The notes under the pieces were generated by a model. The model was not told the origin of the DNA. It was given only the letters and a program-made list of their open reading frames with translations, and ran no database searches. From Minwuia sp. (GTDB taxonomy: Bacteria; Pseudomonadota; Alphaproteobacteria; Minwuiales; Minwuiaceae), in assembly GCA_029210175.1 (NCBI GenBank), contig JARGPL010000001.1:1-64000 (forward strand): a DNA stretch of 64,000 nucleotides, written 5' to 3'. Positions within the stretch are counted from its first letter, which is position 1. The number at the start of each line of letters is the position of its first letter. Positions 1 through 64,000 of the stretch are shown piece after piece. Position numbers and translations under genes: made by a program.

Positions 1-22
1 CCCCCCCCCCCCCCCCCCCCCC
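1..22. repeat. Poly-C homopolymer at window edge
   Basis: The first 22 bases are all C. They lie about 140 bases upstream of the first gene. This may be a contig end or assembly artefact, or the right side of a longer tract; the sequence to the left is not visible. The rest of the leader (23-160) shows no promoter I would defend. Confidence 0.9.
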
Positions 23-160
23 ATTCTGGACAGGGGGCAGGTTCGGGGACTTGCCTTCGACCCATGGTTCGGGTGACGCTACGTGAAGGGGTTGGCATTC
101 AAAGGGCACACGCTTCCAAGGCGTGGCCGTGGTGAGTGCCATTTGAGGGGTTGAACTGAA

Positions 161-1837
161 ATGGTGACAGCCGTCGAAACGATGGCCCGTCCGCAACGGT
201 GGTCTACGCCGTTCGGGCCGGACATGACCGATCAGACCGTCGACGAGCTGATGACGTATCCGATCTTCGGGGAGATTGACGAGGATCGGTTCCCGGCCAA
301 CACATCCCTGCGCGGGATCCTGGCCTACGACACCCGGGTCATCAACTTTCAGCCCGGCGATATCGTCGTCCGCGAAGGTGACTACGGCAACTCCGCGTTC
401 CTCATTCTCGACGGCAATCTGCGCGTGGTCATCACGCCCGACCTGCCGCAGAACCTGCTTGGCCGCGCCAGCGCTTCCAAGAAGGGTTTCTTCGAGGCAC
501 TGAGCCAGCTCTGGCGCAACTCCTGGCGACCGGAAGTCCGTGATCCCGATCGCTACAACAGCGCCAGTGCCCAGGTCCATGCGTCGCCATCTGGGGGCGC
601 ATCCTCCTTTCTTCAAGACATTCCGGTGATTCTCGACAAGCACCAGACCGCGCAACTTGGTCCTGAGATGATCTTCGGCGAACTTGCAGCGCTGGGGCGC
701 ATTCCGCGCACTGCGACGGTTTTTGCCGAAACCGAAGCGCGCGTGCTGGAAATCCGCTGGCAGGGGCTGCGTGAACTGCGGCGCTTCGACAATACCTGGC
801 GCACCAAGATCGATACCGCCTACCGCAACAATGCGCTGGGCAATGCACTGTCCGAATCGCCGATGTTCAAGCATCTGTCGCCTGACCAGTTGAAGCAGGT
901 TGCGGACCGGACGCTGTTCGAGACACACGGCGCGTTCGACTGGCACACCAGCTACAAGCGCATGCTCGCCCAGGGTCGCGAGATGGAACACGGCACGCCC
1001 ATCGCCAATCAGGGTGATTATCCGGATGGAATCCTGATGGTGCGCGCCGGTTTTGCCCGGGTCTCCACCAAGCTGGGCAACGGGGAGCGGACGCTGACCT
1101 ATCTCGGTGCCGGCGATTTCTTCGGTCTCGAAGAGCTCTATCATGCCTGGAAGAACAATGATCCAGACATGGTGTTCCAGAGTTCCCTGACCGCGCTCGG
1201 CTACGTTGATCTGCTGCGCATCCCGCGCCAGGTGCTGGAAGAATTCGTCTTTCCCGACATGGCGCCGCCCCGGCGGAGCCTGCAGGACCTCGCGGGTGAG
1301 GAAATCAGTGCCGATGCACTGAAGGAATGGGCCGTGGGCCGCCGCTACATCAACGGCACCCGGTCCATGCTGATCGATCTCAATCGCTGCACCCGCTGCG
1401 ATGATTGCGTGCGGGCCTGTGCCTCGACGCATGGCGGCAACCCGCGGTTCGTGCGCCATGGCCAGACATTCGATCATTGGATGGTCGCGAACTCCTGCAT
1501 GCATTGCGCCGATCCGGTCTGCATGATCGGGTGTCCGACGGGTGCCATTCACCGTTCCATGCATGACGGCTCGGTTGTCATCAATGATGACACCTGCATC
1601 GGCTGCGGTACCTGCGCCGCATCCTGTCCCTATGACAACATTCGCCTGGTTCAGGTGGCGAACCTGTCGGGCGAGCCGCTGGTCGATGACGAGCACAAGC
1701 CGATCATGAAGGCCACGAAGTGCGATTTCTGTTCAACCAATCCGGGCGGTCCCGCCTGCCAGCGCGCCTGTCCGCATGATGCCTTGCGTCGTGTCGACTT
1801 CCGCGGTCCGGATCCGTTCAGGAGTCCGTATCAATGA
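161..1837 (+). CDS. Cyclic-nucleotide-binding / 4x[4Fe-4S] ferredoxin fusion protein
   Basis: This 558-residue protein has no signal peptide, so it should be cytoplasmic. Residues about 35-95 and 155-205 form one cyclic-nucleotide-binding domain split by a roughly 60-residue insert; it keeps the phosphate-binding cassette FGE (172-174) with RTA (183-185). A second, weaker domain spans about 230-365 and lacks the RTA. Residues 405-540 are a DmsB/HybA-like ferredoxin with 16 cysteines in four groups (410/413/416/420, 446/449/454/458, 479/482/485/489, 521/524/533/537), enough for four [4Fe-4S] clusters. Ferredoxins of this type pass electrons between a donor and a membrane partner. The stop overlaps the start of the next gene (ATGA), a membrane cytochrome b-like protein, which suggests a complex whose electron flow is gated by a nucleotide. 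The gating is inference. Confidence 0.85.
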   Translation: MVTAVETMARPQRWSTPFGPDMTDQTVDELMTYPIFGEIDEDRFPANTSLRGILAYDTRVINFQPGDIVVREGDYGNSAFLILDGNLRVVITPDLPQNLLGRASASKKGFFEALSQLWRNSWRPEVRDPDRYNSASAQVHASPSGGASSFLQDIPVILDKHQTAQLGPEMIFGELAALGRIPRTATVFAETEARVLEIRWQGLRELRRFDNTWRTKIDTAYRNNALGNALSESPMFKHLSPDQLKQVADRTLFETHGAFDWHTSYKRMLAQGREMEHGTPIANQGDYPDGILMVRAGFARVSTKLGNGERTLTYLGAGDFFGLEELYHAWKNNDPDMVFQSSLTALGYVDLLRIPRQVLEEFVFPDMAPPRRSLQDLAGEEISADALKEWAVGRRYINGTRSMLIDLNRCTRCDDCVRACASTHGGNPRFVRHGQTFDHWMVANSCMHCADPVCMIGCPTGAIHRSMHDGSVVINDDTCIGCGTCAASCPYDNIRLVQVANLSGEPLVDDEHKPIMKATKCDFCSTNPGGPACQRACPHDALRRVDFRGPDPFRSPYQ

Positions 1838-2652
1838 GGTCGTTGCATCGCGCCCTGATCTTTTTCTGGCTCCTCGCCATCGGCGGCTTCGCCTTTGTCA
1901 GCTGGAACGCCTGGCAGACCTGGTTGCACAATGGCGAACCGGCCATTGTCACCGGCTATACCCTTGCCGGTATCTTCGTTTTCCTGGCGCTGTTCAACGT
2001 CCGCAAGCGCCTCGCGATGATTCCGCTGGGGCGTGGCGCTTACTGGACGGCAGCGCACGGCGTTGCCGGAGCCTTTGCAATCGCAGTCTTCTTTGTTCAC
2101 ACCAATGGCGTCTTCTGGCCGGATGGTGCGTACGAACAGCTTTTTGCGGTTCTTTTCTATCTCGTCAGCATCTCGGGTATTCTGGGTTACTGGCTGCAAC
2201 GAATCCTGCCCAAGCGCCTGACCGACAATGGCATGGAGATCATCTGGGAGCGGATTCCGCATGAGCTCGCCGAAATCCGCGAGAAGGCTGAAGGTCTTGT
2301 GGAGGAAGCGGCCGACAAGGCGGCGTCCGACACGCTGGCGCAGTATTATGTGGAAACCCTTGCCTGGTTCTTCCGCCGGCCGCGTTTCATGTTCAGTCAC
2401 TTCTTTGGTGCCCAGTCCGGTCGGGCATGGATCCGTCGCGAGTTCACCGCGATGCGCCGTTATGTCGATGAGACCGAAGAAGGCTATCTGCGGCAGCTCG
2501 AAGATCTGGCGCAGATCAAGAACCGACTCGATTTCGCCTATTCGGTCAACGGGTTCCTCAAGATCTGGCTTCTTTTCCACGTGCCTCTCGCCGTCGGTAT
2601 ATTCCTGGTGATGATCTGGCACATCATTCTGGTTCATGTGTATCTGCTATGA
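1834..2652 (+). CDS. Five-helix membrane protein, probable diheme cytochrome b
   Basis: A 272-residue integral membrane protein with helices at about 7-28, 38-55, 72-90, 100-118 and 241-270, and a charged cytoplasmic or periplasmic segment of about 120 residues between helices 4 and 5. Helix 3 carries His75 and His89 and helix 5 carries His249 and His263; each pair is spaced H-x13-H, the arrangement used to hold two stacked b hemes in classical cytochromes b. A further His268 follows. The gene overlaps both neighbours by four bases (ATGA), so translation is coupled with the ferredoxin fusion upstream and the decaheme cytochrome downstream. The likely role is to move electrons across the inner membrane, perhaps with quinone. 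No family name could be assigned with certainty. Confidence 0.75.
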   Translation: MRSLHRALIFFWLLAIGGFAFVSWNAWQTWLHNGEPAIVTGYTLAGIFVFLALFNVRKRLAMIPLGRGAYWTAAHGVAGAFAIAVFFVHTNGVFWPDGAYEQLFAVLFYLVSISGILGYWLQRILPKRLTDNGMEIIWERIPHELAEIREKAEGLVEEAADKAASDTLAQYYVETLAWFFRRPRFMFSHFFGAQSGRAWIRREFTAMRRYVDETEEGYLRQLEDLAQIKNRLDFAYSVNGFLKIWLLFHVPLAVGIFLVMIWHIILVHVYLL

Positions 2653-4673
2653 TTACAGACTCTGATCGCTTCAGTTACCAGAAGAGCGCTTACGAGCGGC
2701 CGACATTTCCCTATGTCTGCGGTCGGGCCTGCGCGTTTGGCAAGCCCTGCAGTCGGGGCCCGAATTTCGATGGTTCGTGTGGCGGAACGACGGAGTGCAG
2801 TCCGTTCCAGAATGGCGACCGCTGGGAATGTCGCCGTCCGCCGAGCGCTGGCGGACCCTGTCAGGACGGCCCGCTGCCCGATGGCACGTGTTGCCAGAGC
2901 CATCCGCCCTGCAAGCCGCGCCCGTCAATGCGCCGCCGCCGCCAGCAGATCTCCTGGCTCATGGCGGCCTTCGTCGTTTCCGTGATCGCTGCCTTCCTGC
3001 ATTTCACGCCGGACTCCTTTGTCGGCGAAAAGGCAGCTCTTTCATCGATCCTGCCCGGCGCCCTGTCAGGCGCTCATTCCAATTTCGCGCTGGAAGAAAA
3101 AGGCTGTCAGGCCTGTCACGAGAACCACGGCAAGGGCGTTGTCGCCTGGGCCAATGCGCTCGTCACCAACCAGTCGGTGGGCGAGAGCTGCGTCGACTGC
3201 CACAGCTTCGGTGGCCCGACGATGTCGCCCCACAATGCAACCTTCACCGCAGCGGCGGGCGCGGCATTCAGCCTGAATTCGGCGAACGCCGATACCAAGA
3301 CCGACTGCGTCATGTGCCACACCGAGCACAAGGGGGAGGCGGCAAACATCGCGACCATGAAGGATGCGCAGTGCAACAGCTGTCATACGACATCGATCAA
3401 GGCCTTCGGCAAGGATCATCCGGCCTTTGGTGATCGCTATCCGCATGACCGCCGTCCGGCCATCGCGTTCGATCACGTCAGCCACTTCGCCAAGCATTTT
3501 CCGGAAAAGCTGGCCGCGGGCGAGACGCGTGGCTGTGTCGATTGTCATCAGATCGAGAAGGCCGGTCTGACTGTGCCGCCGGGCAGTTTCGAGCAGAATT
3601 GCTCCGCCTGCCACCTTGGCGGGATCGTCGATCGCAAACTGGCGATCCTGAACGTTCCCTACATGGAAGAAGATCCGTTCAATCGTGACACGGTCGCGGA
3701 ATTCTGCGCGCCGACCCCTGAAGAGGTCGAGTTGCTGCGCGAAGCGGCAAATTCCGGTGAACTCGAAGAGCTTGAGCCGGACGAGTACTTCTATGAAGAC
3801 AATGGCGACAACCTGCCTGCGGCCCTGGCCCTGGCACTCGGTGTCGCCGCCGATGATCCGGACGGATATCTGGATGCCATCGGTACGCTCTATCCGGAAC
3901 TGGCGGAAACAGGCGTCGACAGCCTGATGTCACGCCTGGAAGCGGTGCCGGGCAAGCACGACATTCCGGCCATGCTCGCCGGACTCGACGGTGAACTCCT
4001 GCGCCAGGCCGCATGCGCCTGGATGCAGAAAGTGGAATATGAATCGCCCAGCGAAGTGCAGGGCGGTGGATGGTCTTCGGACGGCCTTTCGGTGATGTAT
4101 CAGCCGAACGGTCATGCCGATCCGGTTGCACGGGCCTGGTTTGACTTCGCCATCAACGCCGAACGCGATGCCATTGCGGCAGAGGCGGACGACCTGGTGG
4201 TGGAACAGGCAGCAGCACTTGGCGGGCTGCTGACGTCGGACTCGGGACTTGGTAACTGCACGAAGTGTCACGCTGTGACCGAAGTCACCGACAAGGGTGG
4301 CGATCAGGGAGACACTGCAAAAGGTTTGTTGGTGGAATGGGGATATCAACCGGTGAATGATCGCCCCTACGTCAAATACGACCACAAGCCACACGTAAAT
4401 CTGCTGGGGCCGGGTACCCTTTGCGCCACCTGTCACAAACAGAACCCGGAGGCAGCGTTCGCCGCGTCATACAAGCAACACGACGCAACGAACTTTGCAC
4501 CTGGGTTCCTGCCGGTGGCGCAGGAGACGTGCTCTCAGTGTCATACTGAGGGTAAGGTCAAGCAGGATTGTCAGCTTTGTCATGAGTACCACCTGGAACC
4601 GGGATTCAATCGCACCATGGGCTTTCAACACCAGGCCCAGAGTGTGAAAGAAACCGGTAGGGAAGGAGGTTGA
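2649..4673 (+). CDS. Membrane-anchored decaheme cytochrome c with Cys-rich N-terminal domain
   Basis: This 674-residue protein contains ten CXXCH heme sites, starting at residues 153, 181, 220, 242, 296, 308, 537, 592, 628 and 641. Six lie in 153-312 and four in 537-645, separated by a heme-free acidic helical stretch (about 313-536). Residues 24-88 hold ten further cysteines that are not heme motifs, with an internal echo C-x2-GP-x2-DG-x-C (34-44 and 71-81). A run of four arginines (95-98) precedes one membrane helix (101-118), so the Cys-rich head should face the cytoplasm and the hemes the periplasm. It may receive electrons from the diheme cytochrome b encoded just upstream. The start overlaps that gene as ATGA. 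A cytoplasmic Cys-rich head on a multiheme cytochrome is unusual. Confidence 0.88.
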   Translation: MITDSDRFSYQKSAYERPTFPYVCGRACAFGKPCSRGPNFDGSCGGTTECSPFQNGDRWECRRPPSAGGPCQDGPLPDGTCCQSHPPCKPRPSMRRRRQQISWLMAAFVVSVIAAFLHFTPDSFVGEKAALSSILPGALSGAHSNFALEEKGCQACHENHGKGVVAWANALVTNQSVGESCVDCHSFGGPTMSPHNATFTAAAGAAFSLNSANADTKTDCVMCHTEHKGEAANIATMKDAQCNSCHTTSIKAFGKDHPAFGDRYPHDRRPAIAFDHVSHFAKHFPEKLAAGETRGCVDCHQIEKAGLTVPPGSFEQNCSACHLGGIVDRKLAILNVPYMEEDPFNRDTVAEFCAPTPEEVELLREAANSGELEELEPDEYFYEDNGDNLPAALALALGVAADDPDGYLDAIGTLYPELAETGVDSLMSRLEAVPGKHDIPAMLAGLDGELLRQAACAWMQKVEYESPSEVQGGGWSSDGLSVMYQPNGHADPVARAWFDFAINAERDAIAAEADDLVVEQAAALGGLLTSDSGLGNCTKCHAVTEVTDKGGDQGDTAKGLLVEWGYQPVNDRPYVKYDHKPHVNLLGPGTLCATCHKQNPEAAFAASYKQHDATNFAPGFLPVAQETCSQCHTEGKVKQDCQLCHEYHLEPGFNRTMGFQHQAQSVKETGREGG

Positions 4674-4675
4674 GG

Positions 4676-6451
4676 ATGTTGGACGCGTATGGGGGCCAGC
4701 GTGGAAACACGCAGTGGGCCCGTCTATTTCTATCACTGATCGCAGCTGTGCTGTTTCTCGGCATGTCGACGCAAGTCGATGCACAGGAAGCAACCGCAGC
4801 TGATGTGGCGCACACGGAGATCTTCTCGGAAGAAGTGTTCCCGAGCGCCTCGAAATGTGCGGCATGTCACGAGGAGATCTACAAGGAGTGGTCGTCTTCG
4901 AACCACGCCTATGCATCGATCTCACCCATGTTCCACAAGTTCGAACAGGCGATCACCAACCTCACGCAGGGTACCATCGGTACGTTCTGTGTGCGGTGTC
5001 ATCAGAGTGTCGGCACGACGCTGGGCGAAAGCCGGGCCGCGCCGCTCTGGGAACGCAGCCAAGTTTCACGTGAAGGTATCACGTGCATCACCTGTCATCG
5101 CGTGAAGGACACCTATGCCAAGGCCAACGGCGAACGCCGTATCGAGCCGGGCAAGATCTACTCGCCCGTCTACACGAACTCCGATGGCGAAGGCCTGAAG
5201 AAGGTTCTGGAAGACAAGAGCTTCTACCGCGTTGCAACCAACGAGGAAGAGCGTGGCAGCCAGATCCATACCGAGGTGGTGAAGTTCACCCAGATCTCCA
5301 AGTCGGAGTTCTGTGTCAGTTGCCATCAGGTGGCGGTGAACCTGGGCATCAAGCTCGAAGTCGTGTGGGATCAGTATCGTGACAGCCCGGCCAATGCGCA
5401 GGGTATCACGTGTCAGGAATGCCACATGGGCAAGGACCCCGGCGTGCCGAACGGCTACGCCCGTGGCCCGGCTGCGGTGGTGAATGGTGAGGAAATCAAT
5501 CCTGACCGCGTCCGCCACAACCATGCCTTCTACGGTCCTGGTTACCCGATTGCCCATCCGGGCATCTTCCCCCACAACCCCGCGGCAGAGAACTGGACCA
5601 TCAATGAATGGCTGCAGTTCGATTACCGCGCCGGCTGGGGCACGGAAGAGTTCGAGGAGAAGGTCTACGACGGCGAGATCGAAATCGAATTCCCGGAAGT
5701 CTGGGACAACGAGGATGATCGCTTCGAGGCACGTGAAATCATCGAGGAGAACATCGAGGGCCTGGAGTACAAGCGGGAACTGCGTCGTCAGGTCATGGAA
5801 AACGGCAGCCATCTTGATGGTCCGTTCTTCGACGGGACACCGGTTGCCGGCAAGGACTTCGACTTCAACTACCTCGTCACGAACACGAACTCGGGCCATA
5901 ACCTGCCTTCCGGCAGCCTGGGCGCTCAGCCGGAGATCTGGCTGAACGTCGCGCTGACGGATCCCGATGGCAATCGCATCTGGGAATCTGGTTATGTCGA
6001 CAGTGCCGGTGACATGGCGGACGTTCACTCGCAGGATGTGCAGGCGGGCAAGATTGCCCACGACGACCAGCTGTTCAATCTGCAGACGAAGTTCCTGACC
6101 AACAACGTCAAGGGCACGGACCGGGAAATGTTCCTGCCCGTGACCTTCGATGTTGATCAGCGTCCGTTCCTGCGTCAGCCCAACATTCCGACCACTGTGC
6201 TCAACCATCCTGCCTTCGTGCGGATGGAAGGTCGCTCGATCCCGCCGCTTGGCGATCGGGAAGCCAGGTACTCCGTGCCGGGTGAGTTGATGACCAAACC
6301 GGGGACATACCGTCTCTCGGCGCGGATGCGCAGCCGGGCTGAGCCGATCTACTTCATGCGCTTTGTTGGCGCCACGAAGGAGATGGAGCAGTCGATGAAC
6401 CAGTGGATGCTCGACATGCATCCCTACACGGTGGAGATCGAGGTCAAGTAA
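4676..6451 (+). CDS. Exported pentaheme cytochrome c, c554-like
   Basis: A 591-residue protein with an N-terminal hydrophobic segment (about 16-32) ending near VDA, typical of an export signal. Five CXXCH sites start at about residues 61, 105, 137, 213 and 246; the first (KCAACHEEIYKEW) matches the cytochrome c554 family. The C-terminal half is heme-free and rich in beta structure, with a GHNLPSG motif seen in C-terminal domains of several multiheme cytochromes. The ATG at 4676 is preferred over the TTG at 4670 because GGAAGGAGG at 4661-4669 is a strong Shine-Dalgarno at proper spacing. The gene begins two bases after the decaheme gene. The likely role is a periplasmic shuttle or terminal oxidoreductase; the substrate is unknown. 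Confidence 0.87.
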   Translation: MLDAYGGQRGNTQWARLFLSLIAAVLFLGMSTQVDAQEATAADVAHTEIFSEEVFPSASKCAACHEEIYKEWSSSNHAYASISPMFHKFEQAITNLTQGTIGTFCVRCHQSVGTTLGESRAAPLWERSQVSREGITCITCHRVKDTYAKANGERRIEPGKIYSPVYTNSDGEGLKKVLEDKSFYRVATNEEERGSQIHTEVVKFTQISKSEFCVSCHQVAVNLGIKLEVVWDQYRDSPANAQGITCQECHMGKDPGVPNGYARGPAAVVNGEEINPDRVRHNHAFYGPGYPIAHPGIFPHNPAAENWTINEWLQFDYRAGWGTEEFEEKVYDGEIEIEFPEVWDNEDDRFEAREIIEENIEGLEYKRELRRQVMENGSHLDGPFFDGTPVAGKDFDFNYLVTNTNSGHNLPSGSLGAQPEIWLNVALTDPDGNRIWESGYVDSAGDMADVHSQDVQAGKIAHDDQLFNLQTKFLTNNVKGTDREMFLPVTFDVDQRPFLRQPNIPTTVLNHPAFVRMEGRSIPPLGDREARYSVPGELMTKPGTYRLSARMRSRAEPIYFMRFVGATKEMEQSMNQWMLDMHPYTVEIEVK

Positions 6452-6472
6452 GGCCTTGGCCGGAAAAGGGTG

Positions 6473-6496
6473 CGGGGTGGCCGGCGGGCCACCCCG
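6473..6496 (+). terminator. Strong intercistronic hairpin (10-bp stem)
   Basis: CGGGGTGGCC, a four-base loop (GGCG) and GGCCACCCCG form a perfect 10-bp stem between the pentaheme gene and the outer-membrane protein gene. No U-run follows, so it may be an attenuator or an mRNA-stabilising or processing element rather than a full terminator. Confidence 0.6.
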
Positions 6497-6544
6497 TTCC
6501 ATCTCTGGTGTTAGAGGGGCTCCCAACGGGAGCAGGAGGGGAAA

Positions 6545-8059
6545 TTGAGTATTCTGAATCTCCGTCAAGTACGACGGTCGGTCGCGGGCTTCACAGCCGC
6601 TGCGGCGCTTACCGTTTTCGCCGGCGCGTCATTTGCCGCCGAAGATTACAAACCCAAGATGTCTGACAATGCCAAGCGCGTTCCGTTCCAGGAAAATGCC
6701 TTCGGCGGCGACCCGGACTATTCGCATGACGACTACGATATCCAGGCCCAGCTGGACATCTATGGCGGCAAGTCGGAAGTGGTCGCGCCGCGCCCGCTGT
6801 TCGAACTTGGCCGCAAGCAGTATGTGCCGGGCCAGTTGCCGGAACCGAGCACGGTCTTCGGTGAACTCAATCCGACCAACTTCGCCGTCCAGGCATTTGG
6901 TGACTGGCGGACAGCCGTTGCATTCAATGATTTCGGTGACAACGAGCTGGCGCAGATCGCCACGCGGCTGAACATCGACATCGACATGAAGTTCACGTCG
7001 ACCGAGCGTCTGCATGCCTTTATCCGGCCCATAGACAACGGCAAGGATTTCACCCGTTGCGAATTTGCTGGCGGCGACAAGAACGAGGGCTGTGAGGCGG
7101 AGTTCAACCTGAACCTGGAGACGCTGTTCTTCGAAGGTGATGCGGCGAACATCCTCTCCGGTATCACGGGCGACTACTACAAGACCGACCGTCCGTTCAC
7201 GTTCGGTTTCGTACCGCTTTTCTTCCAGAACGGTCTCTGGATGGATGATGCCATTTTTGGTGGCGCGTTCACGTTCCCGGCCCTGAATTCGCCGGACTTC
7301 GACATCACCAACATGGACTTCACGCTGTTCTACGGCTTCAACGACGTGAACAACAACGCCATCCGCGATCTCAGCGGTGGTGTGGCTGATCACAGCGTTC
7401 AGGTATTCGGCGCCCATGCGTTCATCGAAGCGCAGGAAGGCTACCTTGAACTGGGTTACGGCCTGCTGGATGCGGATGAAGACAAGATCGGCGATCAGGA
7501 CCTGCACAGCCTGGGCGTCTCCTGGACTGCACGATACAAGAACATCCTGTCTTATTCACTGCGGACCTATCTCAGCCATCAGAACCGCAAGGATGGTGGT
7601 CGTGACCTGGGCAACGGACTTGCCATTCTGCTGGAAACCAGCTGGATGACGCCGAAACCTTATACCTTGGTGCCCTACGCCAACTTCTTCTTCGGCCTGA
7701 ACCGTCCGCAGGCGCTGGCGAATGCCGAGGGTCTGCTGGTCAACACCGGTATCAACTTCGAGACGGATGGCCTCACGGGCTTCCCGTTGCTGGATGATAC
7801 CGCCGCCGATACATTCGGTGGTGCCATTGGCCTGCAGTACCTGTTCAACCTGGACCAGCAGCTGGTGGTCGAGGCAGCGACTGTTCAGAAATACGGTGCC
7901 CAGTCGAATATTTCCGGTGACCAGTACGCTCTGGGTGTGCGCTGGCAGCTGCCGGTTTCCAAGGCCTGGATCATCCGTGCCGATGCCATGTACGGCGTTC
8001 GTACCGGCGGGGACGAAAATATCGGTGGCGTCCGTTTCGAGGTACGTCGCAAGTTCTGA
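6545..8059 (+). CDS. Outer-membrane beta-barrel protein
   Basis: A 504-residue protein. The N-terminus has a basic start, a hydrophobic stretch and ASFA before AED, a typical signal peptidase I site at about residue 31. The mature part alternates polar and aromatic residues in the manner of transmembrane beta strands and ends in RRKF, the terminal phenylalanine expected for BAM-inserted barrels. The start is a TTG preceded by AGGAGGGG at 6534-6541. It is neither a clear MtrB/PioB homologue (those are about 700 residues with CXXC near the N-terminus) nor a standard trimeric porin. Two cysteines occur around residue 175-185. Its position after two exported multiheme cytochromes suggests a pore or sheath for electron exit or substrate entry. 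Family assignment is open. Confidence 0.8.
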   Translation: MSILNLRQVRRSVAGFTAAAALTVFAGASFAAEDYKPKMSDNAKRVPFQENAFGGDPDYSHDDYDIQAQLDIYGGKSEVVAPRPLFELGRKQYVPGQLPEPSTVFGELNPTNFAVQAFGDWRTAVAFNDFGDNELAQIATRLNIDIDMKFTSTERLHAFIRPIDNGKDFTRCEFAGGDKNEGCEAEFNLNLETLFFEGDAANILSGITGDYYKTDRPFTFGFVPLFFQNGLWMDDAIFGGAFTFPALNSPDFDITNMDFTLFYGFNDVNNNAIRDLSGGVADHSVQVFGAHAFIEAQEGYLELGYGLLDADEDKIGDQDLHSLGVSWTARYKNILSYSLRTYLSHQNRKDGGRDLGNGLAILLETSWMTPKPYTLVPYANFFFGLNRPQALANAEGLLVNTGINFETDGLTGFPLLDDTAADTFGGAIGLQYLFNLDQQLVVEAATVQKYGAQSNISGDQYALGVRWQLPVSKAWIIRADAMYGVRTGGDENIGGVRFEVRRKF

Positions 8060-8067
8060 TCAGAGTA

Positions 8068-8105
8068 GCCGTCCGGCGGGTTGCCATGCAGCCCCGCCGG
8101 ACGGC
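8068..8105 (+). terminator. Strong intercistronic hairpin (13-bp stem)
   Basis: GCCGTCCGGCGGG at 8068-8080 pairs perfectly with CCCGCCGGACGGC at 8093-8105 around a 12-base loop. It lies between the barrel gene and the reductase gene. There is no U-run, so partial termination or mRNA protection is as likely as full termination. Confidence 0.65.
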
Positions 8106-8141
8106 ATGATCTGACAGGGCGGGTTTCTGAAGGGGGACATA

Positions 8142-9425
8142 ATGGAATTCGGACTGGTCAATACCGCAGCATTCGCCGTGCTGGCACTGCTCGGGTTCTA
8201 TGTTCTCAGCCTGATCTACAACAATTTCCGGACAGCCGGGATCGTCGAGCGCGGCGTGCAGGAGGAAATCGGCTTCCTGCGCCAGAAGGTCGACCAGATC
8301 AAGGCTGTGCGGGAGTTCGACAAGCAGAAGAACGAGCTGTCCTGGAACGGTATCCGGAAGTTCCGCGTTCAGCGGAAGAACCCGGAAAACAAGGACATCT
8401 GTTCCTTCTACCTGCATCCGCATGATGAACGCCCGCTGCCGCCGTTCAATCCCGGCCAGTATCTGACGTTCAAGCTGGACCTGCCGTCCGGCAAGAAGGT
8501 CACGACCCGTTGCTATTCCCTCTCCGACAGCCCGCAGAGCGAATACTACCGTGTGTCGATCAAGCGCAATCCGCCGCCGAAGGATCCTGCCAAGGCGGAC
8601 GTGGGCAAGTCTTCGTCCAACTTCTTCCATGACAACATCAACGAGGGCGACATTCTCGATGTCCTCGCCCCGAATGGCGACTTCTACCTCGACATGCACC
8701 GCCAGACGCCGGTGGTGCTGATCGGTGGCGGTATCGGCATCACGCCGGTGCTGTCTATGCTGAATGCCATCGTCGAGTCCGGTTCCAAGCGCGAAACCTG
8801 GTTTTTCCTCGGGGTCCGCAACGGCAAGGAGCATGTCTTCCGGGAGCATCTGGAAGCCATCGATCGCGCCAACGAGAACGTGCATGTCCGCATCTGCTAT
8901 TCCGGTCCGGATGACACGGACGTGGAAGGCAAGGACTACCACCACAAGGCCCGTGTCGGTGCGCCCCTGTTCCAGGAAGTGCTGCCGTCCAACAATTACG
9001 ATTATTACTTCTGTGGCCCGCCGCCGATGATGGAAAGTCTGTTCCATGGTCTGCGCGAATGGGACGTGCCGGAAGGGAACATCCATTTCGAGGCCTTTGG
9101 CCCTGCCACCGTCAAGTCGAAGAAGTCCAGCGATACGCCGGACGCGGCCGCGGGTGCAGCCCCGGCAACCGGCTTCAAGCTGAAGTTCGTGCGTTCGGAG
9201 AAGGAAATCGTCTGGGACGGTTCTGCAGATACGATCCTGGATTTCGCCGAGGCCAATGACATCGACATGGACTCCGGCTGTCGTGCCGGTGCCTGTGGCA
9301 CATGCGTGACCGCCGTGCTGAAGGGCGATGTCAATTACGCTACAGAGCCGAGCGCCGAAGTGAACAAGGGCTCCTGCCTGACCTGCATCTCGGTTCCGAA
9401 GTCAGATATGGAGCTGGATGCCTGA
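8142..9425 (+). CDS. Membrane-anchored FAD/NAD(P) reductase with C-terminal [2Fe-2S] ferredoxin domain
   Basis: A 427-residue protein. Residues 5-28 form one membrane anchor, followed by a charged helical linker (about 35-65). An FAD-binding domain carries RCYS (123-126), an NAD(P)-binding domain carries GGGIGITP (195-202) and CGPPPMM (291-297), and after an Ala-rich linker (328-343) comes a plant-type ferredoxin domain with Cys380, Cys385, Cys388 and probably Cys415. NqrF of the Na+-pumping NADH dehydrogenase has the same parts and an N-terminal anchor, but there the [2Fe-2S] domain comes first; the order here is that of phthalate-dioxygenase-type reductases. It probably feeds NAD(P)H electrons to a membrane partner, plausibly the upstream cytochromes. 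Start ATG 8142 follows GAAGGGGG. Confidence 0.88.
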   Translation: MEFGLVNTAAFAVLALLGFYVLSLIYNNFRTAGIVERGVQEEIGFLRQKVDQIKAVREFDKQKNELSWNGIRKFRVQRKNPENKDICSFYLHPHDERPLPPFNPGQYLTFKLDLPSGKKVTTRCYSLSDSPQSEYYRVSIKRNPPPKDPAKADVGKSSSNFFHDNINEGDILDVLAPNGDFYLDMHRQTPVVLIGGGIGITPVLSMLNAIVESGSKRETWFFLGVRNGKEHVFREHLEAIDRANENVHVRICYSGPDDTDVEGKDYHHKARVGAPLFQEVLPSNNYDYYFCGPPPMMESLFHGLREWDVPEGNIHFEAFGPATVKSKKSSDTPDAAAGAAPATGFKLKFVRSEKEIVWDGSADTILDFAEANDIDMDSGCRAGACGTCVTAVLKGDVNYATEPSAEVNKGSCLTCISVPKSDMELDA

Positions 9426-9453
9426 TTTCCGGCGCCTCCGCTCACAAGATCAC

Positions 9454-9497
9454 GGGCGCATGTCTGACCAGGGTCGGATGTGCGCCCTTTTTCGTTT
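9454..9497 (+). terminator. Rho-independent terminator after the electron-transfer cluster
   Basis: GGGCGCA (9454-9460) pairs with TGCGCCC (9481-9487); an inner GAC/GTC stem folds in the loop, and a T-rich tail (TTTTTCGTTTT) follows. It closes the 161-9425 gene cluster. Confidence 0.8.
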
Positions 9498-9539
9498 TCG
9501 CCTCGCCCTGCCGGACGTCATCGCGAGGGGGAAGGGCAC

Positions 9540-10130
9540 ATGACCGAGACACTGGAAAGCCTGCTGCAGGACATTCGGGCCTGCCGGATCTGTGAGAGCG
9601 CCTTGCCCCATGGGGTCCGACCGGTTGTTGCCGCCACCCGGCGGGCACGCATCCTCATCGCAGGCCATGCCCCTGGCATGCGCGTGCATCGCTCCGGCAT
9701 TCCCTGGGATGATCCGTCCGGCGATCGTCTGCGCACCTGGCTTGGTGTTGACCGGGCGACGTTCTACGAACCGACCCGCTTCGCCATTGTCCCCATGGGA
9801 TTCTGTTACCCCGGCACGGTGAAGGGCGCGGGCGACCTGCCGCCGCGACCGGAATGTGCCGCCACCTGGCACGATCGCCTGATGCAGCAGTTGCCAGCGG
9901 TCGCATTCACGCTGGTCCTCGGGCAGTACGCCATCAACTGGCACCTGGGTGACCGCCGCGAGAAGACACTGACAGCAACCGTGGCCGCCTGGCGCGATCA
10001 CATGCCTTCACATCTGCCTTTGCCGCATCCGTCGGGACGCAACAATGGCTGGCTCGCACGCAATCCCTGGTTCGAGACGGATGTGGTTCCGGCCCTGCGC
10101 GCCCGCGTGCAGGGACTGTTGAATACCTGA
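9540..10130 (+). CDS. Uracil-DNA glycosylase superfamily protein, Fe-S type
   Basis: A 196-residue protein of the uracil-DNA glycosylase fold, which removes deaminated bases from DNA. The active-site segment AGHAPGMRVHRSGIPW (41-56) and the C-terminal loop LPHPSGRNN (161-169) are visible. Cys15, Cys18, Cys89 and Cys106 reproduce the C-x2-C...C...C spacing that holds a [4Fe-4S] cluster in family 4 and 5 enzymes. The motif-1 residues differ from the classical Glu/Asp-Pro-Gly pattern, so base specificity is uncertain. The ATG at 9540 is chosen because GAGGGGGAAGGG lies just upstream; an in-frame ATG at 9480 would put the preceding terminator in the coding region. It is transcribed separately from the cytochrome cluster. 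Confidence 0.8.
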   Translation: MTETLESLLQDIRACRICESALPHGVRPVVAATRRARILIAGHAPGMRVHRSGIPWDDPSGDRLRTWLGVDRATFYEPTRFAIVPMGFCYPGTVKGAGDLPPRPECAATWHDRLMQQLPAVAFTLVLGQYAINWHLGDRREKTLTATVAAWRDHMPSHLPLPHPSGRNNGWLARNPWFETDVVPALRARVQGLLNT

Positions 10131-10183
10131 GCCCAACGTTTCTGATCCGGCTGCGGAGAAAGCCTGCCGGGTCACCGGCGACG

Positions 10184-10597
10184 TCAGTGCACGGTCCCAT
10201 CCGGCGAAGGTTCCGCCACGTCCGGCGGCGGTGCATGCACCGGGCTGGCCTGATGGTGCACCATGCGCCAGCGCCCGCTTTCCCAGACGAAGGTGTTGGT
10301 TGCGGCAAGTGTATGCGGGCCGATCCGTTCCCTGCAGAACACGAACCCGACCTCGCCATGCATCATCGGCCGGGCATCAGTGAACTGCACACCGGGGGGC
10401 TGCTGCAGGATGTCGAACCAGCTCGACAGCACCTCCGTTCGCCCGACCCTGGTGTCGTGTCCCGGATGGATGCAGGCGATCTCCCGCCGGGCCGACCAGA
10501 TATCGGTCATCCAGGCGAGATCACCGCTGGCGAAGGCCGCATAAAATGCTTCGTTAACGACAAGCAGGCGATCTTTGGGGTCGATTTCATCGGTCAT
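10184..10597 (-). CDS. SnoaL-like / NTF2-fold protein
   Basis: A 137-residue protein with the small alpha+beta barrel pattern of SnoaL-like domains: an N-terminal helix (VVNEAFYAAFASGD), HPGHDTRVGR, and a C-terminal strand series ending WRMVHHQASP. Members act as small isomerases or hydrolases or only bind ligands; no specific function is visible. The start at 10597 (MTDEID) is chosen because the domain begins a few residues later; ATG 10618 (MGRYDDQ) is possible. Starts further upstream would run into the divergent lipoprotein gene. Confidence 0.75.
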   Translation of the reverse strand: MTDEIDPKDRLLVVNEAFYAAFASGDLAWMTDIWSARREIACIHPGHDTRVGRTEVLSSWFDILQQPPGVQFTDARPMMHGEVGFVFCRERIGPHTLAATNTFVWESGRWRMVHHQASPVHAPPPDVAEPSPDGTVH

Positions 10598-10646
10598 CTG
10601 GTCATCATAACGCCCCATGTACACCATATGCACGAATACCCTTCGC

Positions 10647-11669
10647 ATGCACCGCAATGCCGCCCGGCTGGGCCGCGTCGTTTTCACGGGCATGGCGCTG
10701 GGCTATCTGACGGCCTGCACCGCCATGCAGCAGCCGGCCGGGCCCGCCGCCGCTGAACCGCGCGTTGGTGATGCTGCGTTCGTCATGGCCGATGGCTACC
10801 GGCTGCCGTACACCGTTGCCGCACCGGATTTTCCGCGCGCTGTTGTCATCGCGCTGCACGGCTTCAATGACCATCGCGGTGCCTGGAAGGAGCCACAGGC
10901 CCGCTGGTCCGACATGGGGCTGGCTGTCTATGCCTATGACCAGCGCGGCTTTGGCCAGACGGCGGGCCGCGGTATCTGGCCCGGTGTCCCCACCTTGACG
11001 GACGATCTGGGGTCGGTGGTCGCCCTGGTCCGCGCCAGACACCCGTCCCTGCCTGTCCATCTGGTGGGGGAAAGCATGGGCGGTGCGGTTGTCATGGCCG
11101 CCCTCGGTTCGGACCATCCGCCTGACGTGGACACGGCTGTCCTGTCGGCCCCGGCGGTCTGGAGCCGCAAGACCATGAGCGGCTTTGCTCGCTGGTCCCT
11201 CGATTTCTTCTCAAGCGCCATGCCCGGCTATACCGCCACAGGGGGTGGTCTGGGCGTACGGGCGTCGGACAGCGACAACACCCTGCGGTCGATGGGGGCT
11301 GACCCGCTGTTCATCAAGCAGACGCGCTTCGACACGGTTGCCGGTCTGGTTGACCTGATGGATGCCGCTTTCAATGCCGTGCCGTCAATCAGGACACGGC
11401 TGCTGGTCCTCTATGGCAGGAATGATCAACTCGTACCCTGCGTCGCCGTCAGGCGGACGCTGAAGCGGTTTGACAGCCCGCCACAGCTGGCACTGTATGA
11501 CGACGGCTGGCACCTGCTGTTCCGTGATCTGCAGGGGCCCATCGTGCAGCATGATGTCGGGCGCTGGCTGATCGCACCTGACCAGCCGCTGCCAAGCGGT
11601 GCCGACCGCAATGCATCCGGTGGGGTCTGCGGTGACGCGGATGTGCGCAAGGTGGCGCATCAGGGCTGA
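10647..11669 (+). CDS. Alpha/beta hydrolase lipoprotein (monoacylglycerol lipase-like)
   Basis: A 340-residue protein. The N-terminus is a lipoprotein signal with lipobox LTAC at about residue 24, so the enzyme is likely tethered to a membrane facing the periplasm. The fold is a serine hydrolase of the Hydrolase_4 type: LHGFNDH oxyanion region, nucleophile elbow GESMGG, acid in LVLYGRNDQLVP and the histidine in DDGWHLLFRD. Such enzymes cleave monoacylglycerols or similar esters. The ATG at 10647 is preferred over 10617 because it places the signal sequence correctly. It is divergent from the SnoaL-like gene, leaving under 50 bases for both promoters. Confidence 0.82.
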   Translation: MHRNAARLGRVVFTGMALGYLTACTAMQQPAGPAAAEPRVGDAAFVMADGYRLPYTVAAPDFPRAVVIALHGFNDHRGAWKEPQARWSDMGLAVYAYDQRGFGQTAGRGIWPGVPTLTDDLGSVVALVRARHPSLPVHLVGESMGGAVVMAALGSDHPPDVDTAVLSAPAVWSRKTMSGFARWSLDFFSSAMPGYTATGGGLGVRASDSDNTLRSMGADPLFIKQTRFDTVAGLVDLMDAAFNAVPSIRTRLLVLYGRNDQLVPCVAVRRTLKRFDSPPQLALYDDGWHLLFRDLQGPIVQHDVGRWLIAPDQPLPSGADRNASGGVCGDADVRKVAHQG

Positions 11670-11670
11670 T

Positions 11671-11700
11671 GCGATTCCATCATGTGATGGACGGATCTAG
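11671..11700. repeat. 30-bp hairpin element abutting a stop codon, copy 1
   Basis: This element carries CCATCA..TGATGG and ends in CTAG, where CTA is the minus-strand stop of the monooxygenase gene. A second copy at 21845-21874 is 26/30 identical and also overlaps a minus-strand stop. It may be a genome repeat serving as a weak terminator. Confidence 0.65.
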
Positions 11701-13331
11701 CTCAGGCGGAATCCATCATAGCCCTTGGCCACCACGTCGCTGCATTTCTCCAGATAGGCGGGCAGACCGCCGATGTAGGGCATGAAGACCCTGGGCTTGC
11801 CAGGAATGTTGGCCCCGATGTACCAGGAACTGCAGGTCGACCTGAGGGTCAGCCCGGCAACCTGGTCACCATGGGCGACCCAGGCTTCTTCCGCGCTTTC
11901 CTCCGCCTCCATGCGGGTCAGCCCTTCGGCGGACGCATGTTTCACGCAGTCGGCAATGAATTCCACATGCTGTTCGATGGACGGCAGCATGTTTGTCAGT
12001 ACGGACGGGCTGCCGGGCCCGGTCACCATGAACATGTTGGGGAACCCCGCCGTCATCAGGCCGAGGTAGGTCTTCGGACCTTCTGCCCACTTGTCAGCCA
12101 GGGTCCGGCCGCCGCTGCCGCGAATGTCCACCCGCAGCAACGACCCGGTCATCGCATCGAAACCGGTGGCGAAGACGATGCAGTCGAATGCGTGATCCTT
12201 GCCACCTGTGCGCAGCCCGGTCGCGGTGATCACCTCGATGGGGGTGGCGCTGATGTCCACCAGGCTGACGTTGGCGCGGTTGAAGGTCTGATAGTAGTCG
12301 GTATCCACACACAGGCGCTTGCAGCCGATGATGTTGGTGGGGCACAGCAATTCCGCAGTCGCCGGGTCCTTCACGGTCTGCCGGATCTTGTTGCGGACGA
12401 AGTCTGCCGCATACCTGTTGGATTCCTCATCCAGCAGCAGATCGTTGAAGGCACCCAGGAACGTCAGGCCACCCTTCTGCCAGCGATGTTCGAAGCGGGC
12501 CTCTCGCTCCGCATCATCGACGGCCTTGGCGGACACATCGTTGGGCTTGAACAGGATCCCGGCCGGCATCCGCCAGGCCTCTGCGCGGATTTCGCCATAG
12601 TGCGCCTTCGTATCGGCCACGTCGGCGGGATCCAGCGGTCGGTTGCGGGCCGGAATGGCGTAGTTCGCCGTGCGCTGAAACACGGTCAGCGACGCGGCCT
12701 GTTCGGCAATGATGGGAATGGACTGCATCGCAGACGAGCCGGTGCCGATGACCGCCACCCGCTTGCCGGTGAAATCCACGCCATCATGCGGCCACTGGCC
12801 CGTGTGATAGATCGCGCCAGCGAAATCATCGACGCCCGGAATGTCGGGCATGTTGGCGGAGGACAGGCAACCGGTTGCCATGACGAACCAGCGGGCGGTG
12901 AACTGGTCACCCTTTTCGGTGGTGATCCGCCAGATCCGCCGTGCATCATCGTGGTGCGCTGCGGAGACCCGGCTGTCGAACCTGATGTCTCGGCGCAGGT
13001 CGAACCGGTCCGCCACATGATGGGCGTAGCGGATGATCTCCGGCTGCGTGGCATAGCGTTCGGTCCAGTCCCAGTCCTGCTGCAGGTCGTCGGAGAACTG
13101 ATAGGAATACTGCATGCTTTCCACATCGCAGCGCGCGCCGGGATAGCGATTCCAGTACCAGGTGCCACCGACGTCCGATCCGGCCTCCAGCACCTTCACC
13201 CGGTATCCCAGGCCCCGCAGGCGGTGCAGCAGGAACATGCCTGCGAAACCCGCCCCGACCACAACCACATCAAGTTCAGGTGCCGCTTCTGCGGATACCT
13301 GCTTCTTCTTCAGTGTCTTGTCCGTTGCCAT
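11697..13331 (-). CDS. Flavin-containing monooxygenase, Baeyer-Villiger type
   Basis: A 544-residue enzyme with an N-terminal FAD site (GAGFAG, 26-31), a second Rossmann site for NADPH (GTGSSA, 196-201), and between them FAGAIYHTGQWP (170-181), which fits the Baeyer-Villiger fingerprint FxGxxxHxxxWP/D. Such enzymes insert oxygen next to a carbonyl to make esters or lactones, using O2 and NADPH; cyclohexanone and phenylacetone monooxygenases are the best-known relatives. The substrate cannot be read from the sequence. Length is normal for the family. No lactonase or dehydrogenase partner is adjacent. Confidence 0.9.
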   Translation of the reverse strand: MATDKTLKKKQVSAEAAPELDVVVVGAGFAGMFLLHRLRGLGYRVKVLEAGSDVGGTWYWNRYPGARCDVESMQYSYQFSDDLQQDWDWTERYATQPEIIRYAHHVADRFDLRRDIRFDSRVSAAHHDDARRIWRITTEKGDQFTARWFVMATGCLSSANMPDIPGVDDFAGAIYHTGQWPHDGVDFTGKRVAVIGTGSSAMQSIPIIAEQAASLTVFQRTANYAIPARNRPLDPADVADTKAHYGEIRAEAWRMPAGILFKPNDVSAKAVDDAEREARFEHRWQKGGLTFLGAFNDLLLDEESNRYAADFVRNKIRQTVKDPATAELLCPTNIIGCKRLCVDTDYYQTFNRANVSLVDISATPIEVITATGLRTGGKDHAFDCIVFATGFDAMTGSLLRVDIRGSGGRTLADKWAEGPKTYLGLMTAGFPNMFMVTGPGSPSVLTNMLPSIEQHVEFIADCVKHASAEGLTRMEAEESAEEAWVAHGDQVAGLTLRSTCSSWYIGANIPGKPRVFMPYIGGLPAYLEKCSDVVAKGYDGFRLS

Positions 13332-13453
13332 CGCTCATATCCGGCCCGCGCCGGTCCCTCCCCAGGGTGACTGATCGCCCCATTGTGTTGGCTTTGTGCC
13401 CCGGGATCAAATGCTGATGGCCATGCGGCTGTGCACATGGCGGGCGGCGATGC

Positions 13454-13482
13454 TTGACCGGATGCCGGGAACCCGCTAAACA
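13454..13482 (+). promoter_or_regulatory. Probable rpmB promoter
   Basis: TTGACC (13454-13459), a 17-base spacer and TAAACA (13477-13482) resemble a sigma-70 promoter. A 7-bp hairpin (GCGGCCC/GGGCCGC, 13531-13547) lies in the leader just before the ribosome-binding site. Confidence 0.5.
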
Positions 13483-13565
13483 CCCGCGCTCCGGGCCGCT
13501 GTTGCGGTGCCGATCCATTTACAACGACGTGCGGCCCTGTGGGCCGCGAATGCGGGAGAAACACC

Positions 13566-13877
13566 ATGGCACGACGCTGTGAGCTTACCGGCAAGGGTGT
13601 GCAGACCGGGCACAATGTCAGCCACTCCAACATCAAGAGCAACCGACGCTTCCTGCCGAATGTTCGGCACACGAAGCTGATGTCGGATGCGCTGGGCCGT
13701 TCCGTGTCGCTGCGGATTTCCGCCGCGGCGCTGCGTTCCGTCGATCACAACAACGGCCTGGACAACTTCATCCTGAAGCAGTCCGACGCCAAGTTGTCCG
13801 ACGGTGCCCGCAAGCTGAAGCGCGAGATCGCCAAGGCCCGTGCGGAAAGCGCAGCCCCGGCATCCGCGGAAGCCTGA
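13566..13877 (+). CDS. rpmB: 50S ribosomal protein L28
   Basis: A 103-residue protein beginning [20 protein letters not shown], the hallmark L28 N-terminus, followed by the [11 protein letters not shown] block. L28 is a structural protein of the large ribosomal subunit. The start at 13566 matches the family and follows GGGAGA. The C-terminus has an Ala/Glu-rich tail common in alphaproteobacteria. It stands alone as a transcription unit with its own promoter and a hairpin downstream. Confidence 0.97.
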
Positions 13878-13909
13878 GCGACCACCACCTGATCTGATCC
13901 GAAGACGGC

Positions 13910-13935
13910 GCACCTGGACCCTCTGGACCAGGTGC
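13910..13935 (+). terminator. Hairpin after rpmB
   Basis: GCACCTGG (13910-13917) pairs with CCAGGTGC (13928-13935); one mismatch and two more pairs extend the stem. The following ATTGT is only weakly T-rich. It lies between the convergent rpmB and glutathione S-transferase-like genes. Confidence 0.55.
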
Positions 13936-13962
13936 ATTGTCATGTCCGGTCAGGATGCGGCA

Positions 13963-14682
13963 CTATCCCCAGGCCGGATAATCCGGGTACCAGCGCTGTC
14001 GCCCGCGCTCCGCATAGGCCACGAGATTGGGATGCTGTTTCAGGGCATCCTTCAGCGGATTGGGGATGTCCGGCACCAGAACGTTGGCCATGAAAGCAAC
14101 CCCCGTGGCATCGACTGACGTGGGTTCCGGCCCCATCAGCCATTCCTGATCGCCCAACAGCGTGGCGCAGGCCGCGATATCGGCGGCCCCGAATGCGGCG
14201 ATGGTCGCCGCGTCATGCAGGCCCAGGCCGTGACCGGCCAGATTGGCGCGCACCCTTCGCCGGGCGACCACCTTGATGATGGACCGGATGACCGGCGGCA
14301 TGCTGCCAAACAGGTCCTTCGCGATCCTGTCGTAGGTTGGCTGGTGCATCCAGCGCCCATGCACGATGGCCCAGTAGAGCCGTTCCTCCAGCATGCGGGC
14401 GATGGCGTGCGATTGTGCCCGTTGCCGCGCATCCAGCCGCGCGTCCGGGTCGAAGCCGTGCCTTCGCGCCATCTCCTGCAGGATCAGTTCGGAATCGCCC
14501 AGCATTTCGCCGCCGTCGAAGCCGGCGGCAGGCAACTTGCCCTTCGGGCCCTTGCGCGGGTCGTTCACGGTCTCGACCTCGAACGGCAGGCCGGACATCT
14601 TCAGCAGGATTTCGGCCTTCATGCAGAACGGGCTGGGGTTCGGCAACCCCAGCCCGGTCGCGTACTGCCGCAGGACAATCAT
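13963..14682 (-). CDS. Glutathione S-transferase family protein
   Basis: A 239-residue protein with a thioredoxin-like N-terminal domain (NPSPFCMKAEILLKMSGL, cis-Pro loop near KGKLPAA, then LGDSELILQEM) and a helical C-terminal domain ending near WYPDYPAWG. The layout is that of the Fax/metaxin-like branch rather than classical detoxifying GSTs. The residues around Ser17/Cys20 could activate glutathione. It overlaps the upstream dienelactone-hydrolase-like gene by four bases, so the two are translated together, perhaps in degradation of an organic compound. Confidence 0.82.
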   Translation of the reverse strand: MIVLRQYATGLGLPNPSPFCMKAEILLKMSGLPFEVETVNDPRKGPKGKLPAAGFDGGEMLGDSELILQEMARRHGFDPDARLDARQRAQSHAIARMLEERLYWAIVHGRWMHQPTYDRIAKDLFGSMPPVIRSIIKVVARRRVRANLAGHGLGLHDAATIAAFGAADIAACATLLGDQEWLMGPEPTSVDATGVAFMANVLVPDIPNPLKDALKQHPNLVAYAERGRQRWYPDYPAWG

Positions 14683-15449
14683 CCCAGTGTCTTGTTCAGG
14701 AATGCCTGCGTCCGTTGCCAGGACAGGGCGGCATCCGCCTCGTCATAGCGCGCGCTCGTCGGGTTGGCGAAGGCGTGGTTGGCGTCATACCAGTGCGCCG
14801 TCAGGTCCTTGCCGGCCTTCTTCATCTCGGCCTCGAAGCCGCTGACCATGGCCTCGTTGATCCACTGGTCTTCCCGCGCGAAGTGGCCCAGGACAGGGCC
14901 TTTCAGCGCGGCCAGATCAGCCGCGCTGCGGGTGACGTTGCCGTAATAGACGATGGTGCCATCCACCGGTGCGGCGATGGATGCGTTCAGTGACCAGCCA
15001 CCACCGAAGCACCAGCCGACCGTGGCAACCTTGCCGTTCGTGGCTTCATGCCCCTTCAGCCAGCCGATCCAGCTGGCCAGCGTGTCCGTGGCTTCCCCGC
15101 CATTGACCTTGCCCATGTAGCTGCGGGCATCACCGGCCTCTGTCGCGACCTTGCCGTCATACAGATCGACCGCCAGCGCGACATGGCCTTCCTCCGCCAG
15201 TTTCGCGGCAACCGACTTGATCTGGTCGTTCAGACCCCACCATTCATGGATCAGCAGCACGGCAGTTGCCGGGGTCTTCTGCGGCATGGCCAGGGCCGCG
15301 TTCACGGATTTGCCACCCGCTGTTGTGATGGCGACATCCTGCAGGCCATGCGCGGCAGCCCGGGCCAGCATGGGATCTGCAAGGATGGCGGCGAGGGGCA
15401 GGCTTGCGGCCCCCTTCAGTACAGTTCGGCGGGCAAACATGTTCATCAC
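14679..15449 (-). CDS. Dienelactone hydrolase family protein, exported
   Basis: A 256-residue alpha/beta hydrolase. The N-terminus ARRTVLKGAASLPLAAILA looks like a Tat-type signal but has only two arginines in a relaxed context, so the route is uncertain. The catalytic Cys lies in GWCFGGG, the dienelactone hydrolase nucleophile; the acid is in FAREDQWI and the histidine in DANHAFAN. Dienelactone hydrolases open lactone rings made during ring cleavage of aromatics. Export to the periplasm and the downstream GST suggest a broader esterase role. Confidence 0.85.
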   Translation of the reverse strand: MMNMFARRTVLKGAASLPLAAILADPMLARAAAHGLQDVAITTAGGKSVNAALAMPQKTPATAVLLIHEWWGLNDQIKSVAAKLAEEGHVALAVDLYDGKVATEAGDARSYMGKVNGGEATDTLASWIGWLKGHEATNGKVATVGWCFGGGWSLNASIAAPVDGTIVYYGNVTRSAADLAALKGPVLGHFAREDQWINEAMVSGFEAEMKKAGKDLTAHWYDANHAFANPTSARYDEADAALSWQRTQAFLNKTLG

Positions 15450-15588
15450 TCCTTAGAGGGCGGATCGGATAGTGAAATGGTATCCAAGAACCACGGCACT
15501 GCCAATCACGCTACCGTCAACGCCTGCAAGGCATTGGGCAGCATGCGTCAGTATCGTGACAGCCGTGCTTGACAAGACCGTGACATTA

Positions 15589-15603
15589 TTGTGCGGTGCA
15601 CAA
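15589..15603. promoter_or_regulatory. Palindromic operator-like site upstream of phaZ
   Basis: TTGTGC-GGT-GCACAA is a perfect 6-bp inverted repeat. A TTGACA hexamer at 15569-15574 could be the -35 of a phaZ promoter, in which case the palindrome covers the -10 region. It sits between divergent hydrolase and phaZ genes. The binding protein is unknown; the site does not match the GCAATGCAGC motif near phaR. Confidence 0.5.
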
Positions 15604-15665
15604 ATATGACGTGAGCAGATGATTCCATCTGCAGCGATACGGTTGAGACAACCGGGAGACACAGC

Positions 15666-16910
15666 TTGCTGTACCAGATCTACGAAATGAACCATGCCGC
15701 CATCAAACCGCTGCGCGCCGCGACGCAGATGACGCAGATGATGATGCGACATCCGATGAACCCCATGGCCCATGCCCCGTCCGGTCGCGCCGTTGCTGCG
15801 GCTGCGGACGTGTTCGAAGGCATTACCCGCCGCTACGGCAAGCCCGCCTTTGGCCTGGACGAGATCACCATCGATGGTGCCCCGGTCAAGGTGACGGAGC
15901 AGGTGGTCTATCGGAAGACCTTTGGACAGCTGAAGTATTTTTCCCGTGATACCAGTGCGCTGAACCGCCGCCGTGCAGACCCGCGCGTGCTGATCGTGGC
16001 ACCGCTTTCCGGCCACTACGCCACGCTGCTGCGCGGCACGGTCGCCGCTATGCTGCCGGAGCATGAGGTGTTCATCACCGACTGGCGCGACGCCCGCAAT
16101 GTGCCGGTGTCGGAAGGCACCTTCGACCTGGAAGACTACATTGACTACGTCATGGAATTCCTGCGCCTGCTGGGTCCGAATACCCATGTCATCGCCGTCT
16201 GTCAGCCCGGTCCGGCCGTGCTTGCCGCCACTGCGCTGATGTCGGAACAGGGCGATGCCGCCACGCCGGCCACCCTGACCATCATGGGCAGCCCCATCGA
16301 TCCGCGCCTGAGCCCGACCGTGCCGAATGATCTGGCCACGTCGAAGCCGATCGACTGGTTCAAGAACAATGTCATCATGCGTGTGCCTGCACCGCATGCG
16401 GGCTTCATGCGTCCGGTCTATCCCGGCTTCCTGCAGCTTACCGGCTTCATGACCATGAACCTGGATCGCCACATCGACGCCCACAAGAAGCTCTATGAGG
16501 GGCTGATTGCCGGTGACGGCGATTCCATCGACGGCCATCGCAAGTTCTACGACGAATACATGTCGGTGCTCGACCTGACGGCGGAATACTACCTGCAGAC
16601 TCTGGAGGTCGTGTTCCAGCGCTTTGACCTGCCCAATGGCACCATGATGCACCGTGGCCGTCGCGTGGACCTGTCCAAGATCACCGAAACAGCGCTGTTC
16701 ACGGTCGAGGGGGAAAAGGACGACATCTCCGGTATCGGCCAGACCCAGGCCGCGCATGACCTGTGCAGCAACATCCCGGCGAACAAGCAGCTGGACTACA
16801 TCCAGGATGGTGTCGGCCATTACGGTGTCTTCAATGGCGGTCGCTGGCGGACCGAGATCCAGCCGCGTATCCGCGATTTCATCCGTTCCTTCCCGGTGCT
16901 CGGCGCCTGA
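15666..16910 (+). CDS. phaZ: Intracellular polyhydroxyalkanoate depolymerase
   Basis: A 414-residue enzyme that hydrolyses stored polyhydroxybutyrate granules. It starts with a TTG; MLYQIYEMNHAAIKPLR is the usual N-terminus of intracellular PhaZ, and CGGGAGA lies upstream. The lipase-box-like AVCQPGPA places the nucleophile at Cys179, as in the Ralstonia-type intracellular depolymerases, with an acidic residue in VEGEKDDI and the histidine in GVGHYGVF. Length is typical. A GlpD-like gene follows after three bases and is probably cotranscribed. The PHA synthesis regulator and thiolase lie elsewhere in the window (60363-63979). Confidence 0.93.
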   Translation: MLYQIYEMNHAAIKPLRAATQMTQMMMRHPMNPMAHAPSGRAVAAAADVFEGITRRYGKPAFGLDEITIDGAPVKVTEQVVYRKTFGQLKYFSRDTSALNRRRADPRVLIVAPLSGHYATLLRGTVAAMLPEHEVFITDWRDARNVPVSEGTFDLEDYIDYVMEFLRLLGPNTHVIAVCQPGPAVLAATALMSEQGDAATPATLTIMGSPIDPRLSPTVPNDLATSKPIDWFKNNVIMRVPAPHAGFMRPVYPGFLQLTGFMTMNLDRHIDAHKKLYEGLIAGDGDSIDGHRKFYDEYMSVLDLTAEYYLQTLEVVFQRFDLPNGTMMHRGRRVDLSKITETALFTVEGEKDDISGIGQTQAAHDLCSNIPANKQLDYIQDGVGHYGVFNGGRWRTEIQPRIRDFIRSFPVLGA

Positions 16911-16913
16911 TCC

Positions 16914-18017
16914 ATGGGTGACCCCGGCACGGCAGGCGAACTGCACGGACCGGGGCTGACCAATGCCTTCAGGGCCTGGCAGGCGGCGCGCAACGGTGCG
17001 CCGCTGATCTGGCACGTCGATGGCGATCTGGTTGACGGGCCGGGCCTTCCCCAGGGTGATGACGTGCTTGTGGTGGCTGGGCCTGCGGGCGAGGCTGCAT
17101 GTGCCACCCTGCTGCAACGACTGGCACCCCATCTGGTACGCCAGGTGCGCCTGGCCCGCCCCGATGCGGCCAGCACCGGCCTGTTCGGGCGGTTGCTGGG
17201 AAAGGGCAAGGCATCCGGCGACCGCGTTGCGGCAACGGACGCGCCGCTCAATCGCATCCTGAAACCCCTGCAGGGTCACCATGCGTTGGATCAGGCGCTG
17301 GTTGTCGACGTCCCCCGGCTGATCATCGCGCTGGCCCGCGACAGCGTGGCCCATGGCGGACAGATCGTTCGGGGGAAGGGCAGTGCGGGTTCCGGGGACA
17401 TGTCAGGCAAGGGCACCGGATCCATTATCGTCACCCGCCGCCCCTGGCCGGAAGAGATCGGTTTCCATGATCCGAAAGACCCGGCCAGCCTGACCGTGCT
17501 GCCTCTGGGCAACGGTTTCATGGCCGCCATTTCGGACAGCGCGGATACCTCCGGCACCCTGCAGCAGCTGGCCGGGATGATCGTCGCGCAACCTGACGCC
17601 CCGGCGGCGACCGCAAGCGCCGGTCATGCCGCCGCCGTCCGTGCCCTGATCGATGCCGACCTGCCTCTCCTCGACGGACTGGATCCCCTGAAAGACGGCC
17701 AGTTGAGTGGTGGCTATGGCATGTTCGCGAACCGGCTGGCGGCCACCTGGGCGCATCTGGACGCGGCCTATATCCGCATGCTGATGACCCGTCACGGCTC
17801 GGCCACGCCGGAGGTGCTGGATCAGGTCCATCGGGAAGATGACCTGGGGGAGGATTTCGGCGGCGGGCTGCGCGCGCGGGAAGTGCGCTGGATGGTGGAA
17901 CATGAATGGGCACGAAAGGCGGAGGACGTGTTCTTCCGCCGTGGTCCCTTCCAGTATTCGGGCACTGATTTCGCCCGCCTGCAGGACTGGATGGATCGTC
18001 ACGGCCCTGTGGTGTAA
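16914..18017 (+). CDS. Degenerate GlpD-like protein lacking the FAD-binding domain
   Basis: A 367-residue protein. Its C-terminus LRAREVRWMVEHEWARKAED closely matches the signature C-terminal domain of aerobic glycerol-3-phosphate dehydrogenase (GlpD). Weaker echoes of GlpD occur in order: VVDVPRLIIALARDSVAHGG, GSIIVTRRP and LSGGYGMFANRLA. What is missing is the N-terminal GxGxxG FAD fold; the first 60 residues lack it. It therefore cannot be a normal FAD dehydrogenase and may be a regulatory or structural paralogue. It follows phaZ by three bases, linking it to PHA breakdown. I read it as an intact frame, not a pseudogene, because it stays open over the full homologous length. Confidence 0.7.
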   Translation: MGDPGTAGELHGPGLTNAFRAWQAARNGAPLIWHVDGDLVDGPGLPQGDDVLVVAGPAGEAACATLLQRLAPHLVRQVRLARPDAASTGLFGRLLGKGKASGDRVAATDAPLNRILKPLQGHHALDQALVVDVPRLIIALARDSVAHGGQIVRGKGSAGSGDMSGKGTGSIIVTRRPWPEEIGFHDPKDPASLTVLPLGNGFMAAISDSADTSGTLQQLAGMIVAQPDAPAATASAGHAAAVRALIDADLPLLDGLDPLKDGQLSGGYGMFANRLAATWAHLDAAYIRMLMTRHGSATPEVLDQVHREDDLGEDFGGGLRAREVRWMVEHEWARKAEDVFFRRGPFQYSGTDFARLQDWMDRHGPVV

Positions 18018-18022
18018 GCATC

Positions 18023-18048
18023 TCCCCTGATATTTTCGGATCAGGGGA
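18023..18048 (+). promoter_or_regulatory. Hairpin sequestering the Shine-Dalgarno of the ligase gene
   Basis: TCCCCTGAT (18023-18031) pairs perfectly with ATCAGGGGA (18040-18048) around an 8-base AU-rich loop. The 3' arm contains AGGGGA, the ribosome-binding site for ATG 18055. Folding would hide it, so this could be a translational switch or a thermosensor-like element. Confidence 0.55.
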
Positions 18049-18054
18049 CCGCAC

Positions 18055-19569
18055 ATGGCCAACACGCTGTACCAACTGCTGGAAACCGGCGCTGCCGATG
18101 CGCCCGCTATCGGGGCGGAGGGTCAGGCCGACCTGACGCATGGCGGCCTGCGCGACTTCGCGACATCGGTCGTTGCTGATCTGAATGGCTTCGGCATCGG
18201 GCGCAATGACCGGGTGGCGATCGTGCTGCCGAACGGGCCGGAAATGGCAACCGCGTTCCTGACCGTCGCCTGCGGCGCCACCACGGCACCGCTGAACCCG
18301 GCCTATCGCGGCGATGAGTTCGATTTCTACCTGGACGACCTGAATGCCAAGGCCCTGATCGTCATGCACGACTATGCTGGGGACGCGGTTGCGGCGGCGG
18401 CGAAGCGCGGCGTTGCGATCCTGCGCCTGACACCGCGCGCCGGTGCGGCGGCAGGTCTGTTCGACCTGTCGGGGGATGCAGACGCGGCACCGGCATCGAC
18501 CGGCATGGCGGCGGCGGACGACGTGGCGCTGGTGCTGCATACGTCCGGCACCACATCGCGCCCGAAGATCGTGCCCCTGTCACAGGCCAATGTGGCCGCC
18601 AGTGCCGCCCATATCCGCACCGCGCTGAACCTGACGCCTGCTGACCGCTGCCTGAACATCATGCCGCTGTTCCATATCCACGGCCTGATCGCGGCGGTTC
18701 TGAGTTCCGTCTGTGCCGGGGCCAGTGTCTGGTGCAGCCCGGGCTTCAACGCGCTGCGCTTCTTCGCCTGGATGGCGGAGGCGAAACCCAACTGGTACAC
18801 CGCCGTGCCCACCATGCATCAGGCCATCCTCAGCCGTGCGGGGCGCAATGCAGACCTGATCGCGGCCCAACCGCTGCGCCTGATCCGTTCTTCATCCTCG
18901 TCCCTGCCGCCGCAGGTGATGGCGGAACTGGAGGATACCTTCGGCTGCCCGGTGATCGAGAGCTATGGCATGACCGAGGCGGCGCATCAGATGGCGTCGA
19001 ACCCGCTGCCCCCGGCAGCGCGGAAGCCCGGCTGCGTCGGCATTGCCGCCGGACCGGAGATCGCGATCATGGATGTGGACGGGGTGATCCTGGAGCAGGG
19101 GGCCACCGGGGAAGTGGTCATTCGCGGCCCGAACGTCACGGCGGGTTACGAGGCCAATCCGAAGGCCAATGCGGAGAACTTCACCAATGGCTGGTTCCGT
19201 ACCGGTGATCAGGGTGTGCTGGATGCCGAGGGCTATCTGACCATTACCGGACGCCTGAAGGAGATCATCAACCGGGGCGGCGAGAAGATTTCCCCGCGTG
19301 AGGTGGATGAAGTGCTGATGGACCATGAAGCCGTGGCCCAGGTCGTGACCTTCGCCATGCCGCATCCGAAACTGGGGGAGGAAGTCGCCGCCGCCGTTGT
19401 CCTGCGCGAAGGGGCGACGGCCACGGATCGGGAAATCCGTGACTTCGTTGCCACCCGGCTGGCCGACTTCAAGGTGCCCCGCAAACTGCTGATTCTGGAC
19501 GACATCCCGAAGGGGGCCACCGGCAAGCTGCAGCGCATTGGTCTGGCGGAGAAACTTGGCCTCGCCTGA
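18055..19569 (+). CDS. Acyl-CoA synthetase, oxalyl-CoA synthetase-like
   Basis: A 504-residue ANL-superfamily ligase that activates a carboxylic acid with ATP and joins it to CoA. Visible motifs are the P-loop LHTSGTTSRPK, the A5 motif ESYGMTEAAHQMASNPLP, the hinge region GWFRTGDQG...GRLKEIINRGGEKISP, and the catalytic lysine in PKGATGKLQR. The SNPLP stretch after the A5 motif resembles plant and fungal oxalyl-CoA synthetases (AAE3/Pcs60), so oxalate or another short acid is a reasonable guess. It follows the GlpD-like gene and overlaps the kinase-phosphatase gene by 14 bases. Confidence 0.88.
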   Translation: MANTLYQLLETGAADAPAIGAEGQADLTHGGLRDFATSVVADLNGFGIGRNDRVAIVLPNGPEMATAFLTVACGATTAPLNPAYRGDEFDFYLDDLNAKALIVMHDYAGDAVAAAAKRGVAILRLTPRAGAAAGLFDLSGDADAAPASTGMAAADDVALVLHTSGTTSRPKIVPLSQANVAASAAHIRTALNLTPADRCLNIMPLFHIHGLIAAVLSSVCAGASVWCSPGFNALRFFAWMAEAKPNWYTAVPTMHQAILSRAGRNADLIAAQPLRLIRSSSSSLPPQVMAELEDTFGCPVIESYGMTEAAHQMASNPLPPAARKPGCVGIAAGPEIAIMDVDGVILEQGATGEVVIRGPNVTAGYEANPKANAENFTNGWFRTGDQGVLDAEGYLTITGRLKEIINRGGEKISPREVDEVLMDHEAVAQVVTFAMPHPKLGEEVAAAVVLREGATATDREIRDFVATRLADFKVPRKLLILDDIPKGATGKLQRIGLAEKLGLA

Positions 19570-20887
19570 CACCACAGCCGAAGAGACAACCGGATCGCGC
19601 GACAGCGTCACCATTCCCGACTTCTGTCTGGTGCTGCTGGTTGGCGCATCCGGGGCGGGCAAGTCCACGTTCGCCCGGCGGCATTTCCGTCCCACCGAGA
19701 TCGTGTCGTCGGATGCCTGCCGGGGCATGATCAGTGATGACGAGGCGGATCAGTCTGTCAGCCCCGCCGCCTTTGCCCTGGTCGCCTTCATTGCCGAGAA
19801 GCGCCTGGCCGCGCGGCGGCTGACCGTCATCGACGCCACCAACCTGAAACCGGCAGACCGTGCACCGCTTCGCGCCCTGGCGAAGAAGTACCACGCGTCG
19901 GTCATCGCGTTCGTGCTGCAGACTGATCAGGCAACGTGTCTCGCGCACAATCGCCAGCGACGCGGCCGGACGGTGGCGGAGACGGTGATCACGGCGCATC
20001 AGGCGGCCCTCAGACGCGGCCTCGGCAGTCTGAAGCAGCACGAAAGCGTCAAGGCGATCCATACGTTTGCCTCGGTCGCCGAGATCAACGCGCTGAAAGT
20101 GATCAGGCGAATGCCCCTGTCCGCCGACCGGCGCGACGAGACCGGGCCGTTCGACATCATCGGGGACGTGCATGGCTGCGCCGGGGAACTTGAACTGCTG
20201 CTGGAGGAACTCGGGTACGACGTGGAACGGGACGGTGTGGAGGGGCAACGGACCTGCCAGGTCACGCCACCGGCTGGCCGCCGCGCCCTTTTCGTGGGCG
20301 ATCTGGTGGACCGGGGACCAAGGTCGCCGGACGTCCTGCGCCTGGTGAAGCACATGCTGGATGCGGGAACGGCGCTCTGCATCATGGGCAATCACGAAGC
20401 CAAGCTGATCGGCAAGCTGGCGGGCAGGGACGTCAAGCTGGGGCACGGGCTCGCCGAAACCATGGCGCAGTTCGCCACACAGCCCGATGGTTTCGGTGAC
20501 GCGACGCTCGACTGGATCCGCCACCTGCCGACCCACATGGTGCTTGATGGCGGCGCGCTGGTCGTGGCCCACGCGGGATTGCCCGAAGCCATGCACAACC
20601 GAGATTCAGGCAAGGTCCATCACTTCGCCCTGTATGGCCAGACGACGGGCAAGACGGATGAATTCGGCCTGCCGGTGCGCGCCGACTGGGCCGCAGGCTA
20701 TCGGGGCCAGGCGACCGTCGTGCACGGCCACACGCCGCTGGCCGATATCCGCCAGCTCAACAGGGTCATCTGCATCGATACCGGCTGCGTCTTCGGTGGC
20801 CGCCTGACGGCTTTCCGCTGGCCGGAGCAGGACTTCGTGTCAGTCGCGGCGCTGCAGCAATGGTCAGCGCCGGTGAAGCCGCTCTGA
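19556..20887 (+). CDS. Polynucleotide kinase-phosphatase-like protein without ligase domain
   Basis: A 443-residue protein made of two domains. Residues 20-185 are a P-loop kinase with Walker A GASGAGKST (30-38) and a DATN segment as in Pnkp kinases. Residues about 195-440 are a metallophosphoesterase with GDVHGC, GDLVDRGPRS, MGNHEAKL, AHAGLP and HGHTP. Bacterial Pnkp has the same two domains plus a C-terminal ligase domain (total about 850 residues) and a Hen1 methyltransferase partner; both are missing here. It could heal 5'-OH and 2',3'-phosphate ends without sealing them. The TTG at 19556 is chosen because GGAG lies just upstream; TTG 19538 is an alternative. It overlaps the ligase gene. 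Confidence 0.8.
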   Translation: MASPDTTAEETTGSRDSVTIPDFCLVLLVGASGAGKSTFARRHFRPTEIVSSDACRGMISDDEADQSVSPAAFALVAFIAEKRLAARRLTVIDATNLKPADRAPLRALAKKYHASVIAFVLQTDQATCLAHNRQRRGRTVAETVITAHQAALRRGLGSLKQHESVKAIHTFASVAEINALKVIRRMPLSADRRDETGPFDIIGDVHGCAGELELLLEELGYDVERDGVEGQRTCQVTPPAGRRALFVGDLVDRGPRSPDVLRLVKHMLDAGTALCIMGNHEAKLIGKLAGRDVKLGHGLAETMAQFATQPDGFGDATLDWIRHLPTHMVLDGGALVVAHAGLPEAMHNRDSGKVHHFALYGQTTGKTDEFGLPVRADWAAGYRGQATVVHGHTPLADIRQLNRVICIDTGCVFGGRLTAFRWPEQDFVSVAALQQWSAPVKPL

Positions 20888-20897
20888 CCGCTCTGTG

Positions 20898-21458
20898 TCA
20901 CGGGTGCCGGCCCAGCCCTGACAGATAGGTATCCGCCACGATCGTGGCGTACTCGTCGGGCGGCACGGGCCCATCCGGATCGTACCAGAGGTAGGTATAG
21001 TTGATCATGCCGACACACATCATGGTGTGGGCCATCAGGGTGCGCGGTGCGATCTTGCCCGATTGATCGCAGTCGCGGATCAGATCGCGCAGGACGGCAA
21101 TGATCAGGCGTTGCTTGGCAATGATCTCCGTCCGTTCCGCCGCACCCAGGTTCTGCAGGTCATGCAGCAGGACAACCTGCAGGTCGCGGGACCCGGCGTT
21201 GATCGCGACAATGGTCCCGACGGTCGCGGCGGCGCGGGCGGCGTCCAGCATCATGTCCAGATGCGCGTTCAGCATTTCCTGCAGCAGCGCTTCCCTGGAT
21301 GCGAACTAGTGATAGAGCAGACCGCGCGAAATGCCGTTGGCGCTGGCCAGATCCGCGATGGTCGTCGTCGCATAGCCCAGCCTGGCAAGGACGGTCGCGC
21401 TGGCCGCCATGATGTCGCGCCGGATCTGCCCGTAGTTCGCTGTCTGCTTGCGTGCCAT
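20898..21458 (-). pseudogene. TetR family regulator interrupted by an amber stop
   Basis: The frame from ATG 21458 to 20898 reads as one TetR regulator of about 186 codons: helix-turn-helix TTTIADLASANGISRGLLYH, then TAG (21306-21308), then FASREALLQEMLNAHLDMM and the ligand domain in the same frame. TetR proteins usually have Tyr at the stopped position (LYHYF), so a single substitution in a Tyr codon explains the stop. The DNA-binding half alone would be about 50 residues, and a C-terminal start exists at 21275. Nothing in the context suggests stop-codon recoding. It is divergent from a truncated crotonase. Confidence 0.82.
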
Positions 21459-21499
21459 GTGTTCCTTCCGTTGCGCAGCCCTGCCGTTGCTCAGTCCTG

Positions 21500-21835
21500 C
21501 CGGCGCTTGTCGGTCATCGCAAGGCCATGGAGATCCTGCTGACCAACCCCACCATGACGGCACAGGAGGCAAAGGACCTCGGCATCGTCAATCGCGTGGT
21601 GCCCGACGCGGACCTGCTCGACGCCGCCATGGCGCTGGCGACGGAACTGGCCAACGGCCCACCGATGGCCCAGGCCGCCGTGAAACGCCTGCTGCGCCAG
21701 GGCAAGGCCATGCCGGTCGAAGCCTGCTTCACCGAGGAAGCCCGCAATGTCGCCGAACCGTCCGGCACCGCCGACGCCCGCGAAGGCCTCGCCTCCATGA
21801 TCGAACGCCGCCCGCCGACTTTCTCGGGGCGGTAG
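21500..21835 (+). pseudogene. 3' fragment of an enoyl-CoA hydratase gene
   Basis: Residues LPALVGHRKAMEILL followed by AKDLGIVNRVVPD, TELANGPPMAQAAVKRLLRQ and a C-terminal RPPTFSGR match the last 110 or so residues of crotonase-family proteins, which are normally about 260 long. The first 150 residues, including the oxyanion hole, are missing. The open frame continues upstream to 21452, but that part reads as antisense of the TetR leader. A deletion has probably fused a TetR gene start to the tail of a neighbouring fatty-acid degradation gene. Confidence 0.8.
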
Positions 21836-21844
21836 GGGGCTGGC

Positions 21845-21874
21845 GCGATCCCATCATTCGATGGACAGATCTAG
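21845..21874. repeat. 30-bp hairpin element abutting a stop codon, copy 2
   Basis: This element is 26/30 identical to 11671-11700, with CCATC-ATTC-GATGG at its centre and CTAG at its end. Its CTA (21871-21873) is the stop codon of the minus-strand enoyl-CoA hydratase gene. Confidence 0.65.
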
Positions 21875-22680
21875 ATCTCCGCCCAACCCGGTGCGCGCTT
21901 GTCGATGAAGGCCTGCACGCCTTCCCTGGCTTCGTCGGAGCGTTGGGCGGCGGCGAACTGGGTGGCGGCGATGTCGAGGGCGGTGTCCACGTCGTGGTCA
22001 CGCACGGCGCGGATGACGGTCTTGGCGCGGGAGATGGCGCTGGGGGCGCCTTTCAGGATCTCTGTCAGCACGTCTGCAACCTTCGCCTCCGCCGCGTCCA
22101 GGTCCGGACAGAGCCAGTCGATGATGCCGATCTCCACGGCTTCCTCGCCCGACAGCATGTTGCTCATGACCGCCAGGCGACGGGTCAGACGTTCCCCGAT
22201 GCGCCCGACCACGACGGGCAGGATCGATGCGGGCAGGACGCCCAGCCGTGCCTCCGTCAGGCCGAAGCGGGCGCGCGGCGTGGCGATGACGATGTCGGCG
22301 GCGCAGACCAGTCCGAAACCGCCGCCCAGTGCCGCACCGTCGGCAAGCACGATCAACGGCTGTGGCGTGCGGTCCATGCGCTGGAAGAAGGCCCCGCCCA
22401 GCCGGTTGCGCTCTGCGATCGGGTCGGCCCCGGCGGTGCCGTCCGCTGCGCCGGTCTGCTGGCTGGCCTTGAACCCCCGCACGTCGCCGCCGGCCGAGAA
22501 GCTCTTGCCTGCCCCGCGCAGGACGATGGCGCGGCAGGTGCGGTCGTCGGCGACGGAGGCCACGGCGGCGTCCAGGCCGTCCAGCAATTCCTGCGACATG
22601 GCGTTGCGCGCGTCAGGCCGGTTCATGGTGATGTGCAGCACGCCGCCTTCGCGGCGGGTCAGAACGATGTCTTCGGTCAT
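21871..22680 (-). CDS. Enoyl-CoA hydratase/isomerase family protein
   Basis: A 269-residue crotonase-fold protein. It shows MNRPDARNAMS, the first oxyanion loop GAGKSFSAGGDVRGF, and the second oxyanion loop ADGAALGGGFGLVCAADIVIAT. A Glu/Gly pattern in LTEARLGVLPA suggests hydratase or related activity on an acyl-CoA. The start at 22680 (MTEDIV) fits the domain; longer starts would enter a palindromic repeat. It lies just downstream of the acyl-CoA dehydrogenase on the same strand, so the two could act in sequence in beta-oxidation or branched amino-acid breakdown. Confidence 0.9.
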   Translation of the reverse strand: MTEDIVLTRREGGVLHITMNRPDARNAMSQELLDGLDAAVASVADDRTCRAIVLRGAGKSFSAGGDVRGFKASQQTGAADGTAGADPIAERNRLGGAFFQRMDRTPQPLIVLADGAALGGGFGLVCAADIVIATPRARFGLTEARLGVLPASILPVVVGRIGERLTRRLAVMSNMLSGEEAVEIGIIDWLCPDLDAAEAKVADVLTEILKGAPSAISRAKTVIRAVRDHDVDTALDIAATQFAAAQRSDEAREGVQAFIDKRAPGWAEI

Positions 22681-22726
22681 GATGGTGGTGGTCCTTGTCT
22701 CGGTCCGTAACTGTTCCTGGCCTGTC

Positions 22727-22781
22727 CCATCCCTCTCCCCGTTCTTGTGTCCTTCCGGCACAAGAACGGGGAGAGGGATGG
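22727..22781. repeat. Perfect 23-bp inverted repeat (GAGAGGG-type palindrome)
   Basis: The arms at 22727-22749 and 22759-22781 are perfect complements around a 9-base loop. The core CCCTCTCCCC is shared with the larger palindrome at 26009-26080. It lies between the acyl-CoA dehydrogenase and enoyl-CoA hydratase genes and could partly terminate transcription or be a REP-like mobile repeat. Confidence 0.9.
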
Positions 22782-22804
22782 AACAGACGGCGAAATCGGA
22801 CTCC

Positions 22805-23968
22805 CTAGTCCCGCTTGCCGGGCAGGATGTTCATGTGCTTGCAGATGATCGACAGCATCACCTCGTCCGCGCCGCCGCCGATGGAGGCGAGGCGACCGTC
22901 GCGATACATGCGGCTGATCGGGGTTTCGTTCATGTAGCCCATGCCGCCGAAGTACTGCAGGCAGCTGTCGTAGACTTCACGCTTCAGCCGCCCGGTCTTC
23001 AGCTTGGCCATGGAGGCGAGGCGGGTGACGTCCTCGCCCGCCGTATAGTCCTCGATGCAGCGGTACATAAGGCTGCGCAGCAGCTCGACCTCCGTCTGCA
23101 GTTCGGCCATGCGGAAGTGGATGACCTGATTGTCCAGCAGCGGTTTGCCGAAGACCATGCGCTGCCCGGTGTATTCGATGGTCTGGTCGATGGCTTTCTG
23201 CAGGCCTGTGATGCCGGACGCGACCGCCCACATGCGTTCCTCCTGGAACTGCTGCATCTGGTAGGTGAAGCCCTTGTTCTCGTCGCCGATGCGGTGGCGT
23301 TGTGGCACGCGCACATCCTCGAAGAATATCAGGCCGGTGTCGGATGAATGCATGCCCATCTTGTCGAGCTTCTTCGCCCGCGTGACGCCCGGCGTGTCCA
23401 TCGGCACCACCACCAGCGACTTGTTGCGGTGCACGCCCCCGTCCGGGTCTGTGTTCACCAGCATGACCATGTAATCGGCCTGGAAGGAATTGGTGATCCA
23501 CATCTTCTGGCCGTTGATCACGTAATCATCGCCATCCTTGCGCGCCCAGCTTTTCAGGGACGCGACATCGGACCCGGCACCCGGTTCCGAGACGCCGATG
23601 CAGGTCACCATGTCACCGCTGATGGCGGGGCTGAGGAATTCGCGGCGCAGTTCGTCGGATCCGTGCCTTGCCAGGGCGGGGGTTGCCATGTCGGTCTGCA
23701 CGCCGGTCGCCATGGGCACGCCGCCGCAATTGATGGTGCCCAGCGCCTCCGCAAAGGCCAGATTGTAGGAATAGTCGAGGCCGAGGCCGCCGTATTCCTC
23801 CGGCTTGTGGATGCCGAGAAAGCCCATCTTGCCGAATTTCCGGAACACCTCATGCGCGGGGAAGGCGCCCGCTTCCTCCCATTCGTCGACATGCGGGTTG
23901 ATCTCTTCCGCGATCAATTTCTTCGCAGATCGCATGATCTCCATGTGTTCGTGTGTATAGACGCCCAT
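22805..23968 (-). CDS. Acyl-CoA dehydrogenase
   Basis: A 387-residue flavoenzyme that introduces the alpha-beta double bond into an acyl-CoA. Motifs include GVSEPGAGSDVASL (FAD and substrate contact), INGQKMWITNS, and the C-terminal segment QYFGGMGYMNETPISRMYRDGR. A Glu candidate for the catalytic base is not assigned. The second of two adjacent ATGs (23968) is preferred because GGAGG lies five bases upstream of it. An enoyl-CoA hydratase gene follows. The chain length or substrate type cannot be read, though the length and the GGMGYM form resemble long-chain or terpenoid-type dehydrogenases. Confidence 0.92.
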   Translation of the reverse strand: MGVYTHEHMEIMRSAKKLIAEEINPHVDEWEEAGAFPAHEVFRKFGKMGFLGIHKPEEYGGLGLDYSYNLAFAEALGTINCGGVPMATGVQTDMATPALARHGSDELRREFLSPAISGDMVTCIGVSEPGAGSDVASLKSWARKDGDDYVINGQKMWITNSFQADYMVMLVNTDPDGGVHRNKSLVVVPMDTPGVTRAKKLDKMGMHSSDTGLIFFEDVRVPQRHRIGDENKGFTYQMQQFQEERMWAVASGITGLQKAIDQTIEYTGQRMVFGKPLLDNQVIHFRMAELQTEVELLRSLMYRCIEDYTAGEDVTRLASMAKLKTGRLKREVYDSCLQYFGGMGYMNETPISRMYRDGRLASIGGGADEVMLSIICKHMNILPGKRD

Positions 23969-24210
23969 CATTTCCTCCCTAAAAAGTCGACGCGACCCCC
24001 TGATGATAGCCCGGTTCAGGGGTGGCAGCGCAACTGCCTGAACCGTGACCCGACCAGGGGCCTTAACGGGCGCGCAACGGGGTGGCAATGGGGCCGGGCC
24101 TCAGATGTCGCATGGGCAGCGCTTGGCGACCGACTACCAGATGTGGTAACAGCGCGGTTTCTGATCTGCTTCCGATCCACTTCTGATTTCTGCCGCACCG
24201 GGAACCGCCC

Positions 24211-24639
24211 ATGTCCAAGATCGCCGTGGCCTCCGACCATGCCGGGTTCGAGCTCAAGGAGGCCCTGAAGGCCGACCTGATCGACCAGGGACATGACGTG
24301 CTGGACCTGGGCACCAACGGTCTGGAATCGGTGGACTATCCGGATTTCGGGCGCAAGGCGGCAGAGGCCGTTGCCGCGGGACAGGCCGCGTCGGGTGTCA
24401 TCGTCTGCGGCACCGGGATCGGCATCTCCATCGCCGCCAACCGGGTGCCGGGCGCGCGCACCGCGCTCTGCCATGACAGCACCACCGCGCGCCTGTCGCG
24501 CGAACACAATGACGCCAACATCCTGGCCCTGGGGGCCCGGGTGATCGGTACGGAGACCGCGCGGGATTGCGTGCGGGCATTTCTGGACACGCCGTTTGCC
24601 GGGGGCCGGCATCAGCGGCGCGTGGACAAGCTGGGCTGA
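24211..24639 (+). CDS. rpiB: Ribose-5-phosphate isomerase B
   Basis: A 142-residue protein beginning [19 protein letters not shown], the RpiB hallmark, with [16 protein letters not shown] as the active-site loop including the catalytic Cys, and [18 protein letters not shown]. It interconverts ribose 5-phosphate and ribulose 5-phosphate. It precedes glyA by 35 bases, a common alphaproteobacterial order (rpiB-glyA-nrdR). Confidence 0.96.
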
Positions 24640-24674
24640 GGCCCGTCATCGACAGCTTCAAGGGAGCAGGACAC

Positions 24675-25982
<1,308 letters not shown>

Positions 25983-26008
25983 GGGAATCGCGGAACCGCG
26001 AAGTCCGA

Positions 26009-26080
26009 GCCCGCCCTCTCCCCCTCCCGACCACCCCCTTGAGTATCCTGATGGGTGGTCGGGAGGGGGAGAGGGCGGGC
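26009..26080. repeat. Perfect 28-bp inverted repeat
   Basis: The arms at 26009-26036 and 26053-26080 are exact reverse complements over all 28 bases, around a 16-base loop. The stem is almost purely purine on one strand. It lies between glyA and nrdR. No U-run follows. The CCCTCTCCCC core is shared with 22727-22781. Confidence 0.93.
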
Positions 26081-26118
26081 CTGGGTCAAGATAAGTAGAA
26101 CCGGAAGGAACCACCGTC

Positions 26119-26583
26119 ATGCGCTGTCCCTACTGCCAGAATGCCGATACGCAGGTGAAGGACTCGCGCCCGACGGAGGACAATACGGCGATTCGCAGAC
26201 GGCGTTCCTGTTCAGGCTGTGGCGGACGTTTCACCACGTTCGAGCGCATTCAGCTGCGTGATCTGACGGTGGTGAAGAAGAACGGCCAGCGCACGCCGTT
26301 CGACCGCGACAAGCTCGCCCGCTCCATCGACATCGCCATCCGCAAGCGCCCCGTCGATCCGGAACGGGTGGAGCGGATGATCAACGCGATTGTCCGCCAG
26401 CTGGAAAGCTCCGGCGAATCCGAGATCGATTCCGTGCGCATCGGCGAACTTGTCATGCAGGCGCTGGCCAGCATCGACCAGGTGGCTTACGTCCGCTTCG
26501 CCTCCGTTTACCGCAACTTCCGCGAAGCCGCCGATTTCGAGGACTTCATCGGTCGCGAGATCGCCGGGCGGGAAGACGAGTAA
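26119..26583 (+). CDS. nrdR: Transcriptional repressor NrdR
   Basis: A 154-residue protein with an N-terminal zinc ribbon (Cys3, Cys6, Cys31, Cys34) and an ATP-cone domain beginning [16 protein letters not shown]. NrdR senses nucleotides and represses ribonucleotide reductase genes. Length and sequence are standard. No nrd gene is in this window. Confidence 0.97.
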
Positions 26584-26610
26584 TTTCCGTCGATTGCCTG
26601 CCTGGCCGCT

Positions 26611-27311
26611 TCAGGCCAGATCGAACAGCATCAGTTCGCAGTCGGTTTCCGCGGTGATGGTGCAGGCGTCGAGTTGATCGAACTGCAGGCCGTCGCCTGC
26701 GGACAATTGTTCATCCTCCACGTCGATGCGTCCGTCGATCACCTGCAGGAAGCCAGCCCGGCCGGGGGGGTGAAGGTGTGGCGTACCTCGGCGCCTGCCG
26801 AGGGGCGGGCCAGAAGGACGCGCGTGTCGGAAAACAGGCTGACCACCGGCTGCTCCGCGGCAGGTCCGGCAATCAGCGTCCAGCCCTGACCAAGGACCCT
26901 CTGGTCGATTGCCTTCTGTTCATAGGATGGCGGTCCGCCGCGCTGGTCGGGAATGATCCAGATCTGCAGGAAATGCACTCCATCGGTGGTTGAGGCGTTC
27001 ATCTCCGAATGACGGATCCCGCTTCCCGCCGACATGCGCTGAATCTCGCCCGGTCTGATGATGGAACCATTGCCCAGCGAATCCTCATGCGCCAGGCACC
27101 CGGTGATGACGTACGTCAGGATGTCCATGTCCGCATGCTGGTGCGCACCGAACCCCGCGCCGCCGATCACCCGGTCCTGGTTGATGACGCGGAGCGCGCG
27201 GTGCCCCATGCGGGCGGGATCACGGAATCCGGCGAAGGAAAACGTGTGATGGCTGTCGAGCCACCCGGTCCGGGTGTGGCCCCTGAGGGCCCGTTCATGA
27301 ATCAGCGCCAA
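26611..27311 (-). pseudogene. Pirin family (YhhW-like) gene with a homopolymer frameshift
   Basis: The N-terminal 180 residues match the E. coli YhhW type of pirin (quercetin 2,3-dioxygenase-like): metal ligands HQH, then TYVITGCLAHEDSLGNG and GSGIRHSE. At a run of seven Gs (26764-26770, plus strand) the frame is lost and ends 13 codons early as PAGLASCR. In the next frame the normal C-terminus continues (GRAGFLQVIDGRIDVEDEQL ... ELMLFDLA) to a stop at 26611, giving about 233 residues, the usual length. The break is a one- or two-base indel: a sequencing error, a recent mutation or phase variation. Confidence 0.85.
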
Positions 27312-27433
27312 GGTTTCCGCCCAGATCTGTCCATCAAATGATGCAATCGCTACATGGGGCAGCCGAGCCGAAACGAAAGAGGCCAGCGCATTGCTGCCCT
27401 GGCCTCACATCTTCTTCGTCTGTCGCCGGAGCG

Positions 27434-27979
27434 TCAGGCGGCGAGAACCCGGTTCAGTTTCTCTTCGGCATTCTCGTGGTCGATCTTCTCGACCGCGGCC
27501 AGTTCACGGGTCAGCCGTTCCTTGGCGGCTTCATAGATCTGGCGTTCCGAATAGGACTGGTCCGGCTGGTCTTCGTTGCGGTGCAGGTCGCGCACGACCT
27601 CCGCGATGGAGACTGGATCGCCGGAGTTGATCTTGGCCTCGTATTCCTGCGCGCGGCGCGACCACATGGTGCGCTTGACGCGGGCCCGACCCTTCAGCGT
27701 GTCCATCGCCTGCTTCATCAGCTTGGTGGAGGCGAGGGCGCGCATGCCGGTTGCGGTGGCCTTGGTCACGGGCACACGCAGCGTCATCTTCTCATGCGGG
27801 AAGTCGATGACGAACAGTTGCAGCGTGAAGCCCGAAATCTCCTGATCTTCAACGGCGGTGATCATGCCAACGCCGTGCGAGGGATAAACGACATAGTCAT
27901 TGGCCTGGAACTCCAGCTTCGCCTTCTTCTTGCGCGGCGCAGTCTTGGCCTTGGTCTCGGGAGTACTCACTTCAGTCAT
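27434..27979 (-). CDS. carD: CarD family transcriptional regulator
   Basis: A 181-residue protein with the CarD/TRCF RNA-polymerase interaction domain (FQANDYVVYPSHGVGMITAV), after a basic Ala/Lys N-terminal tail, and a helical C-terminal domain with KRTMWSRRAQEYEAKI that contacts promoter DNA. CarD stabilises open complexes at many promoters. A sigma-70-like promoter lies about 270 bases upstream, so the mRNA has a long leader. Confidence 0.93.
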   Translation of the reverse strand: MTEVSTPETKAKTAPRKKKAKLEFQANDYVVYPSHGVGMITAVEDQEISGFTLQLFVIDFPHEKMTLRVPVTKATATGMRALASTKLMKQAMDTLKGRARVKRTMWSRRAQEYEAKINSGDPVSIAEVVRDLHRNEDQPDQSYSERQIYEAAKERLTRELAAVEKIDHENAEEKLNRVLAA

Positions 27980-28407
27980 ATCAATCCTTCATTTCCTGCC
28001 GGCGGGGCATGCCGATGCCCGGAAGCCGGTCCTGCCTGACCTGTGGAGACGGCAAAATGACGCCTGAACCGCTGAACCATGCGGTTCCTCTGCACCAGGT
28101 GGGACATGCAATATCTGACAGCCAGCACCATGCGCGCCTGAACCCGGGGGGCATCCTGTGAAACAAGACCCCACATGAAAAACGGGTCGCCTGAAGCCAC
28201 CCGCTGGATCCGGTCACACAGACACGCACATGCACCTGCCAAACCTGAGGCATTATATAACATAAAAATGACAGTGTTTACAGCCCTGACTCGCGGCTGT
28301 GCCGGGCAAGGGACGCGCAAACGACCCTTCAGGACTGCATCGCCGGTTCCGGCCTGTCAGCAGACCCCTGTCCCGGGCCTTGTGCGATCAGTCGCGATCA
28401 GTCGCGA
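27980..28407 (-). other. Long carD leader and intergenic region
   Basis: About 430 bases without a convincing gene. It contains the carD promoter, several hairpin-forming segments (for example GAACCGC/GCGGTTC near 28065-28087 and CGGGT/ACCCG near 28185-28203), and at 28384-28410 three tandem copies of the 10-mer GCGATCAGTC, the last reaching the fdxA stop codon. Short open frames here lack ribosome-binding sites and family resemblance. Confidence 0.6.
28252..28280 (-). promoter_or_regulatory. Probable carD promoter
   Basis: On the minus strand TAAACA (28280-28275) and a perfect TATAAT (28257-28252) are separated by 17 bases in an AT-rich patch. Transcription would start near 28245, leaving about 265 bases of leader before carD. 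Confidence 0.65.
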
Positions 28408-28411
28408 TCAG
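28384..28411. repeat. Short tandem repeat, three units of GCGATCAGTC
   Basis: Three adjacent copies of a 10-base unit; the last includes TCA, the stop codon of fdxA on the minus strand. It could vary in copy number by slippage, with no effect on the FdxA protein. Confidence 0.85.
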
Positions 28412-28746
28412 TCGCCCTTGCCGGGGTTCTCGCTGAAGTGCTTCTCGAACTTGGCAGGCGTCTCGCGCCAGTCGTCCGCGTCCGCCGGACTATCGCCCTT
28501 GCGGGTGATGTTGGGCCACTTCTCCGAATATTCGCGGTTCAGTTCCAGCCACTTGTCAGCTTCCGGGTCGGTATCCGGCAGGATCGCCTCGATCGGGCAT
28601 TCCGGTTCACAGACACCGCAGTCGATGCATTCGTCGGGGTGGATGACGAGCATGTTCTCGCCTTCGTAGAAGCAGTCCACAGGGCAGACTTCAACACAAT
28701 CCTGGAACTTGCACTTGATGCAGTTCTCCGCGACGACATAAGGCAT
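28408..28746 (-). CDS. fdxA: 7Fe ferredoxin FdxA
   Basis: A 112-residue ferredoxin with [18 protein letters not shown] for the [3Fe-4S]/[4Fe-4S] pair and [12 protein letters not shown] for the second cluster, followed by the family's C-terminal extension. It carries electrons in the cytoplasm at low potential. In many alphaproteobacteria fdxA sits upstream of carD, as here. Confidence 0.96.
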
Positions 28747-28814
28747 CGGCCTTCACTCCCCTTGCTGTGCCATGACCACCGACCTGTTCCGAGGCCCGGC
28801 GTCAGCTATCCAAA

Positions 28815-29306
28815 TCAGTCTGCACCGCTGCTGACGGAAACACCCCTGTCCTTCCGCCGTTCGACGACGCGTTGCCGCGCCTCACCATTGTCCCTGTCGG
28901 AAACATAGATGAGGCCCCCGATGCGACGCAACAGGTTGGCTTCATAGGCGTGCAGTTCGCCGTCCGCAAGCACCACTTCCCAAAGCATCTCGATCACTTC
29001 CACCCGCCGTTCGGACGGGAAGCCTTCCTTGATGGCCCGGGTGAAGGTGCTGATCTCCACGGCATGCTGCTGGCGTGTATCGGCGAGGTCGATCAGTGTG
29101 GTGGTTTCATCGGTGGACAGCTGGAACTTGTCGGCCAGGACACGGCGGACCGTCTTTTCCTCGTCCGCGTCGAAATTGCCATCCAGGCGCGCCGCCTCGA
29201 TCAGCAGGATGGCCGCGGCCAGGTGCAGGTCGTCAGGCTCGCTTGACTTGGGTGCTTCCGTAGACCCGCCGCGAAGACGTTCCAGCCAGCTTGTCACACG
29301 GTTCAT
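28815..29306 (-). CDS. TerB-like protein
   Basis: A 163-residue acidic helical protein. HLAAAILLIEAARLDGNFDADE and LWEVVLADGELHAYEANLL are the paired acidic repeats of the TerB (tellurite resistance/Co-chaperone DjlA) fold, which may bind divalent metal. No other ter genes are near. It sits just upstream of fdxA on the same strand. Specific function is not known. Confidence 0.85.
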   Translation of the reverse strand: MNRVTSWLERLRGGSTEAPKSSEPDDLHLAAAILLIEAARLDGNFDADEEKTVRRVLADKFQLSTDETTTLIDLADTRQQHAVEISTFTRAIKEGFPSERRVEVIEMLWEVVLADGELHAYEANLLRRIGGLIYVSDRDNGEARQRVVERRKDRGVSVSSGAD

Positions 29307-29402
29307 CGCAGGATCCTCATGCGGGGTGTTGGCACGCCGGGGGCAAGGTGGTTAACGGTCCGCCTGCCCCGGGTTCTTGATGCAAGGTGTCAGGTGGCGC
29401 GA

Positions 29403-29918
29403 TCAGAACAGCCCGAGCGTTTCGATCTTTGACAGTTCGCGCGGGTCCAGGGCGCGTTGCCCCTCATCGCGCTTGTTGAACAGCACCAGATCGGTCAGCA
29501 GGACATTGAGCTTCTTCAGGCTCTGTTCCTGCGCCGCGGCCAGGTCACGAATGCCCTCCGGCGGCGACATGGCCCCGGCTGACCGCAGCAGCGCCAGCTC
29601 TCCACTTGTTGCGCCTTCAGGTCCGGACCCGGTCACCGTGGTGACGATCCGCCCGTCCTGTCCGATGGCAACCGAGGTCACACGCTTGCCGGTGCGGGGT
29701 GCCGCAGTCTGCTGCACGCCCCCAGGCCCGGGCGGGCGCAGATTGAAATCGGGCGGCACGACCAGCGGTGAAAAGACGGTGACACGTGATTCGTCGGGCG
29801 AGGACTTGTTCAGCCCCAGCGCCTGCTGTGCCGCTTCACATCCGCCCAGAACAAGCACGAGCGCCAGCACGGGCAGGACCCGGAGCATCTGTCGGCCACT
29901 GTTTTGGCGTTTACGCAT
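29403..29918 (-). CDS. DUF3035 lipoprotein
   Basis: A 171-residue protein with a lipoprotein signal (LPVLALVLVLGGC) and a conserved block VVPPDFNLRPP, characteristic of the DUF3035 family found next to lspA in alphaproteobacteria. The lipid-modified Cys is about residue 27. It begins seven bases after the lspA stop, so it is probably cotranscribed with the signal peptidase that would process it. Function unknown; an envelope role is likely. Confidence 0.88.
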   Translation of the reverse strand: MRKRQNSGRQMLRVLPVLALVLVLGGCEAAQQALGLNKSSPDESRVTVFSPLVVPPDFNLRPPGPGGVQQTAAPRTGKRVTSVAIGQDGRIVTTVTGSGPEGATSGELALLRSAGAMSPPEGIRDLAAAQEQSLKKLNVLLTDLVLFNKRDEGQRALDPRELSKIETLGLF

Positions 29919-29925
29919 ATCTGAA

Positions 29926-30417
29926 CTAGCTTCCATGGTTCGCGGTTTTACCCTTATCGCTGCGCCCGAACAAGGAATCCAGCAACAGAATAACCACACC
30001 GCAGGAGATGGCCATGTCCGCCACGTTGAATGCAGGCCAGTGCCAGCCTGCGACATGGAAATCGAAGAAGTCGGCAACCCGGCCATAAATCAGCCGATCC
30101 AGCGCGTTGCCCAGGGCACCGCCGATGACGGCGGCAAGGGCCAGACGCTGCATACGGTTCTCGGCCCGCAGCAGCCAGATCAGCAGCATGATGGAGACGG
30201 CAACGTTGACGGCGGCCAGGATCCAGCGGGTTTCCGCCGGTCCGCCGCCGAACAGGCCAAAGCTGACGCCGGGGTTCCAGACCATGACCAGATTGAAGAA
30301 CGGCAGCAGTTCCCAAGCGGCGAAGCCGCGCGCTTCCATGACGCCGATCAGCCAGACCTTGGTGGCCTGATCCAGGATGATCAGGAAGACGCAGAATGTC
30401 AGGGCACGCACGATCAT
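29926..30417 (-). CDS. lspA: Lipoprotein signal peptidase
   Basis: A 163-residue, four-helix inner-membrane aspartyl protease that cleaves prolipoprotein signals. The family motifs NPGVSFGLF, GGALGNALDRLIYGRVADFFDFH and FNVADMAI contain the two catalytic Asp residues (in NALDR and FNVAD). Downstream is the DUF3035 lipoprotein gene. Confidence 0.96.
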   Translation of the reverse strand: MIVRALTFCVFLIILDQATKVWLIGVMEARGFAAWELLPFFNLVMVWNPGVSFGLFGGGPAETRWILAAVNVAVSIMLLIWLLRAENRMQRLALAAVIGGALGNALDRLIYGRVADFFDFHVAGWHWPAFNVADMAISCGVVILLLDSLFGRSDKGKTANHGS

Positions 30418-30551
30418 CTGGGGTCCGGACTGGCAATGGAAGAGCTGAGCGAGACTTGGCTCTCGGGGGGCTGTTGGTCAAGTCCCTTCTCCCGGCTCTC
30501 CGCCCGGTGCACTATGGTGTCCGGACAGCCGCGACCTGGGGAGGATCGGAT

Positions 30552-31781
30552 TTGGCCTACACACATGTGCTCGACGGCATTCGGGTGCTGGATTTCACCC
30601 AGTTCATCGCCGGACCGGCCTGTACCCGCCTGATGGCGGAAATGGGGGCGGACATCATCAAGCTGGAGCATGCGCCCGGGGGGGATCTCTGCCGGGGGCT
30701 GCCGGTCGTCAAGGACGGCCGATCCGGGTATTTCGTGCAGCACAATCAGGGCAAGCGATCCGTCTGCCTGGACATGCGCAGCGCAGCGGGCAAGGCGGTG
30801 ATCCGGGACCTCATCGCCTGGGCCGACCTGGTCGTGGAGAATTTCTCCCCGGGGGTGATCGATCGCCTGGGTTTCGGCTGGGATGCGGTACATGCCATCA
30901 ATCCGTCCGCCATCATGTGCTCGATATCCGCCTTCGGGCAGAGCGGGCCGCTGCACCATCTGGTGGGCTTCGACTATATCGCGCAGGCCTATGCCGGTGT
31001 GACGTCGATGGTGGGCGATCCGGATGGTCCTCCGCCTGTGGTCGGGCTTGCGATCGGTGATGTGGGGACAGCCATCACGGCGCTGGCGGCGATCAACGGG
31101 GCGCTGTTCCATCGCGAACGCACCCGGGTCGACGGCCAGGCCGTGGGGCAGTTTCTCGACATCTCGCTGGTCGATTTCTATTTCCATTGCCACGAGATCA
31201 ACGTGCAGGCGCACACGCTCAGCAAGGGCGAGATCCAGCCCAACCGCACGGGCCGGTATCACCCCCTTGTCGCACCCATCGGCGTGTTCAAGGCCCGGGA
31301 CGGATACCTGATGCTGGTGGCCCTGGGGGAGCAGTGGAACAGGGTCTGTGCCGCGATGAAGCGGCCTGATCTGGTCCATGATCCGCGTTTCGTGGACAAT
31401 GAAGCACGGATGAAGCATCAGGTCGAACTGACGGCGGTCATAGAGGACTGGCTCGCCAGCCTGCCCTCGGACGCGGCGGGGCTGGCAGCGCTGGAGGCAG
31501 CGCGAGTGCCCAGCGCGCCGGTCCTGAGCGTGGCTGACGCTGTCAAGCATCCGCATCTGGTGCAGCGTGGCACGGTGCGCCAGATCAACGACCGGGGCCT
31601 GGGGGAATTTTCCATCCCCGGCAGCCCGTTCAATTTCTCCGCCTTTCCCGATGTCCTGCCCCTGACAGCGCCGTGGCTGGGGGAGCACAATCAGTCCGTG
31701 CTGGCCGACGTCATCGGCATGTCGGGGAGAGAAATCGACAAGCTGACGGCTGACGGAATCCTGCACGCGGAACGGCGATGA
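30552..31781 (+). CDS. Family III CoA-transferase (CaiB/BaiF)
   Basis: A 409-residue enzyme with the family N-terminus LDGIRVLDFTQFIAGPACTRLMAEMGADIIKLE, shown here in part, and the catalytic Asp in a LDISLVDF-type segment. It moves CoA between carboxylic acids, for example formyl, succinyl or carnitine CoA. The TTG at 30552 is preferred because GGGGAGG (30539-30545) lies upstream and it fits the family start. It is divergent from lspA. The substrate is not evident; the oxalyl-CoA-synthetase-like gene at 18055 is far away. Confidence 0.88.
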   Translation: MAYTHVLDGIRVLDFTQFIAGPACTRLMAEMGADIIKLEHAPGGDLCRGLPVVKDGRSGYFVQHNQGKRSVCLDMRSAAGKAVIRDLIAWADLVVENFSPGVIDRLGFGWDAVHAINPSAIMCSISAFGQSGPLHHLVGFDYIAQAYAGVTSMVGDPDGPPPVVGLAIGDVGTAITALAAINGALFHRERTRVDGQAVGQFLDISLVDFYFHCHEINVQAHTLSKGEIQPNRTGRYHPLVAPIGVFKARDGYLMLVALGEQWNRVCAAMKRPDLVHDPRFVDNEARMKHQVELTAVIEDWLASLPSDAAGLAALEAARVPSAPVLSVADAVKHPHLVQRGTVRQINDRGLGEFSIPGSPFNFSAFPDVLPLTAPWLGEHNQSVLADVIGMSGREIDKLTADGILHAERR

Positions 31782-31823
31782 CATCAGGCACCGGGGCAGC
31801 ATCAGCCGCCCCGGTGCCTGATG
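31782..31823. terminator. Bidirectional hairpin, 16-bp perfect stem
   Basis: CATCAGGCACCGGGGC (31782-31797) pairs exactly with GCCCCGGTGCCTGATG (31808-31823) around a 10-base loop. It fills the gap between two convergent genes and is probably a shared terminator, though no T-run is present. Confidence 0.75.
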
Positions 31824-31825
31824 CA

Positions 31826-32806
31826 TCAACGCACGTTGACGATGACCTTGCCGGTGGCCTTGCGGGCGGCCAGCGCCTTCATGGCCTCAGGTGAGTCTTC
31901 CAGCGAGAAACGCAGGGACACATGCGGCTTCAGCTTGCCCTCGGCACACCAGCCCAGCAGCGTGTTGAACTGGTTACGGCATTCGTCGGGGAATCTCTGC
32001 GTCCAGGCGCCCCAGAAGACACCGACGATCTGGCACTGCTTCAGCAGCACCAGATTTGCCTTGGCCTCCGGGATGCGGCCCGATGCGAAACCGACGACCA
32101 GCAGACGGCCGCCCCAGTTGATGCAGCGCAGGGACTCATCGAACGCGTCGCCCCCGACAGGGTCATAGATCACGTCCGCGCCGGTGCCACCGGTCAGTTC
32201 CTTGACCTTCTCGCGGATCGAATGTTCCGAGTAGTTGAAGACATGATCGGCACCGTACTGGCGCACGATGTCCATCTTGGCGTCGGATCCGACCGTGCCG
32301 ATGACCGTCGCGCCCATGCGCTTGCCCAGCTCGACGGCGTTCAGGCCGACGCCGCCGGATGCGCCATGCACCAGCAGCACTTCACCGGCCTTCAGCTCGC
32401 CCCGGTCCTTCAGCGCGTGATAGGTCGTGCCATAGGTCACCGGAAACCCGGCGGCCTGTTCGAAGGTCACGCCATCCGGCAGCAGGAAGGTCTTGGATGC
32501 TTCTGCCACGGCCTGTTCGGCATAGCCGCCACCGTTGCTGGTCATGGCCATCACCCGGTCGCCCGACTTGAAGCCGGTCACGCCCTCACCCACGGCGGAG
32601 ATGATGCCAGCCACTTCCATGCCGGGTGAGAAGGGGAAAGGCGGCTTGAACTGGTACTTGCCGGCAATCAGCAGCAGGTCGGGAAAGTTGACGCCCGCGC
32701 AGTGCACATCCACACGCACTTCGCCTGCGCCCGGTTCCGGCGACGCCACTTCCTCGAGCTTCAGATCGTCCGGCCCGCACCATTCACGGCACAACATCGC
32801 TTTCAT
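31826..32806 (-). CDS. NADPH:quinone oxidoreductase / zinc-free MDR
   Basis: A 326-residue medium-chain dehydrogenase/reductase with GVNFPDLLLIAGKYQ, PFSPGMEVAG, and the nucleotide loop HGASGGVGLNAVELGKRMGA. It lacks the zinc-binding cysteines, as expected for quinone oxidoreductase or enoyl reductase branches. The start at 32806 follows AGGGGAGGA. The reaction is NAD(P)H-dependent reduction of a quinone or enone in the cytosol. It is divergent from the amino-acid ABC genes. Confidence 0.88.
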   Translation of the reverse strand: MKAMLCREWCGPDDLKLEEVASPEPGAGEVRVDVHCAGVNFPDLLLIAGKYQFKPPFPFSPGMEVAGIISAVGEGVTGFKSGDRVMAMTSNGGGYAEQAVAEASKTFLLPDGVTFEQAAGFPVTYGTTYHALKDRGELKAGEVLLVHGASGGVGLNAVELGKRMGATVIGTVGSDAKMDIVRQYGADHVFNYSEHSIREKVKELTGGTGADVIYDPVGGDAFDESLRCINWGGRLLVVGFASGRIPEAKANLVLLKQCQIVGVFWGAWTQRFPDECRNQFNTLLGWCAEGKLKPHVSLRFSLEDSPEAMKALAARKATGKVIVNVR

Positions 32807-33012
32807 CGGATTCCTCCCCTTATGCACTGTCTGTATCCCGTTGACGTAACCCGACCGACCGGTATCGACAACCGCTGGCGCGATTTCCGTCGCGTAAAAC
32901 ATGGTTGTTTCGCTGAATTTTTCCCCATTGCGCCGATTCCGATTGAACCGGAGCGCAATTCGCATTGGGATGCAGCCGACAACGAACCCGATATAACAGG
33001 GAGATAACGAAA

Positions 33013-33795
33013 ATGCGGTTCCTGAAACACCTGACCCTCACGGCGGCGGCGCTGGCCACTGCGGCTTCGCTTTCGAGCGCCCAGGCCGACGGCATGAAGC
33101 TGAAGATCGGAACGGAGGGCGCGTATCCTCCGTTCAACAACATGACGGCTGACGGAAAGCTGGAAGGCTTCGACATCGACATCGCGAATGCGCTGTGTGC
33201 CGAGATGAAAGCCGAATGCACCTTCGTGACGCAGGACTGGGACGGCATCATCCCCGCGCTGCAGGCCGGCAAGTACGACGCGATCATCGCGTCCATGTCG
33301 ATCACGGATGAGCGCAAGAAGAAGGTCGATTTCACGAACAAGTACTACAACACGCCGCCTGCCGTGGCCGTGCCGAAGGATTCCAGGCTGACCGGTGTCA
33401 GCCCGGCCGATCTGGCCGGTGCCGCCATCGGTGCGCAGGGTTCCACCACCCATGCGAACTTCGCCGAGGCCAGGTACACCGACAGCACCGTGCGCGGCTA
33501 TCCGACCGCCGACGAATACAAGCTGGATATTGCCAGCGGCCGCCTGGACGCGGTCATGGATGACGTGACCGTGCTGCAGGAATGGCTGGCGTCTGAAGAT
33601 GGCGCCTGCTGCAAGCTGCTCGGCACCGTCATTCCGGACCCGGCGATCCACGGTGAGGGTGCCGGCATCGCCATCCGCAAGGGCGAGACCGAACTGGCCG
33701 CCAAATTCAATGCCGCGATCAAGGCAATCCGGGCCAACGGTGTCTACAAGTCGATCAACGACAAGTACTTCACCTTTGACGCCTACGGCGGTTGA
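33013..33795 (+). CDS. Amino-acid ABC transporter substrate-binding protein (HisJ/ArgT-like)
   Basis: A 260-residue exported protein; the signal ends at SSAQA-DG. The family 3 solute-binding signature GFDIDIANALC follows KIGTEGAYPPFNN, close to the lysine/arginine/ornithine- and histidine-binding proteins. A Cys-Cys pair occurs late (GACCKLL). The start at 33013 follows GGGAGA. Two permease genes follow; the gap holds two hairpins, common after binding-protein genes where the binding protein is made in excess. Confidence 0.92.
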   Translation: MRFLKHLTLTAAALATAASLSSAQADGMKLKIGTEGAYPPFNNMTADGKLEGFDIDIANALCAEMKAECTFVTQDWDGIIPALQAGKYDAIIASMSITDERKKKVDFTNKYYNTPPAVAVPKDSRLTGVSPADLAGAAIGAQGSTTHANFAEARYTDSTVRGYPTADEYKLDIASGRLDAVMDDVTVLQEWLASEDGACCKLLGTVIPDPAIHGEGAGIAIRKGETELAAKFNAAIKAIRANGVYKSINDKYFTFDAYGG

Positions 33796-33832
33796 TCGCC
33801 TGACCTGACGGGTGTCGATCACCCGACATGTC

Positions 33833-33859
33833 GTCCCTCCCCCGCGTGGGGGAGGGGAC
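33833..33859. repeat. GC-rich hairpin between binding protein and permease genes
   Basis: GTCCCTCCCCC and GGGGGAGGGGAC form a near-perfect stem (one bulged G) around GCGT. A smaller CGGGTG/CACCCG hairpin precedes it (33809-33825). They may protect the 3' end of the binding-protein mRNA and lower permease expression; the CCTCCCC core echoes the palindromes at 22727 and 26009. Confidence 0.6.
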
Positions 33860-33903
33860 GCGCGGGCCGCGCCGTCCGATAGTGACCGGGTGGTATCGCG
33901 CTG

Positions 33904-34617
33904 ATGGATGAAATCTCCACACTGCTGGCGCTGGGCGATACCGGCTGGGGTGACGAAATCGCCGCTGGCGTGGGTGTTACCCTGTCGCTGGCGCTTGCCA
34001 CCCTGCCGCTTGGCCTGCTGATCGGGTTCTTCATCGCCCTGGCCAAGCAGTCAGAGGAGCCAACGCTGCGCCTTGCAGGCAATATCTACACCACCGTGTT
34101 TCGCGGCCTGCCCGAGCTGCTGACCCTTTTCCTGGTCTATTTCGGCGCCCAGATCGGCATCCGTGAACTGATGCTGGCGATGGGCAGCGAGACCAGTATC
34201 GAGATCAACAGCTTCTTTGCCGGCATGGTGGCGCTGGGACTGGTGTTTTCCTCCTTCTCCAGCGAGGTCTTCCTGTCCGCGTTCCGCGCCATTCCGCGCG
34301 GCCAGTATGAAGGCGGGCAAGCCATCGGCCTGACACGGTTCCAGACCATGCGGCTGATCATCCTGCCGCAGCTGATCCGCATCGCGCTGCCGGGCCTGAG
34401 CAATCTCTGGATGATCCTGTTGAAGGATACGGCGCTGGTGAGCGTCATCGGCCTGTCCGACATCATTCGCCAGACCGGCATCGCCGCGCGGGTGACCAAG
34501 GAAGCGTTCCTGTTCTTCGGTGTTGCCTGCCTGCTGTATCTCGTGCTGGCCATCCTGTCGTCGGTCGCGATCGGCGCAATCAACCGCTGGGCCGCCAAGG
34601 GGGACACCGCACGATGA
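33904..34617 (+). CDS. Amino-acid ABC transporter permease (HisQ-like)
   Basis: A 237-residue inner-membrane protein with about five helices and the EAA loop AFRAIPRGQYEGGQAIGLTRFQTMRLIILPQ region that docks the ATPase. It forms the channel with the next gene product. The stop overlaps the next start (ATGA). Confidence 0.92.
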   Translation: MDEISTLLALGDTGWGDEIAAGVGVTLSLALATLPLGLLIGFFIALAKQSEEPTLRLAGNIYTTVFRGLPELLTLFLVYFGAQIGIRELMLAMGSETSIEINSFFAGMVALGLVFSSFSSEVFLSAFRAIPRGQYEGGQAIGLTRFQTMRLIILPQLIRIALPGLSNLWMILLKDTALVSVIGLSDIIRQTGIAARVTKEAFLFFGVACLLYLVLAILSSVAIGAINRWAAKGDTAR

Positions 34618-35465
34618 GCACATCCCCCACCGCCGTCGTCAACGAAAGGATCCAGCCTGCACTGCCGCCGCCACTTGTCGCGCGTCGCTGGTCCGGCACC
34701 CGAACGGTTGGCTGGATCGCCCTGGCGGCGATGCTGGGTCTGCTGGGCGGCCTGTCGCTCTATCTGATCCTGTCGTGGGACCTGGAGCTGATCACCAAAT
34801 ATGGCCCGAAGTACTGGCAGGGCCTGCAGATCACGCTGGGGCTGGTGGCCACGTCCATCGTCTTTGGCGCGGCCATGTCACTGCCCGTCGCCATGGCGCG
34901 GCTGTCACCGAACCGCGCTGTGGGTGCGCTGGCCTATGGCTATGTCTATCTGTTCAGGGGCACACCCCTGCTGGCGCAGGTTTTCCTGGTCTATTATGGT
35001 GCCGGGGAATTCCGCCCGGAATTGCAGTCAGTGGGCCTGTGGGGGTTCTTTCGCGACCCCTGGAACTGTGCTGTCTTTGCCTTTGCCCTGAACACTGCCG
35101 CCTATCAGGCCGAGATCCTGCGCGGGGCCATCCAGTCCGTCGCCAAGGGACAGTGGGAAGCCGCCGAGGCACTGGGCCTGACCCGGCTGCAGGCGTTCCG
35201 CAAGATCATCCTGCCCCAGGCACTGATCGTCGCGCTGCGCCCCTATGGCAATGAAATCATCCTGATGCTGAAGGGATCGGCCATCGTCGCCATCATCACG
35301 GTGCTGGATCTGATGGGGGAGACGCGGCGCGCCTATTCCCGCAGCTTCGATTTCCAGACCTATCTCTGGGCTGCCGTGATCTACCTGTTGATGGTGGAGA
35401 CCATCCGCAACATCTGGGAACGCCTGGAAAAGCACCTGACGCGGCACCTGCGCCGCGACGGCTGA
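34614..35465 (+). CDS. Amino-acid ABC transporter permease (HisM-like)
   Basis: A 283-residue inner-membrane protein with the EAA loop AIQSVAKGQWEAAEALGLTR and a longer N-terminal tail than HisQ-like partners. It completes the permease pair. No ATP-binding subunit (HisP-like) follows: the next gene is on the other strand. The ATPase must be encoded elsewhere. Confidence 0.92.
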   Translation: MSTSPTAVVNERIQPALPPPLVARRWSGTRTVGWIALAAMLGLLGGLSLYLILSWDLELITKYGPKYWQGLQITLGLVATSIVFGAAMSLPVAMARLSPNRAVGALAYGYVYLFRGTPLLAQVFLVYYGAGEFRPELQSVGLWGFFRDPWNCAVFAFALNTAAYQAEILRGAIQSVAKGQWEAAEALGLTRLQAFRKIILPQALIVALRPYGNEIILMLKGSAIVAIITVLDLMGETRRAYSRSFDFQTYLWAAVIYLLMVETIRNIWERLEKHLTRHLRRDG

Positions 35466-35478
35466 GGATCATCGGATT

Positions 35479-36165
35479 TCACCGGGCGTCATGAAAGATC
35501 ACGCCCAGCGTCTGGCGATGCCCATGGCTGACCGTTGAAACACCGTGCCGCATGGTGACCCGGAAGTGCCCGCGCTTGCCCGCGACGGGGCGTTGATTGA
35601 CCGCAAACAGCAATGCGTCCCCTTCAGCCAGCGTGATCGCCTCCGCCCGGGACTGCATGCGCGGGCGGGCTTCCGTCAGGACAAATGCGCCGCCGTCGTA
35701 GGCATCCGCAGGGCTGAGCATCACCACCATCTGGATGGGAAAATGCATCTCGCCATAGAGATCCTGGTGCAGGCGATTGTAGTCGCCGGTGCCATAGTCC
35801 AGCAGCAGCGGCGTCGGCCTGAGCTGCCCCGCGGCATGGCACGCCGCCAGATAGGAGGCATGGTCGTCAGGGAACCGGTCATCCTTGCCCATGTGGGCCA
35901 TCCACTGGTTGGCGAGCGTGGCCAGTTCCGGATAGATCAGGGTCCGCACCTCAGCCACCAGATCGGGCAGGGGATAGGCGAAGTACTTGTAGGACCCGGC
36001 CCCGTATCCGTGGCGTTGCATGATCACGTGGCTGCGGAACCCCGTGTCGGCGGCAAACAGGGGGCGCAGGCTGGCGGTTTCATGCCGGTCCAGCAGGCCG
36101 GGTATCCGGGCGAAACCCTGTGCATCCAGGTCGGTCCGCACATTGTTCCAGTCCGGCGCCTTCAT
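35479..36165 (-). CDS. 2-oxoglutarate/Fe(II)-dependent oxygenase family protein
   Basis: A 228-residue protein of the double-stranded beta-helix fold. The iron site is HQDLYG (His-x-Asp) with the distal His in TMRHGVSTVSHG; an Arg for 2-oxoglutarate follows in the last strands (HRQTLGVIFHDA). It resembles the Oxygenase-NA family of uncharacterised proteins. The start overlaps the stop of the EamA transporter gene (ATGA), so they are expressed together; the oxygenase may modify the compound the carrier moves. That link is inference. Confidence 0.78.
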   Translation of the reverse strand: MKAPDWNNVRTDLDAQGFARIPGLLDRHETASLRPLFAADTGFRSHVIMQRHGYGAGSYKYFAYPLPDLVAEVRTLIYPELATLANQWMAHMGKDDRFPDDHASYLAACHAAGQLRPTPLLLDYGTGDYNRLHQDLYGEMHFPIQMVVMLSPADAYDGGAFVLTEARPRMQSRAEAITLAEGDALLFAVNQRPVAGKRGHFRVTMRHGVSTVSHGHRQTLGVIFHDAR

Positions 36166-37055
36166 GTGCGGTGAAACCTGTCGAGCACCCGGCCATCGAC
36201 GCACAGCAGGCCAAGGAAGATCAGCGCGAACCCGGCGAGCATGGAAAGGGTGAATGCCTCCCCCAGAAAGATCACGCCAAGACCCATGGCGCTGGGCGGG
36301 ATCATGACCGTGACCAGCAGCAGGTTCGTGGCCCCGGCAGTGGCGAGGATGCGGAAATAGAGAATATAGGCCAGTCCGGTGCAGGCGATGCCGAGGGTCA
36401 GCCAGACGACGATGACACCAAGCCCGGGCAGGGCTGCCGGCACCCCTTCCACCAGCAGCGCCACCGGCAGCATGATCAGGGTCGACATGGTCAGCATTCC
36501 GGCCCCGGCAACGGTCGGCGCGAAACGTTTCAGCCGCCGCCCGAAGACCCCGGCAAAGGCATAGGATATGGCGGCGCCCAGGATGGCGATCTGTCCGATC
36601 AACGTGCCGTCCAGCCCGCCGAAGGCATCCGGCCCGACAAGCACGGCGACCCCCGCAACCCCCAGCACGACCCCGGCAGTGCGGGCAGGTGTTGCCTTTT
36701 CATCGCGGGTCAGCAGATGCGCAACGATGACGCCGAAGATAGGGGTGGTGGCGTTCAGCACGGATGCCAGGCCGCCAGTGATCCAGACCTGACCCCAGAA
36801 GATCAGGGTGAAGGGGATGGCATTGTTCAACAGACCCATGACGGCCAGATCGCGCAGGTCGGTCAGGCTGCGGGGCAACGGCGCGCCGGAGACCAGCACC
36901 ACGCCCCACAATGTCAGCGCCCCGAAGAATACCCGCCCCAGCACAAGTGTGAGAGGCCCCAGTTCGGTCAGCGCGATCTCGACGAAGAAGAAGGTCCCGC
37001 CCCAGAGCAGGGACAGCGCCAGCATCATCGTCCATTCGGCGGCGCCCATGCGCAT
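36162..37055 (-). CDS. EamA/DMT family transporter
   Basis: A 297-residue inner-membrane protein with ten predicted helices in two repeats (LALSLLWGGTFFFVEIAL at the start of the first). Members export amino acids, metabolites or drugs. ATG 37055 or 37049 are both possible; longer starts add a non-membrane tail. It overlaps the oxygenase gene by four bases. Confidence 0.88.
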   Translation of the reverse strand: MRMGAAEWTMMLALSLLWGGTFFFVEIALTELGPLTLVLGRVFFGALTLWGVVLVSGAPLPRSLTDLRDLAVMGLLNNAIPFTLIFWGQVWITGGLASVLNATTPIFGVIVAHLLTRDEKATPARTAGVVLGVAGVAVLVGPDAFGGLDGTLIGQIAILGAAISYAFAGVFGRRLKRFAPTVAGAGMLTMSTLIMLPVALLVEGVPAALPGLGVIVVWLTLGIACTGLAYILYFRILATAGATNLLLVTVMIPPSAMGLGVIFLGEAFTLSMLAGFALIFLGLLCVDGRVLDRFHRT

Positions 37056-37244
37056 GATCGGGTTTCCTTCCTGAGGCAGGGTGTCGTGTCTCTGCATATC
37101 CTGGAGCAACGGCCTTGCATCGTCGTCCCGCTGCTTGTTGTCAAAGGCTGATTTCGACCTGACCTTGCGGGTGAACGCACGAGATACTTGCGTTCCCTGT
37201 CCGGTCCCGGCATGGCTGCGCCATCCAGCATGCAGGAGGCTATG

Positions 37245-38699
37245 ATGCGCGAGATCGGTCAGTTCATCGACGGTACGGCGGTTCGGGGCGGCGGCACGAC
37301 GCCCTTTGACACGATCGATCCCGCAACCGGCGAGACCCTTGCCGCCGTGACACCAGCCATTGCGGCGGATGTTGACCGCGCCGTGGCTGCGGCCGCCCGC
37401 GCGCAGCAGGAATGGCAGGCCATGGATGGCGCGGCGCGGGCGGAGGTTCTGAACCGCATTGCCGACGCCCTGTCAGACCGGCGCATGGAACTGGCAGAGC
37501 TGGAAGTGGCTGATACCGGCAAGCCGATCTCCGAAGCCCCGGAAGCGGACATCGACAGCGCCGTCGACTGTTTCCGCTTCTTTGCCGGGGTCGCCCGCAG
37601 CATCCGGGGCGAGAGCATCGACCTGCCCGGCAGCCTGGTCTACACCCGCCGCGAACCCTGGGGGGTCTGCGCCGGGATCGGGGCCTGGAACTACCCGATC
37701 CAGATCGCCAGCTGGAAGGCGGCACCGGCGCTGGCCTGCGGCAATGCCATGGTCTTCAAACCCAGTGAAGTGACGCCCCTGACCGCAATGGAACTGGCCG
37801 GGATCATCCATGAAGCGGGTGTGCCAAAGGGCCTCTACAATCTGGTCAACGGCGCCGGGGACGTTGGCGCGATGCTGTCGACCCACCCGGGCATTGCAAA
37901 GGTTTCCGTCACCGGATCGGTCGCCACGGGCAAGCGGGTGATGGCTGGCGCGGCGGACACCCTGAAGGCGGTCACCATGGAACTGGGGGGCAAGTCCCCG
38001 CTGATCGTCTTCGCTGATGCGAACCTGGATGACGCGGTTTCAGCGGCAATGCTGGCGAACTTCTACACCCAGGGCGAGATCTGCACCAACGGCACCCGTG
38101 TCTTCGTGCACCGCAGCATCCGTGACGCGTTCCTGGAACAGCTGGTGCGGCGGACCGAAGCCATGATCGTCGGAGATCCAAAGGATCCGGCGACGCACGT
38201 CGGGGCAATGATCTCTGCGGCCCATCTGGACAAGGTCATGGACTATGTGGCGAAGGGAAAGGCTGCCGGTGCGACCGTGCTGACGGGTGGGGAGCGACTG
38301 ACCGGTGGACTGTTTGACCGGGGCGCCTTCATGCGCCCGACGATCTTCGCCGATGTCAGCGATGACATGCTGATCGCCAGGGACGAAATCTTCGGCCCCG
38401 TCATGTCCGTGTTCGATTTCGATGACGAGGATGAGGTCGTGGCCCGCGCCAATGCAACCGAGTTCGGGCTGGCTGCCGGTCTGATGACCCGGGACCTGTC
38501 GCGCGCCCACAGGGTCGCGGCGGCGCTGCAGGCAGGCACCGTCTGGGTGAATACCTATAACCTGACGCCGATCGAGATGCCGTTTGGTGGTGTGAAGCAA
38601 TCAGGTCTGGGTCGGGAGAACGGCCATGCCGCTGTCGATTTCTACACCCGCAGCAAGAGCGTCTACGTCGGTCTCGGCCCTGTCGAAGCGCCCTATTGA
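37245..38699 (+). CDS. betB: Betaine aldehyde dehydrogenase
   Basis: A 484-residue NAD(P)-dependent aldehyde dehydrogenase. The catalytic Cys lies in QGEICTNGTRVFV, the general base in MELGGKSPLIVF, and the N-terminal and C-terminal ends (GQFIDG..., SVYVGLG) are those of BetB, which oxidises betaine aldehyde to glycine betaine. AGGAGG at 37234-37239 selects the second of two ATGs (37245). No betA or betI is adjacent, but a choline-binding protein gene lies at 45177-46130. Confidence 0.9.
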   Translation: MREIGQFIDGTAVRGGGTTPFDTIDPATGETLAAVTPAIAADVDRAVAAAARAQQEWQAMDGAARAEVLNRIADALSDRRMELAELEVADTGKPISEAPEADIDSAVDCFRFFAGVARSIRGESIDLPGSLVYTRREPWGVCAGIGAWNYPIQIASWKAAPALACGNAMVFKPSEVTPLTAMELAGIIHEAGVPKGLYNLVNGAGDVGAMLSTHPGIAKVSVTGSVATGKRVMAGAADTLKAVTMELGGKSPLIVFADANLDDAVSAAMLANFYTQGEICTNGTRVFVHRSIRDAFLEQLVRRTEAMIVGDPKDPATHVGAMISAAHLDKVMDYVAKGKAAGATVLTGGERLTGGLFDRGAFMRPTIFADVSDDMLIARDEIFGPVMSVFDFDDEDEVVARANATEFGLAAGLMTRDLSRAHRVAAALQAGTVWVNTYNLTPIEMPFGGVKQSGLGRENGHAAVDFYTRSKSVYVGLGPVEAPY

Positions 38700-38718
38700 A
38701 TCATTCGCCCGACGCCGG

Positions 38719-41412
38719 TCACTGTTGCCCGGTGAGGCGGAACAGGGCTTCCTGATAGGATGCGATCTGTCTTTGCAGATAGGCTGAAGGCTGCGCCAGT
38801 GCGGCTTCCTGGCGGCGTTTTGCCAGAGGATCCTTTTCCTCGGCCCGCAGGAAATCAAAGGCCTTTTCAACCTGCTGCATGGTGAAGCCCATGTGATCGC
38901 GGGCTTCCTCGATCTTTTCGCGATTGGAGAAGTCGATGAAACCGAAGCCAAGGGCGAAGAAGCTCTTGTCTTCCTTCACGTCCTTGCCGAATACCGATCC
39001 TTCGCGCAGTCCAAGACCGGGCAGGGCGTCGAACCCGTCCGGTCCGCCGCCAACCTTGATCTCGTTGTCGCCGCGCGCTGTGATCCGCAGATATTCGAAA
39101 TCACCGTCCTTCTTCACTTCCGCAACGCCATCCTGACCCAGCACGCGGTTCATCTGGAACGCGACCCAGCGAATGGAATCGTCGGCTTCGATCTCGATCT
39201 GTCGCGTCGGCCCGTCGCCCACGGCGAGGGAGAACGACATGCCGGGTCGTACGGCACTGTTGGATGTCACGGTCAGGGATCCCAGGTCACCGATATCGCC
39301 ATGGCCGAGGCCAAGCTTGGTCAGCACTGAATCGCCGCTGTCATCAACCACGATACCGTTCAGGGCGGCATGACCGTTGATCCCGCTCATGGTCGTCACC
39401 GACTGCGGCGCGCCATTGGCGTCAAGCCGCGCCAGAAACCCATCCTGCGATCCGAAGAGACTGTTGCCCTGCAGATCGCCCCTGGTCTCACCCACCACGA
39501 AAATCTCGCCATTCGACAGGGCCAGACCATTGGCCTGATCGCTGCCCGCGCTGCCGATATAGGCACCGAAGTCCATGGCCCCGGTGCCACCGTCGAAGCG
39601 CGCGACAAAGGCGTCGTTGCTGCCGGAATGGGTCAGGCGACCATCAACCCCGGCACCGGTGAAGGTTGCATCGGTGGTCGTGCCCGCGATGAAGATCCGG
39701 CCTGTGTCATCAACCTCGATCGCGGCCGCGCGGGTGGTCTCGCCAGCACCGCCGATGGCGGTATCCAGCACCGGGCCGGAAGTCAGGTCATCGATATCGA
39801 AGGTCTTCAGGAACCCCTGGCTGTCATCCTGGCCAGCGACATAGACGACGCCATCCTTCACGGTCACGGCGGTGGCAATCTCGTTGCCGGCATCGCCGAA
39901 CTGGATCTGGTCCAGCAGACTGCCTGAACTGGCCGACAAACGCGACACGTAGGCATCCTGGCCACCGCTGTGGGACTGGCCGCTGAGCGCGCCAGACGTC
40001 GCACCGACCACGATGACGTCACCGGAAACATCGTCGAAGGCGACCGAAAAGGCGGAATCGGCTGCTGCCGGGCCGGTATTGCGGGTCCAGACGGCTTCAC
40101 CATCGGCATCGTAGAGGGTGACGAAGCTGTTGATGCCGTTATCGGGGGAGCTTTCGGTCAGGGGGGCATCGGTCTTGCCGGAGATGGCGATGGAGCCATC
40201 GGCGGCAACGGCCAGGCCCAGGCCTTCCGCCGAACCGGATGCGCCAACCAGCCGTCGCCAGACCTCGTTGCCAGCCGCGTCGTGCCGGGTCAGGAATACA
40301 TCCTGTTCCCCGCCGACCACCTGGCCACCGATGTCGCCGGTCGTCGTGCCGAGGGTATAGACCTCTCCATTGGGGCCACGCGCGCTGGCAAAGGCTTCGG
40401 ACACGCCGTCCCTGGCTTCCTGCTTTACGTCGAAATCCTGGGTCGGCACAGTGTCGATATCGGTGAACTTGCGCAGCGACGCCTTGGCGAACTCGTCATT
40501 GCCCGATGTGCCGCTGACGTAGATGGCAGGGTCCGAATCCACCGGTGAAAGAGACACGGTTTCCAGGATGGAGCGTTCGATCTTCAGTCCGACCCGCCCA
40601 TCGTCATCGCGATTGGTACGGAACCGGGTGGTGACCTCCGCCGCCTCCAGCTTCTCGTTCACGTGGCTGACGATGTTGGCGACGGTCTTCTCCGTCGCGC
40701 CCATGTCCGCCAGGTCGATGGCGATATCGACGCTCGTGTTGTCGTTCTTGACGATATTGATGTCGAACTTCGTCTGGCTATCCAGCCCCGGCACCACATC
40801 CTCGGTGGTGGAAAACTGCAGCCGTCCCTCATAGACCGAACGGCTGCGGGGAATGCGGGCATCCGTCTCCACCTTGGTACTCAGCGGTCCGTGCAGCATG
40901 TTCACGCCGTCGAAGGTATTGTCGCTCAGGAAATCCTTCACTTCGGACTGATAGCGGCTGAACTGCGCGTCCAGCTGCGGCATCAGGCGTTCCGAGCGAC
41001 TGTCGTTCAGGGCGAAGTTCGCCAGTTCCTGCATCTTCTTCAGGCCCTTCCAGAGCCTGAACAGGTTCTCGCTGGTATCGTTGCCACCGCTTGTCAGAAC
41101 ATCGGGGTCATTGCGGCTGAACAGCGGTGACCGTGCCAGTTGCTCCCCCAGGCCGTCCGGCAGGGTGAGGGAAGCGGGTGAACGGTCCCATGGTGCGATG
41201 ACGTCAGGCCCGAAGGCACTGCCCGTGGACTGTCGCGGTGCGGTGAACTTGGAAACCTGACCCTCGGCGATCTTTGCATTCATGGCACTGGCAAGCAGAT
41301 CCGAGCTGATGTTCACCAGCGTGATCGTTCGCGTTCCATTGTTGTTGCCAAAGATGCCGACCATTGGGGCGTGCCAGATGTTGAGTTGTGGAGACAGACT
41401 TCCACCGGGCAT
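38719..41412 (-). CDS. SBBP beta-propeller repeat protein with flagellin-like flanks (FlaEY-like)
   Basis: An 897-residue protein without a Sec signal. Residues about 345-680 are four to five SBBP-type blades with recurring GGQDAYVSRL / GSNDAFVARF / GSQDGFLARL and VYVAG / IFIAG / IFVVG strands, predicting a beta-propeller. The N-terminal part (about 1-330) has helical flagellin-like features (ISSDLLASAMNAK, SRYQSEVKDFLSDNTFDGVN) and the C-terminal part (690-897) is again partly helical, ending YLQRQIASYQEALFRL. Proteins of this type are annotated in alphaproteobacteria as flagellar regulatory protein FlaEY; I recall this only as a name. No other flagellar gene is in the window. It may be secreted through the flagellar export route. 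Confidence 0.65.
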   Translation of the reverse strand: MPGGSLSPQLNIWHAPMVGIFGNNNGTRTITLVNISSDLLASAMNAKIAEGQVSKFTAPRQSTGSAFGPDVIAPWDRSPASLTLPDGLGEQLARSPLFSRNDPDVLTSGGNDTSENLFRLWKGLKKMQELANFALNDSRSERLMPQLDAQFSRYQSEVKDFLSDNTFDGVNMLHGPLSTKVETDARIPRSRSVYEGRLQFSTTEDVVPGLDSQTKFDINIVKNDNTSVDIAIDLADMGATEKTVANIVSHVNEKLEAAEVTTRFRTNRDDDGRVGLKIERSILETVSLSPVDSDPAIYVSGTSGNDEFAKASLRKFTDIDTVPTQDFDVKQEARDGVSEAFASARGPNGEVYTLGTTTGDIGGQVVGGEQDVFLTRHDAAGNEVWRRLVGASGSAEGLGLAVAADGSIAISGKTDAPLTESSPDNGINSFVTLYDADGEAVWTRNTGPAAADSAFSVAFDDVSGDVIVVGATSGALSGQSHSGGQDAYVSRLSASSGSLLDQIQFGDAGNEIATAVTVKDGVVYVAGQDDSQGFLKTFDIDDLTSGPVLDTAIGGAGETTRAAAIEVDDTGRIFIAGTTTDATFTGAGVDGRLTHSGSNDAFVARFDGGTGAMDFGAYIGSAGSDQANGLALSNGEIFVVGETRGDLQGNSLFGSQDGFLARLDANGAPQSVTTMSGINGHAALNGIVVDDSGDSVLTKLGLGHGDIGDLGSLTVTSNSAVRPGMSFSLAVGDGPTRQIEIEADDSIRWVAFQMNRVLGQDGVAEVKKDGDFEYLRITARGDNEIKVGGGPDGFDALPGLGLREGSVFGKDVKEDKSFFALGFGFIDFSNREKIEEARDHMGFTMQQVEKAFDFLRAEEKDPLAKRRQEAALAQPSAYLQRQIASYQEALFRLTGQQ

Positions 41413-41486
41413 TCAATCATCGGGAGATTAACAGGGCGTTAAGGTGCGGTGCGTGCGAGTCCATGGGTCGCACTGTCCGGCAGGTA

Positions 41487-42026
41487 TCAGCTCAGCTGAT
41501 CGATCTGTTCCGTGGTCAGGTTGCCGGGCACGATTGTTACCGGAATGCGCAGTGATCCCGACATCTCGCCAGCGAAAGCACGGACAAGCGGGCCGGGATC
41601 GGAGGAGTCTGCAGACGCGCCAAGCACGAGGATACGCACGGATTCATCTTCCGAGATCACCCGTGAAACTTCCTCGCGCAGGCTGCCTTCGCGGATGATG
41701 AACAGCGGCATCTGACCGGTATCACGTTGCACCTGTGCCGCCAGATCGGTCATCAGGGCCTCGGCTTCCTGGCGCGCTTCTTCACGCATCAGTTCGCCGA
41801 CACCCATCCAGTGCTGAAAGTCAGGCGGTTCGGTCACGCGCAACAGCATCACTCCGCCCTCTTCCACCGAATGTGCACGGCGCGCGGCAAAGCGCAGCGC
41901 TTTCCGGCATTCCGGCGTTTCATCGACCACGACCAGGAAATGGCGCGGTTTGCGTTCCGGGGTTTCGGCGCTCATCGGTGATAGCTCGCGTGCATGGTTT
42001 TCCTGCAGGACCATTGACGATGCCAT
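41487..42026 (-). CDS. Universal stress protein family
   Basis: A 179-residue protein with a Rossmann-like USP fold: FLVVVDETPECRKALRFAARRA at the start and ILVLGASADSSDPGPL near the nucleotide-binding loop, ending IPVTIVPG. The G-2x-G-9x-G(S/T) ATP loop is imperfect, so ATP binding is uncertain. The N-terminus could also start at 41975 (MSAETPERK). It lies between the SBBP protein and DUF2333 genes. Confidence 0.88.
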   Translation of the reverse strand: MASSMVLQENHARELSPMSAETPERKPRHFLVVVDETPECRKALRFAARRAHSVEEGGVMLLRVTEPPDFQHWMGVGELMREEARQEAEALMTDLAAQVQRDTGQMPLFIIREGSLREEVSRVISEDESVRILVLGASADSSDPGPLVRAFAGEMSGSLRIPVTIVPGNLTTEQIDQLS

Positions 42027-42101
42027 GATTCTTTCAGAAATCCCCCGTCAACGCCAGCCTGCCGGAGTATCGCGGTCCCACGGCATCCATGGCTTGTCAG
42101 G

Positions 42102-43109
42102 TCACTTCAGCAGGATGCTGGAGATTTCCTTCAGCTTGGTGCGTGCACGCAGCAGATGGAACCCCTGGCTGGTCAGATGATTGGGGAAGATCATGCCATC
42201 GGGCGACCCGTTCTGGACAATCAGCGGGTCCAGTTCGGCCAGGCTGCGCATGACGGCCAGCATCTCGGTCCAGGGGCGGGTCAGGTTCCGCTCCGCCAGA
42301 ATGCCATCGAAGTCGCGGCCAAGGTCGCGCAGCATCAGGTAGTAGGCGTAGCTCTTGCCCTTGACGCGGTAGAACTCATCATCGACCCGGAAATCAAACC
42401 ACCAGCCACCGCTGTAGTTGCGCACATGGTCGTCGATGGCCTGGCTCGCTGCACCCAGATCGGTGGCAAAGCGTTCGATGGTGACCTGCAGGTTGTCCAC
42501 GCGGCGGTCAAACACGGCACTGCCGGCGGCCAGGCGGGTGTTGTAGTTGCGCAGGTTGCGGATAGCGGCCCGATATTCGGATTCTGCCGGCGTCGTAGGC
42601 ATCAGCGATACGGACGGATTCCAGGACCACTTGGTGCCGGAAATGCTCAGACGACTGCGGGCTTCCTTCAGGTCCTCATCGGCTGCGGAGGACCCCCGGA
42701 CACGCCCCAGCTGATCCACCAGTTCGATGGTCAGGCGGTTCGTTGCCTCCAGCACGCCGAGCTGAAAATTGGGCATGTTGTCCAGTGCCGCCGACGGCAG
42801 GAACCACGGATCGTTCGGCGTCCACCAGTTCTCGTTCACTTCCCGGTCCAGCAGCCCGGCCACTGTCGCCACCACGTAGGATCCGCCGGATGGCAGGTCG
42901 ACGGGCTCGACGCGGTAGTCGGGGTCATCGCTGATGTTCTGGATGAGCAGGCTGCCGAGCGGGTAATAGAGCACTGCGAACAGCACGATGGCGATGCCAA
43001 GCGGCTTCCAGGTCCGCCGCACGATGGCGCGACCGGTGCCGCCGCCACTCAGTTTCGGGCGTTCTTCACCAACGATCCTGTCGGCCGGGTCGTCACCAAG
43101 CTCTCGCAT
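42102..43109 (-). CDS. DUF2333 family membrane-anchored protein
   Basis: A 335-residue protein with one N-terminal membrane helix (about 36-55) and a large periplasmic domain containing NENWWTPNDPWFLPSAALDN and a late GWWFDFRVDDEFYRVKGKSY, both typical of DUF2333. The family is widespread in alpha- and gammaproteobacteria and has no established function. It is separated from trpS by 165 bases. Confidence 0.88.
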   Translation of the reverse strand: MRELGDDPADRIVGEERPKLSGGGTGRAIVRRTWKPLGIAIVLFAVLYYPLGSLLIQNISDDPDYRVEPVDLPSGGSYVVATVAGLLDREVNENWWTPNDPWFLPSAALDNMPNFQLGVLEATNRLTIELVDQLGRVRGSSAADEDLKEARSRLSISGTKWSWNPSVSLMPTTPAESEYRAAIRNLRNYNTRLAAGSAVFDRRVDNLQVTIERFATDLGAASQAIDDHVRNYSGGWWFDFRVDDEFYRVKGKSYAYYLMLRDLGRDFDGILAERNLTRPWTEMLAVMRSLAELDPLIVQNGSPDGMIFPNHLTSQGFHLLRARTKLKEISSILLK

Positions 43110-43274
43110 GCAGTCCTACCTCTCGTCGTGGCCGGCCGGGGGTGTCACGGATTGACTGGCTGCCACCGTGAACCATCGGTGCGGGCGTATGTTCCCGCCA
43201 GTGCGGCGCCTGCACCAGGCCATTGGCGGCATCGTTGCAGATGGCCGTATCGTTGCAGATGGGGTTGGCTGGCG

Positions 43275-44276
43275 CTACCGCAAGAAGCCGACGATGTCCT
43301 TGACCTCGTTCAGGATCGGCCGCGCCATGGCCTCGGCGCGCGCCGCACCGTCGCGCAGGACGGCGTCCACATGGTCGGGTGCCGCCATCAGCCGCTGCAT
43401 CTCCGCCCCGATCGGACCCATGCGGGCAACGGCCAGGTCCGCCAGTTTCTGCTTGAAGCCGGAAAACTGCTGACCGGCGAACTCGGCCACGACGGCTTCC
43501 TTCGTGGTGTCGGACATTGCGGCATAGATGCCCATCAGATTGTCCGCCTCCGGCCGCTCCGCCAGTCCCTCCACGGTTTCGGGCAGGGGTTCGGGATCGG
43601 TCTTGGCCTTGCGGATCTTGCGGGCAATGGTGTCGGCGTCGTCCGTGACATTGATGCGCGAATTGTCCGACGGGTCGGACTTGGACATCTTCGACTTGCC
43701 GTCCCGCAGGCTCATGACCCGGGTTGCCGCGCCCAGCACCAGTGGTTCGGTGATGGGAAAGAATTCCTGCCCGAAGTCATGATTGAACTTCTGCGCGATG
43801 TCGCGACACAGCTCCAGGTGCTGGCGCTGGTCATCGCCGACCGGCACATGGGTGGCGCGATAGGTCAGGATGTCCGCCGCCATCAGGTTGGGATAGATGA
43901 ACAGCCCGACGGAGGCGTTTTCCTTGTGCTTGCCAGCCTTTTCCTTGAACTGCGTCATCCGGTTCAGCCAGCCCATGCGGGCGATGCAGTTGAATATCCA
44001 GGCCAGTTCGGCGTGGGTGCCGACCTGGCTCTGGTTGAAGACGATGGACTGTTTCGGATCGATGCCGGCGGCCAGATAAGCGGATGCAACCTCCCGCGTT
44101 GCTGCCTTCAGTTCGGCGGGGTCCTGCCAGACCGTGATCGCGTGCATGTCGACGACGCAGTAGATGCATTCGAAGTCGGCCTGCAGGGTGACGAAATTGC
44201 GGATCGCCCCCAGGTAATTGCCGAGGTGAAGGTTTCCGGTCGGCTGGACGCCGGAAAAGATGCGGCCCTTGCTCAT
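43275..44276 (-). CDS. trpS: Tryptophanyl-tRNA synthetase
   Basis: A 333-residue class I synthetase that charges tRNA-Trp. The HIGH-type motif is HLGN (17-20) and the second signature is KMSKS (196-200). Length and the N-terminus [15 protein letters not shown] are standard for bacterial TrpRS. The neighbouring 220-residue Panacea-like gene is upstream on the same strand. Confidence 0.97.
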
Positions 44277-44406
44277 GTGCGGTCTCGTTCAATAGGGGTT
44301 TGGCAGGTCTGGACGTGCAGCCGGTGCTTTAGGCCCTGCTGCGGGGGCGGTCAACCGCACTTGACCAGCGCCAGCCCCTGTCGCCGTGACGACAGTACCC
44401 CGACGG

Positions 44407-45069
44407 TCAGTAGACGCGGCGCTTCGGGGCCCAGCGCTTGACCGGTTTGCCGCCCATGGTCATGCGCGGCACATTGTCGGGCAGGTCCCGTTGCGGCGGG
44501 ACCGGGCCACCCGGCTGTCCCGCCTCGATGATCTCGCCATCGGCGAAGCGCGGCGGCGGCTGGACCTGCTGTTTCTCCGCCTTTGCCCGTTCCGCCTCTG
44601 CCTGCGCGGGTTCGATCATCGCCCGGCGGTAGGCTTCGGCCAGTTGCGGCAGCGGCACAATGGCACCGGCAGCGGTCAGGCGGGCTTCATCCGTCACCCC
44701 GTCGTGGGCGATGAAATTGTCCAGTTCATCGACATCCATTTCCCCGAACCGGCGCCAGACAAGCGTCAGGCAGGCTTCGGCGCGGGGCTCCACGTCCTTC
44801 GGTTCCGGCAGATCCTTGGTGTTTTCGAGGATGTCGAACAGGTTCGGGTCCTGTGGTCCCATGGCGCTGGCCACGAAGACGCTGGGCATCAGCAGCCGAC
44901 AGCCGTTGACGGCGGCATAGAGTGCCTGCGCGATATAGAGCAGCATCTGCATCTTGCGCGGTGGAATGCGCTTGCCCGCCTCCGCACCCTTGGCGTCGAA
45001 CCAGGCGACGGCAAGCAGGCTGTTCCTGAACGCGGGGGTGCGGAACTGTTCGAGGTCGTCTTCGGGCAT
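44407..45069 (-). CDS. Panacea (DUF4065/SocA)-like protein
   Basis: A 220-residue protein. PPRKMQMLLYIAQALYAAVN followed by FVASAMGPQDPNLFD fits the Panacea/DUF4065 pattern (K-LQKLLY-AQ ... A-KYGPV-PEL), and CLTLVWRRFGEMDVDELDNF fits the later helix pair. In Caulobacter a protein of this fold, SocA, is an antitoxin and ClpXP adaptor. The C-terminal 60 residues are Pro/Gln-rich and probably disordered. No small toxin gene is adjacent, so a stand-alone role is possible. The start region is covered by an 11-bp inverted repeat. Confidence 0.5.
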   Translation of the reverse strand: MPEDDLEQFRTPAFRNSLLAVAWFDAKGAEAGKRIPPRKMQMLLYIAQALYAAVNGCRLLMPSVFVASAMGPQDPNLFDILENTKDLPEPKDVEPRAEACLTLVWRRFGEMDVDELDNFIAHDGVTDEARLTAAGAIVPLPQLAEAYRRAMIEPAQAEAERAKAEKQQVQPPPRFADGEIIEAGQPGGPVPPQRDLPDNVPRMTMGGKPVKRWAPKRRVY

Positions 45070-45072
45070 GGC

Positions 45073-45118
45073 GGGTGAGGATCCGTCGGTCAGGTCATTG
45101 TTGACCCGATCCTCACCC
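45073..45118. repeat. Inverted repeat over the ribosome-binding region of the Panacea-like gene
   Basis: GGGTGAGGATC (45073-45083) and GATCCTCACCC (45108-45118) are perfect complements; an inner GGTCA/TGACC stem folds in the loop. On the minus strand it lies between the choX stop and ATG 45069, so it may be an attenuator or may hide the translation start. Confidence 0.65.
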
Positions 45119-45176
45119 CGGCATGCTTAATGCACCCTTAAAGCGGGGTGGTTTTTCGTGAGAGACCCGGTCCGGT

Positions 45177-46130
45177 CTAAAGCCCCAGGTCGCCCTTGAC
45201 GGCGGCCATGCCATTGCCGCCATCCAGTGTGGTCACGCCGTCCAGCCATTTGGCCAGTACGCCGGGATTGGCCTTCAGCCAGGTGGTCGCTGCCTTGTTC
45301 GGTTCCATGTCGTCGTTCAGGATCGCGCCCATGATCTCGTTTTCCATGGCCAGCGTGAACTTCAGATTGCCGAGCAGCTTGCCAACGTTGGGGCAGGCCG
45401 AGGTATAACCCGCGCGGACATTGGTATAGACAGTCGCACCACCGAAGTTGGGGCCGAACCAGTCATCACCGCCCGACAGGTACGCCATCTTGTTGTTGGC
45501 ATTCATCGGATGCGGCTCCCACCCCAGGAACACCACGTCCTCACCACGTCGTGCGGCACGGTTGACCTGTGCCAGCATGCCCTGCTCGGATGATTCAACC
45601 ACCTCGAAGCCCTTCAGGCCGAACGCATCCTTCTCGATCATGTCGAGGATCAGGCGGTTGCCGTCATTGCCCGGCTCGATGCCGTAGATCTTGCCATCCA
45701 GCTTGTCCCTGAACCTGGCGATGTCGGCAAAGCTCTTCAGGCCCGCATCATAGGCACCCTGGGTCACGGCGAGGGTGTACTTGGCCCCCTCCAGATTGAC
45801 GCCGACCGTCTCGACGCTGCCGTCTTCGCGATAGGGGGCGATGTCGGCTTCCATCGTCGGCATCCAGTTGCCCAGGAAGATGTCGATGTCGCCATTCTTC
45901 AGCGAGGTGTAGGTCACCGGGACCGAAAGCACCTTCACGTCAGGCTCATAGCCCAGCGCGGACAGCACGACGGATGTGGTTGCGGTGGTGGCGGTGATGT
46001 CGGTCCAGCCAACATCGGAGAAGCGCACGACCTTGCAGCTATCCGGGTCAGCCGCTGAGGCGCTGCCGGCCACGAACGTGGCCATGCCGGCGGCCAGGCC
46101 GATGGCGGCAAGTGATGTGGCGAGTTTCAT
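45177..46130 (-). CDS. choX: Choline/betaine ABC transporter substrate-binding protein
   Basis: A 317-residue exported protein (signal ends GSASA-AD). The domain is that of OpuAC/ChoX-type binding proteins: DVGWTDITATTATTSVVL, SLKNGDIDIFLGNWMP and VVFLGWEPHPMN. The tryptophans and tyrosines in these segments form the aromatic box that binds quaternary amines. No permease or ATPase genes are adjacent, so it is an orphan binding protein or works with a distant transporter. BetB in this window would use imported choline after oxidation. Confidence 0.85.
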   Translation of the reverse strand: MKLATSLAAIGLAAGMATFVAGSASAADPDSCKVVRFSDVGWTDITATTATTSVVLSALGYEPDVKVLSVPVTYTSLKNGDIDIFLGNWMPTMEADIAPYREDGSVETVGVNLEGAKYTLAVTQGAYDAGLKSFADIARFRDKLDGKIYGIEPGNDGNRLILDMIEKDAFGLKGFEVVESSEQGMLAQVNRAARRGEDVVFLGWEPHPMNANNKMAYLSGGDDWFGPNFGGATVYTNVRAGYTSACPNVGKLLGNLKFTLAMENEIMGAILNDDMEPNKAATTWLKANPGVLAKWLDGVTTLDGGNGMAAVKGDLGL

Positions 46131-46273
46131 TGTGCTCTCCCGTCATGTTTCGGATGTTCTTCTGGTGACATCGTTTCCCGGCGCATCGAACCACCGAAAG
46201 ACCGTCGCGACAACAGCCACCTTGCGGGTTAGATTCAGGCTTCGATGATTATCGGTCCTTGGGGAGGAAGAAC

Positions 46274-47044
46274 ATGCGTATCGAGGGGAAGGTCTGCGTC
46301 ATCACGGGTGGCGCATCAGGAATCGGCAAGGCACTGGCCGAACGGTTTCATGCAGAGAGGGCGAAGGGCATCGTCGTTGCCGACATGCAGGAAGCGCCGC
46401 TGAAGGCCGTGGCGGAATCGGTGGGCGGGCTGGCCGTTGTCACCAATGTCGCGAAGGAAGCCGAGATCCAGGCACTGGTGAAGGCCGCAGAGGATGCCTA
46501 CGGGCATATCGATGTCTTCGTCTCCAACGCCGGGATCGCCCGCATGGGCGGGCTGGAGGCAAGTGACCTCGACTGGCAGCAGAACTGGGACATCCACGTC
46601 ATGGCCCACGTCTATGCCGCGCGTGCGGTGGCGGAGAAGATGGCCGTGCGGGGTGGCGGCTATCTGGTGAACACGGCGTCTGCGGCGGGTCTGCTGACCC
46701 ACGTCAACTCATCGACCTATTCCGTCACCAAGCATGGTGCGGTGGCCTTCGCCGAATGGCTGTCGATCAACTATGGCGACCGGGGTGTGCGGGTATCTGT
46801 GCTGGCGCCGCAAGCCGTGCGGACCGCCATGACCACAGGCCGTGACGTCACCATCGCGTCGGTGGACGGCATGATGGAGCCGGAGGAGCTGGCCGATTGC
46901 GTCATTCGCACGATGGACAGGGAAGAGTTCCTGATCCTGCCGCACGAGGAAGTGCGCGAGTACATGAAACGCAAGGTGCTGGATGTGGATCGCTGGCTCG
47001 GCGGCATGCGGCGCTTCAAGGCCAGGCGCGGCGATGGCACCTGA
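46274..47044 (+). CDS. Short-chain dehydrogenase/reductase
   Basis: A 256-residue classical SDR with the cofactor loop TGGASGIG, NAGIARMG, and the active site Ser/Tyr/Lys in NTASAAG and YSVTKHG. It reduces or oxidises an alcohol with NAD(P); the substrate is not evident. ATG 46274 follows GGGGAGGAAG. It stands alone, followed by a repeat-rich gap. Confidence 0.9.
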   Translation: MRIEGKVCVITGGASGIGKALAERFHAERAKGIVVADMQEAPLKAVAESVGGLAVVTNVAKEAEIQALVKAAEDAYGHIDVFVSNAGIARMGGLEASDLDWQQNWDIHVMAHVYAARAVAEKMAVRGGGYLVNTASAAGLLTHVNSSTYSVTKHGAVAFAEWLSINYGDRGVRVSVLAPQAVRTAMTTGRDVTIASVDGMMEPEELADCVIRTMDREEFLILPHEEVREYMKRKVLDVDRWLGGMRRFKARRGDGT

Positions 47045-47456
47045 GGCATCGCGGCTGGTGTGCTGGACTGCATCCTGAATTGGCGCTTGATGTCATACCG
47101 GCCTTGAGCCGGTATCCACGCTTTGCAGCATGCACGGACTCATGAAAGTGTGGACCCCGGCTCCTGGGCCGGGGGACGGATTCGGTATTCTTGAAGAGGT
47201 TCCTGCCCCGAACCCGTGGCGCACCCTGACTTGATCGGGGTGCCCAGCCTCTCAGCGCTTCAGGGGCACGCCGTCTCTGTCTCTGGGGCTGCAGGGCGCA
47301 CCCACACCTGTCATGCCAGACAAGCGCAGCGACGTCCGTCATCCACGCTTTGTGACATGCGTCATCGCATGACGGCGTAGGCCCCGTGTCTTCGCACGGG
47401 CTGACAGCGGTCTGGCGACACGACCGGACCGGCGCTGTCTTAGTCGAAGCGGGTAC
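47045..47456. repeat. Intergenic mosaic of REP-like hairpins
   Basis: No gene is seen in this gap of about 410 bases. It holds three related imperfect palindromes: TACCGGC-CTTGA-GCCGGTA (47096-47114), CCCCGGC/GCCGGGG (47155-47174) and GCACCC/GGGTGC (47221-47243). ATCCACGCTTTG occurs twice, at 47114-47125 and 47341-47352. These resemble dispersed intergenic repeats that are common in alphaproteobacteria. Confidence 0.75.
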
Positions 47457-48611
47457 TCACCCGCCCCTCAGCACATGCGGTTCGGCCAGATATTCGGCGG
47501 ACTGCATCTCGTGCAGGCGGCTGGCGGTGCGGTGGAATTCGAAGGCACCGTCGCCTGATGGATAGAGGTCGTCGGGCGGCGCATCCGCGGCGCAGATCAG
47601 CTTGGTGCGATTTTCGTAAAGGGCATCGATCAGGGTGACGAAGCGCTTGGCTTCGTTGCGCTTTTCCCGCGTCATCTTCGGCACACCTGCCAGGATCAGG
47701 GTGTGGAAGCGTTCCGCCAGTGCCAGATAGTCGGCTGCCCCCAGTGCCCGCGCGCACAGGCTGTCGAAGGTCATGAAGGCAACACCCATGGCGGCGCGCG
47801 GAATCTCCAGCGTCCGCCCCTGGGTGGTGATGCTGTCCGGGGCTGCTTCCTCCCCCTCCGTCAGGGCGGCGAAGTCCTTTTCCAGCGCCGCATCCGCCTC
47901 CGGCCCCAGCGGTGAGACATAGACCGGCATCTGGTTCAGCCGGTCCATGCGGTAGTCGGTCGGGCTGTCCAGATGCAGCACATCCAGCTTTTCCTGCAGC
48001 AGGTCGATGAACGGCAGGAACAGCTGCCGGTTCAGCCCGTCCTTGTAGAGATCGACGGGCGCGCGGTTCGACGTGGCGACCACGACAACGCCGCGTTCGA
48101 ACAGGGCGGTGAACAGCCGTCCCAGGATCATGGCATCGGCAACATCCGACACCTGAAACTCGTCGAAGCAGAGCAACGTGGCCTGTCCCGCCACACGGTC
48201 GGCGATCGGCGGGATCGGGTCGTCGCCATCGCGTTCATCCTTCGCCTTCTGGCGGAACCTGTGGGCATCCGCATGCACGTCCAGCATGAAGCGATGGAAG
48301 TGGATGCGGCGTTTCTGCCTCACTGGCGCGGTGTCATAGAACAGGTCCATGATCATGGACTTGCCCCGCCCGACGCCGCCATAGATGTAAAGGCCGGACG
48401 GCACCTCTGCCACCTTGCGCCGTGCCCCGAACTGAAAGATGCGCCGCACGCCCCTGTCCTTGCCCGGGTCATAATCGATCAGGCGCTGATGCAGGGATTG
48501 CAGCTTCTCCGCCGCCAGTTCCTGCACCGGATCATGGTTCAGTTCGCCGGCGCGGACCAGCTTGCGGTAACTGTGGATCGGACCCTTGGCATCCAGTTCG
48601 ATATCGCTCAC
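47457..48611 (-). CDS. zapE: Cell division protein ZapE (AFG1-like ATPase)
   Basis: A 384-residue AAA+ ATPase with Walker A GGVGRGKS (78-85), Walker B LLCFDEFQVSD, and the family segment ATSNRAPVDLYKDGLNRQLFLPFI. ZapE interacts with the division ring in E. coli and is related to mitochondrial AFG1. It is followed at a four-base overlap by a PqqB-like gene, an unusual pairing. Confidence 0.95.
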   Translation of the reverse strand: MSDIELDAKGPIHSYRKLVRAGELNHDPVQELAAEKLQSLHQRLIDYDPGKDRGVRRIFQFGARRKVAEVPSGLYIYGGVGRGKSMIMDLFYDTAPVRQKRRIHFHRFMLDVHADAHRFRQKAKDERDGDDPIPPIADRVAGQATLLCFDEFQVSDVADAMILGRLFTALFERGVVVVATSNRAPVDLYKDGLNRQLFLPFIDLLQEKLDVLHLDSPTDYRMDRLNQMPVYVSPLGPEADAALEKDFAALTEGEEAAPDSITTQGRTLEIPRAAMGVAFMTFDSLCARALGAADYLALAERFHTLILAGVPKMTREKRNEAKRFVTLIDALYENRTKLICAADAPPDDLYPSGDGAFEFHRTASRLHEMQSAEYLAEPHVLRGG

Positions 48612-49534
48612 AGGCTGAACCTCATGCCATCCTCCGCCACGGTCCAGCCTTCGGCCTCAACCAGTGACCGCTCCCCCGCGTCCCGCCGCAGCACGGGGTT
48701 GGTATTGTTCAGGTGGATGAAGACCTTTTGCCCCACGTCCAGCCCTCTGAAGGCGGCCAGCGTGCCGTTCGGGCCACTGATCGACATGTGGCCCATGCGC
48801 TGGCCGGTCTTGATGCCCACCGACTGCACCATCATCTCGTCATCGGTCCAGAGCGTGCCGTCGAAGAACACCATCGCCGCGCCTTTCAGCCGCGCCGCCA
48901 GTTCGCCGGTCATGCGGGCGCAGCCGGGGATGTAGAACAGCCGCCGTCCCTGATCATCGGCAATCTCCACCCCCACCGTATCCTCGTCCACCGTGCCGAA
49001 ATTGCTGTCTGCCGCGCCGCTTTCCAGCCACAGCGCCACCTTGCCGGGTACCGGGAACACGGTCAGCGAGAGGCCGAGGGGCGTGCCGTCCTGTTCGGTC
49101 AGGGCAACTGTTTCATTCAGGGTAAAGGCCTGCCGGTCGACGAATTTCGGGTTCAGCACGTTGAAGATGCTGTTGGCGGCCAGCACGTCCTGGATGCGCT
49201 GCGTGGCATAGAGCGCCAGCGGCTGGCTTTCGCGCAGGTTCAGCAGCCCCGCCGTGTGATCCACATCCCCATTGGTCAGCACCGCCGCCCGGATCGGGCT
49301 GTCACGCAGCCCGGTCTTCGGATGCAGGGGCGGATTGCGCTCGATCTGCTGGCGCAGGTCGGGGGAGGCATTGAACAGCACGAACCGTTCCCCGTCCGCC
49401 GATACGGCAATCGACGACTGGGTCTGTGCGGTCAGTGCCGGATCACCATCCCAGAACGCCCGGCAATTGACGCAGTTGCAGTTCCACTGCGGGAACCCAC
49501 CCCCCGCTGCGGCCCCCAGAACCAGCACATCCAT
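48608..49534 (-). CDS. pqqB: PqqB-like metallo-beta-lactamase fold protein
   Basis: A 308-residue protein beginning MDVLVLGAAAGGGFPQWNCN, the PqqB signature, with a metal site in NGDVDHTAGLLNL and a late HLNNTNPVL. PqqB is a metal-dependent hydroxylase or hydrolase in pyrroloquinoline quinone formation. ATG 49534 follows GGGGGAAAG. No pqqA, C, D or E is nearby; zapE overlaps instead. It could be an orphan serving distant pqq genes or have another role. Confidence 0.85.
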   Translation of the reverse strand: MDVLVLGAAAGGGFPQWNCNCVNCRAFWDGDPALTAQTQSSIAVSADGERFVLFNASPDLRQQIERNPPLHPKTGLRDSPIRAAVLTNGDVDHTAGLLNLRESQPLALYATQRIQDVLAANSIFNVLNPKFVDRQAFTLNETVALTEQDGTPLGLSLTVFPVPGKVALWLESGAADSNFGTVDEDTVGVEIADDQGRRLFYIPGCARMTGELAARLKGAAMVFFDGTLWTDDEMMVQSVGIKTGQRMGHMSISGPNGTLAAFRGLDVGQKVFIHLNNTNPVLRRDAGERSLVEAEGWTVAEDGMRFSL

Positions 49535-49600
49535 GCGACTTTCCCCCGAATCCAGACTGATGCCAGTGCCGACCATAACCCGTTCCGGATCACAGATGTA

Positions 49601-50005
49601 TCAGCGTGGCATCTCGATCACCTTGACCGTGGCGGACGCTGTCGCGACCGGGCCGTCGCTGCCATCGGTCAGCGTGGCCTCGACGAACTTCGTGCTGGCA
49701 CCGCCACCGATGACCCGCGCTGTCACCCGTGCATCGCCAGGCCCCGCCGCCCGGACGAAATTCACGTTCATGGTGATGGTCACGCCATACATGCCGACAC
49801 CCTTGTTGCGGCTGGATGCCCCGCCGCCTGCGATGCCACAATCCAGGAATGCCGCAATGATGCCGCCATGCACCGACCCGGCAGCGTTCAGGTGATAGTC
49901 GGTGAATGTCGTTTCGATGACATAGAAGCCGTCGCCGCGTTCGATGATCGAAACCGGCATGTGCTCACTCAACAATGGCGCGCCCTTGATGTCGTTCTGT
50001 CGCAT
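49601..50005 (-). CDS. PaaI-type hotdog thioesterase
   Basis: A 134-residue hotdog-fold protein. HLNAAGSVHGGIIAAFLDCG holds the conserved substrate loop with the GG-x-A/D pattern, and the last strands are typical of the PaaI family. It hydrolyses an acyl-CoA. The start at 50005 is chosen because GTGGGGAAA lies upstream and the domain starts soon after. It is divergent from the glyoxalase-II-like gene. Confidence 0.85.
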   Translation of the reverse strand: MRQNDIKGAPLLSEHMPVSIIERGDGFYVIETTFTDYHLNAAGSVHGGIIAAFLDCGIAGGGASSRNKGVGMYGVTITMNVNFVRAAGPGDARVTARVIGGGASTKFVEATLTDGSDGPVATASATVKVIEMPR

Positions 50006-50159
50006 GAATTTCCCCACCGCCTGCCTGTCGGGATCACCATAGGGCGCAGGGTCGCGCGCGAAAGCCCCGCCGTTGCATGGGCAGGTCGGACGAGACAGGG
50101 GTTCACCTGTGGGGGTGAAGGCCCTATTTCTGGGCAACAGACCCAACAGGAGACCGTCC

Positions 50160-50804
50160 ATGAAAGTCGCCATTGTTCCCGTTACCCCGTTCCGCCAGAA
50201 CGCCTGCGTGGTCTGGGACCCGGATACGATGGTGGGCGCGCTGACCGATCCCGGCGGCGACAAGGACCAGCTTCTCGCGGTGGCGAAGCAGCAGGGCGTG
50301 ACCCTGGAAAAGATCCTGGTCACCCATGGCCACATCGATCATGCGGGCGCGGTGGCCGACATCGCCGAACAGCTCGGCCTGCCGATCGAAGGACCGCAGA
50401 AGGAAGAGACCTTCTGGATCGACAAGCTGGAGGAACAGGGGTCGCGTTTCGGCTTCGAGGGCGCGCGCGGCTTCACGCCGAACCGCTGGCTGGAAGACGG
50501 TGACCAGGTGACGCTGGGCAGCATGACCCTGGACGTGCGGCACTGCCCGGGCCATACGCCGGGCCACGTGATCTTCTTCCATGCGGCATCGAAGGTGGCG
50601 ATTGTCGGTGACGTGCTGTTTCGCGGCTCCGTCGGGCGGACGGATTTCCCGCGCGGCAACCACGCGCAGCTGATCACCTCGATCCGCGAAAAACTCTGGC
50701 CGCTGGGCGATGACGTGACCTTCGTCCCCGGTCACGGGGAAACGTCCACCTTTGGCAACGAACGGATGTCCAATCCCTATTGCTCCGACTTCGTGGAGGT
50801 CTGA
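50160..50804 (+). CDS. Glyoxalase II-like MBL-fold hydrolase
   Basis: A 214-residue metallo-beta-lactamase-fold hydrolase with THGHIDHAG (zinc ligands), HCPGHTPGHV, GDVLF and a final PGHGETSTFGNER. This is the compact YcbL-like branch, which hydrolyses thioesters such as S-lactoylglutathione. The start at 50160 matches the family. It is followed by a terminator serving the convergent rpmG. Confidence 0.9.
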   Translation: MKVAIVPVTPFRQNACVVWDPDTMVGALTDPGGDKDQLLAVAKQQGVTLEKILVTHGHIDHAGAVADIAEQLGLPIEGPQKEETFWIDKLEEQGSRFGFEGARGFTPNRWLEDGDQVTLGSMTLDVRHCPGHTPGHVIFFHAASKVAIVGDVLFRGSVGRTDFPRGNHAQLITSIREKLWPLGDDVTFVPGHGETSTFGNERMSNPYCSDFVEV

Positions 50805-50824
50805 GGCACCGCAGCGGCCAACGC

Positions 50825-50851
50825 AAAAAGGCCGCAGCTTTCGCCACGGCC
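50825..50851 (-). terminator. Rho-independent terminator of rpmG
   Basis: On the minus strand GGCCG (50851-50847), a 12-base loop and CGGCC (50834-50830) are followed by TTTTTGCG. It lies 32 bases after the rpmG stop and faces the convergent MBL gene. Confidence 0.8.
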
Positions 50852-50882
50852 TCGTCCGATCAGGTCAGACCCGAAAGGGGTC

Positions 50883-51050
50883 TTACTTGATCTTGGCTTC
50901 CTTGAACTCGACGTGCTTGCGCGCGACCGGATCGTACTTCTTCAGCACCATCTTCTCGGTCAGCGTCCGCGGGTTCTTCTTGGTGACGTAATAGAAGCCC
51001 GTGCCAGCCGTGCTGACGAGCTTGATCTTGACGACGGTTGGCTTGGCCAT
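50883..51050 (-). CDS. rpmG: 50S ribosomal protein L33
   Basis: A 55-residue protein that reads [20 protein letters not shown]... with [21 protein letters not shown] and a Lys-rich end, clearly L33. It has no cysteines, so it is the zinc-free form usual in proteobacteria. ATG 51050 is preceded by AGGAAG and by a sigma-70-like promoter; a terminator follows. Confidence 0.97.
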
Positions 51051-51090
51051 GTGTCACTTCCTGCCTTGAAGCGTTGAATTCAGGTCGCGG

Positions 51091-51118
51091 AAAATAGCCT
51101 TGATGCCTGTTTTGTCAA
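51091..51118 (-). promoter_or_regulatory. rpmG promoter
   Basis: On the minus strand TTGACA (51118-51113), a 16-base spacer and TATTTT (51096-51091) form a good sigma-70 promoter about 40 bases before rpmG. Confidence 0.75.
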
Positions 51119-51159
51119 GCACCACGCGATGCCGCGCCGTGTCCGGGCACCGGGCCACG

Positions 51160-52896
51160 TCACTTGTTGTCGATCAGCACGACACCTTCGCGGCGCGGGT
51201 CAGCCCCGCCCCGCCATACGCCATCCACCTGTTCGATGCCATGCAGACCGCTGTTCAGGACCCTGACACGCGTTTCATGACCCATGGAATCCAGGGCATC
51301 CATGCGATCCGCGATGGCGGTCCCCAGTTCCAGGTCGATGGGGCCGTTGCGGTTGACGTGGTGCGGCAGGTTGATGGCCGCCTGCACATCCAGACCCCAG
51401 TCCAGCACCGCGACGACGGTCCTTGCCACATAGCCGATGATGCGGCTGCCACCGGGGGAGCCGATGGCGAGGCGCAGGCTGTTGTCGGCGTTCAGCACGA
51501 TGGTCGGCGACATGGAACTGCGCGGACGCTTGCCCGGCTCCACCCGGTTCGCCACCGGGCGGCCATCGCCATCCGCAGGCCGGAAGGAGAAATCCGTCAG
51601 CTGGTTGTTCAGCATGAAGCCGCCGACCATCAGGCGGGACCCGAAGGCGTTCTCCACCGACGACGTCATGGAAACCACGTTGCCGGCCCTGTCCATGACC
51701 ACGAAATGGGTGGTCGATGGCTGGCTCAGGTCAGCGCCCGGCTGAAAGTCCCAGCCGTGATCCAGCGGGTCACCCGCCGCAACGGGGCCGCTGCTGCGAT
51801 CCAGTTCAATGGTCGCGGCCCTGCGTTTCAGATAGCGCGGGCGCAGCATGGCATCGACCGGCACGTTGACGAAATCACTGTCTGCCAGATAGAGGTCGCG
51901 GTCCGCGTAGGCGCGGCGCTGTGCCTCGGATATCAGGTGGATCGCGCGGACCGATCCGGGATCGGCATCGGCAATGGGCAGGTGATACAACTGCCCCAGG
52001 ATCTGGGCGATGGTGACCCCGCCGGATGTCGGCGGCGGCATGCCACAGACCTGATACCGGCGATAGGGCGTGCACAGCGGGTCCCGCCGCTTCGCCTCGT
52101 AGCGTGCCAGATCGCCCTGTGTCATGACGCCGGGGTTGGTCGCGTGGCCCTGGACAGCGGCAACGATCGCTGCCGCCATCGGGCCACGGTACATGGCCTC
52201 CGCCCCGTTCCAGGCAATATCGGCGAGGGAGCGGGCGAGGGCGCTGTTGCGCAACTGATAGCCAACCGGCAGCGGCTCGCCATTGCGATAGAAGAACCGC
52301 CCGGCAGTGGCGGATTCCTTCAGGTGGCTGTCGCGCGCCAGCAGGAAGTTCAGTCGCGGGGTGATGGCGAACCCGTTTGTCGCACTGTCGATGGCTGGTC
52401 CGAACAGGTCCTTCCATTTCATGATTCCGTGGTCCTGATGCGCCAGTTCCAGCATGCGCAGGACCCCCGGTACACCCACGGCGCGGCCACCGACAACGGC
52501 ATCGAAGAATTTCAGGGGTGTGCCATCGGGGTTCAGGAACAGCGCCTCGGTCACGGCCCTGGGTGCCGTTTCGCGCCCGTCATAGGCGGTGACCACGCCG
52601 GAGCTGGAATCCAGGTGCAGCATGAATGCGCCGCCGCCGATCCCCGACGACTGCGGTTCGACCAGGGTCAGCATGGCCTGGATTGCGATGGCCGCATCGA
52701 CGGCAGACCCGCCCTTGGCAAGCATGATCATCCCCGCCTCTGCCGCCAGCGGATGCGCGGCTGCGACCATGGGCGTGCGCAATTCGGCGCGGCTCTGGCC
52801 CGTGGGGTACAGCGTCAGCGCCAGTGACAGGACGGCCAGCATGGGCCAGGCAAGTGTCGGCCACCTGCCCTGCGTTGTCCCGGTCTTGTCACTCAT
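51160..52896 (-). CDS. ggt: Gamma-glutamyltransferase
   Basis: A 578-residue exported enzyme; one N-terminal hydrophobic segment ends near QSRAEL. Gamma-glutamyltransferases cut themselves before a Thr nucleophile, here in PSTTHFVVMD; the large-subunit motif SGIGGGAFML and the GSPGG loop (AIGSPGGSRII) are present. It moves or hydrolyses gamma-glutamyl groups of glutathione in the periplasm. ATG 52896 or 52914 are both possible. It is divergent from the P1 peptidase. Confidence 0.92.
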   Translation of the reverse strand: MSDKTGTTQGRWPTLAWPMLAVLSLALTLYPTGQSRAELRTPMVAAAHPLAAEAGMIMLAKGGSAVDAAIAIQAMLTLVEPQSSGIGGGAFMLHLDSSSGVVTAYDGRETAPRAVTEALFLNPDGTPLKFFDAVVGGRAVGVPGVLRMLELAHQDHGIMKWKDLFGPAIDSATNGFAITPRLNFLLARDSHLKESATAGRFFYRNGEPLPVGYQLRNSALARSLADIAWNGAEAMYRGPMAAAIVAAVQGHATNPGVMTQGDLARYEAKRRDPLCTPYRRYQVCGMPPPTSGGVTIAQILGQLYHLPIADADPGSVRAIHLISEAQRRAYADRDLYLADSDFVNVPVDAMLRPRYLKRRAATIELDRSSGPVAAGDPLDHGWDFQPGADLSQPSTTHFVVMDRAGNVVSMTSSVENAFGSRLMVGGFMLNNQLTDFSFRPADGDGRPVANRVEPGKRPRSSMSPTIVLNADNSLRLAIGSPGGSRIIGYVARTVVAVLDWGLDVQAAINLPHHVNRNGPIDLELGTAIADRMDALDSMGHETRVRVLNSGLHGIEQVDGVWRGGADPRREGVVLIDNK

Positions 52897-52952
52897 GCCT
52901 GAAAGGGGTCTCATCTGCGCGTCTCCCATTGCCTGCCGCAGGAACATCTTTC

Positions 52953-53933
52953 ATGCCCCAAACCGGCCCGCGCAATCTGATCACGGATGTTCCCGGTCTG
53001 AAAGTCGGGAATGCATCGGATACGCGCGCCATCACCGGTGTCACGGTGGTGCTGCCCGATGCGGCATGCACGGCAGCAGCCGATGTGCGCGGTGGTGGTC
53101 CGGGTACGCGGGAAATTCACGTGATGGACCCGGAGAACCTGGTCGACCGGATCGACGCAATCGTCCTGTCCGGTGGATCGGCCTTCGGGCTGGACGCCGC
53201 CGGGGCGGTGATGAACCGGCTGGCGCATCGCGGGCGTGGCTTTGCCGTTGGCAGCCATGTGGTCCCCATCGTACCGGCAGCCATCCTGTTCGACCTGATG
53301 AATGGCGGGTCCAAGGACTGGGGGGAGGAACCGCCCTATCGTGACCTGGGACGTGCAGCGCTGGACGCGGCGGATGTGGATTTCGCGCTCGGCAACGTCG
53401 GTGCAGGCATGGGGGCGACAGCGGGGCCGCTGAAAGGCGGTCTGGGGTCAGCCTCCCTCATCATGGATGATGGTACCACTGTCGGGGCGCTGGTTGCGGC
53501 CAACCCGACCGGCAGTGTGCTGATGGACGATGGTCGCACGTTCTGGGCCTGGGCGCTGGAACGTGACGCGGAATTCGGCGGCAATCCGCCGCCGGTGCGA
53601 GCGTCCGCCGATGCCGCGGTGGCGGTGAACGCGATGCCGGGTGCGAACACCACCATTGCGGTCGTGGCGACTGATGCAGCCCTCGACAAGGGTCAGGCAA
53701 GGCGGGTCGCGATGATGGCCCAGGACGGCCTCGCCCGTGCCATCCGCCCGATCCACACACCCTTTGACGGGGATACGGTCTTCGCACTTGCCACGGGGCG
53801 CCGGACCGGGCCGGTGGCACCCGCTGCCTTGAGCCAGATCGGCAGTGCCGCCGCAGATTGTCTGGCACGCGCCGTCGCACGTGCGGTCTGGTCCGCGACC
53901 AGCATTGGCCAGATGAAGGGCTATCGGGGATGA
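52953..53933 (+). CDS. P1 family N-terminal-nucleophile hydrolase (DmpA/NylC-like)
   Basis: A 326-residue protein of the DmpA/NylC superfamily. These precursors cut themselves to expose a Ser or Thr nucleophile. Asn232-Thr233 in PGANTTIAVVATD matches the Asn-Thr autocleavage site of the nylon-oligomer hydrolase NylC. Family landmarks IDAIVLSGGSAFGLDAAGAV and KGGLGSAS are also present. The substrate is likely a small amide or peptide. ATG 52953 follows AGGAA. It overlaps the MFS gene by four bases, so uptake or export of the same compound is likely. Confidence 0.85.
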   Translation: MPQTGPRNLITDVPGLKVGNASDTRAITGVTVVLPDAACTAAADVRGGGPGTREIHVMDPENLVDRIDAIVLSGGSAFGLDAAGAVMNRLAHRGRGFAVGSHVVPIVPAAILFDLMNGGSKDWGEEPPYRDLGRAALDAADVDFALGNVGAGMGATAGPLKGGLGSASLIMDDGTTVGALVAANPTGSVLMDDGRTFWAWALERDAEFGGNPPPVRASADAAVAVNAMPGANTTIAVVATDAALDKGQARRVAMMAQDGLARAIRPIHTPFDGDTVFALATGRRTGPVAPAALSQIGSAAADCLARAVARAVWSATSIGQMKGYRG

Positions 53934-55186
53934 GCGTGCAGGACACTTCAGCGGATCTGCCGCCGCAGCCCCCTTATGCCTGGATCATGGTGGCGGTCGC
54001 CTTCGGCTTGCAGACCCTGTCCTTTGGCGGCGTCGGTTCCGTCGGCGTCTTTCTGAAACCGCTGACGGAAGAGTTCGGCTGGTCGCGTGGGGAGGTCTCG
54101 GCGGGCTATTCGGCGCTGGCCCTGTCGGCGGCGGCCTTCGGCATTCTCTGGGGCTGGCTGGCGGACCGCAAGGGTGCGCGCCACATCGCGCTCTTCGGGG
54201 TGCTGATGATGGGCATTTCGTTCTTCGCGCTCAGCTGGACCGGCTCGCTCTGGTATTACTACCTGATGTATTTCGCCTTCGGGGCGCTGGGCAACAGCGC
54301 GGTCGGCACGCCGATCTACGCCACGGTCGGATACTGGTTCACCCGCAATCAGGGCCTTGCCATTGGTGTGATGGCGGCGGGCGGCGCATTCGGACAGGCT
54401 GTGGTGCCGTTCGCGGCACGGCTGCTGATCTCCGCCTGGGACTGGCAGACGGCCTATGCGGTCATCGGCATCTCGTTCCTGGTCATCGGCATACCGCTGG
54501 CGCTGCTGGTGCGTGATCCGCCGGCGCGGCTTGTCGTGGCCAACAGGCTGGCGACCCCTGAATCCGCCTCGGAGCCGGAGCATCTGGCACCGCCAGCACT
54601 GGTCCTGCCGTTCCTCAGTGCCGCCGCATTCTTCTGCTGCATCTGCATGTCGGTGCCCATCGTGCATACGGTAGCGTTGGTTTCAGACCGCGGTTTCGCG
54701 CCGGAGGCCGCGGCCAGCGTGTTGCTGGTGCTGATGATTGCCGGAATCGGCGGGCGCATCCTCGGGGGGCGTCTGGCAGACATGGTCGGACCCCTGAATG
54801 GCTGGATGCTGATGTCGCTGGGGCAGACGGCGCTGGTCTTTGCCTTCCCGTTTGTCGAGGGACTTTGGGCGACCTGGGTCCTGGCGGCGATCTTTGGCGT
54901 GGTCTATTCCGGCGACATGTCGTCCATATTGGTCACGGCACGCATGATGCTGCCCGCGCGCATTGCGGCCCGGTCGCTGGGCATCGTCATCTTCTTTGGC
55001 TGGCTCGGCATGGGAACCGGCGCGTGGGGTGGCGGTGCGATATTCGACGTCGCGGGGGACTACGTCTGGTCCTACGCCGTCGCGGCCGGCGGTGGCATCA
55101 TCAACCTGCTGATCCTGATGACATTCCGGATTGTGCTGGCCAATGGCGGTTTCAGCCGGTCGAGCAGCCTGCTCGTCCGGCAGTGA
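53930..55186 (+). CDS. Major facilitator superfamily transporter
   Basis: A 418-residue protein with 12 predicted membrane helices and the MFS motif GWLADRKGARH between helices 2 and 3. It resembles monocarboxylate or oxalate/formate-type carriers (N-terminal PPYAWIMVAVAFGLQTLSFGG-like segment). Its ATGA overlap with the amidase-like gene suggests coupled use of one substrate. Confidence 0.88.
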   Translation: MSVQDTSADLPPQPPYAWIMVAVAFGLQTLSFGGVGSVGVFLKPLTEEFGWSRGEVSAGYSALALSAAAFGILWGWLADRKGARHIALFGVLMMGISFFALSWTGSLWYYYLMYFAFGALGNSAVGTPIYATVGYWFTRNQGLAIGVMAAGGAFGQAVVPFAARLLISAWDWQTAYAVIGISFLVIGIPLALLVRDPPARLVVANRLATPESASEPEHLAPPALVLPFLSAAAFFCCICMSVPIVHTVALVSDRGFAPEAAASVLLVLMIAGIGGRILGGRLADMVGPLNGWMLMSLGQTALVFAFPFVEGLWATWVLAAIFGVVYSGDMSSILVTARMMLPARIAARSLGIVIFFGWLGMGTGAWGGGAIFDVAGDYVWSYAVAAGGGIINLLILMTFRIVLANGGFSRSSSLLVRQ

Positions 55187-55205
55187 CCGATGCCGCCCGG
55201 GCGGT

Positions 55206-56576
55206 TCAGCTGCCGGGCCGGGTCGAGACTGTCAGGTTCAGGCGCTGGATGGCACTGTTGATCGGCACGAACAGGTTGATGTTCTGACTGTTGGCACCGG
55301 ACAGCGTCGCGGTCGAGATGCCGATGACATTGCCCTGGGTGTCAACCAGGGGGCCGCCACTGTTGCCGGAACTGATCGCGGCGTCGGCCTGGATCATCGG
55401 CAGCCGCGTGCGTTCATCAATCCTTACCGCGCTGACGATGCCCTGTGTCACCGATGACTGCAGGTCTTCGCCCAGCGGACTGCCGATGGCGAAGACCTGT
55501 TCCAGGGTTTCTGCCTGACGTGTCCTTATTGCCAGCACGTTCGACAGGGTAACGGGCACCTTGATCAGCGCCACATCGCGCACCGGATCGCGCCGCACAA
55601 CCTCACCCACGATATCAAGTCCGTTGTCGAAGCGGACCAGTGCCGTGGCCGCGTCCGCGACGACATGTTCGTTCGTCAGGACGAAGCCGTCCTGACTGAT
55701 CACGAACCCGGACCCGTGTCCTGCCCCGGCGCGTACCGTCACGACGGCGGCGAGCACACGCTGGCGGATGTCACTGATGGACTGGCGGCTCTCCGCCACA
55801 CCTGCCAGATCAAGTGGATCACCGTCCAGAGCGGGCAGGGCGATATTCTCTGCCGTCAGGGGGGCATTGTGCTGCAGCACCAGGTCGCGGAACTGTCGGT
55901 TGGCTGCCACGGCCTCCACCGCGCGTTCGAAGGCGCCGAGATAGACCGTGAAGATATCGCCGGCCCGTTCTTCCTGCGTGTAGCGCCCTTCGGTGGTGAA
56001 GGTCAGGACTTCCTTGCGGTCACGGTTGGAATAGATCACCCAATCGAGGCGCATGTAGGCCTCTCCCGTATAGACACCGCGTGACGAGCCATCGAACCAG
56101 TGGCTGGACTCACAGAGGTTCGACCTGATCTCCACCAGCCGTGCACCGACCCGCAGGTCAGCGGATGACGCCTCCCGGCTGGCTTCGAACAGCTTGTCAG
56201 GGTTGCCCACGACATGGAAGTTCGCCCGATCCATGGTCGCGAAGAAGGCGGAGCCGAACTCGTTGGTCCAGTCGCCGACCAGGGAATTGCCGCCGGTCCA
56301 GGTCAGCACACGATTCTTGCGGTAGGTGTTGCACAGCGAATCGTTGAACACGAGGCCGCCCTTGGGCAGGTGCGCGAACTCGGTGCCTGTGCGGATCGTC
56401 GCCACGACCTTGTCGAGCACGATGCTGGCCTTCTGCGATTCCGCTTCAGCCAGCGGCAGGACAAGCGGGTCGGTGACCGGGGGCAGTTGCATCGGGCCGA
56501 CGCCGCACCCCGCAAGCCCGACAAGGACCGTCACAGTTGCGAGAATCTTGCCAGGCCACCCATCGAAAAACCGCAT
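55206..56576 (-). CDS. Lipoprotein with unknown N-terminal domain and trypsin-like protease domain
   Basis: A 456-residue protein. The lipobox is near VGLAGC, so it is membrane-tethered. Residues about 20-265 form a domain I do not recognise; the rest is a Deg-type serine protease with the triad His in TNEHVV, Asp in RDVALIKV and Ser in SSGNSGGPL. There is no PDZ domain. Start 56576 is preferred to 56597 because GGGGTGAG precedes it. Role may be envelope quality control. Confidence 0.85.
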   Translation of the reverse strand: MRFFDGWPGKILATVTVLVGLAGCGVGPMQLPPVTDPLVLPLAEAESQKASIVLDKVVATIRTGTEFAHLPKGGLVFNDSLCNTYRKNRVLTWTGGNSLVGDWTNEFGSAFFATMDRANFHVVGNPDKLFEASREASSADLRVGARLVEIRSNLCESSHWFDGSSRGVYTGEAYMRLDWVIYSNRDRKEVLTFTTEGRYTQEERAGDIFTVYLGAFERAVEAVAANRQFRDLVLQHNAPLTAENIALPALDGDPLDLAGVAESRQSISDIRQRVLAAVVTVRAGAGHGSGFVISQDGFVLTNEHVVADAATALVRFDNGLDIVGEVVRRDPVRDVALIKVPVTLSNVLAIRTRQAETLEQVFAIGSPLGEDLQSSVTQGIVSAVRIDERTRLPMIQADAAISSGNSGGPLVDTQGNVIGISTATLSGANSQNINLFVPINSAIQRLNLTVSTRPGS

Positions 56577-56650
56577 CTCACCCACCCCGACATACAATCA
56601 TGAAGGGAGTATAGTGGTATGATACCCGTTCAGGGCAAGGGGAATCCTGT

Positions 56651-57343
56651 TCAGTGCCCGGTCAGGAATTGGGCTGTCCAGCGGGCGAACCGCGCGTTCT
56701 CCGGTGCCGTGGTCAGCGATCTGCGGGCGTTTTCGGCGATGTCGGTTGGCAGGCTCTCGACGGTCCGTACGTCGATCAGGCCCCGGAAGAAGGGCACGGT
56801 GAACTCCGGATGAAACTGGGCCGTGATCACCGGTTCGGCGTAGCGCACGATGCCGTTCGGACAGAATGCATTGCCCCCCAGGACCCGGGCATTGTCGGGC
56901 AGTGCAACCACCTGATCCTGATGGAACACCAGCATGCCCAGATCCGCAACGTCATCGTCCAGCGCGACATCATATGTCTGTCGTCCGACCCCCCAGCCGC
57001 GTGCCGATTTCTCCGCCCGCCCCCCCAGCGCCTCCGCCACGATCTGGTGGCCGAAGCAGATGCCGACCTGGGGAATGTCGGCCTGAACCGCCTGGCGGAT
57101 GAATGCCTTCAGGAGCGTGATCCAGGGCAGCGGATCATAGACCCCGTGTCTCGAGCCGGTGATGACATAGCCGTCGAAGGCAGCAGCGGTGTCGGGCAAG
57201 ATGCCATCCACCACCGGTATGCCGGTGAATGTCGCCGCTGGCATGGCGGGGCTGAGCCATTCGGCCATGAAGTCGGGATAATCGCCATAGCTGTCCAGCA
57301 GGGCGTCTGGCGGGCGTCCGCATTCAAGCACACCAATTTTCAT
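56651..57343 (-). CDS. Glutamine amidotransferase class I-like protein
   Basis: A 230-residue protein with the GATase triad: Cys96 in GICFGHQ, His178 and Glu180 in QFHPEF. The protein resembles GMP-synthase-like domains and YfeJ-type proteins, which remove amide nitrogen from glutamine or gamma-glutamyl compounds. It could act on gamma-glutamyl amines; the target is unknown. It precedes the FkbM methyltransferase's 3' end on the same strand by 15 bases. Confidence 0.88.
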   Translation of the reverse strand: MKIGVLECGRPPDALLDSYGDYPDFMAEWLSPAMPAATFTGIPVVDGILPDTAAAFDGYVITGSRHGVYDPLPWITLLKAFIRQAVQADIPQVGICFGHQIVAEALGGRAEKSARGWGVGRQTYDVALDDDVADLGMLVFHQDQVVALPDNARVLGGNAFCPNGIVRYAEPVITAQFHPEFTVPFFRGLIDVRTVESLPTDIAENARRSLTTAPENARFARWTAQFLTGH

Positions 57344-57358
57344 GGTTCGGGTCCGCCG

Positions 57359-58213
57359 TCAGTCTGTGCGCTGCATCAGCGCGTTGAGCCGGGTACGTCC
57401 GGCCATTCGATACCCATGGGCCTCGCAAAGCTGCACGACAGCCGGCGCGGTTTCACCCTTGCCAGCCTCGACCACCAGCAGCCCGGGCCAGAGCGCCCGG
57501 GGAGCATCGGCGAACATGCCCTGCAAGGCTACCTCGTCATGGCCTTCCAGATCGACCTTCATGGCATCGATGCGGTGCACGCCGAAACGTTCGCAGATCA
57601 TGTGCAGAGGCAGGATCTCGAAGCCGTCACCGCCGCCGCCCAGCTCCACCGTGACCTGATTCTCGCCGCGATTGTTGCCATGTTCCATCATCGTGCCACG
57701 CGCGACGGCACCCCCGACGGCGACCGGAGCAACAGTGACGTTGCCGGCATGGGACGCAGCCAGATTGGCCAGCAACCGACCGCGGGTCACGCGGTCAGGT
57801 TCGACGGCGAGCACCTGCAGATCGCGGCCTGAGGCGCGTGCCGATGCAACCATCCAGAGGCTGTAGAGCCCGACGTTGGCACCCAGGTCGGCAAACACGA
57901 ACGGCTGGCTGTCGGAGCTGTTCAGCGCGGTGGCAAGCGCTGCGCGTTCCTGATGGTCATAGAACTGTGCGCCGGTCAGAACGCGCTTCTCGCATCTGTT
58001 CGTGCCGGGACGCAGACGCAGGCGGATGCCGGGAAAGACTTCTGCATCGATCGGTGTTTCAGGGCCACGGCTGACAATCCGGCGGACAAGGGAACTGAGG
58101 GCGCGCCCGACCCGGTTGGCGGGCAGGTGCATTGTCATGGCACGAAGCCGCTCCAGAGGGCCGGGCAGCCGATGCGTGCCGAACGGAGGCTCCATTTCGC
58201 GGACATCAGTCAT
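57359..58213 (-). CDS. FkbM family methyltransferase
   Basis: A 284-residue SAM-dependent methyltransferase with motif I FADLGANVGLYSL and acidic VEPD, typical of FkbM enzymes that methylate sugars or polyketides. The start at 58213 (MTDVREM) is preferred over 58243. It is followed by the amidotransferase gene on the same strand. The substrate is not evident. Confidence 0.85.
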   Translation of the reverse strand: MTDVREMEPPFGTHRLPGPLERLRAMTMHLPANRVGRALSSLVRRIVSRGPETPIDAEVFPGIRLRLRPGTNRCEKRVLTGAQFYDHQERAALATALNSSDSQPFVFADLGANVGLYSLWMVASARASGRDLQVLAVEPDRVTRGRLLANLAASHAGNVTVAPVAVGGAVARGTMMEHGNNRGENQVTVELGGGGDGFEILPLHMICERFGVHRIDAMKVDLEGHDEVALQGMFADAPRALWPGLLVVEAGKGETAPAVVQLCEAHGYRMAGRTRLNALMQRTD

Positions 58214-58308
58214 GTGCGGCACTCTCCAGTGTTGCGGATGCACGGCGTGGCATTTCGGTCTACATACGATGTCAGCATTGAATTGGCGAGATCAGGGGAG
58301 GATCAGAC

Positions 58309-59529
58309 ATGGAAGCCATCAGGAGTCCGGAACAGGTTGGGTTCAGCGGCAGCCGTCTGCAGCGCATCAAACCATGGATGGACGGTTTCGTTTCGTCGGG
58401 CAAGCTGCCCGGGGCGATGACCGTTGTCGCGCGCCGGGGCCAGATCGCCTATGCGGACTGGACGGGAAAGTGCGACGTGGACGCCGGGTCGGACTGGCAG
58501 GCGGATACCATGCTGCGGATCTATTCCATGTCGAAACCGATCTGCTCCGTCGCCCTGATGATGCTCTATGAGGAAGGGTGCTTTCATCTTGACGACCCGG
58601 TTGCCGATTATCTGCCCGAATTCGCGGACGTGAAGGTGCTGGTGAAGGGTGCCACCGCGATCGACCAGGTGGAGGACTGTGTTGCTCCGCTGACCGTGCA
58701 TCATCTGCTGACCCACACGTCCGGTCTGACCTATGGCTTCAACGGCGGTGTGCTGGGTGATGCTTATACGGCAGGCAAGATCGACTTCGGTCCGAAGCGG
58801 GGCGGCGGTCTGGAACCGATGGTGAAGGAATTGGCGAAATATCCGCTGGCTTTCCAGCCTGGCAGCCGCTGGAACTATGGTGTTTCAACCGATGTTGTCG
58901 GGCGCCTGGTCGAGGTCATTTCCGGCCAGAGCCTTGATGCCTTCCTGACCAGCCGGATCTTCGAGCCGCTGGGGATGAACGACACCGGTTTTGGTGTGCC
59001 GGAGAAGAAACTGGACCGCTTTGCCGCGCTCTACACGCCCACCCGTGACAACACGCTGAAGCTGCTGGAAAAGCCTGCCGACAGTGTCTTCCTGCGCAGT
59101 CAGGGCATGACCTTCTCCGGTGGTGGCGGCCTGATCTCGACGGCGGGCGACTACCTGAAGTTCGCGGAGATGCTGCGCTGCAAGGGTCGCGCCGGGGACG
59201 TGCGGTTGCTGGGCCCGCGCACGGTGGATTTCATGACCGCAAACCACCTGCCAGGTGATCTGGCCAGCATGGGTCAGGCCGTGTTCTCGGAAGTGTCCTT
59301 TGCCGGCGTCGGTTTCGGTCTCGGGTTCTGGGTCATGCTCAACCCGCCGATCAGCCAGACCATGGGCAGCGTTGGTGACCATGGCTGGGGCGGCATGGCG
59401 TCCACGGTGTTCTGGGTGGATCCGGTGGAGGACATGGTGGTGCTGTTCATGACGCAGCTGGTGCCGTCGAGCCACTATCCGATCCGCAAGGAACTGCGCG
59501 CGCTGGTGCATCAGGCCCTGATCGACTGA
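58309..59529 (+). CDS. Beta-lactamase family serine hydrolase (esterase-like)
   Basis: A 406-residue protein of the class C beta-lactamase/PBP fold without signal peptide, thus cytoplasmic. The nucleophile motif SMSK is at 73-76, a Tyr in WNYGVSTD replaces the YxN loop, and DHGWGG serves as the third motif. Such enzymes (EstB-like) act as esterases rather than lactamases. A terminator follows. Confidence 0.88.
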   Translation: MEAIRSPEQVGFSGSRLQRIKPWMDGFVSSGKLPGAMTVVARRGQIAYADWTGKCDVDAGSDWQADTMLRIYSMSKPICSVALMMLYEEGCFHLDDPVADYLPEFADVKVLVKGATAIDQVEDCVAPLTVHHLLTHTSGLTYGFNGGVLGDAYTAGKIDFGPKRGGGLEPMVKELAKYPLAFQPGSRWNYGVSTDVVGRLVEVISGQSLDAFLTSRIFEPLGMNDTGFGVPEKKLDRFAALYTPTRDNTLKLLEKPADSVFLRSQGMTFSGGGGLISTAGDYLKFAEMLRCKGRAGDVRLLGPRTVDFMTANHLPGDLASMGQAVFSEVSFAGVGFGLGFWVMLNPPISQTMGSVGDHGWGGMASTVFWVDPVEDMVVLFMTQLVPSSHYPIRKELRALVHQALID

Positions 59530-59568
59530 TCCGGCAATCCGGGCGACCGTCGACGCCACAAACAACAA

Positions 59569-59592
59569 CGCGACCGGATTTCTCCGGTCGCG
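59569..59592 (+). terminator. Hairpin terminator after the beta-lactamase-fold gene
   Basis: CGCGACCGG (59569-59577) pairs exactly with CCGGTCGCG (59584-59592) around ATTTCT. The following TTATCC is a weak T-tract. Confidence 0.7.
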
Positions 59593-59814
59593 TTATCCTC
59601 CCCATCCCGGCCTCCTCCCCAGTTGGCCCGGCGGAAACTTGATCTGTGTCGTCCCTGCAGACGGAGCGCTGCGCCCTGCAAATCTACTCGACCGTTTCGT
59701 AGCGCTACTCGTCAGTAGTATTTGACGCAGCGGAACCCTGACGTCAAGGGGTCGCAATACGCATTGGTGAAGTTTTTCGATCGGCAGGGTCCGGTTAGCG
59801 TCCTGGCCGTGGGG
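59593..59814. other. Intergenic region without a recognised feature
   Basis: Between the terminator and the end of the small minus-strand gene. I see no gene, no clear promoter and no strong repeat; a mildly AT-richer patch (59690-59730) is present. Confidence 0.5.
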
Positions 59815-60234
59815 TCAGACCCGGAAAGGCTGCCGCAATCCGCCCCGTTCAGGGGTCAGCACCATGGTCGAAAGGTCCCGGGCACTCTGGTAGGCGATGA
59901 CGGCATCGGACGCCCGATCCGCCAGCGGAGCCCGGCCATCAGCATTCCCTGGCAGGTCATATCCCTGCGCCTGACGCTGAACTTCGAAAAGCAGCCGATG
60001 GCCGATCAGGCCATGCAGGGTCGGCGCCGGCCAGTGATGCGCCGTGCCTTCGTCCCTGTCAGGTGCCGCCTTGTGGGCCAGGACGTTCCGTTCGGCATCA
60101 TCGGCCCTGCGTCCGGCCTCAGCGGCCTGTACCGCCTGAACCCGTGCGTCATTCGCGTTGCCGCGTTCCGCCACCGGAACGGCGGCAGATGCAAGCGCCG
60201 GTGCCGAACTATGTCCGACGCCGATCACACGCAT
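59815..60234 (-). CDS. Hypothetical protein, Ala-rich
   Basis: A 139-residue protein of no recognised family. It is helical and Ala/Arg-rich at the N-terminus (VAERGNANDARVQAVQAAEA) and ends YQSARDLSTMVLTPERGGLR. Support for it being real: minus-strand codons have G or C at the third position as in neighbours, and a weak sigma-70-like promoter lies at 60267-60295. A competing plus-strand open frame (59722-60273) exists, so this is uncertain. No signal peptide is visible. Confidence 0.5.
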   Translation of the reverse strand: MRVIGVGHSSAPALASAAVPVAERGNANDARVQAVQAAEAGRRADDAERNVLAHKAAPDRDEGTAHHWPAPTLHGLIGHRLLFEVQRQAQGYDLPGNADGRAPLADRASDAVIAYQSARDLSTMVLTPERGGLRQPFRV

Positions 60235-60266
60235 GATGGTGCTGTCGCAAGGGTACGCATACAGCT

Positions 60267-60295
60267 GATATAGCCGCTGCATACCCCGCGTACAA
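60267..60295 (-). promoter_or_regulatory. Possible promoter for the hypothetical gene
   Basis: On the minus strand TTGTAC and TATATC are separated by 17 bases in an AT-rich patch, about 35 bases before ATG 60234. Confidence 0.4.
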
Positions 60296-60362
60296 ATAGT
60301 TAATTACAAGACTTGGTTAATAGATCGCAAATTCGCCGAGAATTTTATGCAAATACTGCGGG

Positions 60363-61019
60363 TCAGCCTTTTGGCTTCATCAGCTTCTCAAGTTGCCTTT
60401 GCATGGCATCCAGCTGGCCCTTCATCTGCTCGATATCTCCGCCGGAAAGGGGGCTTTCGGTTCCGGTTGACTCAGATGTCTCCGACGGTTCGGCGCTGCT
60501 TCCCTTGGCAGGTGCCTTGGCGGTCGGGGGAGTCTTGCCCATCGACGTGGGGTCGGTTGACGCCATGAAGGGATTGAACATCGACATGGCCTGGTCGAAC
60601 AGCGCCATGTTGCGCTTCGTGGCTTCCTCGAAATGCTTCAGCGGCGTGCCGAGGGGGCCACTGAAGCGGGTCCGCATCTCGTCCTGGTTCTGCGCGAAGG
60701 CATCCATCGACATGTCGAGGTAACTCGGCAGCAACCCCTGCAGACTGTCGCCATAGAAACTGATCAGCTGCCGCAGGAAGTTCACCGGCAGCACATTCTG
60801 GCCCTTGCCCTCTGCCTCGAAGATGATCTGCGTCAGGACGGATCGGGTGATGTCCTCGCCGGACTTGGCATCGAACACCACGAAATCGATGTCTTCGCGC
60901 ACCATTTCCGACAGGTGATCGAGCGTCACGTACGATGATGTGGAAGTGTTGTAGAGCCGCCGGTTTGCATATTTCTTGATGGTTACCGGACCGGATCCGG
61001 TCTTGTCGCGACGAGCCAT
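60363..61019 (-). CDS. phaR: Polyhydroxyalkanoate synthesis repressor PhaR
   Basis: A 218-residue DNA- and granule-binding regulator. The N-terminal domain (IKKYANRRLYNTSTSSYVTL) is the PHB accumulation regulator DNA-binding domain, followed by DFVVFDAKSGEDITRSVLTQ and the second domain (LRQLISFYGDSLQGLLPSYL). The C-terminus is Pro/Ser-rich with a final coiled segment. PhaR senses free PHA granules and derepresses phasin and synthesis genes. Two inverted GCAATGCAGC sites lie upstream, suggesting self-control. Confidence 0.95.
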   Translation of the reverse strand: MARRDKTGSGPVTIKKYANRRLYNTSTSSYVTLDHLSEMVREDIDFVVFDAKSGEDITRSVLTQIIFEAEGKGQNVLPVNFLRQLISFYGDSLQGLLPSYLDMSMDAFAQNQDEMRTRFSGPLGTPLKHFEEATKRNMALFDQAMSMFNPFMASTDPTSMGKTPPTAKAPAKGSSAEPSETSESTGTESPLSGGDIEQMKGQLDAMQRQLEKLMKPKG

Positions 61020-61092
61020 TGAAACACTCCGACCAGCTGTGGCGTTATCCGCTCTTTACGGGCAGCGTTGGCGGGGACTATCGCCGTTTCAT

Positions 61093-61126
61093 GCTGCATT
61101 GCGCAAGACGTTTTCGGCAATGCAGC
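61093..61126. promoter_or_regulatory. Inverted pair of GCAATGCAGC motifs (probable PhaR operator)
   Basis: GCTGCATTGC (61093-61102) and GCAATGCAGC (61117-61126) are exact reverse complements with a 14-base gap. They lie about 75-105 bases upstream of phaR and 60-90 bases upstream of the divergent small gene. The same 10-mer occurs twice before phaA. Confidence 0.65.
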
Positions 61127-61184
61127 GAAACCGTGCCGCGCTGCATGATACCACCGGGGGGCGAATTGCTGTAGGCTGCAGGCA

Positions 61185-61391
61185 ATGAGCACGCATGAAG
61201 CAGATCCCTCTGACCCCGAACGCCTCGCCCGCCAGTATGTTGATCTCTGGCAGGAACAGGCGGCCCGGGTCTCGACCGATCCCCGGCTGAGGGAAAGCTG
61301 GCAGGCGCTGACCGGGTGGTTGCATGACCGGACCGCAGACCAGAGTGGCGCAGAAGCCACCGACGACTCCATCGGCGACAGCGCGGCCTGA
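61185..61391 (+). CDS. Small protein encoded upstream of the PhaC-like gene
   Basis: A 68-residue acidic protein (MSTHEADPSDPERLARQYVDLWQEQ...). The helical DPERLARQYVDLWQEQAARV segment resembles the N-terminal part of PHA-synthase-associated proteins and of PhaC itself, but I cannot name it. It overlaps the PhaC-like gene by 68 bases in another frame, so translational coupling is possible. It is the first gene of the phaR-divergent unit. Confidence 0.6.
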   Translation: MSTHEADPSDPERLARQYVDLWQEQAARVSTDPRLRESWQALTGWLHDRTADQSGAEATDDSIGDSAA

Positions 61392-62607
61392 CAGACGGCT
61401 GGGTCCGCGGCCGCTGGCGCTGCATCTGGCAACAGCGGGGGCGACATTGACCGGATCGATGGCGGGTCTGCCCCTTGCCCTGTCGGGCAGCCTGCCATGG
61501 CACCCTGATCTGGCCGACAAGGCGGCGGAACTGACCGCCAGGATGGGACAGGCCGATGTGCCATCCCTGAATGCGGCGGTTGCCGCGGAGGTCGGTCGCC
61601 GCATGCAGGCGACCCTGGCCGGTATCGAGGCCTATCAGACCCATTCCTGGAAGCGCGAAATGGTGGAGCCACCGACCATATGGCGTCAGGGGTCGGTGCG
61701 GCTGCTGGACTATGGCATCCCCGGGCAGGATACGGGACATGTCGTGATGTTCGTCCCGTCTCAGATAAACCGGGCCTGGGTTCTGGATCTGATGAGTGAT
61801 TCCAGCCTGTTGCGCTGGTTGGCGGCGGAGGCCGGTATCCGGCCATTGCTGATTGACTGGGGGGACGCGGGTCACGTGGAACGGCGCTATGACGTCGCCG
61901 CGTTCCTGACAGGCCCCCTTTCGGCTGCACTTGATCACGCGGCAGCACTGGCGCAGCGTCCGTCGGTTCCGGTCGTGGGCTATTGCATGGGGGGTACGCT
62001 TTCGGTTGCCCTCAGCCTGCTGCGCCCGGATGCGGTTTCGGCGCTGGGACTGCTGGCCGCCCCCTGGGACTTCCATGCCGATCTCAGCCCGCAGGCGGAA
62101 TCCTTCGCGGCGTCCCTGCCCATGTGGCAGCCGGTGCTGGAAGCCTTCGGCGAGATGCCGGTGGATCTTATCCAGGCCTTCTTCGCGGCCCTGGACCCCA
62201 ACCTGGCCCAGCGGAAGTTTGCCCGTTTTGCGGCGATGGACCCCGACAGTGACCGTGCCCACCAGTTCGTCGCGCTGGAGGACTGGCTGAATGCTGGTCC
62301 GGCCCTGCCCCCCAGGGTGGCGCATGACTGCCTGGTGGGCTGGTACAATGAAAACCGGCCCGGCAAGGGCACCTGGCGGATCGGCAGTACAGCGATACAC
62401 CCGGCAGACCTGAAGATCCCGGTATTCGCGGCCATTCCGGCGCAGGACAGGATCGTGCCACCGGCATCCGCTCGCGGTGCCATTCGCGATGTTCCGGGCG
62501 CGACGGTCATCGAACCTGCTGCCGGGCACATCGGCATGGTCGTTGGGTCCCGCGCGAGGCGCACGCTCTGGCAGCGGCTGGGCGACTGGCTGCGGACGGT
62601 GAGCTGA
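61324..62607 (+). CDS. PhaC-like alpha/beta hydrolase (short PHA synthase homologue)
   Basis: A 427-residue protein with the PHA synthase pattern: FVPSQINRAWVLDL, LLIDWGDAG, nucleophile Cys221 in GYCMGGT, Asp in IPAQDRIVP and His in GHIGMVVG. PHA synthases polymerise hydroxyacyl-CoA. Class I enzymes are about 560-600 residues; this one lacks most of the N-terminal domain and is closer to class III length. Its N-terminus is uncertain: ATG 61324 overlaps the small gene, and GTG 61345 or later starts are possible. It lies between phaR and phaA, supporting a role in PHA metabolism. Confidence 0.82.
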   Translation: MTGPQTRVAQKPPTTPSATARPDRRLGPRPLALHLATAGATLTGSMAGLPLALSGSLPWHPDLADKAAELTARMGQADVPSLNAAVAAEVGRRMQATLAGIEAYQTHSWKREMVEPPTIWRQGSVRLLDYGIPGQDTGHVVMFVPSQINRAWVLDLMSDSSLLRWLAAEAGIRPLLIDWGDAGHVERRYDVAAFLTGPLSAALDHAAALAQRPSVPVVGYCMGGTLSVALSLLRPDAVSALGLLAAPWDFHADLSPQAESFAASLPMWQPVLEAFGEMPVDLIQAFFAALDPNLAQRKFARFAAMDPDSDRAHQFVALEDWLNAGPALPPRVAHDCLVGWYNENRPGKGTWRIGSTAIHPADLKIPVFAAIPAQDRIVPPASARGAIRDVPGATVIEPAAGHIGMVVGSRARRTLWQRLGDWLRTVS

Positions 62608-62724
62608 TGCCGGGACCGGAAACCCTGCTGCGGCGCAGCATCGGAGTGTGTACACTTGTCGCGACATACCGACACATTATGCCGTCGACAATTGCCGGAA
62701 CCATGGGAAACCGGCATTCTTTTC

Positions 62725-62754
62725 GCAATGCAGCAATTAATGTTGCAATGCAGC
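62725..62754. promoter_or_regulatory. Direct pair of GCAATGCAGC motifs upstream of phaA (probable PhaR operator)
   Basis: Exact copies at 62725-62734 and 62745-62754, 20 bases apart (about two helical turns), placed 50-80 bases before phaA. Identical to the motif pair upstream of phaR. Confidence 0.65.
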
Positions 62755-62803
62755 AAATCGCGCATGACGCGCTGTGAGAGAAACCATCGAGGAGGGATTC
62801 CGA

Positions 62804-63979
62804 ATGTCCGATATCGTTATTGCATCCGCCGCCCGCACGCCTGTGGGCTCATTCAACGGGGCCTTCGCTTCCGTCCCCGCGCATGATCTCGGCACGGTCG
62901 CCATCAAGGGCGCGCTGGAGCGGGCCGGTGTCGATGCAGCGGACGTTTCCGAAGTCATCATGGGCCAGATCCTGACCGCAGGTCAGGGCCAGAACCCGGC
63001 CCGGCAGGCCGCGATCAACGCCGGTGTGCCGCAGGAGAGCCCGGCCTGGGGCGTGAACATGCTCTGCGGCTCCGGTCTGCGCACCGTGGCTCTGGGTTTC
63101 CAGGCCATTCGCAATGGTGACAGCACCATCGTCGTCTCCGGTGGCCAGGAAAGCATGTCCATGGCCCCGCACGCGCAGCACCTGCGCGCCGGTGCCCGGA
63201 TGGGTGACATGTCATTCATCGACACGATGATCCGCGACGGTCTTTGGGATGCCTTCAACGGCTATCACATGGGCAACACCGCAGAAAACGTGGCCCAGCA
63301 GTGGCAGATCACCCGCGAGCAGCAGGACACGTTCGCGCTGGCATCGCAGAACAAGGCAGAGGCCGCGCAGAAGGCTGGCAAGTTCAAGGACGAGATCGTT
63401 CCGGTCACCATCAAGACCCGCAAGGGCGAGACCGTGGTGACGGATGACGAATATATCCGGCACGGCGCGACCATGGACAGCATGACCAAGCTGCGCCCGG
63501 CGTTCTCCAAGGACGGCTCGGTCACGGCTGGCAACGCATCGGGCATCAATGATGGTGCCGGTGCCGTTGTGCTGATGACCGGTGAAGAGGCGCGCAAGCG
63601 GGGCATCACGCCTCTGGGCCGCATCGTTTCCTGGGCCCAGGCTGGTGTCGACCCCGCCATCATGGGTATTGGCCCGGTTCCCGCGTCCCGCAAGGCGCTG
63701 GAGAAGGCTGGCTGGACCGTTGATGACCTCGACCTGATCGAAGCCAACGAGGCGTTTGCCGCACAGGCCTGCGCCGTGGGCAAGGATCTGGGCTTCGACC
63801 CGGAGAAGCTGAACGTCAATGGCGGCGCGATTGCCATCGGCCATCCGATCGGCGCATCCGGCGCGCGCGTCCTGAACACCCTGCTGTTCGAGATGCAGAA
63901 GCGGGACGCCAAGAAGGGTCTCGCGACACTCTGCATCGGTGGCGGCATGGGTATCGCCATGTGCATCGAACGCGACTGA
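62804..63979 (+). CDS. phaA: Acetyl-CoA acetyltransferase
   Basis: A 391-residue biosynthetic thiolase that joins two acetyl-CoA to acetoacetyl-CoA, the first PHB precursor step. The acylated Cys is Cys88 in NMLCGSGLR, the His is in [14 protein letters not shown] and the second Cys in [13 protein letters not shown] 62804 follows GAGGAGGGA. A phaB-type reductase would be expected to follow beyond the window. Its control region holds two GCAATGCAGC sites. Confidence 0.95.
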
Positions 63980-64000
63980 TCAACGGTTGCAGGCCGCGCC

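Follow-up and report, generated by a model that had tools for sequence, protein, structure and literature searches.

An envelope-spanning gene cluster, first reported in a preliminary description of a 64,000-nucleotide stretch of Minwuia sp. DNA (hereafter the window), was confirmed to be real, and its gene set, cofactor motifs, conservation and a naturally fused variant were observed directly. With a confidence that falls just short of even, we read it as a path that would take electrons from NAD(P)H by way of F, A, B and C to X and/or D (Table 1) and then to an acceptor located at the outer membrane or outside it, under cyclic-nucleotide gating; within this reading, we infer the electron order, the outward direction, the gating and the substrate class. 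The closest described system that we found is the selenite/tellurite cluster ext of Geobacter, whose inner-membrane module differs.

The six genes of the window (A to F) are closely spaced open reading frames, all on the forward strand between positions 161 and 9425. CXXCH motifs numbered ten in C, five in D and none in A, and A carries 16 cysteines. These counts and the coordinates agreed with the co-directional genes and cofactor parts given in the preliminary description, as did matches above the curated Pfam cut-offs for A (cNMP_binding and several Fer4 models), C (Cytochrome_C7 and Paired_CXXCH_1), D (Cytochrome_C554) and F (NAD_binding_1 and Fer2, with FAD_binding_6 just under). The earlier count of six genes and 15 c-type heme sites held for the window itself and fell short for the set as a whole. 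Position 1 of the window, in a run of C, is also the first base of its contig. The gene that opens the set, X, encodes a c554-like tetraheme protein and lies at the end of a different contig from this genome, which brings the set to seven genes in all, with 19 c-type heme sites.

Table 1. Features of the gene set. Positions are those of the window, except for X, which lies on another contig of the same genome.
Feature	Position	Strand	Description
A	161..1837	+	two cNMP-type domains and a DmsB/NrfC-like ferredoxin with 4 x [4Fe-4S] (16 Cys)
Phosphate-binding cassette, first cNMP domain of A	674..715	+	residues 172-185, FGELAALGRIPRTA
Ferredoxin part of A	1361..1798	+	about residues 401-546
B	1834..2652	+	five hydrophobic helices; predicted diheme cytochrome b
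First invariant His pair of B, H75/H89	2056..2100	+	spacing 14
Second invariant His pair of B, H249/H263	2578..2622	+	spacing 14
C	2649..4673	+	decaheme c-type cytochrome, single N-terminal TM anchor
Cys-rich domain of C	2718..2912	+	residues 24-88, tandem 4-Cys motif, cytosolic, precedes membrane helix
D	4670..6451	+	secreted pentaheme cytochrome, C-terminal beta-sandwich, distant ExtKL-like; TTG start
E	6545..8059	+	outer-membrane barrel, C-terminal Phe; TTG start
F	8142..9425	+	FAD/NAD(P) reductase, N-terminal anchor, C-terminal plant-type [2Fe-2S] domain
X	G000:C42:43780-44751, end of contig of 44800		four CXXCH

Conservation was assessed in 38 well-flanked loci, which were found by A alone and flanked on each side by at least 7.5 kb. 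B and C were present in all 38, F in 36, X in 35, and D and E in 33 each, with all seven parts together in 33, as counted with profiles built from these very loci. A chance neighbourhood was rejected on this basis, and the earlier view that the genes belong together came through a check on whether they are ever conserved as a group. Three main orders were observed (XABCDEF, DEXABCF and DEFXABC), along with loci having D-E on the other strand, and this variety suggests that a shared function, and not inherited placement, keeps the genes together. Gene calling took the longest ORFs under overlap rules instead of using a trained gene finder, and the odd orders in L085, L106 and L143 may be effects of ORF calling or frameshifts. 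The nearby parts were A, B, C and F only in two Nitrospinota loci (L147 and L155), and L106, L113 and L152 were without other parts of the set.

Relatives were found in Alpha-, Beta- and Gammaproteobacteria, Nitrospinota, Verrucomicrobiota and others, where Nitrospinota carriers were assigned by record title and doubtful titles (e.g., Chloroflexi, Asaia, Bordetella, Omnitrophica) were not relied on. Within the window's phylum, a search via the cytochrome b found either the main or the distant form of the cluster in 30 of 397 sampled genomes, including that of the window. The genome scan kept the best 80 of 397 relatives, the tree leaves out four of these 80 loci in which the A frame was too short, and neighbours were counted in 105 of 121 loci after sixteen duplicates were dropped. 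The best relatives were mostly marine, lake and groundwater MAGs of little-known physiology, Nitrospinota among them, and the recurrent flanks (a TPP enzyme, a protein that by eye is glutamate-dehydrogenase-like, and Nitrospinota-specific neighbours) gave no hint of a substrate.

Protein A had no detected transmembrane segment and is thus placed in the cytosol. Its cNMP domain scored 96.9 bits against Pfam PF00027 (cut-off 27.5) and appears from its residues to be suited to cAMP or cGMP binding at the predicted cassette, the register of which we take to be that of protein kinase A. The strict cassette GEx8RxA was present in 74 of 88 A sequences, and its Glu and Arg (GEx8R) were kept in 87 of the 88; it was absent from the A of L059. 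By eye, the second cNMP domain of the window A appears to have no cassette, and in the distant form (A') both domains carried the strict version in 12/12 sequences. NCBIfam returned 81 matches to A, and the 25 listed were all under cut-off.

Genes that may act on cyclic nucleotides lie beside a few loci, in keeping with gating. A SpdA/CpdA-like phosphodiesterase gene adjoins C' in L060 and in Sphingobium, and no NCBIfam family matched the gene 3' of C' in L061. In 7 of 105 distinct loci, of both forms, an MBL-fold enzyme gene lies 105-201 bp upstream; the partial RNase Z matches of its product were stronger than the full-length cyclic nucleotide phosphodiesterase match, all being under cut-off. 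CHASE2 cyclase genes were found near 6 of the 105 loci (four proteins were Pfam-confirmed; a weak 31-bit match in L080 was excluded from the count), and because CHASE2 genes occur in every one of the 24 cluster-bearing genomes tested (of 44), with 66 matches in total, these neighbours are weak evidence for gating.

Protein B matched no Pfam or NCBIfam model at 0.1. Four of its histidines (H75, H89, H249 and H263) were invariant in 48/48 sequences and in 76/76 of a wider set, and their arrangement as two equally spaced pairs upholds the earlier estimate of about two b hemes. The structure model (pLDDT 95.6) places the pairs on helices, and the loop between helices 2 and 3 has a mean net charge of +3.7 over 76 sequences, so that it is probably cytosolic, with H75 and H249 near the cytosol and H89 and H263 near the periplasm. 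NADPH oxidases and ferric reductases carry two His pairs, with a spacing of 13-14, on a pair of helices. The present set resembles them in the spacing of 14 and in an FAD/NAD(P)H reductase that would feed two predicted transmembrane b hemes, but has a separate flavoprotein, intervening Fe-S proteins and c hemes downstream. Foldseek returned no PDB match to B with E <= 0.001, and a PDB profile search gave four matches, the best with E 0.37. Superposition on the NADPH oxidase SpNOX (8qt6; Z 7.3, 4.5 A over 144 residues) and on Dcytb (Z 6.9) gave scores in the range usual for unrelated helical bundles. Prokaryotic cytochrome b561 (PF01292), to which the Sphingobium B' had a sub-threshold match (E 1.4e-4, 22.1 of 30.1 bits), was rejected as the family of the window B, which did not match it at 0.1.

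The NAD(P)H end of the chain draws on F and on the distant form. The nearest NCBIfam model of F, at 270 bits against a cut-off of 432, was that of NO-inducible flavohemoprotein. Subunit F of Na+-NQR was rejected as its identity (91.7 of 295 bits on NqrF, with the [2Fe-2S] domain C-terminal). In A', a pyridine-nucleotide flavoprotein (Pyr_redox) is joined to cNMP and Fer4 domains in one chain (L062 by Pfam; Sphingobium by NCBIfam), and F was not found in any of the 12 distant-form loci, some of which end at contig ends. This fusion, together with the absence of F there, ties NAD(P)H to A, and its natural occurrence supports the NAD(P)H end proposed in the preliminary description. The quinone link offered there as the other option gained no support beyond the general resemblance of A and B to NarHI-type pairs. 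A shares the 16 cysteines and cluster motifs of the four-cluster ferredoxins NarH, DmsB and NrfC, but is fused to two cNMP domains.

In the favoured path, F would draw electrons from NAD(P)H via FAD and [2Fe-2S], and the four [4Fe-4S] clusters of A would receive them, perhaps with the cytosolic Cys-rich domain of C. This domain, a candidate metal or Fe-S site, had no Pfam match at 0.01 and a best PDB match with E 0.1. B, with two stacked b hemes, would then move the electrons through the inner membrane, much as NADPH oxidases and ferric reductases do, to the anchored decaheme C, a putative collector on the periplasmic side that would supply the soluble tetraheme X and the pentaheme D. X and D, together with the barrel E, would act on an acceptor that lies at the outer membrane or outside it and is most likely a metal or metalloid, and cAMP or cGMP bound to A would gate the flow. 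More tentatively, the nucleotide on the cNMP-ferredoxin might directly switch this export, as in a ligand-gated wire that runs via an undescribed diheme b family to the outer membrane, has the tandem 4-Cys domain as a docking or cluster site, and has spread between phyla.

To our knowledge, the outer-membrane electron conduits described so far draw on the quinol pool; if the favoured path is true, this set links NAD(P)H directly to the cell surface or the periplasm. Since A has an apparently working cyclic nucleotide site, a second messenger could control electron flow itself and not transcription alone. Additionally, the occurrence in the sampled phylum genomes and in environmental MAG relatives with little-known physiology suggests that the cluster bears on an unassigned redox process.

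Among the outer proteins, the X profile matched the PDB structure of cytochrome c554 (1bvb) with E 1.3e-13 over positions 19-127, and the X of L037, a 93% match to that of the window genome, scored 47.9 bits against PF13435 (cut-off 20.8). Cytochrome c554 of Nitrosomonas is similar to X over these positions, but X is longer and has other partner genes. D scored 51.1 of 250 bits on the ExtKL model NF040886, which matched 38/39 D members far under its cut-off. The structure model of D has a middling pLDDT of 75.2; several of its best structural matches look like beta-sandwich proteins, and Foldseek found no PDB match with E <= 0.001. A plasmid search with D returned just 5 weak records. E had sub-threshold Pfam matches only (OprB and OMP_b-brl) and no NCBIfam match at 0.1, and a C-terminal Phe is present in 54/58 of its relatives as well as in E itself.

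The Mtr, Pio and Omc conduits likewise combine multiheme cytochromes with an outer-membrane barrel, presumably joining the periplasm and the outside, but no large extra decaheme was seen beside the main form here. Identity with Mtr or Pio was rejected, with E having no MtrB/PioB barrel match at 0.1. One further multiheme cytochrome, a 4-CXXCH protein in L059, was seen beside the main form, and as there was no other, crossing of the outer membrane is putative at most.

The ext cluster (extHIJKLMNOPQS) likewise groups a porin-like barrel, the pentaheme ExtKL, 10-heme and 4-heme cytochromes, a cytochrome b and an Fe-S protein, according to excerpts of PMC5877670. Its own components include a Rieske protein paired with a cytochrome b, a 12-heme cytochrome and a rhodanese-like protein, whereas the present set has the cNMP-ferredoxin, the unassigned diheme b, the Cys-rich anchored decaheme and the NAD(P)H reductase. 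Membership in ext was rejected: besides the low ExtKL score, D contains no selenocysteine, and no Rieske or bc-type cytochrome b Pfam match was obtained at 0.1 for the six proteins. A Geobacter strain having only extHIJKL, which excerpts of PMC6148476 describe as without an outer-membrane cytochrome, reached 52% of wild-type Fe(III) and 76% of wild-type Mn(IV) oxide reduction, suggesting, as far as those excerpts go, that such a set can serve extracellular acceptors.

A periplasmic reductase is a possible but less probable reading, in which the porin E would admit an anion or small molecule (selenite/tellurite or nitric oxide being candidates) for D or X to reduce with NAD(P)H electrons via F, A, B and C. 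The resemblance of X to cytochrome c554, which has NO reductase activity, and the nearest NCBIfam model of F are consistent with it, as is that of D to ExtKL. Excerpts of the cited sources add that Geobacter without the porin ExtI was poorer at selenite and tellurite reduction, with no significant effect on that of Fe(III) citrate (PMC5877670), and that Minwuia has a denitrification path (PMC8879329). However, unlike ExtKL, a predicted selenocysteine protein, D has no cysteine beyond the ten of its five CXXCH motifs, and its frame is read through without an internal stop. Additionally, the invariant histidines outside these motifs match the number of hemes in X (four) and D (five), so that an open heme site is not evident in either.

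Electron import, in which E, D, X and C would accept electrons from extracellular or periplasmic Fe(II), Mn(II) or sulfur and B, A and F would deliver them to NAD(P)+, is unlikely. Some carriers are Nitrospinota by record title, autotrophic nitrite oxidizers that must make reductant, and the chain has no obvious one-way step. Such transfer would nevertheless have to overcome both the membrane potential and the climb to the potential of NAD(P)H, none of the six window proteins is an ion-pumping or bifurcating subunit, and the nearest models of F are reductases, which run from NAD(P)H outward. Least probable is a quinol-linked NarHI-like module of A and B with F as a separate or auxiliary reductase: the ferredoxin of A is of the NarH/DmsB four-cluster type and B keeps K229 and D233 as conserved polar residues besides its histidines, but the six window proteins include no molybdenum subunit, F lies near A in 36/38 loci, the other form fuses a flavoprotein to A, and the D233 position is Arg in 8/9 type-2 B.

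The preliminary description made no mention of X, the Cys-rich domain of C, the resemblance to ext or a possible earlier mention in print. Excerpts of PMC4999443, PMC5585712 and PMC9040806 contained nothing on the present cluster. A 2025 paper (PMC11995701) may have noticed it in Nitrospinaceae: its excerpts report clusters of at least three multiheme cytochrome genes, with up to 12 hemes and an unclear role, in OFTM368, OFTM387, OFTM6 and OFTM96, and describe no ferredoxin, cytochrome b or reductase. Five further Nitrospinaceae MAGs, which those excerpts do not name, also supplied loci here (OFTM135, 142, 91, 181 and 191), and three of the four MAGs that they do name are among our loci (L120, L126 and L102).

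Reading of the open reading frames confirmed the six plus-strand genes that the preliminary description had placed at positions 161-9425, and the first four of these (A to D) overlap by a few bases. As the size of the whole cluster, six did not hold, since a seventh gene, encoding the tetraheme cytochrome X, most likely belongs to it and lies on a different contig of the same genome (C42; the window spans positions 1-64000 of C10). In same-genus relatives, X is found directly upstream of A, with a gap of 199 bases in the related locus L037, and a search with X of L037 located the 93% identical X of the window's genome at the end of C42, which finishes at 44800. Based on these observations, the cluster is most likely X-A-B-C-D-E-F, split by a contig end. 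The run of C that opens the window's contig, where X and A are separated, was probably introduced during assembly. In the X-A gap of L037, a palindromic stretch was seen by eye near the corresponding place.

Genes of the cluster and other located features in the window, its genome and related loci
Feature	Location	Strand	Length	Description
A	window	plus	558 aa	cNMP-type domains and 16-Cys ferredoxin part
B	window	plus	272 aa	membrane protein
C	window	plus	674 aa	ten CXXCH; TM segment at about residues 101-119
D	window	plus	593 aa	five CXXCH; signal-like N-terminus
E	window	plus	504 aa	barrel-like
F	window	plus	427 aa	N-terminal TM segment, FAD/NAD domains, C-terminal [2Fe-2S] domain
X	C42:43780-44751			four CXXCH
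Run of C	window 1-22		22 bases	opens the contig
A'B'C'	L156 10564-15739			on Sphingobium herbicidovorans plasmid pMSHV
Multiheme protein	L065 16099-19899			very large; LVIVD repeats
Multiheme protein	L156 17689-21675			very large; LVIVD repeats

A genome-contig scan with A returned 397 relatives, and the best 80 of these were retained; these loci were picked by A alone, and 38 of them have at least 7.5 kb on each side of A. The proteins and their gene order had been proposed for comparison against genome databases; the genes proved to be conserved together, with all seven present in 33 of the 38 well-flanked loci (B and C in 38, F in 36, X in 35, D and E in 33 each) and one or more absent from L106, L113, L147, L152 and L155. 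Of the 70 loci with sufficient downstream sequence, 67 have A, B and C side by side, and X lies immediately 5' of A in 62 of the 68 with sufficient upstream sequence. The main orders are XABCDEF, DEFXABC and, in Nitrospinota, DEXABCF; D and E are on the opposite strand in a few loci.

The closest named relatives among the best 80 of 397 are Minwuia records and strain IMCC3096. By record title, these 80 are mainly Alphaproteobacteria MAGs, together with Nitrospinota, Verrucomicrobiota, Beta- and Gammaproteobacteria, Zixiibacteriota, Planctomycetota and Poribacteria. B was found in all seven genus genomes examined, the window's included, and was absent from the two genomes examined from other genera of the family. 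Even sampling, again counting the window's genome, placed B of either the main form (type-1) or a second, distant form in 44 genomes out of 385 for the class (E <= 1e-5) and, for the phylum, in 30 out of 397 that are at least 90% complete (E <= 1e-6). A tree was built from 77 A sequences, those of the window and of 76 of the 80 loci. In it, the 13 Nitrospinota form a single group (100/99) nested in a set that also contains 14 Pseudomonadota rows (97/97), a pattern that, depending on the root, suggests passage of the cluster from one phylum to another.

The inner-membrane protein B gave no Pfam or NCBIfam match at 0.1. Four of its His, in two pairs 14 apart, are invariant in 48/48 and 76/76 sequences, an arrangement that we take to be typical of two b hemes ligated between a pair of helices, one heme near each membrane face. 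The predicted structure is a confident model, and loop 2-3 is positively charged. B may be remotely related to the cytochrome b561 family, since the second-form protein B' of Sphingobium matches it below threshold. The N-terminal domain of C carries eight near-invariant Cys (73-75 of 77 type-1 sequences); in 66/75 they form a four-Cys motif that occurs twice in tandem. D and X, with five and four hemes, respectively, have the same numbers of invariant His outside CXXCH and, for this reason, resemble electron carriers more than enzymes with an open heme site. A C-terminal Phe is present in 54/58 relatives of E.

From this sequence of cofactors and topology, the preferred path would run from NAD(P)H through F, A, B and C to X/D, E and the outside. 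Outward flow would be favored over inward flow because the nearest models of F are reductases that presumably run from NAD(P)H, because electrons going out follow the membrane potential, and because Pfam found no energy-coupling subunit for the reverse direction among the window proteins. The chain appears to be a multiheme trans-envelope system with an unusual inner half, NAD(P)H-linked and possibly ligand-gated.

The pairing of F with A is argued most strongly by the second form, where twelve loci of the class sample encode a longer A' (785-859 aa). In the two A' scanned for a flavoprotein part, Pfam identified pyridine nucleotide-disulphide oxidoreductase, cNMP and Fer4 domains in L062, and the Sphingobium herbicidovorans homologue matched a YpdA-type reductase, CRP and DmsB-type models in the same order. 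F was not found in 12/12 second-form loci, some of them truncated by contig ends. The fused flavoprotein and the failure to find F suggest that A is the partner of F.

The gating proposed in the preliminary description would reside in A, whose first cNMP domain carries FGELAALGRIPRTA, which by eye we take to align with the protein kinase A cassette. The strict cassette pattern is present in 74/88 A and its Glu/Arg spacing in 87/88 (L059 being the exception); among the 14 without the strict form, 9 of the 10 inspected deviate solely at the last Ala. The residue after the Arg is Thr in 61/74 strict-form sequences. In kinases, Thr at this place favors cGMP, and by analogy the preference may serve as a lead towards cGMP. 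Neighboring genes are suggestive, not proof, of a cyclic nucleotide link. A SpdA/CpdA-like phosphodiesterase gene, scoring below equivalog cut-offs, adjoins C' in L060 and Sphingobium; the gene 3' of C' in L061 had no NCBIfam match. An MBL-fold enzyme gene lies 105-201 bases upstream on the same strand in 7/105 distinct loci of both forms, and the one protein scanned matches a cyclic nucleotide phosphodiesterase model over its full length, though weakly, and scores higher against RNase Z over part of its length. CHASE2 cyclase genes lie near 6/105 loci (four proteins Pfam-checked) and are common in cluster-bearing genomes (24/24 tested). TPP enzyme and MBL-fold genes occur together upstream in L063, L081, L082, L092, L094 and L097, covering both forms.

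Among known systems, the Geobacter selenite/tellurite cluster ext is closest in composition, as far as the available text of PMC5877670 and PMC6148476 describes it; D is distantly like its pentaheme ExtKL, below the ExtKL cut-off, but the inner-membrane half described there is unlike the present one. The available part of PMC11995701 describes clusters of multiheme genes in Nitrospinaceae MAGs and calls their role unclear. Three of the four MAGs named there are among the present loci (best 80 of 397), and that study may already have noticed this cluster, although its list in that part lacks five further OFTM Nitrospinaceae MAGs that also belong to the present loci. In the literature searched, from which most subscription papers are absent, nothing described the cNMP-ferredoxin/cytochrome b module. 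Altogether, the electron-transfer system is real and conserved, and undescribed or barely noticed.

In the second form, the N-terminal domain of C' is FHA-like and replaces the Cys-rich domain (L062, L065, L071 and L156 examined, with Pfam applied to L156); at the cytosolic end of this membrane cytochrome, one signalling or docking domain appears to have been exchanged for another. Several second-form loci have an HbpS-like protein, a barrel and a very large decaheme protein close by; the LVIVD multiheme proteins of L065 and L156 adjoin a barrel and an HbpS-like or heme-binding protein. No A lies between X and B in L067 and L071; the L071 genome has A' elsewhere, and the sole match to A in the L067 genome (93% complete, 450 contigs) is a ferredoxin-sized fragment. 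The second form may spread by plasmid. pMSHV is typed conjugative, and matches to part of A fall on replicons in 12 Sphingobium records among the 15 listed, one of which was examined.
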